Origin: Candidatus Acutalibacter stercorigallinarum
GTDB lineage: Bacteria > Bacillota > Clostridia > Oscillospirales > Acutalibacteraceae
DNA: 39,968 bases
Reading direction: 5' to 3'
Assembly (NCBI GenBank): GCA_019112625.1
Contig: DXIW01000002.1
Coordinates: 1 to 39,968 of the forward strand
A model generated the notes under the pieces. The model searched no databases, had not been told where the DNA came from, and saw only the letters and a program-made list of their open reading frames with translations. Position 1 is the stretch's first letter. Every line of letters starts with the position of its first letter. This document shows, piece after piece, positions 1-39,968 of this stretch. A program made the position numbers and the translations under genes.

Positions 1-1
1 T

Positions 2-22
2 GGGCCATAAGCCCGGCTTTTC
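2..22 (+). terminator. Possible 3' end of an upstream gene's terminator
   Basis: A short inverted repeat (GGGC, cataa, GCCC) runs into CTTTTC just before argS. The left arm may extend beyond the window, so it may be the end of an intrinsic terminator of the preceding gene. The stem visible here is only 4 bp. Confidence 0.3.
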
Positions 23-57
23 ACTCCCCGCCATCCCATGAAAGGAAGATGTAAAAC

Positions 58-1749
58 ATGTCTCAATTAGTAGCCACTGCCACCACTCAACTGCGCGGCG
101 CCCTGGCCCAGGCCATGCAGGCCGCCATGGAAAAGGGGCAGCTGCCCCAGGCCCCCCTGCCCTCTATTGCCCTGGAGGTGCCCGCCGACCGTTCCCACGG
201 GGATTGGTCCTGCAATGCCGCCATGGCGGGGGCCCGCACCTTCCGCATGGCCCCTGTGAAGATCGCCCAGGTCATTCAGGAAAACCTGGATCTTTCCGGC
301 ACTTATTTTGACAAGTGCGAGATTGCCGGGCCGGGCTTTCTCAACTTCACCTATGAGCCCCGCTTCTACGGGGAGGTGCTCCAGGACATCCACCGGCTGG
401 GCGGCGATTACGGCCGCTCGGATTACGGCCAGGGCAAACGGGTGCTGGTGGAGTTTGTCTCTGCCAACCCCACTGGGCCCATGCACATCGGCAACGCCCG
501 GGGCGGCGTGCTGGGGGACGCCCTGGCCTCGGTGCTGGACGCCGCGGGCTACCAGGTAGAACGGGAGTTCTACATCAACGACGCGGGCAACCAAGTGAAC
601 AAGTTTGGCGCCTCTCTGGAAGCCCGGTACCTGCAGCTGTACAAGGGCGAGGAGGCCGTGCCCTTCCCCGAGGACGGCTACAAGGGCGAGGACATCATTG
701 CCCACGCCAAAAACTTCGCCCAGGAATACGGGGACAAGTATGTACAGGCCAGTGAGGAAGAGCGCCGGGCTGCCCTGGTGGCCTACGCCCTGCCCAAGAA
801 CATCCAGGGCCTCCACGATGACCTGGCCCGCTACCGGGTGGAGTACGACAACTGGTTCAAAGAGTCCAGCCTTCACGAGAACGGCGCTGTGGGCCGGGTG
901 GTGGAACTGCTGAAAGAGAAGGGCGCCACCTATGAGAAAGAGGGGGCCACCTGGTTCCACGGGGAAGCCTACGGCAGTGAGGACTTCGTGCTGGTGCGCG
1001 GGAACGGGGTGCCCACCTATGTGGTGCCGGACATTGCCTATCACTACGGCAAGCTGGTAACCCGGGGCTTTGACATGGCCATCGACGTGCTGGGGGCGGA
1101 CCACCACGGCTATGTGCCCCGGCTGAAGGCCGCCCTCACCGCGCTGGGGGTGGATGCGGACAAGCTCCAGGTGGTGCTGATGCAGATGGTGCGCCTAGTG
1201 CGGGACGGGGAGATCGTCAAGGCATCCAAGCGCAGCGGCAAGGCCATTACCCTGGTGACGCTGCTGGACGAGGTGCCGGTGGACGCCGCCCGGTTCCTGT
1301 TCAACTCTTACGAGGCCAACACCCGCATTGACTTTGACCTGGACCTGGCTGTGCAGCAGGACAGCCAGAACCCGGTGTACTACGTGCAGTACGCCCACGC
1401 CCGCATCTGCTCCATTTTGAAGAACCTGAAGGCCGACGGCATCGAGCCCCGGGAGTGCACCGTGGAGGAGCTCTCCCTGCTCACCGCCCCGGAGGAGCTG
1501 GAGCTCATCCGGTACCTGTCCGCCTTTACCGGCGAGGTGGCCGCCGCCGCCAAGCTGAAGGACCCGGCCAAGATCACCCGCTACGTGATGAACCTGTCCA
1601 CCCTTTTCCATAAATTCTACAACACCTGCCGGGTCAAGGGCAGCGACGAGGTCCTCCAGGCGGCCCGGCTGTACCTGTGTACCGCCACCCGCACCGTGCT
1701 GGAAAACGGCCTGGCCCTGTTCAAAGTCACCGCCCCGGAGAGCATGTGA
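58..1749 (+). CDS. argS: Arginyl-tRNA synthetase
   Basis: This is a class I aminoacyl-tRNA synthetase that charges tRNA-Arg in the cytosol using ATP. The 563-residue length is normal for the family. An N-terminal Arg-tRNA-synthetase additional domain occupies roughly residues 5-100. The HIGH signature appears as HIGN at residues 143-146, within ANPTGPMHIGNARG. A KMSKS-like loop reads KASKRSG. The C-terminal DALR anticodon-binding region begins near YVQYAHAR. The ATG at 58 follows a GAAAGGAAG ribosome binding site. It precedes the M18 peptidase gene on the same strand with a gap of about 50 bases, and no terminator is obvious between them, so cotranscription is plausible. The promoter lies outside the window. 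Confidence 0.97.
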   Translation: MSQLVATATTQLRGALAQAMQAAMEKGQLPQAPLPSIALEVPADRSHGDWSCNAAMAGARTFRMAPVKIAQVIQENLDLSGTYFDKCEIAGPGFLNFTYEPRFYGEVLQDIHRLGGDYGRSDYGQGKRVLVEFVSANPTGPMHIGNARGGVLGDALASVLDAAGYQVEREFYINDAGNQVNKFGASLEARYLQLYKGEEAVPFPEDGYKGEDIIAHAKNFAQEYGDKYVQASEEERRAALVAYALPKNIQGLHDDLARYRVEYDNWFKESSLHENGAVGRVVELLKEKGATYEKEGATWFHGEAYGSEDFVLVRGNGVPTYVVPDIAYHYGKLVTRGFDMAIDVLGADHHGYVPRLKAALTALGVDADKLQVVLMQMVRLVRDGEIVKASKRSGKAITLVTLLDEVPVDAARFLFNSYEANTRIDFDLDLAVQQDSQNPVYYVQYAHARICSILKNLKADGIEPRECTVEELSLLTAPEELELIRYLSAFTGEVAAAAKLKDPAKITRYVMNLSTLFHKFYNTCRVKGSDEVLQAARLYLCTATRTVLENGLALFKVTAPESM

Positions 1750-1798
1750 CCCGCGGCCCGACCCCCGGCGGGTCCCCCAGAGAGGAGTTGTGTTTCCC

Positions 1799-3085
1799 AT
1801 GATCCAAAAACTGTTCGATTTCATCGAGAGCTGCCCCACCGCCTGCCACACGGCGGCCACCGTGGGCCGTATGCTGGAGGAGGCGGGCTTTACCCAGCTC
1901 CAGGAGACGGAGCCCTGGACTTTGGAGCCCGGCCGGGGGTACTTCACCACCCGGGGCATGAGCGCCCTCATCGCCTTCCGGGTGCCCAAAAAGGACTTCC
2001 GCGCCTTCTCCATCGTGGCCCCCCACGGGGACTCCCCCAGCTTTAAGGTAAAGGAGAGCCCCGAGCTTCGTGGGGAGGGCTTTACCCGCCTGAACACCGA
2101 GGTGTACGGCGGGGCCCTGCCCAAGCGCTGGGTGGACCGGCCCCTGTCCGTGGCCGGCCGGCTGGCCCTGCGCACCGAGACCGGCGTGGAGGCGAAACTG
2201 GTGAACATCCCCCGGGACCTGCTCATCATCCCGGGCCTGGCCCCCCACCTGGACCGGGAGCTGGCCAACCAGTCCGCCGCCCCGGACCTGCAGAAGGAGA
2301 CCCTGCCCCTGCTGGGGGCGGAGGACGCCGACCTGCTGGAGCTGCTGGCCCGCAGCGTAGGGGCGGAGAAAAAGGACGTGCTCTCCCACGACCTGTACCT
2401 CTACGTGCGCCAGCGGGGCGCCGTGCTGGGGACGGGGGAGGAGCTCATCGCCGCCCCCCGCCTGGACGACCTGGAGTGTGTCTTTTCCGCGGTGACGGCC
2501 TTCCTCCAGAGCGAAAACCCGGAGAACGCCACGGTGTGCGCCCTCTTCGACAACGAGGAGACCGGCAGCCTCACCCGCCAGGGCGCGGACTCCACCCTCC
2601 TCGCCGACGTGCTGTCCCGCATTTGCCAGGCCATGGGCAAGGGGGAGGAGGAGAAGCTCCGGGCTATCCAGGGGGGCTTCCTCCTCTCCGCGGACAACGC
2701 CCATGGGGCCCACCCCAACTACCCGGAGAAGTCCGACCCCACCAACCGCTGCCGCTTGAACGGCGGGGTGGTGGTCAAGCACAGCACCCGCTACGCCAGC
2801 GACGCCGTCACCGCCGCCGTGTTCCAGCGCATCTGCGAAAAGGCCGGGGTGCCCACCCAGGCCTACTACAACAACTCCAAGCTGGCCGGGGGCTCCACCC
2901 TGGGGAACATCTCCGGCTCCCACGTGTCCATCCCCACCGTGGACATCGGCCTGGCCCAGCTGTCCATGCACTCCCCGGTGGAGACCGCCGGGGCCCGGGA
3001 CCTGGGCTATATGGTGGCCGCCATGGCGGCCTTCTACCGCAGCGCCGTCACCCGGGAGGGGGACGGCAGCTACACCATCGCGTAA
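1799..3085 (+). CDS. M18 family aminopeptidase
   Basis: This is a cytosolic dinuclear zinc aminopeptidase of the M18 (aspartyl aminopeptidase/DNPEP) family, which removes N-terminal residues from peptides. At 428 residues the length matches the family. Visible hallmarks are APHGDSP near residue 76 (first metal His), PRLDDLE, the DNEETGS acidic pair, ADNAHGAHPNYPEKSDP, and SMHSPVETAGARDL near the C terminus, which carries the last metal His. I chose the ATG at 1799 because AGAGGAG at 1781-1787 sits 11 bases upstream. An in-frame GTG at 1790 is too close to that site. It lies between argS and the GH13 gene and is probably cotranscribed with both. The natural substrate cannot be read from sequence. 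Confidence 0.93.
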   Translation: MIQKLFDFIESCPTACHTAATVGRMLEEAGFTQLQETEPWTLEPGRGYFTTRGMSALIAFRVPKKDFRAFSIVAPHGDSPSFKVKESPELRGEGFTRLNTEVYGGALPKRWVDRPLSVAGRLALRTETGVEAKLVNIPRDLLIIPGLAPHLDRELANQSAAPDLQKETLPLLGAEDADLLELLARSVGAEKKDVLSHDLYLYVRQRGAVLGTGEELIAAPRLDDLECVFSAVTAFLQSENPENATVCALFDNEETGSLTRQGADSTLLADVLSRICQAMGKGEEEKLRAIQGGFLLSADNAHGAHPNYPEKSDPTNRCRLNGGVVVKHSTRYASDAVTAAVFQRICEKAGVPTQAYYNNSKLAGGSTLGNISGSHVSIPTVDIGLAQLSMHSPVETAGARDLGYMVAAMAAFYRSAVTREGDGSYTIA

Positions 3086-3110
3086 GCTAAGGAAAAGGAG
3101 GACTTCCCCC

Positions 3111-4442
3111 ATGAGCCAGAACCTGCGCCAGCCCGGCTGGCAGAACGAGACCGTATTTTACCAGATCTACCCCCTGGGCTTCTGCGGCGCCCCCCTGGAA
3201 AACGACGGCCAGACCGTGAACCGCATCGCCAAGGTGAAGGACTGGCTGCCCCACCTGGTAAAGCTGGGGGTGGGGGCCGTGTACTTCTGCCCGGTGTTCG
3301 ACTCGGACCGCCACGGCTACGACACCCGTGATTTCAAAACCATCGACCCCCGCCTGGGCTCCAACCAGGACTTCAAAGAGGTCTGTCAGGCCCTGCACAG
3401 CGCCGGCATCCGGGTGGTGCTGGACGGCGTGTTTAACCACGTGGGCCGGGGCTTCTGGGCCTTCCAGGACGTGCTGAAAAACCGGGAGGCCTCCCCCTAC
3501 AAGGACTGGTTCCACATCAATTTCGGGGGCAACAGCGGCTACAACGACGGCCTGTGGTACGAGGGCTGGGAGGGCCACTACGAGCTGGTCAAGCTGAACC
3601 TGCAAAACCCCGCGGTAGTGGACTACCTTCTGGACTGCGTGGCCTTCTGGATGGACGAGTTTGACATCGACGGCCTGCGGCTGGACGTGGCCTACTCCCT
3701 GAGTGAGGACTTCCTGCGGCGGCTCCACGGCTTCTGCAAGGGCCGGGAGCCCGGCTTCTTCCTCTTGGGGGAGATGATCCACGGGGACTACAAGCGCATC
3801 ATGAACCCGGAGATGCTGGACAGCGTCACCAACTACGAGTGTTACAAGGGCCTGTACTCGGCCTTTAACTCCCTCAATCTGTTCGAGATCGCCCACTCCC
3901 TGGCCCGGCAGTTTGGCCCCGAGCCCTGGACCCTCTACAAGGGGGAGCACCTGTTCAACTTCGCCGACAACCACGACGTGAGCCGGGTGGCCACCATCCT
4001 CACCGACGAGAAGCAGCTGCCCGCCCTGTACGCGGTGCTGTTCTCCATGCCGGGCATCCCCTGCCTGTACTACGGCAGCGAGTGGGGCGCCAAAGGCGAC
4101 AAGCACCAGGGGGACGACGCCCTGCGCCCCTGCTTCGACCAGCCCCAGGAGAACGAGCTCACCGAGTTTATCGGGAAGCTGGCGAAGATCAAAGCCGGCA
4201 GCCGGGCCCTCAACTACGGTGACGTGAAGAACCTCACCCTGCGGAACAAGCAGTGGATCCTGGTGCGCCAGTGCCCCGAGGAGACCGCTATCCTGGCGGT
4301 AAACGCCGAGGAGAATCCCTGCCAGATGGAGTGCGCCTACCACGGCCCCGCCACCGAGCTCCTCACCGGGGAAAAGGCCGACCTTTCCGGCATCGTGTTC
4401 CTCCCCGGCTACGGCGTAAAGCTCTACAAGATGGGCGGTTGA
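3111..4442 (+). CDS. GH13 alpha-amylase-family glycosidase, cytosolic
   Basis: This TIM-barrel hydrolase of family GH13 is probably an alpha-glucosidase, cyclomaltodextrinase or neopullulanase-type enzyme acting on imported maltodextrins. All catalytic regions are present: DGVFNH at 105-110, GLRLDV with the nucleophile Asp192, LLGEMIH with the acid/base Glu221, and NFADNHDVSR with the transition-state Asp289. At 443 residues it has no signal peptide and no obvious extra N-terminal starch-binding domain. A strong AAGGAGG site (3095-3101) precedes the ATG. No sugar transporter or regulator is adjacent. The TGA stop at 4440-4442 lies inside the -35 box of the antitoxin promoter that follows. The exact linkage specificity is undetermined. 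Confidence 0.92.
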   Translation: MSQNLRQPGWQNETVFYQIYPLGFCGAPLENDGQTVNRIAKVKDWLPHLVKLGVGAVYFCPVFDSDRHGYDTRDFKTIDPRLGSNQDFKEVCQALHSAGIRVVLDGVFNHVGRGFWAFQDVLKNREASPYKDWFHINFGGNSGYNDGLWYEGWEGHYELVKLNLQNPAVVDYLLDCVAFWMDEFDIDGLRLDVAYSLSEDFLRRLHGFCKGREPGFFLLGEMIHGDYKRIMNPEMLDSVTNYECYKGLYSAFNSLNLFEIAHSLARQFGPEPWTLYKGEHLFNFADNHDVSRVATILTDEKQLPALYAVLFSMPGIPCLYYGSEWGAKGDKHQGDDALRPCFDQPQENELTEFIGKLAKIKAGSRALNYGDVKNLTLRNKQWILVRQCPEETAILAVNAEENPCQMECAYHGPATELLTGEKADLSGIVFLPGYGVKLYKMGG

Positions 4443-4467
4443 CATCTCCGCTGAGCCGCGGTATAAT
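4439..4467 (+). promoter_or_regulatory. Perfect consensus sigma-A promoter for the antisense (antitoxin) RNA
   Basis: TTGACA at 4439-4444, a 17-base spacer and TATAAT at 4462-4467 form an exact housekeeping promoter. The expected transcription start is near 4474. No ORF follows it. The transcript would run about 90 bases to the hairpin at 4527-4565, antisense to the 3' end of the toxin gene. The -35 box contains the stop codon of the GH13 gene. Confidence 0.88.
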
Positions 4468-4473
4468 AAAGAC

Positions 4474-4565
4474 AGAAAAAGAGAGCCTGCCGATAGACGG
4501 CTGGCCCAAGTTATCTTTTACTTAGTGAAAAGTAGCCGATTCCTTGGGAGGGGCGGCTACTTTTT
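4474..4565 (+). ncRNA. Putative type I antitoxin antisense RNA
   Basis: This predicted small RNA of about 92 bases starts downstream of the perfect promoter at 4439-4467 and ends in the U-run of a bidirectional hairpin. It is complementary to the last bases of the toxin ORF and to the toxin mRNA terminator. Near its 5' end it can fold a hairpin, GCCTGCCG / CGGCTGGC with a five-base loop (about 4485-4505). The same sequence recurs in sense orientation in the toxin mRNA leader. The geometry, convergent RNAs sharing one terminator, matches Fst/par-like and TxpA/RatA-like type I systems. Function is inferred from layout only. Confidence 0.72.
4527..4565. terminator. Bidirectional terminator shared by toxin mRNA and antisense RNA
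   Basis: The stem AAAAGTAGCCG / CGGCTACTTTT has an 11-bp arm and a 15-base loop, with T-runs on both strands. It ends the plus-strand antisense RNA and the minus-strand toxin mRNA. The toxin stop codon (4557-4559) is inside the stem. Confidence 0.88.
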
Positions 4566-4649
4566 CGTTCCTTGGATATATGCTATAACCAACGTGACAA
4601 CGATCCCAAGGATCATCAACACAATGGAGAGCATCTCAAAGTCACTCAT
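4557..4649 (-). CDS. Holin-like type I toxin peptide (30 aa)
   Basis: This small gene encodes a 30-residue hydrophobic peptide. It starts MSDFEMLSIVLMILG, continues as one transmembrane segment to about residue 24, and ends in the polar, basic tail QGTKK. That pattern is typical of the Firmicutes putative holin-like toxin family (TxpA/BsrG relatives), whose members perturb the cell membrane. A strong AAAGGAGGG site lies about six bases before the ATG. The promoter is at 4777-4805 and the leader is about 120 bases with two perfect hairpins (4756-4769 and 4696-4715), which may limit translation. Translation and toxicity are untested; the identification rests on peptide pattern plus the antisense RNA. 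Confidence 0.85.
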   Translation of the reverse strand: MSDFEMLSIVLMILGIVVTLVIAYIQGTKK

Positions 4650-4721
4650 AAGCTGCCCTCCTTTCCACAGATTCCGTCATGCGGTTCTATGTACACAGAG
4701 GGTCCAGGCCCTCTGATTGAA

Positions 4722-4754
4722 GGCCAGCCGCCTACCGTTTTCTGGCAGACTCTC
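4722..4754 (-). repeat. Inverted copy of the antisense RNA 5' hairpin in the toxin leader
   Basis: Read on the minus strand, the toxin leader contains GAGAGTCTGCC followed by CGGCTGGCC. The antisense RNA contains GAGAGCCTGCC followed by CGGCTGGCC at 4481-4506. In DNA these are inverted repeats, so both RNAs carry nearly the same sequence rather than complements. Confidence 0.8.
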
Positions 4755-4776
4755 ACGGGGATGTCCCCGCAAGCCC

Positions 4777-4805
4777 ATTCTAGCAGAAAAAACGCCATCT
4801 TGCAA
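4777..4805 (-). promoter_or_regulatory. Promoter of the holin-like toxin gene
   Basis: On the minus strand TTGCAA (4800-4805), a 17-base spacer and TAGAAT (4777-4782) make a good sigma-A promoter. Transcription would start near 4770, directly at a perfect hairpin (CGGGGA / TCCCCG, 4756-4769), a common 5' stabiliser in type I toxin mRNAs. Confidence 0.75.
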
Positions 4806-4807
4806 CA

Positions 4808-4850
4808 GAAAAAGCCCCCAGGCAGCGCATAGCCTGAGGGCTTCTTTCCT
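4808..4850. terminator. Bidirectional intrinsic terminator upstream of the toxin promoter
   Basis: Arms at 4812-4823 and 4832-4843 (AAGCCCCCAGGC / GCCTGAGGGCTT) form a 12-bp stem with one wobble pair and an 8-base loop. On the minus strand CTTTTTCTG follows. It insulates the toxin gene from readthrough out of the sigma/anti-sigma operon. Confidence 0.8.
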
Positions 4851-4875
4851 AGAGTACGATTTACTCATACGCTCC

Positions 4876-4917
4876 TAAAATCCCGGAGCGCCCCTCAGCG
4901 GAGGGATTTTATTGCCC
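4876..4917. repeat. Direct repeat copy 1, hairpin with terminator-like arms
   Basis: This 42-base unit has arms AAAATCCC and GGGATTTT around a GC-rich centre. An apparently identical copy occurs at 5085-5126. A degenerate third piece, AGAGGGATTTTCCCG, lies near 4951. Confidence 0.85.
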
Positions 4918-4969
4918 TGCGCGGGCACGCGCCCCGGCGCGCGAAGCGCAGAGGGATTTTCCCGTCCCA

Positions 4970-5066
4970 CGAGCCAAGTTTCGCTTACGCTCAACTTGCT
5001 CGGCAAGAACTGCTTGGGAGTTTGCAAAACTCCCATTTTGCTTCGCAAAACCGCGCTTCTTGCGGC
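4970..5066. repeat. Dispersed nested-hairpin element, copy A
   Basis: An AAGTT/AACTT hairpin is followed by an outer stem, GCAAGAA pairing with TTCTTGC. The outer stem encloses two inner hairpins, GGGAGTTT/AAACTCCC and TTTTGC/GCAAAA. An inverted copy lies at 31930-32036, and shorter relatives at 7399-7465, 21346-21452 and 39898-39968. It codes for nothing evident. Confidence 0.8.
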
Positions 5067-5084
5067 TTACCCCTATCCATCCCT

Positions 5085-5126
5085 TAAAATCCCGGAGCGC
5101 CCCTCAGCGGAGGGATTTTATTGCCC
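5085..5126 (-). terminator. Direct repeat copy 2, likely terminator of the anti-sigma gene
   Basis: This second copy of the 42-base hairpin unit lies 28 bases past the anti-sigma stop codon. On the minus strand the stem AAAATCCC / GGGATTTT ends in a short T-run. It probably terminates the sigma/anti-sigma mRNA, with copy 1 as a backup. Confidence 0.65.
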
Positions 5127-5154
5127 CGCGCGGTCACGGGCCCCGGTCACGGGC

Positions 5155-6027
5155 TTACGGGTTGTACACCACCCCGTCCTCCGCGGTCCACAGGAGGGTG
5201 CCGTGCTTTTCTAAATCTGCCAAAAGCTCGTCGTTCTCTTTCCTCCAGAGGCCCGCGTCCAATCCATCATAATAGTAAACCGCTTCGATACCCTGGTAGA
5301 GGAAGCTCTTGTCCTCCTTCGGAGAGCGGGGGAAATCCGGGACTATATCCGAGAAGGGGTAGTCCGGGTATTTTTCCATCATTTCATCCATGTCGTCCAG
5401 GTAATTTGCGGTCTGCCCGTTCAATTTCCACCAGCCATCCTCGGTGGTGGCCCACTGGTCGGTCCGGTAATTTTCCGTTCGATTTCCGGAATCGGATTCG
5501 GAATTGTCAAAGTAGGATAGCAACCCCTCCAGCGGGGTGTAGCTGGCGCTATAGACCAGGGCCGAGCCGTTTTTCCTGTCCCAGGGCTTCGCGTTGGTGC
5601 CGTCCGGGTAATAGACACGCCCCATGGTAGCGGTATAGGCAGCGTCCGTGGTGATACTGAGTATCCCATTTTCCTCGGAGATATCGAAAGTGACTTCTTC
5701 CACAGGGAGCGTCATGCAGGGGATGCTCATCCACATTCCCACCGGAATGGATACGGCGATGGCTGCCACCAGCACGATGGACACGATGGCCAACCGCTTC
5801 CGGCGGATAGACTTCTTCACTTTCCTCAGCCCCTTCGCCACGGCGGCGTCCTTGTCCGCCCCGTCCCCGGGGGTGGGGGCGGGCGCCTCCTTCAGGGCGT
5901 GGTAGGCCTCCTGGCAGGCCTCGCAGTCTTTCAGGTGCTCCTCCACCAGGGCGGCGGTGTCGGGGGAGCACACCCCGTCCACGTACAGGGGCAGCAGGTC
6001 TTGGATGACCTTACAGGTGACTTTCAT
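5155..6027 (-). CDS. Zinc-finger transmembrane anti-sigma factor
   Basis: This predicted membrane-anchored regulator should hold the adjacent ECF sigma factor inactive until an envelope signal arrives. Residues 1-45 form an anti-sigma zinc finger with Cys5, His31, Cys35 and Cys38 (HLKDCEAC). A charged Pro-rich linker follows, then one transmembrane segment at about 79-100, then an outer domain of about 190 residues that I do not recognise, rich in Tyr, Trp and acidic residues. The ATG overlaps the sigma stop codon as ATGA (6024-6027), so the two are translationally coupled. The outer-domain DNA (about 5200-5760) is visibly poorer in GC than the cytosolic part. The inducing signal is unknown. 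Confidence 0.88.
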   Translation of the reverse strand: MKVTCKVIQDLLPLYVDGVCSPDTAALVEEHLKDCEACQEAYHALKEAPAPTPGDGADKDAAVAKGLRKVKKSIRRKRLAIVSIVLVAAIAVSIPVGMWMSIPCMTLPVEEVTFDISEENGILSITTDAAYTATMGRVYYPDGTNAKPWDRKNGSALVYSASYTPLEGLLSYFDNSESDSGNRTENYRTDQWATTEDGWWKLNGQTANYLDDMDEMMEKYPDYPFSDIVPDFPRSPKEDKSFLYQGIEAVYYYDGLDAGLWRKENDELLADLEKHGTLLWTAEDGVVYNP

Positions 6028-6500
6028 TCCAATTCCTCCTTTAGCTTCAGCCGCGCCCGGTGGTAGGTGACCCGGGCCCAGCTCTCGGTTTTCTCGAACA
6101 GGGCGGCGATTTGGGCGAAGCTCAGCTCCCCAAAGGCCCGCAGCCAGAACACCTCCCGGTAGGGGTCGGGCAGCTTGTGCAGGGCTTGGTGGATTTTCAT
6201 GGCGGCTTCCTTGTCCTCAAAGCGCTCCTCCAGATCGGCGGGGTCGGGCCAGGCCTCGTCCGGGGGCGGGGCCTGGGTGCGGCGGCGTTTCTTCTGCAGG
6301 GTAAACCAGGTGTTCTTGGCGATCTGGCACAGCCACACCGACAGCTTGCACTCCCCGTGGAAGGAGTCGATGGCCTTCAGCGCCTTGAAGAACGCCTCCT
6401 GGCACACCTCCTCCGCCAGGTGGGGGTCCCGGGTCAGGTGCAGGCAGTAGCCGTACACCGCGTCGTAATAAGCGGCGTAGATCTGTTCAAAATCCTCCAT
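6024..6500 (-). CDS. ECF-family RNA polymerase sigma factor
   Basis: This 158-residue extracytoplasmic-function sigma-70 protein directs RNA polymerase to stress promoters. Region 2 spans about residues 8-75 (YYDAVYGYCLHLTRDPHLAEE, then WLCQIAKNTW). Region 4 spans about 100-155 (LPDPYREVFWLR and FAQIAALFEKTESWARVTYHRAR, a helix-turn-helix). A linker containing RRRTQAPPPDE separates them, and there is no region 1 or 3. Its start is preceded by AGGGGTGAG, and an ECF-type promoter lies 22-50 bases upstream, so it probably activates its own gene. The anti-sigma factor follows with a four-base overlap. The group within the ECF families is not assigned. Confidence 0.93.
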   Translation of the reverse strand: MEDFEQIYAAYYDAVYGYCLHLTRDPHLAEEVCQEAFFKALKAIDSFHGECKLSVWLCQIAKNTWFTLQKKRRRTQAPPPDEAWPDPADLEERFEDKEAAMKIHQALHKLPDPYREVFWLRAFGELSFAQIAALFEKTESWARVTYHRARLKLKEELE

Positions 6501-6521
6501 GCCCTCACCCCTTTTCGCCCA

Positions 6522-6550
6522 TAAGACTGCTGTGCCGCTGTTTTGTTACA
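6522..6550 (-). promoter_or_regulatory. Candidate autoregulated ECF-type promoter
   Basis: On the minus strand TGTAAC (6545-6550), a 17-base spacer and GTCTTA (6522-6527) resemble ECF promoters (AAC-type -35, GTC-containing -10). The leader to the sigma start would be about 15-20 bases. No sigma-A promoter is clearer here. Confidence 0.5.
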
Positions 6551-6606
6551 GCTTTTTTCTTTTAGCATACAATAATATTTTCCCTTTGAAAAGAGAAATT
6601 TTTTTA

Positions 6607-6635
6607 TTGCGATTTTCCTCCTGCCCGGGTATAAT
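6607..6635 (+). promoter_or_regulatory. Sigma-A promoter of the YhhN-like gene
   Basis: TTGCGA (6607-6612), a 17-base spacer and TATAAT (6630-6635) lie 23 bases before the ATG, with AAAGGGAGG between them. Confidence 0.75.
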
Positions 6636-6657
6636 CGGGCTAAAGGGAGGTGTTCCT

Positions 6658-7305
6658 ATGGATTTGCTCACCTATTCCGTGTTTGCCATCCCCCTGTGGG
6701 TGGCCCAGTTCGCCCTGTATTTCTATCTCCGCAGCGCCCGCCGCCCCCGGAAGAGCCTCATCGCCAAGTGCGCAGGCAGCTTCCTGGCCGTGGGCAGCGC
6801 CGGGTTCGCCCTGCGCCTTGCCGGGGAGAACCCCTTCGCCCAGGTGGTCTTCTGGTTCTTCCTGCTGTGCACCGCCGCCGACGCCCTGCTGGAGATCAGC
6901 TTTGTCCCGGGCATGCTGGTGTTCGGCGCGGCCCACGTCTGCCTGATTTTCTGGCTGTGGGGCCTGAGCGCCCCCACCTGGTGGAGCCTTGCCCTGTGGG
7001 TGGCCGTGTACATCCTCACCGCCGTCCTCTTCCGCAAAGAGCTGCCCACCCTGGGCAAGCTCACCGTGCCCTTTTTGCTGTACCCGGCCCTGCTGGGGGG
7101 CAGCCTGGCCTTGGCCGCGCCCCTGCCCTTTACCGCCGGGGCCCGCTGGTGGCCCGTGGCCCTGGGCTGCCTGTTATTCTATATCTCCGACATGCTGGTG
7201 GCCAAAAACCAGCTCTCCCGCTGGCCCGACAAATGGCAGAAGCCCATCATGGCCCTGTACTGGGCCGCCCTCTACCTCATCAGCATGGGCACGTGGCCGT
7301 GCTGA
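6658..7305 (+). CDS. YhhN-like (lysoplasmalogenase-type) membrane protein
   Basis: This 215-residue integral membrane protein has about eight hydrophobic segments. The conserved-looking C-terminal stretch LFYISDMLVAKNQL, followed by WQKPIMALYWAALYLISMG, resembles the YhhN/TMEM86 family. Members characterised in eukaryotes and some bacteria hydrolyse lysoplasmalogens, and clostridia do make plasmalogens. The bacterial activity here is inferred. The ATG at 6658 follows AAAGGGAGG and a promoter at 6607-6635. The longer open frame back to 6499 would run through that promoter and is rejected. It is divergent from the sigma factor and monocistronic, followed by a repeat cluster. Confidence 0.75.
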   Translation: MDLLTYSVFAIPLWVAQFALYFYLRSARRPRKSLIAKCAGSFLAVGSAGFALRLAGENPFAQVVFWFFLLCTAADALLEISFVPGMLVFGAAHVCLIFWLWGLSAPTWWSLALWVAVYILTAVLFRKELPTLGKLTVPFLLYPALLGGSLALAAPLPFTAGARWWPVALGCLLFYISDMLVAKNQLSRWPDKWQKPIMALYWAALYLISMGTWPC

Positions 7306-7573
7306 ACGGGAAAAACCCCTATCCGCTCACTTCGTTCGCTAACCGGGGTTTTTGGGAAGCAGCAAACCAGGGCTAAGCACGCCCTTGGGGGGTGTGCGAA
7401 CGAGTCAAGTTTCGCTTCGCTCAACTTACTCGGCCGAGTTTCGCATCCGCGAAACTCGCGGCAAGATAAAAACTTATACCTCGTAGGAGGGGGTGCGGGG
7501 GAGGCGTTAAGCGCCTGTGGCGCTTTCCCAACGCCGACCGAACCGGCAGGTGAGACCTCTCCCCCGTGGGGGG
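7306..7573. other. Non-coding repeat-rich spacer
   Basis: No gene is seen. It holds fragments of the mosaic repeats also found near 39870, including the motif GGCTAAGCACGCCC (7371-7384) and the hairpin element at 7399-7465. It also holds an ACCGAACCGGCAGGTGAGAC module near 7536-7555. Confidence 0.7.
7399..7465. repeat. Dispersed hairpin element, copy B
   Basis: AAGTT/AACTT and CGAGTTTCG/CGAAACTCG hairpins are followed by CGGCAAG. It closely matches the element at 39898-39968 at the window end, including the CATCC loop. Confidence 0.8.
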
Positions 7574-7756
7574 ATACAAAGGGGGCGCGAAGCCCCCCTT
7601 TGAAAAACTTTATATTATTATTTTGAAATTAGAAATCCCCCTCCCGCGCCAGCGCCGTCCCCTCTTCCCAAGAAGTATATATGCGCGGGAGGGGGGTGAG
7701 CGAGCGCCAGTGGCGCTCTGCCGCGAACCGACCGAGGCGGCAGCCGAGACGGGGGA
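7574..7756 (+). repeat. Composite covarying-hairpin repeat, copy 1
   Basis: Modules in order are: a CAAAGGGGG/CCCCCTTTG hairpin; an AT-rich stretch; CCCCCTCCCGCG pairing with CGCGGGAGGGGG around a variable centre; the palindrome GAGCGCCAGTGGCGCTC; CTGCCGC pairing with GCGGCAG around GAACCGACCGAG; and GCCGAGACGGGGG. The same order recurs in reverse orientation at 32032-32199 and 39685-39852. The centres and loops differ while pairing is kept. No ORF is supported. Confidence 0.82.
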
Positions 7757-7860
7757 GGGCGCCACATAGCCAGTCACCCCTTCCGCCGCCTCCGGCGGCA
7801 CCGTCTCGCCTGCCTCCCCTAACGAGGGAGGTGCGGAAGAAGAGAACGTAAGAGAAAAAC
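7757..7860. repeat. Intergenic repeat module with CGCCG hairpin
   Basis: CAGTCACCCCTTCCGCCGCCTCCGGCGGC and the following CCGTCTCGCCTGCCTCCCC recur near 31706-31740, 31850-31870 and 39569-39612. It lies between the composite repeat and the VOC gene. Confidence 0.65.
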
Positions 7861-7874
7861 AAGGAGGAACCGCT

Positions 7875-8255
7875 ATGAAGATCAAACTGCGCACCATTGT
7901 GGTGGACTGCGCGGACGCCCAGCGGGCGTCGGACTTTTACGCCAAGCTGCTGGGCTGGGAAAAGACCGTGGTAGAGCCAAACTGGGTGCTCATGCGGGAC
8001 CCGGCCGGCGGCACCGGCCTGTCCTTCCAGGCGGAGGAGGACTACGTGCCCCCGGTCTGGCCCGAGGAGCCGGGGGAGCAGCAAAAGAGCGAGCACATGG
8101 ACTTTCTGGTGGATCGCTTGAAAGAGGCGGAGGCCCACGCCCTGGCCTGCGGGGCGGTGCGCTCGCCCCAGCAGTTTTTACAGGGGGTCACCGTGTTTTT
8201 CGACCCGGACGGCCATCCCTTCTGCCTGTTCGAGGACCCCTCCTACCAATGGTAG
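7875..8255 (+). CDS. VOC (glyoxalase/bleomycin-resistance fold) protein
   Basis: This 126-residue single-module vicinal oxygen chelate protein has paired beta-alpha-beta-beta-beta motifs: RTIVVDCADAQRASDFYAKLLGW at the N terminus and HMDFLVDRLKEAEAHALACGA in the second half, ending FDPDGHPFCLFEDP. Members are metal-dependent lyases, dioxygenases or drug-binding proteins. The substrate is unknown. A strong AAGGAGG site precedes the ATG. I see no clear promoter in the repeat-rich region upstream. A strong terminator follows at 8262-8302, shared with the convergent phoR. It does not closely resemble the second VOC protein at 18544. Confidence 0.85.
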   Translation: MKIKLRTIVVDCADAQRASDFYAKLLGWEKTVVEPNWVLMRDPAGGTGLSFQAEEDYVPPVWPEEPGEQQKSEHMDFLVDRLKEAEAHALACGAVRSPQQFLQGVTVFFDPDGHPFCLFEDPSYQW

Positions 8256-8261
8256 CGAAAA

Positions 8262-8302
8262 AAAGAGAAAGGCCCGGGCCAGTACCCGGGCCTTCCCTTT
8301 TG
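8262..8302. terminator. Bidirectional terminator between VOC gene and phoR
   Basis: AAGGCCCGGG (8269-8278) pairs with CCCGGGCCTT (8285-8294), with TTCCCTTTT after it on the plus strand and an A/T-rich run (CTCTTTTTTTCG) on the minus strand. It serves two convergent units, the VOC gene and the pst-pho operon. Confidence 0.88.
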
Positions 8303-8345
8303 GGAAAACAATGAAGAAAGACAACTGTCTCTTATATGCGATCTT

Positions 8346-10016
8346 TTATACGCGGTATCTGCGGGGGAAGGTGAGGGTCACCGTGGTGCCCTTGCCCTCC
8401 TGGCTCTCCAGGCGCACCTGGGCGTTGTGGAAGGCCGCCCCGTGCTTGACGATGGACAGCCCCAGCCCCGTGCCGCCAATCTCCTTCGAGTGGCTCTTGT
8501 CCACCCGGTAAAAGCGCTCGAACACCCGCTCCCGGTCCGCGGCGGGGATGCCGATGCCCGTGTCCGCCACGGAGAGTGTCACGTCCCGGGAGCTTTCCGT
8601 CACGGTTATGGTGACGCTGCCCCCCTTGCGGTTGTATTTCACAGCGTTGTCGCACAGGTTGTACACCATCTCGTCCACAATGCTCCGCACCCCCCGGATG
8701 CTCCCGCTGCCCTGCACGGCCATGGTCAGGCCCTGCTCCTTGGCGGCGGGCTCCAGGCGGCGGGCCACATCCTGGGCCAGGGCCAGCAGGTCCAGGTCCT
8801 CGCTGGGCAGCTGCACGTCCTCCTCATCCAGCCGGGACAGCCGCATGATGTCGTCCACCAGGGAGATGAGCCGCTGGGACTCGGTGTAGATGTTCCCGGC
8901 AAAGCGGGGCACGTCCGCGGGCTTTACCATGCCGTTCTGCATGATCTCCGCGAACCCGGAGATGGAGGTGAGGGGCGTTTTCAGCTCGTGAGAGACGTTG
9001 GCGGTAAACTCCCGCCGCAGGTTCTCCCGTTCCTCCCGCTCGGTGATGTCCAGAATCACCACCACGGCGCCCACCACCTCCCCGTCCCGCAGGACAGGGT
9101 TGCCCAGCACCTGGCAGCAGCGGCCGTTCTCCCGCAGCAGCTGCTGGCTGCGTCTGCCGGAGAGGGCCCCGTCCACCACGCTGCGGAAGCTGGCGCTGCG
9201 GTTCAGGGTCAGGGCGCTCTCCCGGCCGCCCGCCTGGGCGTCGGGGCAGCCCAGCAGCCGCAGGGCGCTGGTGTTGTAGGAGAGGATGTCCGTGTGGTGG
9301 TCCAGCACCAAAAAGCCCTCGCTCATGTTCTCGGTGATGGCGGTGAACTCCTCCTGCTTCTCCTTCAGGGAGCGCATCTGGGCCGCGATGGCCTGGTTCT
9401 GCTTGCTGATCTTCGTCAGCAGGGGGGAGATCTCATCGTAGGTCAGGTTCTCCTCCGGGTGCTCCAGGTCCAGCTGGTTGATGGGCGCCACGATCCGCTT
9501 GGTCAGGTAGCTGGACAGCAGCGCCGTCACCGCCACCGCCAGCAGGGCCGAGCCCACGATCCAGGGCAGCACGCTGAACAGGGCGGCGAACACGGTGTCG
9601 GTGGTGGCGGCGATGCGCAGCACCCGGCCGTCCGTCAGCTTCACCGCGTAGTAGTAGGTCTTTTCGTCAATGGTGTCCGACATGCGGGTGACCTCCCCGG
9701 CGCCGGAGGCCAAGGCCTCCCGCACCTCTTCCCGGTCCCCGTGGTTCTCCATGGCGGCGGCGTCGGCCTGGCTGTCGTACAGCACCGTCCCGTCCCCGTC
9801 AATAAGGGTCAGCCGGTTTTTGGGATTTTTCAGGCTCTCCAGGTACCCGGCCCCCAGCTGCTCCACCGCCGGCTTGATGGAGTCGGCGGTCTCCCGCACC
9901 TCGTCCTCCATGTGGCCCGCGAAATCGCTGTAGTACACAACGGTGGTAAGCACCGTGGCCAGCAGCACTGTGATGAGGGCCGTAAGGCACATATTCAAAA
10001 AAATCTTTTTTCTCAT
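8346..10016 (-). CDS. phoR: Phosphate sensor histidine kinase PhoR-like
   Basis: This 556-residue membrane histidine kinase should autophosphorylate under phosphate limitation and donate to the response regulator encoded just before it. It has TM1 at about 7-29, an extracytoplasmic sensor at about 30-140, and TM2 at about 145-170. HAMP-like and coiled regions follow to 220, then a PAS domain (about 222-330). The H-box is FTANVSHELKTPLTS with His343. The ATPase domain has an N-box DNAVKYN, DTGIGIP and GGTGLGLSIVKH. The ATG at 10016 (MRKKIFLN) follows a GGAAAGAAG site; the open frame continues 29 codons upstream but lacks a better start. The kinase is the last gene of the pst-pho operon. Confidence 0.92.
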   Translation of the reverse strand: MRKKIFLNMCLTALITVLLATVLTTVVYYSDFAGHMEDEVRETADSIKPAVEQLGAGYLESLKNPKNRLTLIDGDGTVLYDSQADAAAMENHGDREEVREALASGAGEVTRMSDTIDEKTYYYAVKLTDGRVLRIAATTDTVFAALFSVLPWIVGSALLAVAVTALLSSYLTKRIVAPINQLDLEHPEENLTYDEISPLLTKISKQNQAIAAQMRSLKEKQEEFTAITENMSEGFLVLDHHTDILSYNTSALRLLGCPDAQAGGRESALTLNRSASFRSVVDGALSGRRSQQLLRENGRCCQVLGNPVLRDGEVVGAVVVILDITEREERENLRREFTANVSHELKTPLTSISGFAEIMQNGMVKPADVPRFAGNIYTESQRLISLVDDIMRLSRLDEEDVQLPSEDLDLLALAQDVARRLEPAAKEQGLTMAVQGSGSIRGVRSIVDEMVYNLCDNAVKYNRKGGSVTITVTESSRDVTLSVADTGIGIPAADRERVFERFYRVDKSHSKEIGGTGLGLSIVKHGAAFHNAQVRLESQEGKGTTVTLTFPRRYRV

Positions 10017-10044
10017 AGCACTTCTTTCCTTGTGGCGGATGAAA

Positions 10045-10731
10045 TTAGGCCAGGGGCTTCTCCTTGCTGTCGATCTTGTACCCCACGCCCCGCACTGTCT
10101 CAATCAGGGAGCCCAGCTCCCCCAGTTTCTGCCGCAGGGTGCGCACGTGGACATCCACCGTGCGGGTCTCCCCGTCAAAGTCGTAGCCCCAGATCTTCGT
10201 CAGCAGCTTGTCCCGTGTGAGCACCATGCCGTCGTTCTCCAGCAGGGTGCGCAGCAGCTCGAACTCCTTCAAGGTCAGCTGCACCTCCCGGCCATCCACC
10301 TGCACCAGGTGCCTGGCGGGGGAGACCCGCAGCCTGCCCAGCACGTATTCGGGGGCCTCGCCCTCTGCCTCGGTACGGCGCAGCAGGGCTTTTACCCGGG
10401 CCACCAGCTCCATCATGCCGAAGGGCTTGGGCAGGTAGTCGTCGGCGCCGCTGTCCAGGCCCAGCACCTTGTCGTACTCGCTGTCCTTGGCGGTGAGCAT
10501 CATCACCGGGATCTTCTGGGTGGCGGGGGCCGCGCGCAGCTTTTTCAAAACCTGCAGCCCGTCCTCCTCCGGCAGCATGATGTCCAGAAGCACCAGGCTG
10601 GGGGCCTCCTGCTCCACGGCGGCCCAGAACTGGCTGGGCCGGGCAAAGCCCTGGGTGTCGAACCCGGTGGAGTGAAGGGTGTAGGCCACCAGCTCCCGGA
10701 TGCTGTTGTCGTCCTCAAGAATATAGATCAT
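10045..10731 (-). CDS. phoP: Response regulator PhoP/PhoB-like, OmpR family
   Basis: This 228-residue two-domain regulator has a receiver domain at 1-118 with acidic residues EDD at 6-8, phosphoacceptor Asp50 (LVLLDIMLPEEDG), the Thr of MMLTAKD and the Lys of LPKPF. A winged-helix DNA-binding domain at about 130-222 shows LTLKEFELLRTLLENDGMVLTRDKLL and RTVDVHVRTLRQKLG. The partner is the kinase 28 bases downstream. The target is likely the pstS promoter with TTTAAC/TTTTAC repeats at 15150-15194. It sits after phoU in the operon. The gene name rests on context with pst and phoU as well as on sequence. Confidence 0.93.
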   Translation of the reverse strand: MIYILEDDNSIRELVAYTLHSTGFDTQGFARPSQFWAAVEQEAPSLVLLDIMLPEEDGLQVLKKLRAAPATQKIPVMMLTAKDSEYDKVLGLDSGADDYLPKPFGMMELVARVKALLRRTEAEGEAPEYVLGRLRVSPARHLVQVDGREVQLTLKEFELLRTLLENDGMVLTRDKLLTKIWGYDFDGETRTVDVHVRTLRQKLGELGSLIETVRGVGYKIDSKEKPLA

Positions 10732-10773
10732 AGGTCCTCCCCGGCTCCCAAACAGGGCCGGGCCCTCCTTTTT

Positions 10774-11421
10774 TTAGAGAGATTCCTTCTGGCCGGTGAT
10801 GGCGTATTGCACCCACTCGGCCACATTCACGGCGTGGTCGCCGATGCGCTCGAAATACTTGGCCACCATCAGCAGGTCCACGCAGAACTCGCCGCTCTCC
10901 CGGTTCTCCCCGATGAGGGCGATGAGTTCCCCCTTCACCCGGTTGAACATCTGGTCCACCGCGGCGTCGTCCGCCATGACCTTCTGGGCCAGGGGCAGGT
11001 CCCGCCGGACAAAGGAGTCCACGCTCTCGGTGACCATCTGGATGGTGGCCTCGGCCATCTCCTTGATGTGCACCTTGCTCCCGGCGATGTCCCCCTGGGT
11101 CAGGTAGGGCAGCAGCTCGGCGATGTCCGAGGCCTGGTCGCCGATGCGCTCCAGGTCGGAGATCATCTTCAGCGCCGAGGAGATCTGCCGCAGGTCCCCG
11201 GCCACCGGTTGCTGCTGCAGCAGCAGCCGCATGCACAGCCCCTCAATCTCCCGCTCCTTCTGGTCGATCTCCAGCTCGATGGGCTTTACCTGCTTGGCCA
11301 GCTTCAGGTCGTTTTCCAGCAAGGCCTTGGCGGCGGTGGAGATGGCGTCCTCGCACAGGGCCCCGGTCTTGATGAGCTCTACGTTGAGCTGTTCCAACTG
11401 CTCTTCAAATTTATTGCGCAT
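10774..11421 (-). CDS. phoU: Phosphate uptake regulator PhoU
   Basis: This 215-residue all-helical protein has the two three-helix repeats of PhoU. Each repeat carries a metal-binding signature: SDLERIGDQASD near residue 90 and KYFERIGDHAVN near residue 190. PhoU links the Pst transporter to PhoR and limits phosphate uptake. It starts three bases after the pstB stop, so translation is coupled. The length is normal and nothing is missing. A gap of about 42 bases separates it from phoP, with a GGGGAGG site. Confidence 0.96.
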   Translation of the reverse strand: MRNKFEEQLEQLNVELIKTGALCEDAISTAAKALLENDLKLAKQVKPIELEIDQKEREIEGLCMRLLLQQQPVAGDLRQISSALKMISDLERIGDQASDIAELLPYLTQGDIAGSKVHIKEMAEATIQMVTESVDSFVRRDLPLAQKVMADDAAVDQMFNRVKGELIALIGENRESGEFCVDLLMVAKYFERIGDHAVNVAEWVQYAITGQKESL

Positions 11422-11424
11422 GGT

Positions 11425-12174
11425 TTAGCCGAACCTCCCGGTGATGTAGTCTTCGGTGCGTTTGTCCTGGGGCATAGAGAACAGGGACTCCGTGGGGCCC
11501 GCCTCCACCAGCTCTCCCAGCAGGAAGAAGGCCGTCTTGTCCGAGATACGGGCCGCCTGCTGCATGTTGTGGGTGACGATAACAATAGTATACTTATTTT
11601 TCAGCTCCATGGCAAGGTCCTCAATCTTCGAGGTGGAGATGGGGTCCAGGGCGCTGGTGGGCTCGTCCATCAGCAGCACGTCGGGCTCCACCGCCAGGGC
11701 CCTGGCGATGCACAGCCGCTGCTGCTGCCCGCCGGAGAGGCCCAGGGCGCTCTTCTTCAGCCGGTCCTTCAGCTCGTCCCAAATGGCCGCGTCCCGCAGG
11801 GACTTCTCCACAATCTCGTCCAGCTTCACCTTCGAGCGGATGCCGTGGGTGCGGGGCCCGTAGGCGATGTTGTCGTACACGCTCATGGGGAAGGGGTTGG
11901 GCTTCTGGAACACCATGCCCACCCGCTTGCGCAGGTGGTTCACGTCCACGTTGCCGTAGATGTCCTCCCCGTCCAGCAGAATCTCCCCGGTGATCTTGCA
12001 CCCCTCCACCAGGTCGTTCATGCGGTTCAGGGATTTGAGGAGAGTGGACTTGCCGCAGCCCGAGGGGCCGATAAAGGCCGTCACCTCGTTGGGGGCGATG
12101 TTCAGGTTCACGGTTTTCAGGGCCTTAAAATTCCCGTAGTATAAGTCTAGATTCCGGATGGTAAATTTATCCAT
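11425..12174 (-). CDS. pstB: Phosphate ABC transporter ATP-binding protein PstB
   Basis: This 249-residue ATPase powers high-affinity phosphate import. Walker A is GPSGCGKST near residue 33, the signature is LSGGQQQR, and Walker B is [13 protein letters not shown] followed by the switch His of VTHNMQQA. The typical PstB features [23 protein letters not shown] and [17 protein letters not shown] are present. The length matches E. coli PstB closely. It lies 29 bases after pstA and three before phoU. Confidence 0.97.
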
Positions 12175-12203
12175 GCTCGCGTTCCCTTCTCAAAAATGTT
12201 TCC

Positions 12204-13115
12204 TTACGCCTTGGTGAATTTCCGGGCCACAAAGGAGGACAGGGCGTTGATGCCCACCACCAGCACCAGCAGCACCACGGCGGTGGCGTAGGCGGCCTCC
12301 CGGGCCAGGCCTTCGTTCAAGAGGTTATACATGTGCACCGCCAGGGTGCGGCCGGAGTCCATGGGGTCGATGGCCACTTTCGCCACCGAGCCGGAGGTGA
12401 ACATCAGCGCCGCGGTCTCGCCCACGATGCGCCCGATGCCCAGGATGATGCCGGACAGGATGCCGGGCATGGCCGAGGGCAGGATGATGCGGAACACCGT
12501 GCGCAGCTTGCCGGCCCCCAGGCCGAAGCTGCCCTCCCGGAAGGAGTCGGGCACGCTCATCAGGGCCTCCTCGGTGGTGCGCATAATGAGGGGCAGGATC
12601 ATAATGGCCATGGTCAGGGCCCCGCCCACCATGGAGTACCCCCAGCCAAAGCTGATGACGAAGAACAGGTAGCCGAACAGGCCGTACACAATGGAGGGGA
12701 TGCCGGACAGGGTCTCGGCGGTGATGCGCACCACCCCCACCAGCTTGTTGCCCCGCCGGGCGTACTCCACCAGGTAGATGGCGGAGAAGATGCCCACCGG
12801 CACCGCCACCACCAGGGACAGCACCGTCATCAGCACAGTGTTGATGAGGGCGGGCAGCAGGGAGGCGTTCTCGCTGGTAAACTCCAGCTCGAACAGGGAG
12901 GGCTTCAGGTTGGGCAGGCCCATAATCACGATGTAGGCCACCAAAAACAGCAGTACCGCCACGGTGAGCACGGCCGCCGCCGTCACCAAAATGCGCAGCA
13001 CCAGGGACAGGGGAGAGGCCTTGTACTGCAGCATGGTCTGCTTGAAGGTGGGGGTATTGATGGCCTGGACGGCCGCCTCCCCCTGGGCGCCGGCTTTCTT
13101 AAAAGGGTTGCTCAT
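12204..13115 (-). CDS. pstA: Phosphate ABC transporter permease PstA
   Basis: This 303-residue inner-membrane permease has six predicted transmembrane segments. The first is at about 38-65 after a polar N-terminal tail. The EAA cytoplasmic loop, SFREGSFGLGAGKLRTVFRI, couples to PstB, and SGIPSIVYGLFG is shared with PstC. Its start overlaps the pstC stop by four bases (13112-13115). It pairs with PstC to form the channel. Confidence 0.96.
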   Translation of the reverse strand: MSNPFKKAGAQGEAAVQAINTPTFKQTMLQYKASPLSLVLRILVTAAAVLTVAVLLFLVAYIVIMGLPNLKPSLFELEFTSENASLLPALINTVLMTVLSLVVAVPVGIFSAIYLVEYARRGNKLVGVVRITAETLSGIPSIVYGLFGYLFFVISFGWGYSMVGGALTMAIMILPLIMRTTEEALMSVPDSFREGSFGLGAGKLRTVFRIILPSAMPGILSGIILGIGRIVGETAALMFTSGSVAKVAIDPMDSGRTLAVHMYNLLNEGLAREAAYATAVVLLVLVVGINALSSFVARKFTKA

Positions 13116-14029
13116 GCCTGGGCCTCCTTTCTCTTCAGCACCGAGAACAGCAGGTTGATGATGAGGATGAACACGAACAGCACCACGCCGGTGGCGATGA
13201 GGGCCTCCCGGTGCAGGCCGGTGGAGTAGCCCATCTCGGTGACGATGTTGCCCGTCAGGGTGCGCACGCCGTCTAAAATGCTCCCGGGGATGCGGGGCTG
13301 GTTGCCGGCGATCATAATCACAGCCATGGTCTCGCCGATGGCCCGGCCCACCCCCAGGATGATCCCGGCCAGGATGCCGGACTTGGCCGCGGGCACGGTG
13401 ACGAAGAACACGCTGCGCTCGTGGCTGGCCCCCAGGGCCAAAGCGCCCTCGTAGTAGCTGTCGGGCACGGCCCGGATGGCGCTCTCCGACACGCCGATGA
13501 TGGTGGGCAGGATCATAATGCCCAGCAGGATGGAGGCGGTGAGGATGCTCTTGCCGTGGTTGCTGCCGAAGAGGGCCTGCATCATGGGCACGATGACCAT
13601 CAGCCCGAAGAAGCCGTAGACGATGGAGGGGATGCCCGCCAGCAGGTCCACTGCGGGCTTCAGGACCTTATACAGCCCCTTGGGACAGAACTTGGCCATG
13701 TAGATGGCGGCCAGCAGCCCCAGGGGCACCCCCACGATGATGGCCCCGGCGGTGACGTAGATACTGCCCAAAATCATGGGGAAGATGCCGTACATGTCGG
13801 CGTTGGGCCGCCACTCGGTGCCCAGGAGGAACTCCACGGGCCCGATCTCGGCGATGGCGGGGATGCCGTTGGCGAACAGGTAGATGCAGATCAGGGCCAC
13901 GCACAGGATGGAGATACAGGCGGCCACCAGAAAGACGATGCGCATCACCGTCTCCCGCAGATTCCCTTTCCGGCTGCCCAGCAGGGACTTTTTCCCCTTG
14001 CTCTGGGCGCCGGAGCGATTCATATCCAT
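13112..14029 (-). CDS. pstC: Phosphate ABC transporter permease PstC
   Basis: This 305-residue permease has six transmembrane segments, the first at about 28-53. It has LLAGIPSIVYGFFGLMV and the EAA loop SYYEGALALGASHERSVFF. A GAGGAGG site at 14041-14047 serves the ATG at 14029; a second in-frame ATG two codons on is possible. An attenuator-like hairpin separates it from pstS, and pstA overlaps its end. Confidence 0.96.
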   Translation of the reverse strand: MDMNRSGAQSKGKKSLLGSRKGNLRETVMRIVFLVAACISILCVALICIYLFANGIPAIAEIGPVEFLLGTEWRPNADMYGIFPMILGSIYVTAGAIIVGVPLGLLAAIYMAKFCPKGLYKVLKPAVDLLAGIPSIVYGFFGLMVIVPMMQALFGSNHGKSILTASILLGIMILPTIIGVSESAIRAVPDSYYEGALALGASHERSVFFVTVPAAKSGILAGIILGVGRAIGETMAVIMIAGNQPRIPGSILDGVRTLTGNIVTEMGYSTGLHREALIATGVVLFVFILIINLLFSVLKRKEAQA

Positions 14030-14057
14030 TTCCGTATTGATTCCTCCTCTTATCGCA

Positions 14058-14090
14058 GGAAAAGGGCCGGGGGATGCCCAGGCCCTTTTC
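14058..14090 (-). terminator. Attenuator-like terminator between pstS and pstC
   Basis: On the minus strand AAAAGGGCC pairs with GGCCCTTTT around a 12-base loop. It sits 20 bases past the pstS stop and just before the pstC ribosome binding site. Partial termination here would give more PstS than channel subunits, as is common for ABC importers. Confidence 0.75.
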
Positions 14091-14109
14091 AGTCAAATGG
14101 TACCTTGCC

Positions 14110-15078
14110 TCAGGCCACTTCGCTCCAGTCGGTGACGTTGCCCAGGTAGATGTCCCGCACCTGCTCGGTGGTCAGGTCCTCGATGGGGGATTCGTTGTTC
14201 ACGATGATGGCGATGCCGTCGGTGGCGATGACCGTGTTCACCAGGCCGGCGTCCAGCTCTTCCTGCTTCAGCTCGCGGGAGGCCATGCCGATGTCGCTCA
14301 TGCCGTTGATGGCGTCGGTCATACCGGTGGTGGAGTCAGAGGTCTGCAGCTCGATCTCCACGTTGGGGTTCACGGCGTTGTAGCCCTCGATGAGCTTCTG
14401 CATCAGGGGGGAGACAGAGGAGGAACCGGAGATGGTGACAGAGCCGGAAGCGCCGTTGCTCTCAAAGGCCTCCACATCGGCTACGGGGATGTAGTCCTCC
14501 GCCACAATGGCCTGGCCCTCAGTGCTCATGATGTAATTCATAAAGTCCTGGGCGGCCTCGTTCTGCAGCTCGCCCTTGGTGGCCACGTTGAAGGGACGGG
14601 ACACAGTGTAGCTGCCGTTCTCGATGTTCTCGGCGGTGGGCTCCACGCCGTCGATCTTCACACCCTTCACGGTGTCGTCCAGAGAACCCAGGGAGATGTA
14701 CCCGATGGCCCCGGTGTTGCCGGCCACAGTCTGGATCACGACTTCGGTGGAGTTGGAGATCTCGGCGTCCACGGTGGTCATGTCGTTGCCCTCTTCGTCC
14801 TCTACGCCAATCAGCTCAACGAAAGCGCCCCGGGTGCCGGAACCGTCCTCACGGGAGACCACGGTGATGGGGCCCTCAGCGGCAGTGCCCTCAGTGGAAG
14901 CGGCCTCGCCGCTCTCCTCAGAGGCCTCGCTGGAAGCCTCAGAAGAAGCCTCGCTGGAAGCGGAGGAGGTGGAGGCGGAAGCGCTGCTCTCAGAGGAGCT
15001 GCTCTCGGTGTTGCCGCAGGCGGCCAGCATAGAGACGCACAGCGCGGCGGCCATCAAAATGGAAATTGCTTTTTTCAT
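14110..15078 (-). CDS. pstS: Circularly permuted phosphate-binding lipoprotein PstS
   Basis: This 322-residue substrate-binding lipoprotein captures phosphate outside the membrane for PstCAB. The signal peptide has lipobox LAAC with Cys21. A Ser/Glu/Ala-rich tether follows at 22-68. The mature fold is in swapped order. Residues 69-203 are what is normally the C-terminal half (PITVVSREDGSGTRGAF, GAIGYISLGSLDD, EGQAIV..YIPV). Residues 212-322 are what is normally the N-terminal half (GSVTISGSSSVSPLM, STTGMTDAI, SDIGMASREL, IYLGNVTDWSEV). All phosphate-binding loops remain present. The ATG at 15078 follows AAGGAAGG; the open frame to 15261 lacks a signal peptide start. The order suggests a circular permutation, not a rearranged assembly, because the frame is intact and both ends fall at a domain hinge. 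Confidence 0.93.
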   Translation of the reverse strand: MKKAISILMAAALCVSMLAACGNTESSSSESSASASTSSASSEASSEASSEASEESGEAASTEGTAAEGPITVVSREDGSGTRGAFVELIGVEDEEGNDMTTVDAEISNSTEVVIQTVAGNTGAIGYISLGSLDDTVKGVKIDGVEPTAENIENGSYTVSRPFNVATKGELQNEAAQDFMNYIMSTEGQAIVAEDYIPVADVEAFESNGASGSVTISGSSSVSPLMQKLIEGYNAVNPNVEIELQTSDSTTGMTDAINGMSDIGMASRELKQEELDAGLVNTVIATDGIAIIVNNESPIEDLTTEQVRDIYLGNVTDWSEVA

Positions 15079-15133
15079 AACGTAGACCTTCCTTTTTTCT
15101 TTCCAAAGATTTTGGTTTTCGCTTGCAGGCCCT

Positions 15134-15194
15134 AGTGTACGACAGCTTTGTAAAATGTAAAACCGGCGGTTTGTTAAATCGAGGTTAAGTAAAA
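15134..15194 (-). promoter_or_regulatory. pst operon promoter with Pho-box-like repeats
   Basis: On the minus strand CTTAAC and TTTAAC lie 11 bases apart (15184-15189 and 15173-15178). TTTTACATTTTACA follows at 15150-15163, then a TACACT -10-like box at 15134-15139. Gram-positive PhoP binds TTAACA-like direct repeats with 11-base period, replacing a -35 box. The repeats are imperfect, so this is a candidate only. Confidence 0.5.
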
Positions 15195-15239
15195 TCCCTC
15201 TTTTTCCCGGGTTTGTAAAATTGCCCAGCTTCCCAGTAT

Positions 15240-15367
15240 TTCGGGGATTTCTCTTGGTCAAACCCTCCTCCGCCCCGCGGCGCGGGCGCCGGGCCGCCGG
15301 GCGCGGCCCTTCCCGCCCGCGCCTCCCTCCTCACCTGCCCCCCTTCCCGCCCGCGCCCCTTCCCGAA
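15240..15367. other. Very GC-rich spacer with a short tandem repeat
   Basis: Between the divergent pstS and murE promoters lies a stretch of roughly 85% GC. It includes two copies of CCCTTCCCGCCCGCGCC (15307-15323 and 15341-15357). No gene or terminator is evident. Confidence 0.6.
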
Positions 15368-15396
15368 TTGACATTCGGCCGGGAATGGGGTATCAT
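15368..15396 (+). promoter_or_regulatory. Sigma-A promoter of murE
   Basis: TTGACA (15368-15373), a 17-base spacer and TATCAT (15391-15396). Transcription would start near 15403, giving a leader of about 60 bases before the GGGAGG site of murE. Confidence 0.82.
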
Positions 15397-15461
15397 GGAA
15401 GGAGTTTGGAACGACCCTTATTTTTCATAGTATAGAAAGCATAAGTTCGGGAGGGACGCAT

Positions 15462-16916
15462 ATGAAACTATCCCTGCTGCTGGAAGCCCTGGGCATCCGG
15501 GAGGGCTTTGCCGAGACAGACATCACCGACCTGGTGTACGATTCCCGGAAGGCCGGGCCCGGCTGCGCCTTTTTCTGCCTGCGGGGCTCCGCCGCCGACG
15601 GGCACAAGTACGCCCCCCAGGCCGCAAAAGCCGGGGCCGCCGCCGTCATCGCCGAGGAGCCCGTGGAGGCCCCCGGCGCCCAGGTCATCCTGGTGCCGGA
15701 CACCCGGAAGGCTCTGGCCCTGATGAGCGCCGCCTTTTTCCGCCGCCCCGCCGAGGGGGACATCACCGTCATCGGCGTCACGGGCACCAAGGGCAAAACC
15801 ACCACCGCCTATATGATCGCCTCCATCCTGGAGGCCGCCGGCCACAAAACCGGGGTCATGGGCACCATCGGGGTGAAGATCGGCGACGCCCTCATCCAGA
15901 CGGACAACACCACCCCCGCCAGCTACGAGGTCCAGAAGTACCTGCGCCAGATGGCGGACGCGGGCTGTGATTACTGCGTGATGGAGGCCTCCTCCATCGG
16001 CCTGAAGGACCTGCGGGTCTACGGCTTCCCCTTCGCCGTGGGGGTGTTCACCAACTTCTCCGAGGACCACATCGGCGGGGTGGAGCACAAGGATATGCAG
16101 GAGTACATGGAGAGCAAGGCGAAGCTCTTCTCCATGTGCAAAGTGGGCGTGGTCAATGGCGACGACCCCAGCCTGCCCGGCATCCTGCGGGGCCATACCT
16201 GCCAGGTTAAGACCTACGGCTTCGGGGAGGGCCTGTGGCTCACCGGCCACAACTGCCGCCATCTGAACAAGCCCGGCTTCCTGGGCGTGGCCTTCGAGGT
16301 CACCGGCGCCCTCCAGTTCACCGCGGAGGTGGGCATCCCCGGCCGGTTCAACGCCTACAACGCCCTGGCGGCCATGGGGGCCTGCCAGGTGCTGGGCATC
16401 CCGGTGGAGGCCATGAAGCAGGGCCTGGCCGCCGTAAAGGTAAAGGGCCGGGTGGAGCCCGTCCCCGTGCCCGGGGACTACACCCTGCTGCTGGACTACG
16501 CCCACAACGGGGTGGGCATGGAGAATATCCTCACCACCCTGCGGGAATATAACCCCAGCCGGCTCATCTGCATGTTCGGGGCCGGGGGCAACCGGCCCAA
16601 GGTCCGCCGGTACGAGATGGGGGAGATCTGCGGCAGATTGGCGGACCTCTCCGTCCTCACCGCCGACAACTCCCGGTTCGAGGATGTGAACGACATCATC
16701 GCCGACATCAAGGTGGGCATGGAAAAAACCGGCGGCAAGTACATCGTCATTCCCGACCGCCGGGAGGCCATGGCCTGGTGTCTGGAAAACGCCCGGCCCG
16801 GGGACATCGTGGTGTTCGCCGGCAAGGGCCACGAGGACTACCAGGAGATCAACGGCGTCAAACACCCCTTCGACGAGCGGGTCATCATCCGGGAAATTCT
16901 GGACGGGAAACGCTGA
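15462..16916 (+). CDS. murE: UDP-MurNAc-tripeptide synthetase MurE
   Basis: This cytosolic Mur ligase adds the third amino acid, probably meso-diaminopimelate, to UDP-MurNAc-L-Ala-D-Glu in peptidoglycan synthesis. At 484 residues it has all three domains: the N-terminal UDP-binding domain (LVYDSRKAGPGCAFFCLRG), the central ATPase (VTGTKGKTTTAYM and EASSIGL) and the C-terminal domain (DYAHNGVGMENIL, FGAGGNR, GKGHEDYQ). The residue-selecting motif reads DNSR where DAP-adding enzymes usually have DNPR; Asn and Arg are kept but Pro is Ser. Promoter and GGGAGG site are clear. murF follows after about 270 bases. It could be a paralogue if another murE exists elsewhere in the genome. Confidence 0.87.
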   Translation: MKLSLLLEALGIREGFAETDITDLVYDSRKAGPGCAFFCLRGSAADGHKYAPQAAKAGAAAVIAEEPVEAPGAQVILVPDTRKALALMSAAFFRRPAEGDITVIGVTGTKGKTTTAYMIASILEAAGHKTGVMGTIGVKIGDALIQTDNTTPASYEVQKYLRQMADAGCDYCVMEASSIGLKDLRVYGFPFAVGVFTNFSEDHIGGVEHKDMQEYMESKAKLFSMCKVGVVNGDDPSLPGILRGHTCQVKTYGFGEGLWLTGHNCRHLNKPGFLGVAFEVTGALQFTAEVGIPGRFNAYNALAAMGACQVLGIPVEAMKQGLAAVKVKGRVEPVPVPGDYTLLLDYAHNGVGMENILTTLREYNPSRLICMFGAGGNRPKVRRYEMGEICGRLADLSVLTADNSRFEDVNDIIADIKVGMEKTGGKYIVIPDRREAMAWCLENARPGDIVVFAGKGHEDYQEINGVKHPFDERVIIREILDGKR

Positions 16917-17036
16917 GGGAAGTTTTTTATAGAAAAGAGAGGGGACGCCCTGGCGAAAAGCGGCTATCGCGGAACCCGACAACAGCGGGGACCGGGACGG
17001 GCCGCGCGGGGGTTTCCCACGGCTGCGGCCGCCGGG

Positions 17037-17091
17037 GCCGCGCGGAGCTGCTGAGGCGCGCGGAGCCGCTGAGGCACGCGGAGCTGCCGGG
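17037..17091. repeat. Short GC-rich tandem repeat between murE and murF
   Basis: About three imperfect copies of a 17-18-base unit, CGCGGAGCTGCTGAGG, lie at 17041-17056, 17057-17074 and 17075-17091. The rest of the 269-base murE-murF gap is GC-rich, and I see no gene in it. Confidence 0.6.
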
Positions 17092-17185
17092 CGCCGCGTG
17101 CAGCTGCAGCTGGCAGAACACATAAGGGGAAAAGCCCTGGGCCGCAGTCCGGGGCCTCCCCAAAACTGATGAATGGGAGCGGCGT

Positions 17186-18547
17186 ATGAGACTGAAAATT
17201 TCCGAGATCGTGAAAGCCTGCGGGGGCAAGCTCCTCTGCGGGGATGAGAACACCCCGGTGACCTCCTTTTTCACCGACAGCCGCCAGGCCAAGGCCGGGG
17301 CCATGTTCGTGCCCATCCGGGGGGAGAACACCGACGGCCACCGCTACATCGGCGCCGCCCTGGAGGCCGGGGCCTGCGCCTCCTTTACCGACCACGAGGT
17401 GCCCGCCGGGGAGAAGCCCCTGGTCCTGGTCCACGACTGCCGCCAGGCCCTGCAAAAGACCGCCGCCTGGTACCGGGGTCAGTTCGCCATCCCCGTGGTG
17501 GGCATCACCGGCAGCGTGGGCAAAACCACCGCCAAGGAGATGGTGGCCCAGGCCCTCTCCGCCCAGTTCAAGGTGCTCAAGACCGCCGGCAACCAGAACA
17601 GCCAGGTGGGGGTCCCCATCACCGTCTGTGGCCTGAAAAAGGACCACACCGCCGCCGTGGTGGAGATGGGCGTCTCCATGCCCGGGGAGATGGCCCGCAT
17701 CGCCGGGGTGGTAAAGCCCACCTGCGCGGTTATCACCAACATCGGCGTGTCCCACATCGAGTTTATGAAGTCCCGGGAGAACATCATGGCCGAGAAGTCC
17801 CGCATCGCCGACTACCTCCCGCCGGAAGGGGCCCTGTTCGTCAACGGCGACGACGACCTGCTGCCCACCCTGCGGGACACCTGCGGCCACAAGGTGGTCA
17901 CCTTCGGCCTGGGCCCCGGCTGCGACTGGCGTGCCACCGGCCTCAACGAGGCGGACAAGGGCACCTTCTTCACCTGCGCCGGCCCCGGCGGGGAGAAGAT
18001 CGAGATGTTTGTCCCCGCGGCGGGGCAGCACAACGTGCGCAACGCCCTGGCCTCCATGGCCGTGGCCCGGTACCTGGGCGTCCCCGCCCAGGACGCGGTG
18101 CGGGCCATCGCCGCCTACAAGGCCCCGGCCATGCGCCAGCAGATTCTGGAGACCGGGGGCCTCACCCTCATCGACGACAGCTACAACGCCAGCCCCGACT
18201 CCATGCGCAGCGCCATTGACGTGCTGGCCGGCCGGGACGTGCCCGGCAAGCGGGCCGCCGTGCTGGCGGATATGCTGGAGCTGGGGGACTACGCCAGCCA
18301 GGGCCACTTCGAGGTGGGCCAGTACGCGAAAGAAAAAGGCGTGGACCTGCTCATCGCCGTGGGCCCTCTCTCCAAAGACATCGCCGCGGGCTTTGGCAAA
18401 GAGGCCAAGTGGTTCGCCACCAACGCCGAGGCCATCGTCTGCCTCAAAGAACACCTGGCCCCCGGGGACGCGGTGCTGGTCAAGGGCTCCCGGGGCATGC
18501 ACACCGAGGAGATCGCCGCCGCCTTGAAAGGAGAGACCGACACATGA
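17186..18547 (+). CDS. murF: UDP-MurNAc-tripeptide--D-alanyl-D-alanine ligase MurF
   Basis: This 453-residue Mur ligase attaches D-Ala-D-Ala to the UDP-MurNAc-tripeptide, the last cytosolic step before lipid I. The N-terminal domain shows FFTDSRQAKAGAMFVPIRGE. The P-loop is GITGSVGKTTAKEM. EMGVSMPGEM, TNIGVSHIEF and DDSYNASPDSM are MurF-type signatures. Its ATG lies after GGGAGCGG. The stop overlaps the start of the VOC gene as ATGA (18544-18547). Confidence 0.95.
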   Translation: MRLKISEIVKACGGKLLCGDENTPVTSFFTDSRQAKAGAMFVPIRGENTDGHRYIGAALEAGACASFTDHEVPAGEKPLVLVHDCRQALQKTAAWYRGQFAIPVVGITGSVGKTTAKEMVAQALSAQFKVLKTAGNQNSQVGVPITVCGLKKDHTAAVVEMGVSMPGEMARIAGVVKPTCAVITNIGVSHIEFMKSRENIMAEKSRIADYLPPEGALFVNGDDDLLPTLRDTCGHKVVTFGLGPGCDWRATGLNEADKGTFFTCAGPGGEKIEMFVPAAGQHNVRNALASMAVARYLGVPAQDAVRAIAAYKAPAMRQQILETGGLTLIDDSYNASPDSMRSAIDVLAGRDVPGKRAAVLADMLELGDYASQGHFEVGQYAKEKGVDLLIAVGPLSKDIAAGFGKEAKWFATNAEAIVCLKEHLAPGDAVLVKGSRGMHTEEIAAALKGETDT

Positions 18548-18939
18548 AAAAACTGGGGGACTTCGCCCTGGGCCTGCAGCACGTGGGCCTGCCCACCAAC
18601 GATTTGAAAGCCACCATCGCCTTTTACGAAAGCCTGGGCTTCGAGACCGTCTACCAGGTGCGCAACGAGGCCGCCGGGGAGGACGTGGCCTTCCTCCGGC
18701 TGAAAAACCTGACCATCGAGGCCTACGAAAACGGGCAGGCAGCCATGCAGTCCGGGGCCATCGACCACATCGCCATCGACGTGGACGACGTGGAGGCCGC
18801 CTACCGCCTGGCCCAGGAGCAGGGGTACCAGATCGTCAGCAACGGCGTGGAGTTCCTGCCCTTCTGGCAGAAGGGCGTGAAGTTCTTCATCCTCCTGGGC
18901 CCCAACCAGGAGCGCGTGGAGTTCAACCAGTACCTTTGA
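18544..18939 (+). CDS. VOC-family protein coupled to murF
   Basis: This 131-residue vicinal oxygen chelate protein starts GLQHVGLPTNDLKATIAFYESLGF. Its second module has IDHIAIDVDDVEAAYRLAQEQGY and ends GPNQERVEFNQYL. The spacing of His (QHVG), Glu (TIEAYE), His (DHIAID) and Glu (ERVEF) fits a metal-binding glyoxalase-I-like site. The substrate is unknown. The ATG overlaps the murF stop (ATGA), implying coupled translation, although a link to cell-wall synthesis is not established. A strong terminator follows. Confidence 0.87.
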   Translation: MKKLGDFALGLQHVGLPTNDLKATIAFYESLGFETVYQVRNEAAGEDVAFLRLKNLTIEAYENGQAAMQSGAIDHIAIDVDDVEAAYRLAQEQGYQIVSNGVEFLPFWQKGVKFFILLGPNQERVEFNQYL

Positions 18940-18950
18940 TAAAACAGAAC

Positions 18951-18984
18951 AAGGCCGCCCGGTTTCCAGCCGGACGGCCTTTTG
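18951..18984. terminator. Bidirectional terminator after the murE-murF-VOC unit
   Basis: AAGGCCGCCCGG (18951-18962) pairs with CCGGACGGCCTT (18970-18981) with one G-U pair, followed by TTTTG. It also ends the convergent gene at 19002. Confidence 0.88.
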
Positions 18985-19001
18985 TCATGGCTTTTCACTT
19001 G

Positions 19002-19958
19002 TCACCCGAAGATGGCCCCCAGGTCGCCCCCCAGGGCGTCCTCCACCGCCTCGTAGTCGTGCTTGCAGGAGTTGCACATGTTGGACCACCAGATGCTGTT
19101 CTTGTTGGAGCTGTCCGTGTAGGTGCGGCCGCACACCGGGCAGGTGCTCCCGCCTCCGCCGGAGTCACTGCCGCCGCCCCCGGAGAAGCTGACGGTGCCG
19201 TTTAAGGCGAAGGCCAGCACCAGGGCCGCCACCACGATCAGCACTCCCCCGGTGGTAAAGGGCAGCAGCCCCCACCGGGTACCCTTGCCGGTGAAGAAGG
19301 GCGGCGTAAACAACGCCAGCCCCAAAAACAGTAGGGGAGAGGAGAAGGTGGAGGGGGCGAGCCCCATGTTCACCCCGGAGAACAGGGCGCTCCCCAGCCA
19401 GATCACCAGAACGATGCCAAAGGCCAGCAGCACGGTCCACCGCGCCCCCCGGCCCTTGCCGGTAAACATGCGCAGGGCCGAGAAAAACAGCGCCGCCGCG
19501 CAGAACAGGTCCAGCAGCACCGGGGTGGTGTAGTACAGGGTGATCTCCCAATCCTCCGCCTCGCTGGCGAAAAGATTTGAGATCACCGCCCCTGTCTGGC
19601 AGAGGTACCCCGCCGCCAGCAGCAGCATGGCAGCCCCGGCCAGCTGGGGCGAGGGCTTCTTCAGCAGCAGAGCCGCCGCCAGCACCACCGGCCCCAGCAG
19701 CAGGCACAGGCTGGCGAAAAATCCCAGGGACACCTGGGGTACCGTCGTGAACAAACTCAGGTAGGAGGAAAAGCTGCTCACCACCAAGATCACGCACAGC
19801 AAAAAGGGCGCCGAGCACAGCCGCTGCGGGAGCGTCCCCGGCGCGGGCGGGGCGATGGGCGGCTCAGCCGGGGCCTTTTTGAACTTGGCCCGCACCACCA
19901 GGCCGCAGCACACCAGGGCCAGCAGCAAAAGGCCCCCAAGCACCAGGAACATCATCAT
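19002..19958 (-). CDS. Multi-pass membrane protein with C-terminal zinc ribbon
   Basis: I do not recognise this 318-residue protein. It has an N-terminal membrane segment, a short Pro-rich stretch (PAEPPIAPPAPG), then about seven more hydrophobic segments up to about residue 262. A Gly/Ser linker (SGGGGSDSGGGGS) follows, then a compact zinc-ribbon-like tail with CPVCG and CNSCKHDYE. The three consecutive ATG codons at the start follow AAGGAG. It has its own promoter (20006-20034) and is a single-gene unit convergent with the VOC gene. The tail may face the cytosol, but topology was not computed. Confidence 0.72.
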   Translation of the reverse strand: MMMFLVLGGLLLLALVCCGLVVRAKFKKAPAEPPIAPPAPGTLPQRLCSAPFLLCVILVVSSFSSYLSLFTTVPQVSLGFFASLCLLLGPVVLAAALLLKKPSPQLAGAAMLLLAAGYLCQTGAVISNLFASEAEDWEITLYYTTPVLLDLFCAAALFFSALRMFTGKGRGARWTVLLAFGIVLVIWLGSALFSGVNMGLAPSTFSSPLLFLGLALFTPPFFTGKGTRWGLLPFTTGGVLIVVAALVLAFALNGTVSFSGGGGSDSGGGGSTCPVCGRTYTDSSNKNSIWWSNMCNSCKHDYEAVEDALGGDLGAIFG

Positions 19959-20005
19959 ACACAGCCATCTCCTTTTCCACGGGCGCAGCCGCCCTTCCTG
20001 TCACC

Positions 20006-20034
20006 AGAATAGCACAAAAATTCTCACAAATCAA
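20006..20034 (-). promoter_or_regulatory. Promoter of the zinc-ribbon membrane protein gene
   Basis: On the minus strand TTGATT (20029-20034), a 17-base spacer and TATTCT (20006-20011). It lies about 50 bases before the ATG triplet. Confidence 0.6.
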
Positions 20035-20083
20035 TGCGGTTTTCATGTTTCTTTTTCGATTTCCCCCATCCCCGCCCCTGTGC

Positions 20084-20089
20084 TATAAT
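20084..20089 (+). promoter_or_regulatory. -10 box of the HAD hydrolase gene
   Basis: TATAAT lies 25 bases before the ATG at 20114. The matching -35 position (TTCCCC) is weak. Confidence 0.5.
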
Positions 20090-20113
20090 AGGAGAAAACA
20101 CGGGAGGGATACC

Positions 20114-20761
20114 ATGGCAGCCTATGTGGTGTGGGATTGGAACGGCACCCTGTTCGACGACGTGGCGCTCTGCATCCAGGTGATGAACGGGATGCTGGAA
20201 AAACGGGGCCTGCCCCGGCTGGCCGGGCCGGAGCAGTACCGGCAGGTGTTCACCTTCCCGGTGGAGGAGTATTACAAGGCCCTGGGCTTCGACTTCGGCC
20301 GGGAGCCCTTCTCCCAGCTGGCGGTGGAGTACATCTCCGAGTACGACCGCCGGGCCCTGGGCTGCCCCCTGCGCGCCGGGGCGGAGGCCGCCCTGGCGGA
20401 ATTACACCGCCGGGGGGTAAAACAGGTGATCGCCTCGGCCTCCCACAAAATGGCCCTGGAGGAGCAGGTAGCCCACCTGGGCGTTGCCGGGTATTTCCAG
20501 GCCCTTCTGGGGGTGGAGGACAGCCTGGGCCGGGGCAAATCCGGCCTGGCCGGGGACTTTCTGCGCCAAGCCGGGGCCGTCGGCGACGCCCTCTTCGTGG
20601 GCGACACCCTCCACGACTGGGAGACCGCGGCCGCCCTGGGCTGCCCCTGCGCCCTCCTCGCCGGCGGCCACCAGGCCCGCCCCCGCCTGGAAGCCACCGG
20701 CGCCCCGGTGCTGGATACCTTCCAAGAACTCCTGGCCCTGCCCCAACTGGCCGGGCGGTAA
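20114..20761 (+). CDS. HAD-superfamily hydrolase (phosphoglycolate phosphatase-like)
   Basis: This 215-residue haloacid-dehalogenase-fold hydrolase has an alpha-helical cap. Motif I reads WDWNGTLFDD: the nucleophile Asp is present, and the usual second Asp is Asn, as in a known subgroup with DWNGT. Motif II is the Ser in QVIASAS, motif III is Lys in GRGKSG, and motif IV is VGDTLHDWETA. It is probably a small-molecule phosphatase of unknown substrate. The ATG at 20114 follows GGGAGGG; an upstream open frame to 20045 lies over the promoter and is discarded. A strong terminator follows. Confidence 0.88.
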   Translation: MAAYVVWDWNGTLFDDVALCIQVMNGMLEKRGLPRLAGPEQYRQVFTFPVEEYYKALGFDFGREPFSQLAVEYISEYDRRALGCPLRAGAEAALAELHRRGVKQVIASASHKMALEEQVAHLGVAGYFQALLGVEDSLGRGKSGLAGDFLRQAGAVGDALFVGDTLHDWETAAALGCPCALLAGGHQARPRLEATGAPVLDTFQELLALPQLAGR

Positions 20762-20770
20762 ACACAAAGC

Positions 20771-20800
20771 GAGCCTCCCCCACCCGGGGGAGGCTCTTTC
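20771..20800 (+). terminator. Terminator of the HAD hydrolase gene
   Basis: GAGCCTCCCCC (20771-20781) pairs with GGGGGAGGCTC (20786-20796), followed by TTTCC. Confidence 0.85.
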
Positions 20801-21345
20801 CTCCCGCAGAGCAAATCCCGCTTTGCCATGCCCAAGGCGACTGGGGGAGTTTCTTTTTCGCTCTTCGCTCTTCATTTTTCCCTTCTCTTCCTCCCACCCA
20901 AAAAAGGTACGCCTAGCCCTAGCTTACTGCAAAGGGGTTTCAAAGGGGGATGCAATCCCCCTTTGAAATGAGATGTATAGAATAGTCTCCCCCTCCCGTA
21001 CAAGAAAGCCACCCTCCCGCACTCATTTCCCTTACGGGAGGGGGCAGGGGGGTGGGAACCGCCGAGAAAGCCCCCTCCGTCATGCCGCAGGCATGACACC
21101 TCCTCCATAGGGGAGGCAAGTCTCGGCTCCTCCTATGGGGCGATGGTCGCCAGTGGCGACCGTCCATCGCCGACCGAGGCGGCAGGTGAGAGGCTGTCAC
21201 GGCATGGCCGTGACTGAGAGGGCCTCCTTCTTCATTCCTCCCTATTTCAAGCCCCTTTGCAACTACAATAGAAAAAAGAAATCCCTCCCACAACGGCGAG
21301 CCGGTTTCCCTGGCGCAGTAAAGTTGTGGGAGGGGGGTAGGGGGG
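20801..21345. repeat. Mosaic intergenic repeat cluster
   Basis: No gene is supported. Modules shared with other gaps include ACTGGGGGAGTTTC (20840-20853) and a TTTCAAAGGGGG / CCCCCTTTGAAA hairpin (about 20938-20970). Also present are a GTCATGC / GCATGAC hairpin (21080-21098), GGTCGCCAGTGGCGACC (21147-21163) with the GACCGAGGCGGCAGGTGAGA module, and GTCACGG / CCGTGAC (21197-21215). Several stems differ in sequence from copies elsewhere but still pair. Confidence 0.78.
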
Positions 21346-21452
21346 AACGAGTCAAGTCTCACTACGTTCGAACTTACTACGAGTTATCCTCGCTCCCGCT
21401 CGGCTAACTCGGCAAGAACCGCTTTGCTGTGCAAAACCGCGGTTCTTGCGGC
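21346..21452. repeat. Dispersed hairpin element, copy C
   Basis: It begins ACGAGTCAAGTCTCAC and ends with a perfect 11-bp stem, GCAAGAACCGC (21412-21422) and GCGGTTCTTGC (21439-21449). The outer stem matches copies A and D, but the inner hairpins are shortened to one. Confidence 0.8.
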
Positions 21453-21494
21453 CTTCCGCTGTACTTGGTGCCTGCACGACCCGGAGTTTTCTTG

Positions 21495-22169
21495 TCATGT
21501 CTGGCCGCTGACGATCCGCCCGTCCTTCAGGTGGAACACCCGGTCCGCCTGGGCGGCGATCTCGTTGTCGTGGGTGATGAGCACCACGCACCGGCCCTCT
21601 TCGTGGGCCAGCCGCAGCAGGATGTCGATGATGTTCTGGCTGTTCTCCGAGTCCAGGTTGCCCGTGGGCTCGTCCGCCAGAATCACCTTGGCGTCGCTGG
21701 CCAGCGCCCGGGCGATGGCCACCCGCTGCTGCTCGCCGCCGCTCATCATCTTGGGGAACTGCCCCGCGATGGTCTGGGGCAGGCCCACCAGCTCCAGCAG
21801 CTGCCGGGCCTTTTCCCGGGCCGCTTTGCCCTTTACCCCAGAGAGCTCCATGGGGTAGGTCACGTTCTCCAAGGCGGTGAGCAGCGGGAACAGATGGAAG
21901 GCCTGGTACACCACGGCCACCTCCTGGCGGCGGTACTTGTCCCGGTCCAGCTGGGCGGTAGGGGAGCCGCCGTAGAGCACCTCCCCGGTGTCGGGCAGGT
22001 CCAGCCCGGCCAGCAGGGAGAGCAGGGTGGTCTTGCCGCTGCCGGAGCGCCCCACCAGGGCGGCCATCTCCCCCAGCTCGAACTCACAGGAGACGCCGTT
22101 CAAGGCGTGGACCGTCTGGTAGCGGGTGCGGTAGGTATAGGTAACGTCCTTTGCCGTTAAAATGCTCAT
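21495..22169 (-). CDS. ABC transporter ATP-binding protein, MacB/LolD type
   Basis: This 224-residue ATPase has Walker A VGRSGSGKTT near residue 40, the Q-loop in VVYQAFHLFP, signature MSGGEQQR, Walker B VILADEPTGNLD and switch LITHDNE. The MacB/LolD-type DEPTGNLDSEN signature predicts a mechanotransmission exporter working with FtsX-like permeases. It should pair with the two permeases encoded immediately upstream on the same strand, 13 bases away. The ATG at 22169 follows AGGAGG; the longer open frame into the permease gene is rejected. Confidence 0.93.
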   Translation of the reverse strand: MSILTAKDVTYTYRTRYQTVHALNGVSCEFELGEMAALVGRSGSGKTTLLSLLAGLDLPDTGEVLYGGSPTAQLDRDKYRRQEVAVVYQAFHLFPLLTALENVTYPMELSGVKGKAAREKARQLLELVGLPQTIAGQFPKMMSGGEQQRVAIARALASDAKVILADEPTGNLDSENSQNIIDILLRLAHEEGRCVVLITHDNEIAAQADRVFHLKDGRIVSGQT

Positions 22170-22182
22170 GTGCGTGACCTCC

Positions 22183-23394
22183 TTAGTCTGCGGCCGCAAG
22201 CACGGCCAGCACGTCGCCGCCCAACAGCAGCAGCACCGCCGCGGCGCTGCCCAGCAGGAAGGCACAGAAAAAGCCCAACCCGGGCAATAGCAGAGAGGCG
22301 AGGGGCAGTCCCAGCGCCAGCCCGCACCCGATGAGGGAGATCCCCACCCCCACCAGGGCGGGGATGGCGCTCTCCCCGAAGAACAGGAAGAAGATGCGCC
22401 CCCGGCTCACCCCCAAAGACCGCTGCAAAGCGATCTCCTGCCGCCGGCTCTGAATGAGCAGGTACGAGGCCAGCAGGGCGATGAGGGCCGCCGCGGCCAG
22501 CACCCCGGGCCACAAAGCCTGTAAGAGGCTCAAGGAGCGCAGGGTGGGCTCCGCCGAGGCGATGTACAAACTGTCGTTGATGACCGCGGTGCGGCCGTAT
22601 TCCGCGAAGGAGTTGAGGGTCCGGTCCACCGGGTTGATGCCCAGCTCCTTTAGCTCCTCCTTCAGGGGGTTCAGGTTGTCCGGGTCGGTGATGGCCATGC
22701 TGGCCTGGCTGGGCCAGAGGTTCAGCTTCATGGCCTTCAGCTCCCGGCGCATGGTCCAGTAGGAGCACACCATGTTGGTCCCGGCGTAGGCCGGGGGCAG
22801 CTCCCGGTAGGTGCCCGCCACCGTCAGGGTGGTCTCCTCGCCCCGGAACACCTGGCCCTGGCGGGAGGTGTACAGCACCACGGTGACGCTGTCCCCGGGG
22901 GACAGCCCCATGCGCTGGAACTTCCCCTCCTCCAGCAGGCACACCGCTTCCTCCCCCTGGAAGAAGCTGTCCCCGTCGTACCCGTCAAAGTAGGTGACCG
23001 CGTCCGCGCCTGCCTCCTCGAAGGGGGAGTCGTCGGTAAAGGCCTCTACGGTCTGCACCCACCAATTCCCCAAAAAGGCGTCGTCGTCCTCGGTGCCGTC
23101 GGAGAAGAAGGAGGTGGCCCGGTAAAACCCCGGCTCCGCCAGGCCCGATTCCTCAATGGCCTGCAGCCGGTCGTCGTAGATGATCAGGTTCTTGGTGCTG
23201 GTCCCCGCCACGTTGGTAAAGGTGAGGGTCAGGTCGTAGTCCTCCTCCAGCCGGTCCAGCTCCCCCTGGTACGAGGCCACCGCCCCGGCAAAGAGAAACA
23301 GCATGGCGCTCAGGCCCACGGCCACCGCCAGGGCCAGCAGCCCCTTGCGGCTGTGGCGGGCAAGGCTCCGGAACAAGTCTTTGCAAAAGAACAT
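22183..23394 (-). CDS. FtsX-like ABC transporter permease (403 aa)
   Basis: This permease has one N-terminal membrane segment at about 18-38, an extracytoplasmic domain to about 285 and three C-terminal membrane segments. That is the layout of MacB/FtsX permeases. Near the C terminus, SRRQEIALQRSLGVSRGRIFFLFFGES is the typical cytoplasmic coupling loop. The ATG at 23394 (MFFCKDLF) follows GGGAGGAGG; the upstream open frame is a shadow of the neighbouring permease gene. Located between the larger permease and the ATPase in one operon. The cargo is unknown. Confidence 0.85.
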   Translation of the reverse strand: MFFCKDLFRSLARHSRKGLLALAVAVGLSAMLFLFAGAVASYQGELDRLEEDYDLTLTFTNVAGTSTKNLIIYDDRLQAIEESGLAEPGFYRATSFFSDGTEDDDAFLGNWWVQTVEAFTDDSPFEEAGADAVTYFDGYDGDSFFQGEEAVCLLEEGKFQRMGLSPGDSVTVVLYTSRQGQVFRGEETTLTVAGTYRELPPAYAGTNMVCSYWTMRRELKAMKLNLWPSQASMAITDPDNLNPLKEELKELGINPVDRTLNSFAEYGRTAVINDSLYIASAEPTLRSLSLLQALWPGVLAAAALIALLASYLLIQSRRQEIALQRSLGVSRGRIFFLFFGESAIPALVGVGISLIGCGLALGLPLASLLLPGLGFFCAFLLGSAAAVLLLLGGDVLAVLAAAD

Positions 23395-23410
23395 AGCGCA
23401 GCCTCCTCCC

Positions 23411-25318
23411 TTATTCTTGGGTGAGCAGGGCCATGGGCTCCTGCTTGAGGACATAGGCGGCAAACCCGATGGACAGTGCCGCCCCGGTGAAAAACAGCGC
23501 CAGCCCCGCCCCGGCCGTGGCCTGGGGAGAGGGTGAGCCGTCGTAAGCGTACTCCTGGTCCTGAGAGGCGTCGAACAGGTCGCTGTACTCCCGGCTGAAG
23601 CCGGAGGCCGTCCCCTGCTGGTAAATCTCCTCCGACACCTTCCCGGTGACCACATAGCCCCCCGCGGCCCCCGCCGCGATGGCCAGGGCCGCCGCCAGCA
23701 GCACGCTGCACAGCAGGAAGGCCGCGGCCTGCCGCCGCTTGGTGCCCAGGGAGACCTGGATGGCCGCCTCCCGCTTTTTCCGGCCAATCTGCAAGTAGAC
23801 GAAGAACACCAGCAGGCACAGGGCGCTCACCGCCCCGGCCCCCAGCAGCAGGGCGGCCGCCAGGCTCACGGCGTCCAGGCCCTTCTTCACCGAGGTGAAC
23901 CCCTTGTCGTTGATGGTCACCGACAGGTAGTCCCGGTACTCCGACTGCTCCACCGCGGCCATGAAATCCCCGGCCGTGCCGTTCTCCAGCTGGAAGGACA
24001 CGTTGGCGTCGTCCAGCGGGCCGCCCAATAGGGTGGGCAGGCTGTCAAAGTCGAAAGAGGCCGCGGGGACGATGACCTGGTTGTACCCCAGCTTCGCCGT
24101 GGCGGAGGTGTACAGGTCGGCGTCGGAGGTAAACCCCGTGGCGTCCTCGGTGTAAATGCCCACGATCTCGTACTCGCCCCCGGCGGTCTGGGTCAGAGGC
24201 TGGGCGGAGAAGAATTCCGCGCCCCCAGAGTCCCGGCTGGGGAACAGGCTGGAGGTGGTGACCCCGTAGCACGCCCCGTACCAGGTCAGGTCGATGGTGT
24301 CACCCACCTCTAAGTAGTTGCCAAACTCCCCCTCGCCCTCCAGGTCCCGGGCCAATGTCTCCGGCACCATGCACACCTTGGCCCCGCTGGCGAACTCCGC
24401 GGCGGTGATCTCCCGCCCGTACTTCACCGAGGCCGTCCCCCGGTAGAAGGGGTCCAGTAGGGAGAGGCTGTTGGTGGGCACCGTGGGGAACAAGGGGGAC
24501 ACCCCGTACTCCCGGGTGAACAGGTCGATGTTCTCCTGGTAGCGCAGAAAGGCCTTCCCCATGTCCGTGTCCCAGAAGTCCGGGGTGAGCTCATAGGCCA
24601 CCTGGTCCGCGGAGACCTGCTCCATCCCCGTCTTGGTGGCGTCGTTTTCCAGGGTGAGGGCGGAGAGGAAGTACAGGTTCTCTTCCCCGTAGCCCAGGGT
24701 GGCCTGGGCCACATAGGTGGTCCCGGCCTTCAGGTGGATAGGGTAGCTGGCCAGGTCCATGGGCCAGTAGAGGACGCCGATGGGCGGCTGCTCCACCTCC
24801 TCGTGAAGGTTCACGCCGTTGATATAGGCGTTCAGGGTAAACCCCGAATACGCGAAGTGCTCGTCCATAAATTCCGGGTCGTCCGAGTCCACATCCTCCA
24901 TAGGGGTAAAGGTGAGAATGTACCCGAAGGTCAGGGGCGAGGCGGTGATGAGCTCCGTCCCATCCTCCTTCACCCCAGTGGAGATCAGGGTGGGCCGGTT
25001 CTCCACCGGCAGCAGGCCGGGCAGGCCCTCCAGCACGTCCTCGGGCAGGATGGTGGTGAACACATCCTCCTCGTACCCGGTGGAGATGGTGGTGCCGTTC
25101 CCCAGGTCGTACACGGGGATTTCCGTCCCGTCCGGCGCCTGGGTGATACTGCCCACGGTCTCGTAGCTTTCCTCCACCTCCCGCAAAGCGGCGGTGCAGC
25201 TGTAGTACAGGTTGGCCCCCACCACCAGCAGCCCGGCGGACAGCGCCAGCAGCAGGAAGAACAGCAGCGTTTTCCAGGGGGTGCGCAGCAGCTGCTTCAC
25301 AGCGGTGCGGAACATCAT
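23411..25318 (-). CDS. FtsX-like ABC transporter permease, large (635 aa)
   Basis: This large permease has an N-terminal segment at about 15-37 and an outer domain of about 470 residues rich in Asp, Glu, Thr and Tyr. Three C-terminal segments follow, with the loop QIGRKKREAAIQVSLGTKRRQAAAF. It presumably forms a heterodimer with the 403-residue permease. AGGAGGGG precedes the first ATG at 25318; a second ATG follows immediately. A near-consensus promoter and a palindrome lie upstream. First gene of a three-gene exporter operon. Confidence 0.85.
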   Translation of the reverse strand: MMFRTAVKQLLRTPWKTLLFFLLLALSAGLLVVGANLYYSCTAALREVEESYETVGSITQAPDGTEIPVYDLGNGTTISTGYEEDVFTTILPEDVLEGLPGLLPVENRPTLISTGVKEDGTELITASPLTFGYILTFTPMEDVDSDDPEFMDEHFAYSGFTLNAYINGVNLHEEVEQPPIGVLYWPMDLASYPIHLKAGTTYVAQATLGYGEENLYFLSALTLENDATKTGMEQVSADQVAYELTPDFWDTDMGKAFLRYQENIDLFTREYGVSPLFPTVPTNSLSLLDPFYRGTASVKYGREITAAEFASGAKVCMVPETLARDLEGEGEFGNYLEVGDTIDLTWYGACYGVTTSSLFPSRDSGGAEFFSAQPLTQTAGGEYEIVGIYTEDATGFTSDADLYTSATAKLGYNQVIVPAASFDFDSLPTLLGGPLDDANVSFQLENGTAGDFMAAVEQSEYRDYLSVTINDKGFTSVKKGLDAVSLAAALLLGAGAVSALCLLVFFVYLQIGRKKREAAIQVSLGTKRRQAAAFLLCSVLLAAALAIAAGAAGGYVVTGKVSEEIYQQGTASGFSREYSDLFDASQDQEYAYDGSPSPQATAGAGLALFFTGAALSIGFAAYVLKQEPMALLTQE

Positions 25319-25337
25319 ACTAACCCCTCCTCTCAGC

Positions 25338-25371
25338 GTAATTTTCTAATTTAGCAAATTACAGCGCTAAA
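25338..25371 (-). promoter_or_regulatory. Candidate operator in the exporter leader
   Basis: Two interleaved inverted repeats lie between the expected transcription start and the ribosome binding site: GTAATTT/AAATTAC (25338-25344, 25356-25362) and TTTAGC/GCTAAA (25350-25355, 25366-25371). A binding protein is not known. Confidence 0.35.
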
Positions 25372-25382
25372 ACTTTAGGATA

Positions 25383-25419
25383 ATATTACCCTATCCCGGC
25401 CACTTTGTCAAGTGGCCGG
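25383..25419 (-). promoter_or_regulatory. Exporter operon promoter overlapped by a 24-bp palindrome
   Basis: On the minus strand TTGACA (25406-25411), a 17-base spacer and TAATAT (25383-25388) form a good sigma-A promoter. CCGGCCACTT and AAGTGGCCGG, separated by TGTC (25396-25419), make a perfect 10-bp inverted repeat over the -35 box. There is no T-run on the plus strand and none immediately on the minus strand, so an operator is likelier than a terminator. Confidence 0.65.
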
Positions 25420-25444
25420 ACCTTTCCCTGTCCGCGGCCAACGC

Positions 25445-25480
25445 GAAAGGGCCGCCGTATTCGCCCCGGCGGCCCCAGCT
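25445..25480 (-). terminator. Terminator of the Ig-like repeat protein gene
   Basis: On the minus strand GGGCCGCCG and CGGCGGCCC (arms 25467-25475 and 25449-25457) are followed by a short T-run (TTTCG). It separates the repeat-protein gene from the exporter promoter. Confidence 0.6.
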
Positions 25481-25496
25481 TTCCCGATTCTCCCTG

Positions 25497-26990
25497 TCAC
25501 GGCTCCGCCGCCTGGGAGGGCACGCTGGCCGTGGACTCCCCCTCCGGATGGGACACCGTGGGTTCGATGTAGCTTAAGGGCTCGTCTATGGAAAACTCAC
25601 AATAACCCAGGCTGTCCACACACAGCCGGTAGGAGCCTGCCACCTGGAACAAGCCCCGGGGCACGGTGTATTCCACAGGGAGGGCCCCCGCGCCGCCGCC
25701 GATCACCTGCGTGTACTCTGCCTGGATATTCGCGTCGTAGACCGTGTACCAGGTGTCCTCATAGAGGAAATCCACCCAATAGTTGGGCCCGCAGGTGGTA
25801 TCGCCCTGCTTTTCCAAAGTGAGGTACACCGAGTCCGTCTGGGAGCTCTCATCGTCTCCCGTGGGCCCAATGCGGTCGAAGGAGAAGCGGACCCCCTCTT
25901 GGGTCGAGGGGAGGGCCGCGGCCTCCTCCCACTGGGGGAATTTCATTTCTATGTCCCCCTCCGGCTGGGACACCGTGGGCGCGGCGTCGCCCCCATACTG
26001 CTCCGCCGGCACGGCGGTGGCCTTCCCGGTGGTAGCGTCGTACTCGTACACCACGCTGGCCGAGGACTCCTTCTCCGGCTCCGGCGCTCGGGACACCGCG
26101 CTGCCCAGAGGCTCCTCCACCGTAAACTCGCAGTAGCCCAAATTCCATACGTAGATACGATAGGTCCCCGTGATTTGAAACAGTCCGGCCGGAACCAGAT
26201 ACTTCATGCTTACTTCCGGTTCTTCTCCGAGATAGCGGGAACGCCCTCCATATACAGTGGCGTCATAGACTGTGTACCACGCCCCTTTGAATTGATACTC
26301 AATAATATGGCCGTCCCCGCCGGTGTAGGGGCCGTCCGTCCCTCGATGGAGGGTAACATTCACTTGGTCTTTTACAGTATCGCCCAAATCGATACCCGTT
26401 TCAATGCCGTCAAACGTGATCTTGACCCGAGGGTCCGTATCCCGTTCCTCCGCCTCTCTCCACTGGGCGAACAGGGCGGCGGGGCTCGCCTCCTCGGTGG
26501 CCACCGCGCTGCCCGTGGGCTCCTCTACGGTAAACTCACACACGCCCATGTCCTCCACCACCAGGCGGTACTCCCCGGTGACGGAAAACAGCCCAGCGGG
26601 CACCCGGTACTCCAGGGTGGCGTCCTCCAGAGCGCTGGCCAGCCAGACGCCCAACGTATTCTGGAACTGGGTGGCGTACACCGTGTACCAGCTGTCCCCC
26701 TGGCGGTAGTCCACCCGGTAGTTGCCCCCCTCCAGATAGGGCTGGTGAGGCTCCAGGGTCACCAGCACCCGGTCCATGCCGTCTGTCCCGGCCCGGCTGG
26801 TGTCAATGCCCCCATAGGCCAGGGCGGTGGGATAGGCCGCCTCCTCGAGGGCGGCGGCCTCCTCCCACTGGGGGAAGTTCCCCGCGCCGCCCCCCGTCTG
26901 GGGCGACAGGAGGAAGAACCCTCCCACCCCCAGCAGGACGATCAGCGCCGCGATACACATAAAGGGCCACAGAGGCCGGCTGCGTTTCAT
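25497..26990 (-). CDS. Membrane-anchored protein with three Ig-like repeats
   Basis: This 497-residue protein is probably anchored by a signal-like segment at about 8-30 and otherwise lies outside the cell. Three related units, at roughly 38-150, 165-300 and 350-470, each contain WYTVY(D)A, then (Y)xVPxGLFxxTG or VAGxYR, and end with (L)GxCEFTxxEP. They resemble bacterial Ig-like domains (possibly the Big_14 type; not checked). Linkers between units are rich in Glu, Ser and Pro. The ATG at 26990 follows AAAGGAGCGG. Unit 2 has distinctly lower GC DNA. No sortase or choline-binding motif is seen. The function, possibly adhesion or envelope sensing, is unknown. Confidence 0.78.
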   Translation of the reverse strand: MKRSRPLWPFMCIAALIVLLGVGGFFLLSPQTGGGAGNFPQWEEAAALEEAAYPTALAYGGIDTSRAGTDGMDRVLVTLEPHQPYLEGGNYRVDYRQGDSWYTVYATQFQNTLGVWLASALEDATLEYRVPAGLFSVTGEYRLVVEDMGVCEFTVEEPTGSAVATEEASPAALFAQWREAEERDTDPRVKITFDGIETGIDLGDTVKDQVNVTLHRGTDGPYTGGDGHIIEYQFKGAWYTVYDATVYGGRSRYLGEEPEVSMKYLVPAGLFQITGTYRIYVWNLGYCEFTVEEPLGSAVSRAPEPEKESSASVVYEYDATTGKATAVPAEQYGGDAAPTVSQPEGDIEMKFPQWEEAAALPSTQEGVRFSFDRIGPTGDDESSQTDSVYLTLEKQGDTTCGPNYWVDFLYEDTWYTVYDANIQAEYTQVIGGGAGALPVEYTVPRGLFQVAGSYRLCVDSLGYCEFSIDEPLSYIEPTVSHPEGESTASVPSQAAEP

Positions 26991-27054
26991 GGTCCACCGC
27001 TCCTTTCCTCGGTAAACAAACACACAGGCAAAACGACTATAATTTTCCAATTCT

Positions 27055-27082
27055 AGTATAGCAAAACTGGGGGGGTTGTCAA
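27055..27082 (-). promoter_or_regulatory. Promoter of the Ig-like repeat protein gene
   Basis: On the minus strand TTGACA (27077-27082), a 16-base spacer and TATACT (27055-27060). The -35 box includes the TGA stop of the DUF421 gene (27079-27081). Confidence 0.78.
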
Positions 27083-27756
27083 GCCTTTTTTTCCTTCGCC
27101 ACGATTTTGCACCCCCCGTCCTCCCGGGCGGTCATCAAAAAGATGTCCTCGATTCGAAGCCCGGCCTCCCGGGCCTTCGCCTCCACCCAGGCCCGGTCCT
27201 TCCCGCACAGCTGCAGGGAGTGGTCGCTGATCTCCCCATCGCTGACCACCGCCGCCTCCAGGCCCGCAAAGGGCGCCGCCACCCCCGCCTGCTTCGGGGT
27301 GAGGGGGTCGCTCTCCGGGTACTTGATGACGCTCATCATCCCGTTTGTCTCGATGATGGCGTAGGCCACCTCCTCCAAATAAAACACGTTGTTCTGCCGT
27401 AGCTGCTCCAGCAGGTCCTCGGTGGTCATGCGCAGGCGGCGCATCTGCTCCTGTAAGATTTTCCCCCGCTCCACCACCACCATGGGCCGGCCGCACACCA
27501 GCCGCCGGAAGGCCCCGCTCTTCAGCATCCCCCAGGAGGCCCCCACCTCGCACAGCACCAGGGCCCCCATGGGGATAAGCCCCGTCCATAAAGGCTGGTC
27601 CTGCTGCTGGATGGGCAGCACCGCCAATTCCGACAGCAGCAGGGTGGCCACCAGCTCCGAGGTCTGTAATTGGCTGATCTGCCGCTTGCCCATCACCCGC
27701 ACACTCAGAAGGATGGCCCCGTACATCAAAAACGTCCGCAACAGGGAGACTGCCAT
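27079..27756 (-). CDS. DUF421 (YetF-like) membrane protein
   Basis: This 225-residue protein has three N-terminal membrane segments up to about residue 80 (FLMYGAILLSVRVMGKRQISQLQTSELVATLLLS is the family signature) and a cytosolic C-terminal domain ending EDIFLMTAREDGG. Family members occur widely in spore formers and are linked to spore or envelope functions in Bacillus, without an established reaction. It is divergent from the germinant receptor operon, and a sigma-G-like promoter is visible for each, which suggests forespore expression. The ATG at 27756 has a weak AAAGGA site. Confidence 0.88.
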   Translation of the reverse strand: MAVSLLRTFLMYGAILLSVRVMGKRQISQLQTSELVATLLLSELAVLPIQQQDQPLWTGLIPMGALVLCEVGASWGMLKSGAFRRLVCGRPMVVVERGKILQEQMRRLRMTTEDLLEQLRQNNVFYLEEVAYAIIETNGMMSVIKYPESDPLTPKQAGVAAPFAGLEAAVVSDGEISDHSLQLCGKDRAWVEAKAREAGLRIEDIFLMTAREDGGCKIVAKEKKA

Positions 27757-27778
27757 ACCATCACCGTCCTTTTTCCTT

Positions 27779-27808
27779 TAGTGTGGGGCAGGCAGGGCGA
27801 TTTTATGA
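27779..27808 (-). promoter_or_regulatory. Candidate sigma-G promoter of the DUF421 gene
   Basis: On the minus strand TCATA (27804-27808), an 18-base spacer and CACACTA (27779-27785) partly match forespore sigma-G sites (GYATR, CAWAHTA). One mismatch in each box. Confidence 0.4.
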
Positions 27809-27812
27809 GCCT

Positions 27813-27841
27813 GCATAAGCCCGTCCCCGGCGGGCAAACTA
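27813..27841 (+). promoter_or_regulatory. Sigma-G-like promoter of the gerABC operon
   Basis: GCATA (27813-27817), a 17-base spacer and CAAACTA (27835-27841) fit the forespore sigma-G consensus exactly as I know it (GYATR and CAWAHTA). Germinant receptor operons in Bacillus are sigma-G dependent. It lies 25 bases before the start. Confidence 0.65.
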
Positions 27842-27866
27842 GCAAAAACCGGAAAGGGGCGGCGCT

Positions 27867-29321
27867 ATGGAGCGGCTGAGCCAGAGCTTAACGGAGAACA
27901 CCCAATTCTTCCAGCAGAAATTTCAAAACGCCATGGACTTCATGCTCCGGGAGCTGGACCTGGGCGGGGTGAGGGCCGCCCTCCTGGGCCTGGACGGCCT
28001 GGTGAACAAGCAGGTCATCACCCTGAGCATCCTCGACCCCCTCCTGGCGGCCCCGCCCCCGGAGAAGCCGGGAGAGACCGCCCTCTCCTACATCGAGGGG
28101 CAAGTGCTGGGCACCATGGAGCAAAAGCGGGTGGGGGACACCGCCCAGGCCCTCACCCTGCTGATGAGCGGCTTTGCCCTCCTGCTGGTGGAGGGCTGCC
28201 GGGAGGGCCTGGCCTTCGGGGTGCAGGGCTTTGCCACCCGTGGCCCGGAGGAGCCCCAGAACGAGGTGATGCAGCGGGGCGCCAAAGACGGCTTTACCGA
28301 GAGCTTCCTCACCAATATCGCCATGATCCGCCGCCGCCTGAAAACCACCGACCTGAAATTCGAAAAGGTGGAGGTGGGGGCCCAAAGCCACACCCCCCTG
28401 GCCCTCTGCTACCTCCAGGGGGTGGCCTCTCCCCAGATACTGGCCCAGGTCAAGCAGCGCCTGGCCGCCTGCGATCTGCAGACCGTGCTGGGGGCGGGGT
28501 ACCTCTCCGGCTTTCTGGACCGGGGCCGGCTCTTCCGTGGGGTGGGCATGACCGAGCGCCCCGACGTGGTCTGCGGGAAGATCGAGGAGGGCCGCATCGC
28601 CATCCTGGTGGAGGGCACCCCCAGCGCCCTGCTGGTGCCCTTCCTCTTCGTGGAGAACTTCCAGACTTTGGACGACTATCTGGCCCGGCCCTTTTACGGC
28701 ACCTTCCTCCGCTGGCTGAAGTACGCCGCCTTCTTTTTAAGCGCCTTCCTGCCGGGGCTGTACGTGGCCATCGTCACCCACCACCCGGAGATGCTCCCCG
28801 AGGCCCTGCTCCTTAAAATCGCCGAGTCCGAGTCCCAGACCCCCTTCCCCATCATGGCCGAGACCCTCCTGCTCTACTTCCTCTACGAGGTGCTGCGGGA
28901 GGCGGGCCTCCGGGCGCCCCGGTCCCTCTCCGCCACGGTGAGCATTGTGGGCGGCCTGGTGGTAGGGGATACCGCTGTGGCTGCCGGGCTGGTGGGGGCG
29001 CCCTCCCTGCTGGTGGTGGCCCTCACCGCCATCGCGGGGTACGCCGTGCCCCGCCTTTACGAGCCCTTGGCCCTCCTGCGGCTGGGCTTTCTCTTAGCCG
29101 GGAATTTCCTGGGGGTGTGGGGCGTGGTCATCGGCCTCACGGTGCTGCTTATGGACCTGTGCGGCACCAGCAGCTTCGGGGTGCCCCTGCTGTCACCCAT
29201 CGCCCCCTTCCGGGGAGAGCTGGCGGCCCGGGACGTGCTGGCCCGGGCCGACTGGCGCCGCCTGGCCCGCCGCCGGGCCACCGTACAGGCCATGCCCGGC
29301 AGCCGGGAGATCGGGGAATAG
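27867..29321 (+). CDS. Spore germination receptor subunit A (GerA family)
   Basis: This 484-residue A-subunit of a germinant receptor resides in the spore inner membrane and helps trigger germination when nutrients bind. The soluble N-terminal part spans about residues 1-280. Membrane segments then follow, starting near KYAAFFLSAFLPGLYVAIVTHHPEMLP, a family hallmark. RAPRSLSATVSIVGGLVVGDTAVAAGLVGAP and SFGVPLLSPIAPFR are also typical. GGAAAGGGG precedes the ATG. It is followed by the B subunit after nine bases. Confidence 0.94.
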   Translation: MERLSQSLTENTQFFQQKFQNAMDFMLRELDLGGVRAALLGLDGLVNKQVITLSILDPLLAAPPPEKPGETALSYIEGQVLGTMEQKRVGDTAQALTLLMSGFALLLVEGCREGLAFGVQGFATRGPEEPQNEVMQRGAKDGFTESFLTNIAMIRRRLKTTDLKFEKVEVGAQSHTPLALCYLQGVASPQILAQVKQRLAACDLQTVLGAGYLSGFLDRGRLFRGVGMTERPDVVCGKIEEGRIAILVEGTPSALLVPFLFVENFQTLDDYLARPFYGTFLRWLKYAAFFLSAFLPGLYVAIVTHHPEMLPEALLLKIAESESQTPFPIMAETLLLYFLYEVLREAGLRAPRSLSATVSIVGGLVVGDTAVAAGLVGAPSLLVVALTAIAGYAVPRLYEPLALLRLGFLLAGNFLGVWGVVIGLTVLLMDLCGTSSFGVPLLSPIAPFRGELAARDVLARADWRRLARRRATVQAMPGSREIGE

Positions 29322-29330
29322 GAGGAACAC

Positions 29331-30401
29331 ATGGCATCATCCACTCCAAAACAGCCCAAACACCGGGTGAGCGCCGCCCAGTTTTTCCTGGGGATGCTGG
29401 TCTCCCAGGCGGCGGTCACCCTGGGGCTCAACACCCAGTACGCCGGCGGGGCCCACCTGCTGGACAATACCGTCTCCGCCCTGCTGGCCATGGGGCTGGG
29501 GGTCCTCATGGCCCTGCCGGCGTGGGCCCTGCAAAAGCGCTGCCCCGACGAGCCCATCCCGGGGAAGGCAGCTCCCCTCTGCTACCTCCTCTATTTTATC
29601 TGGGAGGCCGCCGCCAGCCTGGCCCTGTTCCAGATCTTCCTCCTGGACACCGTTAACCCGGACTTCTCCGCGGGCTTCGTGGCGGCGGCCCTGCTGGGGG
29701 CGGGCCTCTACGGCGCCCTCCGCGGGGTGGAGACCATCGCCCGGTGCGGCGCCTGCGTGTTCGTGGTGCTGGTGCTGGGCTGCGGGCTGGTGTTGGGTAT
29801 CGTGGCCCTGCGCTTTCACCGGGAGAATCTGGAGCCCCTCTTCTACCAGGGCTTTTCCCAGACTCTTCAGGGCACGGCCCTGTTCCTCTCCCGCACCACC
29901 CTTTTCGCCCATATAGCCCTCCTCCTGCCCCTGGTCCGGGGGAAACGCGCCCTGGGCTTTGCCGGCTGGAGCCTGGGCTCCGGGGGATTCGCCGCCCTGG
30001 TCCTGGTGCTGGTGGTGGGCTGCCTGGGCCCCTACGCCGCCACTCAGAACTTCCCGGTGTACACCCTGGCCGCCACCACCCAGGTGCGGTCCCTCCAGCG
30101 GCTGGATACCGTGTTCGTGGGGGTGTGGATCGCCGCCCTGGTGATCCGCCTGGCCTGGACCCTCTACGCCTGCCGCCTGTGCGCCGGGACGGCCTTTTCA
30201 AAACAATCCGCCAAGGGCTGGACCGCGGCAGCGGCATGTCTGACGCTGGTCCTGGCCCAGCTGGCCGTGGCCTTCCCCGCGGTGCAGCGGGTGATCCTCA
30301 GCACCCGCCTGCTCCTCTGGGCCACCCTGGGGACCGGGTGCCTCCTGCCCCTGCTCCTGCTTTTGCTCCACCGGAGGAAACGGGCAGGCCGCAAGCCGTA
30401 A
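29331..30401 (+). CDS. Spore germination receptor subunit B (GerAB-like transporter fold)
   Basis: This 356-residue protein is predicted to have about ten membrane segments of the APC amino-acid-transporter fold. GerB subunits bind the germinant. QFFLGMLVSQAAVTLGL at the N terminus and DTVNPDFSAGF are consistent with that family, though similarity is loose. AGGAGG precedes the ATG. It is followed by a 173-base GC-rich gap before gerC. The germinant cannot be predicted. Confidence 0.9.
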   Translation: MASSTPKQPKHRVSAAQFFLGMLVSQAAVTLGLNTQYAGGAHLLDNTVSALLAMGLGVLMALPAWALQKRCPDEPIPGKAAPLCYLLYFIWEAAASLALFQIFLLDTVNPDFSAGFVAAALLGAGLYGALRGVETIARCGACVFVVLVLGCGLVLGIVALRFHRENLEPLFYQGFSQTLQGTALFLSRTTLFAHIALLLPLVRGKRALGFAGWSLGSGGFAALVLVLVVGCLGPYAATQNFPVYTLAATTQVRSLQRLDTVFVGVWIAALVIRLAWTLYACRLCAGTAFSKQSAKGWTAAAACLTLVLAQLAVAFPAVQRVILSTRLLLWATLGTGCLLPLLLLLLHRRKRAGRKP

Positions 30402-30574
30402 CGCGCAGGCGGCCCGGGCAAAGCGCGGCGCCTCCCGGGCCCCGCCCCCGCGGCCCTGCCGCGGCCGCGCCCCCCAAAGACCCGGGGGGCGCGTGGCCGG
30501 CGCTGCGCGCCGCCCGCGGGGCCCGCACCTATCCCACCCACCCACTCACCCACAACAGAGAGGAGGCACCACCC
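30402..30574. other. Extremely GC-rich spacer inside the ger operon
   Basis: This gap of about 173 bases is made largely of G and C, with self-complementary stretches such as CCGCGGCC and GGCGCTGCGCGCC. I see no terminator T-run, so the operon may continue through it. It ends with the AGAGGAGG site of gerC. Confidence 0.6.
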
Positions 30575-31705
30575 ATGAACCTATGGCGAAAAGCCGCGGC
30601 CCTCATCCTCTCCCTGTGCCTCTGCCTGCCCCTGGCGGGCTGCGGGTACCAGGAGCTGGCGGAGCGGCTGCTCATCCACGGCATCGGCGTGGACGTAGGG
30701 GAGGACGGGGGCTTTCTCGTCTCCGTGCGGTCCTCCTTCTCCACCGGGGACGAGGGGGAGGAGTACTTCACCGCCCAGGGGGATTCAGTGCTGGAGGCCC
30801 TCAGCAGCCTGTCCCTCTCCACCGGCCGGGAGCCCTTCTACTCCCACAACTACCTGGTGGTGTTCGGCAGGGAGTGCGCTGAGCAGGGCCTGGACCGCTG
30901 CCTGGACTTTTTCGTCCGGTACTACAACACCCGGCCCGCGGTCCAGGTGTTTCTGGCGGCGGGCACCGCCGAGGAGGTGCTCTCCGCCCAAAAGGACGGC
31001 CGCTACTGGAAGATGTCCGAGCTCCAGGAGGTGGGGGGCAGCGGAAGGTATAACGGCATGGTCCCTCGGGTGGAGCTGCTGGACTTCGTCAACGGGGCCA
31101 AGCGCCCCGGCTCCTCCCCCCTGCTGCCGGTGCTGGAGGTCACCGAGGACGGCCCCCGGGCCGCGGGCTCCGCCTATTTCCAGGGCTACACCCTGGCGGG
31201 CTTTTTAACGTTGGAGCAGACCCGGGGCTGCCTCACCCTGGGGGAGGGCCTGGCAAACGGCGAGGCCCTGGTGGAGGACGGCGCCGGGGGCAAGGTCACC
31301 CTCACCCTGTCCAGCGGCGCGGCCAAAATCCAGGCGGACTGGCAGCCCGGAGAGGCCCCCTCCTTCACCATCCAGGTGAAGGCCCAGGGGGATGTGAGCG
31401 CCATCTCCGGGGGCCGTGACCGCCTGGCGGGGGAGCTGTACGCCGCCCTGGAGGGGCAGGCCGCCGCCCTCCTCCGGGGGGAGATGGAAAGCGCCATCCG
31501 CCAGGCGGTGAAGCGGGACCACTGTGACATCTTCGGCTTCGGGAACCTCCTGTACCAGCGCTTTCCTGACCAGTGGCGCCAGGCCTCCGGCGACTGGCCC
31601 GCCCTCATGGCCCAGGCCTCTTACCAGGTGGAGGTGACCGCCAAAGTCCTCCGCCTGGAGCAGGAAGTCGCGGGCGCCCCCGCAGGACAGGAAATGCTCC
31701 CATAG
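30575..31705 (+). CDS. Spore germination lipoprotein subunit C (Ger(x)C family)
   Basis: This 376-residue lipoprotein completes the A-B-C germinant receptor. The signal peptide ends in lipobox LAGC with Cys23. The Ger(x)C pattern is visible in GCGYQELAERLLIHGIGVDVGEDGGFLV, HNYLVVFGRECAEQGL and the C-terminal IRQAVKRDHCDIFGFGNLLYQRFPDQWRQ. The ATG at 30575 follows AGAGGAGG. The longer open frame upstream is an overlap with gerB and is rejected. The length is normal. It is the last gene of the operon, followed by a repeat cluster. Confidence 0.93.
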   Translation: MNLWRKAAALILSLCLCLPLAGCGYQELAERLLIHGIGVDVGEDGGFLVSVRSSFSTGDEGEEYFTAQGDSVLEALSSLSLSTGREPFYSHNYLVVFGRECAEQGLDRCLDFFVRYYNTRPAVQVFLAAGTAEEVLSAQKDGRYWKMSELQEVGGSGRYNGMVPRVELLDFVNGAKRPGSSPLLPVLEVTEDGPRAAGSAYFQGYTLAGFLTLEQTRGCLTLGEGLANGEALVEDGAGGKVTLTLSSGAAKIQADWQPGEAPSFTIQVKAQGDVSAISGGRDRLAGELYAALEGQAAALLRGEMESAIRQAVKRDHCDIFGFGNLLYQRFPDQWRQASGDWPALMAQASYQVEVTAKVLRLEQEVAGAPAGQEMLP

Positions 31706-31929
31706 CCCCCTTCCGCCGCCTTCGGCGGCACCGTCTCGCCTGTGGGGGAGACAAGTCTTGGCGCCCTCCTAGAGGGGGTTGTCACGGCAACGCCGTGACT
31801 GGGGGAGTTTCCCTTTTCACTCTTCATTTTTCACTGTTCTCCCCATTCCCGTCTCGCCTGCCTCCCCCTGTGGGGGAGGTGGTCCGGCAACGCCGGGCCG
31901 GAAGGGGTTTGTCTGGAAGTTTTATAGAA
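31706..31929. repeat. Mosaic intergenic repeat cluster after gerC
   Basis: It contains a CCGCCGCCTTCGGCGGC hairpin (31715-31731), GTCACGG / CCGTGAC (31781-31799) followed by ACTGGGGGAGTTTCCC, a CCCGTCTCGCCTGCC module, and CCGGCAACGCCGGGCCGG. No gene is supported. Confidence 0.72.
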
Positions 31930-32036
31930 GCCGCAAGAAGCGCGGTTTTGCGAAGCAAAATGGGAGTTTTGCAAACTCCCAAGCGGTTCTTGCCGAGTAA
32001 GTTGCACGAAGTGCAACTTGACTCGTGCCCACCCCC
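31930..32036 (-). repeat. Dispersed nested-hairpin element, copy D (inverted)
   Basis: It is the reverse complement of copy A (4970-5066): GCAAGAA/TTCTTGC outer stem, TTTTGC/GCAAAA and GGGAGTTT/AAACTCCC inner hairpins. It then ends with an AAGTTGCAC/GTGCAACTT hairpin, a longer perfect stem than in copy A. Confidence 0.85.
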
Positions 32037-32199
32037 GTCTCGGCTGCCGCCTCGGTCGGTTCGCGGCAGAGCGCCACTGGCGCTCGCTCACCCCCTCCCA
32101 CGCGCAACTCTTTGCGAAGAGGGTACCGCTCTGGTGCGGGAGGGGGAAGATTTTTCTATATATCTCATTTCAAAGGGGGCGAAAGCCCCCTTTGAAACC
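32032..32199 (-). repeat. Composite covarying-hairpin repeat, copy 2
   Basis: On the minus strand it has the same module order as 7574-7756, down to the palindrome GAGCGCCAGTGGCGCTC. The CTCCCRCGC-type stem encloses an unrelated centre (GCGCAACTCTTTGCG instead of copy 1's sequence). The CAAAGGGGGC/GCCCCCTTTG hairpin is intact. Confidence 0.85.
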
Positions 32200-32355
32200 C
32201 CTTTTCAGTAAGCCAGAGCTAAGCGTGCCCTTACAGGGGCAAGGGGGTTCTGGTGCCCGGTGGGCACCGTCCATCGCCGACCGAGCCGGCAGGCGAGACG
32301 CTGTCACGCCTGCGGCGTGACGGAGGGGGGGTAGTACTCCCCCCCCCACAAAAAC
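32200..32355. repeat. Mosaic repeat tail before the DUF1836 terminator
   Basis: GAGCTAAGCGTGCCC (32217-32231) matches a module at 39872-39884. GGTGCCCGGTGGGCACC (32253-32269) is a covaried form of the GRNGCC palindrome, and GTCACGC / GCGTGAC (32303-32320) is a covaried form of the GTCA hairpin. No gene. Confidence 0.72.
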
Positions 32356-32356
32356 C

Positions 32357-32390
32357 AAAAGAGGGAGGCCAAAGCCTCCCTCTCACTTTT
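32357..32390 (-). terminator. Terminator of the DUF1836 gene
   Basis: GAGGGAGGC (32361-32369) pairs with GCCTCCCTC (32374-32382), with TTTTGGTTTTT on the minus strand. It can also act on the plus strand (CACTTTTTC). Confidence 0.85.
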
Positions 32391-32396
32391 TCCCTC

Positions 32397-32936
32397 TCAC
32401 TTCTTGCTTTTTCCCTTCTCCTGGTCCTCCCGCTCCAGGGCGGCCAGGATGCGCTGGGCGGCGGCCCGCTTGGCGTTGGCCTCCGCGGCCAGCTTCAGGG
32501 CCAGCTCTTTGGGGTCCTGCCCGGCGGCCCAGTCCTCCTCCAGCTGGCGGCAGGTCTCCCGCACCGCGGCGGTGTGGGCCGCCAGAAACGCCCCGTACAC
32601 CCCCTGGATGTCCTGCCCCCGCAGCAGCTCCCCGATGTCCGGGATGGACAGCACCGGCTTGAGCAGGCACAGCACCGTCAGGGCCGCCAGGTGCTCCTTG
32701 CCGTACTTCTTCTTGTCCGGGTGGGGCAGCACCCCGTTCTTTACATAGTTGTTGATCATAGAGCTGGTCAGCAGACTGCCCTCCGGCTCCCGCTGGAAAA
32801 ACCCCAGGCTGTCTTTCAAATAAAAGATCACCTGGTCCATATACAGGGGGATGCTGGGCAGCTCCTCCCATCCGGGGGTGGAGAACTCCTCCCCGGCTTT
32901 GGCCCACTGTAAAATCTCCTGCTCCGCCCGTTCCAT
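32397..32936 (-). CDS. DUF1836 protein, MerR-like HTH
   Basis: This 179-residue protein has the DUF1836 pattern at about 27-110: LPSIPLYMDQVIFYLKD, LTSSMINNYVKNGVLPHPDKKKYGKEHLAALTVLCLLKPVLSI. That region resembles a MerR-type winged helix, so a DNA-binding regulator is likely, with unknown targets. The rest is helical and Ala/Glu/Lys-rich, probably a coiled coil. A clean promoter (32981-33009) precedes it. Monocistronic and divergent from pcrA. Confidence 0.87.
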   Translation of the reverse strand: MERAEQEILQWAKAGEEFSTPGWEELPSIPLYMDQVIFYLKDSLGFFQREPEGSLLTSSMINNYVKNGVLPHPDKKKYGKEHLAALTVLCLLKPVLSIPDIGELLRGQDIQGVYGAFLAAHTAAVRETCRQLEEDWAAGQDPKELALKLAAEANAKRAAAQRILAALEREDQEKGKSKK

Positions 32937-32980
32937 GGCTGTCCCTCCCTGCGACGCTGTGCGCCGGTTCTTTTTCTCCC

Positions 32981-33009
32981 AGTTTACACGGGTTCCCCGG
33001 GAAAGTCAA
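32981..33009 (-). promoter_or_regulatory. Promoter of the DUF1836 gene
   Basis: On the minus strand TTGACT (33004-33009), a 17-base spacer and TAAACT (32981-32986). Confidence 0.72.
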
Positions 33010-33039
33010 ATGGCGCTTCCCTCTTTTTCATTTTTGTGG

Positions 33040-33045
33040 TAGAAT
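33040..33045 (+). promoter_or_regulatory. -10 box of pcrA
   Basis: TAGAAT lies 44 bases before the pcrA start chosen here, and the -35 position is poor (TTCCCT). An in-frame ATG at 33044 overlaps this box, which is why the later start is preferred. Confidence 0.45.
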
Positions 33046-33088
33046 GAGGAGCAAAGCCACGAAACTTTTCCCAAAACGAGGTATTCCC

Positions 33089-35500
33089 ATGGAACCATCG
33101 AAACAGAACTTGCCCGCCCTGCGCCGCCAGGTGCTGGAGCGTGACTTTTCCCGGATGAACGACCGCCAGAAGGAGGCGGTGTTCGCCACCGAGGGCCCCC
33201 TGCTGGTGCTGGCCGGCGCGGGCTCCGGCAAGACCACGGTGCTGGTCAACCGCATCGCCAACATCGTCCGCTACGGCAGGGCCTACCACAGCGATGACCT
33301 CTTCCTCTCCCCCCAGGACGAGGCCGCCTGCCGGGCCTATGTAACGGGGGACGCCCCCCTCTCCGACGTGATCCGGGCCCGGCTGTCCGTCTCTGCCTGC
33401 CCCCCCTGGCGGGTCATGGCCATCACCTTTACCAACAAGGCCGCCGGCGAGCTGAAAGACCGCCTCACCCAGATGCTGGGCGGCGAGGGCAGCGACGTGT
33501 GGGCCGCCACCTTCCACTCCAGCTGTGCCCGCATGTTGCGCCGGGACGGGGACCGGCTGGGCTACACCTCCCACTTCACCATCTACGACACCGACGACAG
33601 CCGCCGGCTGATGAAGGCCGTGATGCAGGACCTGGACATCTCCGAGAAGTCCCTGTCCCACCGGGCCATTTTAAGCGAGATCTCCCACGCCAAGGACGAG
33701 CTCACCTCCCCCAAAGAGTACGAGGAGGCCGCCGGGGAGGACTTCCGCCTCAAGCTGGTGGCCCGGGCCTACCGGGCCTACCAGCGCCGCCTGGAGGACG
33801 CCGACGCCATGGACTTCGACGACCTGCTGGTGAATACGGTGCGGCTGTTCCAAAAGTGCCCCGACGTGCTGGAGTACTACCAGAACCGCTTCCGCTACAT
33901 CATGGTGGACGAGTACCAGGACACCAACCACGCCCAGTACGAATTCGTCAACCTCCTGGCCCAGAAGAGCGGCAACCTGTGCGTGGTGGGCGACGACGAC
34001 CAGTCCATCTACAAATTCCGGGGGGCCACCATCGAGAACATCATGAACTTCGAGGAGGACTTCCCCGGGGCCAAGGTGGTGCGCCTGGAGCAGAACTACC
34101 GCTCCACCCAGAACATTCTGGACGCCGCCAACGCGGTCATCGCCAACAACACCGAGCGCAAGGGCAAGACCTTGTGGACCGCCGCCGGCCCGGGGAAAAA
34201 GCTGGTGCTCCACACCGCGGAAAACGAGCAGGACGAGGCCGACCGCATCGCCCGCACCATTTTAGAGGGGGTGGCCGCCGGCCGGAAGTTTTCCGACTAC
34301 GCCATCCTCTACCGCATGAACTCCCAGTCCCTCACCTTTGAAAGAATGTTCGCCAAGCAGGGCGTGCCCCACCGGATCATCGGCGGCACCCGGTTTTTCG
34401 ACCGGAAAGAGGTCCGGGACATGATCGCGTACTTAAGCGTCATCAACAACCCCGAGGACGAGATCCGCCTGCTGCGCATCGTCAACACCCCCCGCCGGGG
34501 CATCGGGGAAAAGACCGTGGACACCGCTTCCCAAATCGCCCAGCAGGTGGGGGAGAGCTTGTTCTCCGTCCTCTCCCACCCCAAGGACTTCCCCGCCATC
34601 GCCCGGGCCGCCAATAAACTGGAGCCCTTCATCCGGCTCATGGAGGAGTTTTCCGAGAAGAACCAGGCCGGGGAGCTGCTGCCCAGCGAGCTCTACGGGG
34701 AGCTCCTCTTCCGCCTGGGCTACGAGGACTTTTTGAAGGAGGACGAACCGGAAAAGGCCGAGGACCGCATCGAGAACGTCCGCGAGCTCTCCTCCATGCT
34801 CCAGCGCTACGAGGAGGAGGCCGGGGACGAGGCCAGCCTCTCCGGCTTTTTGGAGGAAGTCTCCCTGTTTACCGACATCGACAATTACGACAGCGGCGCC
34901 GACTCCGTGGTGCTCATGACCATCCACTCCGCCAAGGGCCTGGAATTCCCCGTGGTGTTCCTCCCCGGCTGGGAGGAGGGGGTGTTCCCCGGCAACGCCG
35001 TGCTCTACGACCCCTCCCAGGTGGAGGAGGAGCGCCGCTTGGCCTACGTGGCCATCACCCGGGCCCGGGAGGAGCTGTACCTCTACCACGCGGAGAGCCG
35101 CATGATCTTCGGCTCCACCAGCCACAACCGCCTGTCCCGCTTCGCCGAGGAGATCCCCGACGGGCTCATCGAGCGCTCCCGCAGCCGGGAGTACGCCTAC
35201 CGTACCAGCCTGGGCGGGGCCTTCGGCTCCATGCCCCACAGCAAAGAGCGCCCCACCCCTGCCAGCGGCCGGGCCAGCCAGGCGGGGGGCTTCGCCACCC
35301 AGGTGTACCGGCCCACCCCGGCCAAGCCCGCCCCCGCCGGCACCTTCCAGGCCGGGGACACGGTACAGCACAAGACCTTCGGCGCCGGGGTCATCCTCAC
35401 CGCCACCCCCATGGCCAACGACACCCTGCTGGAGATCGCCTTCGACAAGGTGGGCACCAAAAAGCTGTTCGCCAATTTCGCCCGGCTAACCAAGGGCTAA
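33089..35500 (+). CDS. pcrA: ATP-dependent DNA helicase PcrA/UvrD
   Basis: This 803-residue superfamily 1A 3'-5' helicase serves DNA repair and replication restart. The Q-motif region is followed by Walker A AGAGSGKTT near residue 43, motif Ia AITFTNKAAGELKDR, motif II MVDEYQDTN, motif III VVGDDDQSIYKFRGA, motif IV LEQNYRST, motif V TIHSAKGLEFP and motif VI VAITRAREELYLY. The end, FQAGDTVQHKTFGAGVIL, is the PcrA tail. An insertion of about 45 residues sits between motifs I and Ia. The ATG at 33089 follows CGAGG; the 15-codon longer start would overlap the promoter. No ligA or pcrB neighbour. The GH78 gene follows after 25 bases. Confidence 0.95.
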   Translation: MEPSKQNLPALRRQVLERDFSRMNDRQKEAVFATEGPLLVLAGAGSGKTTVLVNRIANIVRYGRAYHSDDLFLSPQDEAACRAYVTGDAPLSDVIRARLSVSACPPWRVMAITFTNKAAGELKDRLTQMLGGEGSDVWAATFHSSCARMLRRDGDRLGYTSHFTIYDTDDSRRLMKAVMQDLDISEKSLSHRAILSEISHAKDELTSPKEYEEAAGEDFRLKLVARAYRAYQRRLEDADAMDFDDLLVNTVRLFQKCPDVLEYYQNRFRYIMVDEYQDTNHAQYEFVNLLAQKSGNLCVVGDDDQSIYKFRGATIENIMNFEEDFPGAKVVRLEQNYRSTQNILDAANAVIANNTERKGKTLWTAAGPGKKLVLHTAENEQDEADRIARTILEGVAAGRKFSDYAILYRMNSQSLTFERMFAKQGVPHRIIGGTRFFDRKEVRDMIAYLSVINNPEDEIRLLRIVNTPRRGIGEKTVDTASQIAQQVGESLFSVLSHPKDFPAIARAANKLEPFIRLMEEFSEKNQAGELLPSELYGELLFRLGYEDFLKEDEPEKAEDRIENVRELSSMLQRYEEEAGDEASLSGFLEEVSLFTDIDNYDSGADSVVLMTIHSAKGLEFPVVFLPGWEEGVFPGNAVLYDPSQVEEERRLAYVAITRAREELYLYHAESRMIFGSTSHNRLSRFAEEIPDGLIERSRSREYAYRTSLGGAFGSMPHSKERPTPASGRASQAGGFATQVYRPTPAKPAPAGTFQAGDTVQHKTFGAGVILTATPMANDTLLEIAFDKVGTKKLFANFARLTKG

Positions 35501-35525
35501 CGCCCTGTAAATAGGAGGAGTTTTT

Positions 35526-37634
35526 ATGTTCGAGTCCGCGAAATGGATCGCCGCCCCCCAGACGGACCAGCCCTCGCCCCTGTTCCGCCTGGAATTCCCG
35601 GTAAAGCCGTGCCTTACTTCCGCCAGCCTGTCCCTGTGCGCATTGGGCTACGGCGTGGCCACGGTCAACGGCCAGCCGGTGACCGAGGACGTGCTCACCA
35701 CGCCCCTCACCCGGTTCGACGCCACGGTGCAGTACAACACCTACGACGTGGCCCCCTTGCTCCAGGCGGGGGACAACGCCCTGGGCGTCATGCTGGGCAA
35801 CGGCTGGTACAACGACACCGCCGCCACCTGGGACTACGAGAAGGCCCCCTGGCGCCACCACCCCAAGCTCCTGGCCCAGCTGGACCTGGAGTATGAGGAC
35901 GGGGAGCGGGAGACCCTGGTCTCCGGCCCCGGCTGGCGCACCGCCGCCGGCCCCATCACCTTCAACCACGTGCGCTGCGGCGAGGTGTGGGACGCCCGCC
36001 TGGAGCAGCCCGGCTGGGACTGCCCCGGCTTCGACGATTCCCCCTGGCAGCAGGCCTTTGTGTGCCGCTCCCCCGGCGGCGTGCTCAAGCCCGTGGAGAT
36101 TCCCCCCATCCGGGTCATCCGCACCCTGGAGACAAAAGAGGTGTTCCCCGGCGTCTACGATTTGGGGGAGAACACCAGCGGCTGGGCGAAAATCACCGTC
36201 CAGGGGAAGGCCGGGGACCAGGTGGACCTGTTCTACAGCGAGCGCCTGAACCCCGACGGCACCTTCGACACCGAGGACATCAACCGCTTCTGCGGCGAGG
36301 ACTTCGCCCACCACGACCGCTACATCCTGAAAGGCGATGGCCCCGAGACCTGGGAGCCCCACTTCTGTTACCACGGCTTCCGCTACGTGCGGGTGGAGAC
36401 CACGGCCCAGGTCCTGTCCCTCCAGGGCCGGGTGGTCCACACCGATTTGAAAACCGTGGGCTCCTTCCAGTGCAGCGACGAGATGCTGGGCCGCATCCAC
36501 CAGGCCTCCCGGCGGTCCACCCTCACCAACTTCCACAGCGTCCCCACCGACTGCCCCCACCGGGAGCAGAACGGCTGGACCGGCGACGCCCTCATCTCCG
36601 CCGAGCAGGCATTGATGAACTTCGACATGACCGCCGCCTACCGCAAGTGGCTCCGGGACTTTGCCGACTGCCAGCGGCCCAGCGGCCAGGTGCCGGGCAT
36701 CGTCCCCACCGGGGGCTGGGGCTTCAACTGGGGCAGCGGCCCCGCCTGGGACAGCGCCCTCATCCTCATCCCCTACTATGTGTGGAAGTACACCGGCGAC
36801 CTGTCCCTGGCCCAGGAATTCTGGCCCAACATGACCCGCTACATGGACTTTCTGGCCACCATGACCGTGGACGGCCTGGTGGACTTCGGCCTGGGGGACT
36901 GGTGCCCGCCCCAGGGGGTGAACCTGTGCCCCACGGTCATCACCGACACGGCCCTGTGCTTTGTAGACGCCAACGCCATGGCCGAGCTTGCCTTCGAGAT
37001 GGACAAGCCCACCGGCCCCTGGGAGGACCAGGCCTGGGAGGCCCGCACCGCCTTCCGGGAGCACTTCATCCAGGACGGCAAGGTGGTGCCCGAGAGCCAG
37101 ACTGCCTATGCCTGCGCCATCACCCAGGGCATGCTGGACGAGGAGGAGGTAGAGGCCGCCGCCGCCCGCTTAAACCAGCTGGTGGTGGAGAACGGCTATC
37201 ACATCGACTGCGGCATCCTGGGCAACAAGTACATCTACCGCGCCCTCTCCGACTTCGGCTACGGCGAGACCCTCTACCGCATGGTCACCAACCCCACCTG
37301 CCCCAGCTACGCCTGGTGGATGGACCAGGGCATGACCACCCTCTGCGAGGACTGGGAGATGACCATCTCCCTCAACCACCACATGTACAGCGAGGTGGAC
37401 CTGTGGTTCTACCGGTACCTGGCGGGCATCCAGCTGGACGAGGACCGGCTCACCATCGCCCCCCAGTGCTTGCCCCAGCTGGAGTGGGTCAAGGCCGAGA
37501 GCCGCGGGGTCAAGGTCTGCTGGGACAAAGAGAAGATCGAGATCGAGACGCCCAAGCAGGCCATCCTCCGCATCGACGGCGAGAACCGCCTGCTCATGCC
37601 CGGCTCCTACACCTTCCCCCGGGAGCCCAAATAA
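35526..37634 (+). CDS. GH78 alpha-L-rhamnosidase
   Basis: This 702-residue glycosidase removes terminal alpha-L-rhamnose from plant glycosides or polysaccharides. An N-terminal beta-sandwich spans about 1-150 (GYGVATVNGQPV, NALGVMLGNGWYND). A second beta domain has YDLGENTSGWAKITVQG and YHGFRYVRVE. The (alpha/alpha)6 catalytic barrel carries DCPHREQNGWTGDA near residue 340, where the acid is thought to be Glu. No signal peptide is seen, so it acts in the cytosol on imported substrates. It starts 25 bases after pcrA behind AGGAGGAG with no promoter seen between, so cotranscription with the helicase is likely but odd. No sugar transporter is adjacent. Confidence 0.92.
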   Translation: MFESAKWIAAPQTDQPSPLFRLEFPVKPCLTSASLSLCALGYGVATVNGQPVTEDVLTTPLTRFDATVQYNTYDVAPLLQAGDNALGVMLGNGWYNDTAATWDYEKAPWRHHPKLLAQLDLEYEDGERETLVSGPGWRTAAGPITFNHVRCGEVWDARLEQPGWDCPGFDDSPWQQAFVCRSPGGVLKPVEIPPIRVIRTLETKEVFPGVYDLGENTSGWAKITVQGKAGDQVDLFYSERLNPDGTFDTEDINRFCGEDFAHHDRYILKGDGPETWEPHFCYHGFRYVRVETTAQVLSLQGRVVHTDLKTVGSFQCSDEMLGRIHQASRRSTLTNFHSVPTDCPHREQNGWTGDALISAEQALMNFDMTAAYRKWLRDFADCQRPSGQVPGIVPTGGWGFNWGSGPAWDSALILIPYYVWKYTGDLSLAQEFWPNMTRYMDFLATMTVDGLVDFGLGDWCPPQGVNLCPTVITDTALCFVDANAMAELAFEMDKPTGPWEDQAWEARTAFREHFIQDGKVVPESQTAYACAITQGMLDEEEVEAAAARLNQLVVENGYHIDCGILGNKYIYRALSDFGYGETLYRMVTNPTCPSYAWWMDQGMTTLCEDWEMTISLNHHMYSEVDLWFYRYLAGIQLDEDRLTIAPQCLPQLEWVKAESRGVKVCWDKEKIEIETPKQAILRIDGENRLLMPGSYTFPREPK

Positions 37635-37647
37635 CCGCCCAACACCC

Positions 37648-37683
37648 AAGCCCCGCCGGATTCTCCCCGGCGGGGCTTTTCCC
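37648..37683 (+). terminator. Terminator of the GH78 gene
   Basis: AAGCCCCGCCGG (37648-37659) pairs with CCGGCGGGGCTT (37667-37678), followed by TTCCCC. The stem is strong. Confidence 0.88.
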
Positions 37684-37698
37684 CGCCTTTCTTCAAAT

Positions 37699-37752
37699 TG
37701 CAAAGTCTGCTTGACATTTTATGCAAAGTGTACTATACTAAAAATGCAAAGT
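37699..37752 (+). promoter_or_regulatory. Three operator-like direct repeats at 23-bp spacing over the promoter
   Basis: TGCAAAGT occurs at 37699, 37722 and 37745, exactly 23 bases apart. Each is followed by a partner half so the cores read AAGTctGCTT, AAGTgtACTA and AAGTaaACTT, approaching the palindrome AAGTnnACTT. The sites are just upstream of the -35 box, between -35 and -10, and downstream of -10. The small HTH protein encoded next is the likely ligand. Confidence 0.75.
37711..37739 (+). promoter_or_regulatory. Strong sigma-A promoter of the HTH/membrane-protein operon
   Basis: TTGACA (37711-37716), a 17-base spacer and TATACT (37734-37739). The second and third operator-like repeats overlap the spacer and start site, so binding should repress it. 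Confidence 0.85.
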
Positions 37753-37777
37753 AAACTTAGCAAAGGGGGCGGGAGCC

Positions 37778-38002
37778 ATCAAGACGAAGATCCCCGAGCT
37801 GCGCAAAGCCCGCAAGCTCTCCCAGGAGGAGCTGGCCCAGGCCGTGGGCACCACCCGGCAGACCATCACGTCCATCGAGGTGGGCCGCTACACCGCCAGC
37901 CTCCCCCTGGCCTACAAGATCGCCCATTACTTCAGGCTGCCCATCGAAGCGGTATTCGACTTTTCCGACCTGGAACAGGAGGTGCGTCATGGAGGCGTAT
38001 AA
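37778..38002 (+). CDS. Small Cro/CI-type HTH regulator with apparent ATC start
   Basis: This 74-residue regulator of the compact YozG-like HTH type reads KTKIPELRKARKLSQEELAQ, then AVGTTRQTITSIEVGRYTASLPLA and a short tail to FDFSDLEQEVRHGGV. It should bind the three repeats at its own promoter and repress itself and the membrane protein. No ATG, GTG or TTG lies between the upstream in-frame stop (37739-37741) and the HTH. ATC at 37778 takes the place where relatives have ATG, eight bases after AAAGGGGG. Either a rare ATC initiation limits its level, or an ATG was mutated (or misread). It overlaps the next gene by 14 bases. Confidence 0.78.
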   Translation: MKTKIPELRKARKLSQEELAQAVGTTRQTITSIEVGRYTASLPLAYKIAHYFRLPIEAVFDFSDLEQEVRHGGV

Positions 38003-38441
38003 GCGACGGCTCGAACGGCAGAACATGGCCCTGTGGTGCGGCATCGCGCTGCTGGCCGCCCTGGACGTGGTCTTAGGCATTTTCTGGGACGACCTGGGGC
38101 TGGACGTGTTCCAAATGACCCAGCAGGCCCGCACCATGCAGAGCATGCTGCTCTTCGGTTTCCTCATCTACTTCATCGTCCGGCTGGTAAAAAACAAGCG
38201 CCGCCTCAAAGACCCCTGGGCCTACGAGGAGGAGGCCCGCCGCCAGGGGGACGAGCGCCGCATCCTGGTGGGGGAGAAGGCCGCCAAGCTCTCCGCCGAC
38301 CTGGCCCTGGCCGGCCTCACCGTGGCCGTGTTCGTCACCAGCCTGTACAACATGGACATGTTCCAGGCGCTGTACTATGCCCTGCTGGCCTTTGTGGCCC
38401 TGCGCCTGGCCGCCTGGTTCTATTACAGCCGGAAATATTGA
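37989..38441 (+). CDS. Small membrane protein paired with the HTH regulator
   Basis: I do not recognise the family of this 150-residue protein. It has about four membrane segments: at 14-33, at 50-66 (LLFGFLIYFIVRLV), at 103-118 and at 122-143. Basic and acidic stretches (KNKRRLKDPWAYEEEARRQGDERR) lie between pairs. Its ATG overlaps the end of the HTH gene, and GGAGG is near. Such HTH-plus-membrane-protein pairs are frequent in gut Firmicutes. The pair could be a membrane stress or immunity module, but no function is shown. Confidence 0.78.
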   Translation: MEAYKRRLERQNMALWCGIALLAALDVVLGIFWDDLGLDVFQMTQQARTMQSMLLFGFLIYFIVRLVKNKRRLKDPWAYEEEARRQGDERRILVGEKAAKLSADLALAGLTVAVFVTSLYNMDMFQALYYALLAFVALRLAAWFYYSRKY

Positions 38442-38466
38442 CCTCCGCCCCGGTTTCGTGTATGAT
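38438..38466 (+). promoter_or_regulatory. Promoter of the DegV gene
   Basis: TTGACC (38438-38443), a 17-base spacer and TATGAT (38461-38466). The -35 box overlaps the TGA stop of the preceding gene (38439-38441). Confidence 0.72.
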
Positions 38467-38518
38467 TAGGGGAGAGAACACAACTGTGTGAATTTTTCTT
38501 CCGAAAGGCGGATGTCCT

Positions 38519-39355
38519 ATGGTAAAGATCGTGACAGACAGCTCCTGCGACTTGAGCCTGGAGCGCTGCGCGGAGCTGGGCGTGGAGATGCTGCCCATCA
38601 CCGTGAATTTTGGAGAGGAGAGCTACCGGGCCAACCTGGACCTGACCACCGAGGACTTTTACCAGAAGCTGGCGGCGGCCGACGAGCTGCCCCACACGGC
38701 CCAGATCACCCCGGTCCAGTTCCAGGAGTACTTCAAGCCCTTTGTAGACAGCGGCGACGAGGTGGTGTGCCTGTTCATCTCCTCCAAAATGAGCGGCACC
38801 CTCCAGTCCGCCACCGTGGCCAAGGACATCCTGGGCGCCACCAACATCTACCTCCCCGATACCTTAAACGTCACCTTCGCCCTGGGCCTTCTGGTGGAGG
38901 AGGCGGTGAAGATGCGGGACCGGGGCCTCACCGCCCCCCAGATCGTGGAGGAGATCCAGGGCCTGGTGCCCCGGGTTCGGCTGTGGGCCTTTATCGACGA
39001 TCTGAAGTACCTGAAGATGGGCGGCCGGCTCTCCGCCAGCAGCGCCCTGGTGGCCAGTATCCTGGGCATCTGCCCCATCATCACCTTAAAAGACGGCCTG
39101 GTGGAGGTGGTGGGCAAGGCCCGGGGCAAAAAAGCCGCCTTCAAGTATATCCAGGGCCTGGTGGAAAAGACCCCCATCTCCGGCGACTACGGCGTGTCCA
39201 TCGGCCATGCCGCCGTGCCGGACACCCGGGACGCCTTTGTGGACTACATGGAGGACATCCTGAAAAAGCGGGAGCTCTACCCCATGGACATCGGCAGCAT
39301 CGTGGGCACCCACACCGGCCCCGGCGCCGTGGGCCTGGCCTACATCAAAAAGTAA
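38519..39355 (+). CDS. DegV-family fatty-acid-binding protein
   Basis: This 278-residue cytosolic protein binds a fatty acid; FakB members present it to the kinase FakA for phosphorylation. The N-terminal VKIVTDSSCDLS is the family start and the phosphate-handling region shows ISSKMSGTLQSA. In the second domain LKYLKMGGRLSASSALVAS and IGTHTGPGAVGLAY-like VGTHTGPGAVGLAYI are typical. No fakA is in the window. The ATG at 38519 follows GAAAGGCGG. A strong terminator follows. Confidence 0.93.
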   Translation: MVKIVTDSSCDLSLERCAELGVEMLPITVNFGEESYRANLDLTTEDFYQKLAAADELPHTAQITPVQFQEYFKPFVDSGDEVVCLFISSKMSGTLQSATVAKDILGATNIYLPDTLNVTFALGLLVEEAVKMRDRGLTAPQIVEEIQGLVPRVRLWAFIDDLKYLKMGGRLSASSALVASILGICPIITLKDGLVEVVGKARGKKAAFKYIQGLVEKTPISGDYGVSIGHAAVPDTRDAFVDYMEDILKKRELYPMDIGSIVGTHTGPGAVGLAYIKK

Positions 39356-39372
39356 ACGCGGGAAACGCACAA

Positions 39373-39413
39373 AACAGCGCCCCCTCCACTCCCGGAGGGG
39401 GCGCTGTTGCTTT
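39373..39413 (+). terminator. Terminator of the DegV gene
   Basis: AACAGCGCCCCCTCC (39373-39387) pairs with GGAGGGGGCGCTGTT (39394-39408), a perfect 15-bp stem, followed by GCTTTGC. Confidence 0.85.
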
Positions 39414-39684
39414 GCGGGAGGAAGGCTCCTTCCATAGGGGGATTCCCAAGGGGGCCGGTAGGCCCCCTTGGGAAAGAAAAAAAGAATTCCCCCTCCCGTA
39501 CAGCCAAGCCACCCCCCTTCACTCATTTCTCTTACGGGAGGGGGCAGGGGGGGAGGGAACCACGCGGCCAGTCACCCCTTCCGTCATCGCTCTGCGATGA
39601 CACCTCCCCCATAGGGGGAGGCAGGCCCCCTCTATGAGGGGGCTGTCTGCGTAGCAGACTGGGGGAGTTTCCCTTCGCTCCCCA
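39414..39684. repeat. Mosaic intergenic repeat cluster at the window end
   Basis: CCCAAGGGGGCC / GGCCCCCTTGGG (about 39447-39473) is a covaried form of the CAAAGGGGG hairpin. GTCATCG / CGATGAC (39583-39601) and GTCTGC / GCAGAC (39644-39659) are covaried forms of the GTCA hairpin. ACTGGGGGAGTTTCCC follows at 39658-39673. No gene is supported. Confidence 0.75.
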
Positions 39685-39852
39685 CCCCCCGTCTCGCCTC
39701 CCGGCTCGGTCGGCTCGCGGCAGAGCGCCACTGGCGCTCGCTCACCCCCCTCCCACGCCTATACCTTTCTGGAAAGGAAAGCCGCACCGGCGCGGGAGGG
39801 GGAAGATTCTTCTATATATCTCATTTCAAAGGGGGCGATGCCCCCTTTGAAA
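39685..39852 (-). repeat. Composite covarying-hairpin repeat, copy 3
   Basis: On the minus strand it follows the 7574-7756 module order. The palindrome GAGCGCCAGTGGCGCTC is unchanged. The CTCCCACGCC / GGCGCGGGAG stem has a new centre, CTTTCTGGAAAG, that still pairs. The last hairpin is CAAAGGGGGC / GCCCCCTTTG. Confidence 0.85.
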
Positions 39853-39897
39853 CCCCTTTACGGTAGGCCCGGGCTAAGCGCGCCCTTGGGGGGATGT

Positions 39898-39968
39898 GCG
39901 CACGAGCCAAGTCTCACTGCCGTTCGACTTGCTCGGTCGAGTTTCGCATCCGCGAAACTCGCGGCAAG
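39898..39968. repeat. Dispersed hairpin element, copy E (runs off the window)
   Basis: It shares ACGAGYCAAGT and the CGAGTTTCG / CGAAACTCG hairpin with 7399-7465, including the CATCC loop, and ends in GCGGCAAG at the window edge. Confidence 0.8.

Follow-up and report, generated by a model that had tools for sequence, protein, structure and literature searches.

The pstS gene of the 39,968-nucleotide stretch analysed here (the window) encodes a naturally circularly permuted form of the phosphate-binding lipoprotein of a Pst ABC importer, with phosphate binding being predicted; we put the probability of this reading at roughly 0.93. An earlier note, made from the sequence alone, had proposed the permutation from the order of the motifs, and the reversed order of the two halves is borne out by profile, rotation and structure matches. 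The frame is open, giving 322 residues followed by a stop, and the motif positions hold: SREDGSGTR at residues 75-83, GAIGY at 123-127, SGSSSV at 217-222 and DWSEVA at the C-terminus. The parts of the gene and of its operon are collected in Table 1.

Table 1. Coordinates of the permuted pstS gene, its parts and the downstream pst/pho genes in the window.
Feature	Position	Strand	Basis
Permuted pstS, 322 aa + stop	14110..15078	(-)	PF12849/TIGR02136 and PDB matches, structure model, 4H1X match
Signal peptide and lipobox, residues 1-21, ending at Cys21	15016..15078	(-)	C21 invariance; helix 2-17 in model
Ser/Glu-rich tether, residues 22-67	14878..15015	(-)	Model pLDDT and alignment of relatives
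Canonical second PstS half, here first, residues 68-199, with SREDGSGTR and GAIGY	14482..14877	(-)	Alignment
Joining loop from old C end to old N end, residues 200-211, with Phe205	14446..14481	(-)	Loop aromatic conservation
Canonical first PstS half, here last, residues 212-322, with SGSSSV and YLGxxxxW	14113..14445	(-)	Alignment
Hinge strand, residues 279-294, inside second block	14197..14244	(-)	DSSP of model; counterpart in PhoX
pstC, permease	13112..14029	(-)	PF00528; name from operon position
pstA, permease	12204..13115	(-)	PF00528; name from operon position
pstB, ATPase	11425..12174	(-)	PF00005
phoU	10774..11421	(-)	PF01895
PhoB/PhoP-like response regulator	10045..10731	(-)	PF00072 and PF00486
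PhoR-like histidine kinase	8346..10016	(-)	PF00512 and PF02518 in 8346-10019; start is the chosen Met of MRKKIF

PF12849 matches the protein in two separate stretches with 130.7 bits (gathering cut-off 27). TIGR02136 also matches in two stretches and scores the whole protein in its native order at 194.5 bits, below the cut-off of 206.6. A rotated copy (residues 210-322 followed by 68-209) gives a single TIGR02136 match of 209.7 bits, which runs from profile position 40 to 294 of 295; without rotation these 255 residues score 197.8 bits, split over two stretches. The gain in bits is modest and the continuity of the single stretch is the telling point. Since the native order falls below the cut-off and the rotated order passes it, we file the protein as a permuted PstS variant, not as a plain member of TIGR02136. 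Four further proteins were scored against the same cut-off: two permuted ones fall below it (198.6 and 163.4 bits) and two canonical ones lie above (282.4 and 275.1 bits). All 38 permuted proteins of our alignment A2 are matched by TIGR02136 at an E value of 1e-10 or better.

The closest structural comparison is 4H1X (SP_2084 of Streptococcus pneumoniae), which aligns in one collinear stretch, window residues 66-321 to 6-264, with an E value of 1.6e-55. Canonical PstS of Clostridium perfringens (4Q8R/4GD5) gives two swapped stretches against the window protein. The structure prediction proposed in the earlier note has been run and yields a two-lobed fold equal to that of 4H1X; when canonical PstS chains were compared with a sequential structure aligner, only about half could be matched. 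That Pfam and NCBIfam both return two separate stretches could also be read as the chance fusion of two truncated binding-protein domains that are unrelated to each other. The stretches are, however, complementary halves of one profile, which rotation turns into a continuous match, and because PF12849 and TIGR02136 are each matched in two stretches the swapped order is not a matter of chance. Furthermore, the whole-chain model superposes on 4H1X over 252 residues with an rmsd of 1.2 Å and 42% identity. We consider the probability of such a fusion to be vanishingly small.

In the permuted protein residues 68-199 align to 117-242 of 4Q8R and 143-281 of 1TWY, and residues 212-322 align to 3-113 of 4Q8R and 4-115 of 4EXL. 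Both chain ends lie in lobe 2: the chain begins ahead of the SREDGSGTR strand and stops behind the YLGxxxxW helix. Canonical PstS has its termini in lobe 1, and here a loop of around 12 residues connects them. The proposal that both breakpoints fall at the same hinge does not stand: the chain is cut in lobe 2, the former termini meet in lobe 1 and the hinge strand is located elsewhere, at residues 279-294. This strand matches the 16-residue hinge strand of PhoX, as described in passages of PMC5439949. The signal peptide and tether do sit on the new N-terminus, as had been suggested. Cys-21 is invariant in all 16 rows of alignment A1 and all 38 rows of A2. The tether is mostly disordered in the model (pLDDT <50 at residues 21-43, 47-54 and 56-59) and its length differs between relatives in the alignment. 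The canonical N-terminus is on the other lobe, thus any anchor there would be on the other lobe too.

The eight positions that we take to be the phosphate contacts of E. coli PstS align to Ser-220, Ser-221, Ser-249, Ser-267, Arg-76, Ser-80, Gly-81 and Thr-82, and six of the eight keep the residue or show a Ser/Thr swap. Phe-11 of the E. coli protein is replaced by Ser-221 and Asp-56 by Ser-267. Canonical 4Q8R and 1TWY share both serines, therefore the two replacements are a property of the broader family rather than of the permutation. In the passages of PMC5439949 that name the phosphate contacts of PhoX, Asp-56 of E. coli PstS is said to discriminate phosphate from other oxyanions, and its replacement by serine in the window protein might point to a ligand other than phosphate. 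Against this, the same serine is found in 4Q8R and 1TWY. The sequence of 4GD5 is almost that of 4Q8R over the part shown, and its title states that the structure was solved with phosphate bound. The operon moreover carries PstCAB-type genes and phoU. A different ligand is thus, in our judgement, quite improbable.

With a two-lobed fold and most of the phosphate pocket kept, the protein would work like any PstS. The lipid-anchored protein would capture phosphate between its lobes, which would close about the hinge strand; phosphate would then be handed to PstC-PstA, with PstB supplying ATP and with regulation by PhoU and the two-component pair. That the window copy binds and transports phosphate is a prediction. 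In S. pneumoniae, passages of PMC6722419 give SP_2084 as the first gene of an operon called Pst1. Passages of PMC4913102 report that the pst1 transcript rises around 200-fold at low phosphate and that, when phosphate is limiting, deletion of pst1-phoU1 reduces the initial rate of uptake about twofold. These data are operon-level evidence that a permuted PstS works, and by inference that the window copy may do so. We note a naming conflict: SP_2084 is 'PstS 2' in the PDB, yet the PstS of the Pst1 operon in the passages of PMC6722419.

The claim of an intact pst operon holds. The order is pstS-pstC-pstA-pstB-phoU followed by the response regulator and the histidine kinase, all as open reading frames on the same strand and with the expected Pfam domains. 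The same context recurs in relatives. Downstream sequence of 900 nt or more is available for 118 permuted ORFs, and in 115 of them pstC is the next detected pst/pho gene, within 400 nt; of the exceptions, another permuted pstS intervenes in L078, and none was detected for L095 and L115. This count leaves out three duplicates (L128, L039 and L059, which equal or almost equal other loci) and five ORFs with too little downstream sequence. For comparison, pstC lies within 400 nt in 20 of the 25 canonical ORFs with room. The two adjacent permuted pstS genes before pstC are at L078:394-2327, in a record titled Anaerotignum. Upstream of the window pstS on its strand, positions 15149-15219 hold four TT(A/T/C)A(C/T)A sites with spacings of 42, 16 and 7. 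It is possible that this AT-rich stretch is a PhoP-like control region; the whole window contains 29 such sites on both strands.

The genome search for proteins in which SREDGSGT precedes SGSSSV, also proposed in the earlier note, has been carried out, and the proteins found were placed on trees. Its expectation that permuted relatives exist in other gut Firmicutes proved correct, many being found in family, phylum and genome-collection searches. Of 150 genomes sampled from the family of the window (Acutalibacteraceae), 29 hold a permuted copy, counting the window's own; any match at all is found in 97 of the 150, a count that includes canonical copies and signal-peptide matches. One of the 29 (G135) has its permuted pstS in a broken frame, split over two reading frames (L033/L198), which reflects either a broken gene or an assembly error. 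A sample of 398 genomes from the phylum gave at least 14 with a permuted copy, again including the window's own. All 80 named loci from the genome collection are permuted; being the best 80 of 497 relatives, this set is biased toward the query. They include records titled Coprococcus comes MSK.16.63, Dorea sp. D27 and Intestinimonas butyriciproducens An565.

These relatives bear on whether the swapped order could be an assembly artefact or mark a pseudogene, a concern raised by the state of the window's genome, which is a draft of 70 contigs and 85.96% complete. The frame is nevertheless open and the operon intact, the same order is found in the best 80 of 497 relatives, strain-titled records among them, and the crystal structure 4H1X has it as well. 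We therefore regard an artefact or pseudogene as having a negligible chance.

Three genomes (G102, G095 and G179) carry both canonical and permuted PstS. G112 may also do so, with a doubtful second match: this canonical-type match (L182) has an end branch of 4.6 in the tree and may not be a PstS. Among the 15 of 31 matching records listed, copies matching in one piece are seen on plasmids of Treponema saccharophilum and Monoglobus, both named merely 'substrate-binding domain-containing protein'. Permuted pstS genes are also seen in L086, L087 and L089, records titled Mailhella, Slackia and Desulfovibrionaceae. These three and the T. saccharophilum plasmid copy reflect either gene transfer or, for L086, L087 and L089, mis-binned contigs.

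Across 126 permuted ORFs, a number that includes three duplicates, the loop that joins the old ends spans 12-16 residues. Of 123 permuted ORFs, 116 have a Tyr or Phe exactly 13 residues ahead of GSSS, and 122 have one 13-15 residues ahead of it; permuted L036 is without the aromatic. By our own definition (12-16 residues with an aromatic around 13 before GSSS) the window protein has this joining loop, the aromatic being Phe-205. The divergent L032, L034, L035 and L133, as well as 4H1X, have the loop aromatic at or near the same place. S. pneumoniae belongs to a different class of Firmicutes from the window organism. Canonical ORFs (n = 64) end 2-24 residues past the second half, 63 of them within 13. 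We read the joining loop, a line of evidence separate from the trees, as a shared derived feature.

In a concatenated tree of 147 rows (76 permuted, 67 canonical and four tandem copies, using 32 of the 80 named loci and leaving out L128, L039, L059, L148, L033 and L198) the permuted label needs two changes, against a mean of 49.2 on shuffling. Thinned trees were then built after eight (79 rows) or nine (78 rows) long-branch rows had been dropped, permuted L036 among them; of the 75 permuted rows 35 were kept, alongside 44 of the 64 other rows in the 79-row set and 43 of the 63 in the 78-row set. In the C-half tree (79 rows) the permuted rows form one group with an SH-aLRT of 94. The N-half tree (79 rows) and the careful concatenated tree (78 rows) each need two changes, and for each the one-clade tree has the higher likelihood (p-AU 0.926 and 0.566). 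The permuted rows were grouped as one in 44% of 200 bootstrap trees of the 78-row set, a bootstrap that had not settled.

The two changes needed in the concatenated trees, and the placement of L035 and L133 on a long branch of their own, allow that the permuted form arose more than once, for instance separately in the L035/L133 lineage. The one-clade tree has, however, the higher likelihood and is not rejected, the C half already gives one group, and the aromatic occupies the same or a nearby position in L035, L133, L032, L034 and 4H1X. We consider more than one origin rather unlikely. A single old origin in Firmicutes is favoured because the joining loop is common to the permuted forms; the trees neither reject nor prove it.

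Two ORFs of 531 and 544 residues (L131 of G503 and L132 of G460) comprise two full canonical PstS copies in the order N-C-N-C, with a permease gene downstream and a histidine kinase gene upstream. Like the window protein they contain an internal junction from C half to N half; unlike it they have two full copies and a shorter joint that is without the aromatic, and the joining-loop segment is absent from both distinct tandem joints. Their existence demonstrates natural in-frame duplication, which is the first step of an origin by duplication and loss. Their copies group with canonical proteins in the tree, thus they are a parallel case and not an attested ancestor. For the permuted form the most likely route would be one old event in which PstS was duplicated in tandem and in frame and the outer halves were then lost.

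Taken more broadly, we give an even chance to the view that an old permuted subfamily of single origin, with a shared loop, has in part taken the place of canonical PstS throughout Clostridia and spread to other groups, that it shifts the lipid anchor off lobe 1 and onto lobe 2, perhaps to suit tethering to the membrane, and that it has escaped description even though a crystal structure of one member existed by 2012. Such a large natural set bears on how a binding protein survives permutation and on whether the anchor point matters to ABC import; the genomes with coexisting forms (G102, G095 and G179) allow the two to be compared within one cell. The annotation of such proteins is also affected, as the native order scores below the cut-off of the NCBI PstS subfamily model which the rotated order passes, and the plasmid copies are named generically.

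Compared with known systems, canonical PstS of the TIGR02136 type (C. perfringens 4Q8R/4GD5 and Vibrio cholerae 1TWY) has the same halves and pocket motifs as the window protein with the order of the halves reversed. 4H1X, released on 2012-10-17, has the same permuted order, the same cut and the same kind of joining loop. Neither the title of 4H1X nor passages of the pneumococcal papers PMC4913102 and PMC6722419 call SP_2084 permuted. Among the open-licence papers listed, none is by its title on a permuted PstS, and the code 4H1X was not found in the open-licence literature searched. A permuted PstS is thus already known structurally, and the window protein adds a member of a kind that is, as far as we have seen, unremarked. 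A precedent outside PstS is MglB-2 (Tp0684) of Treponema pallidum, a circularly permuted sugar-binding lipoprotein described in passages of PMC4990184. According to these passages it is, like the window protein, a naturally permuted substrate-binding lipoprotein with relatives in Gram-positive gut bacteria; it differs in having a type I fold, glucose as ligand and another cut point. There its authors raise a possible adaptation to anchoring.
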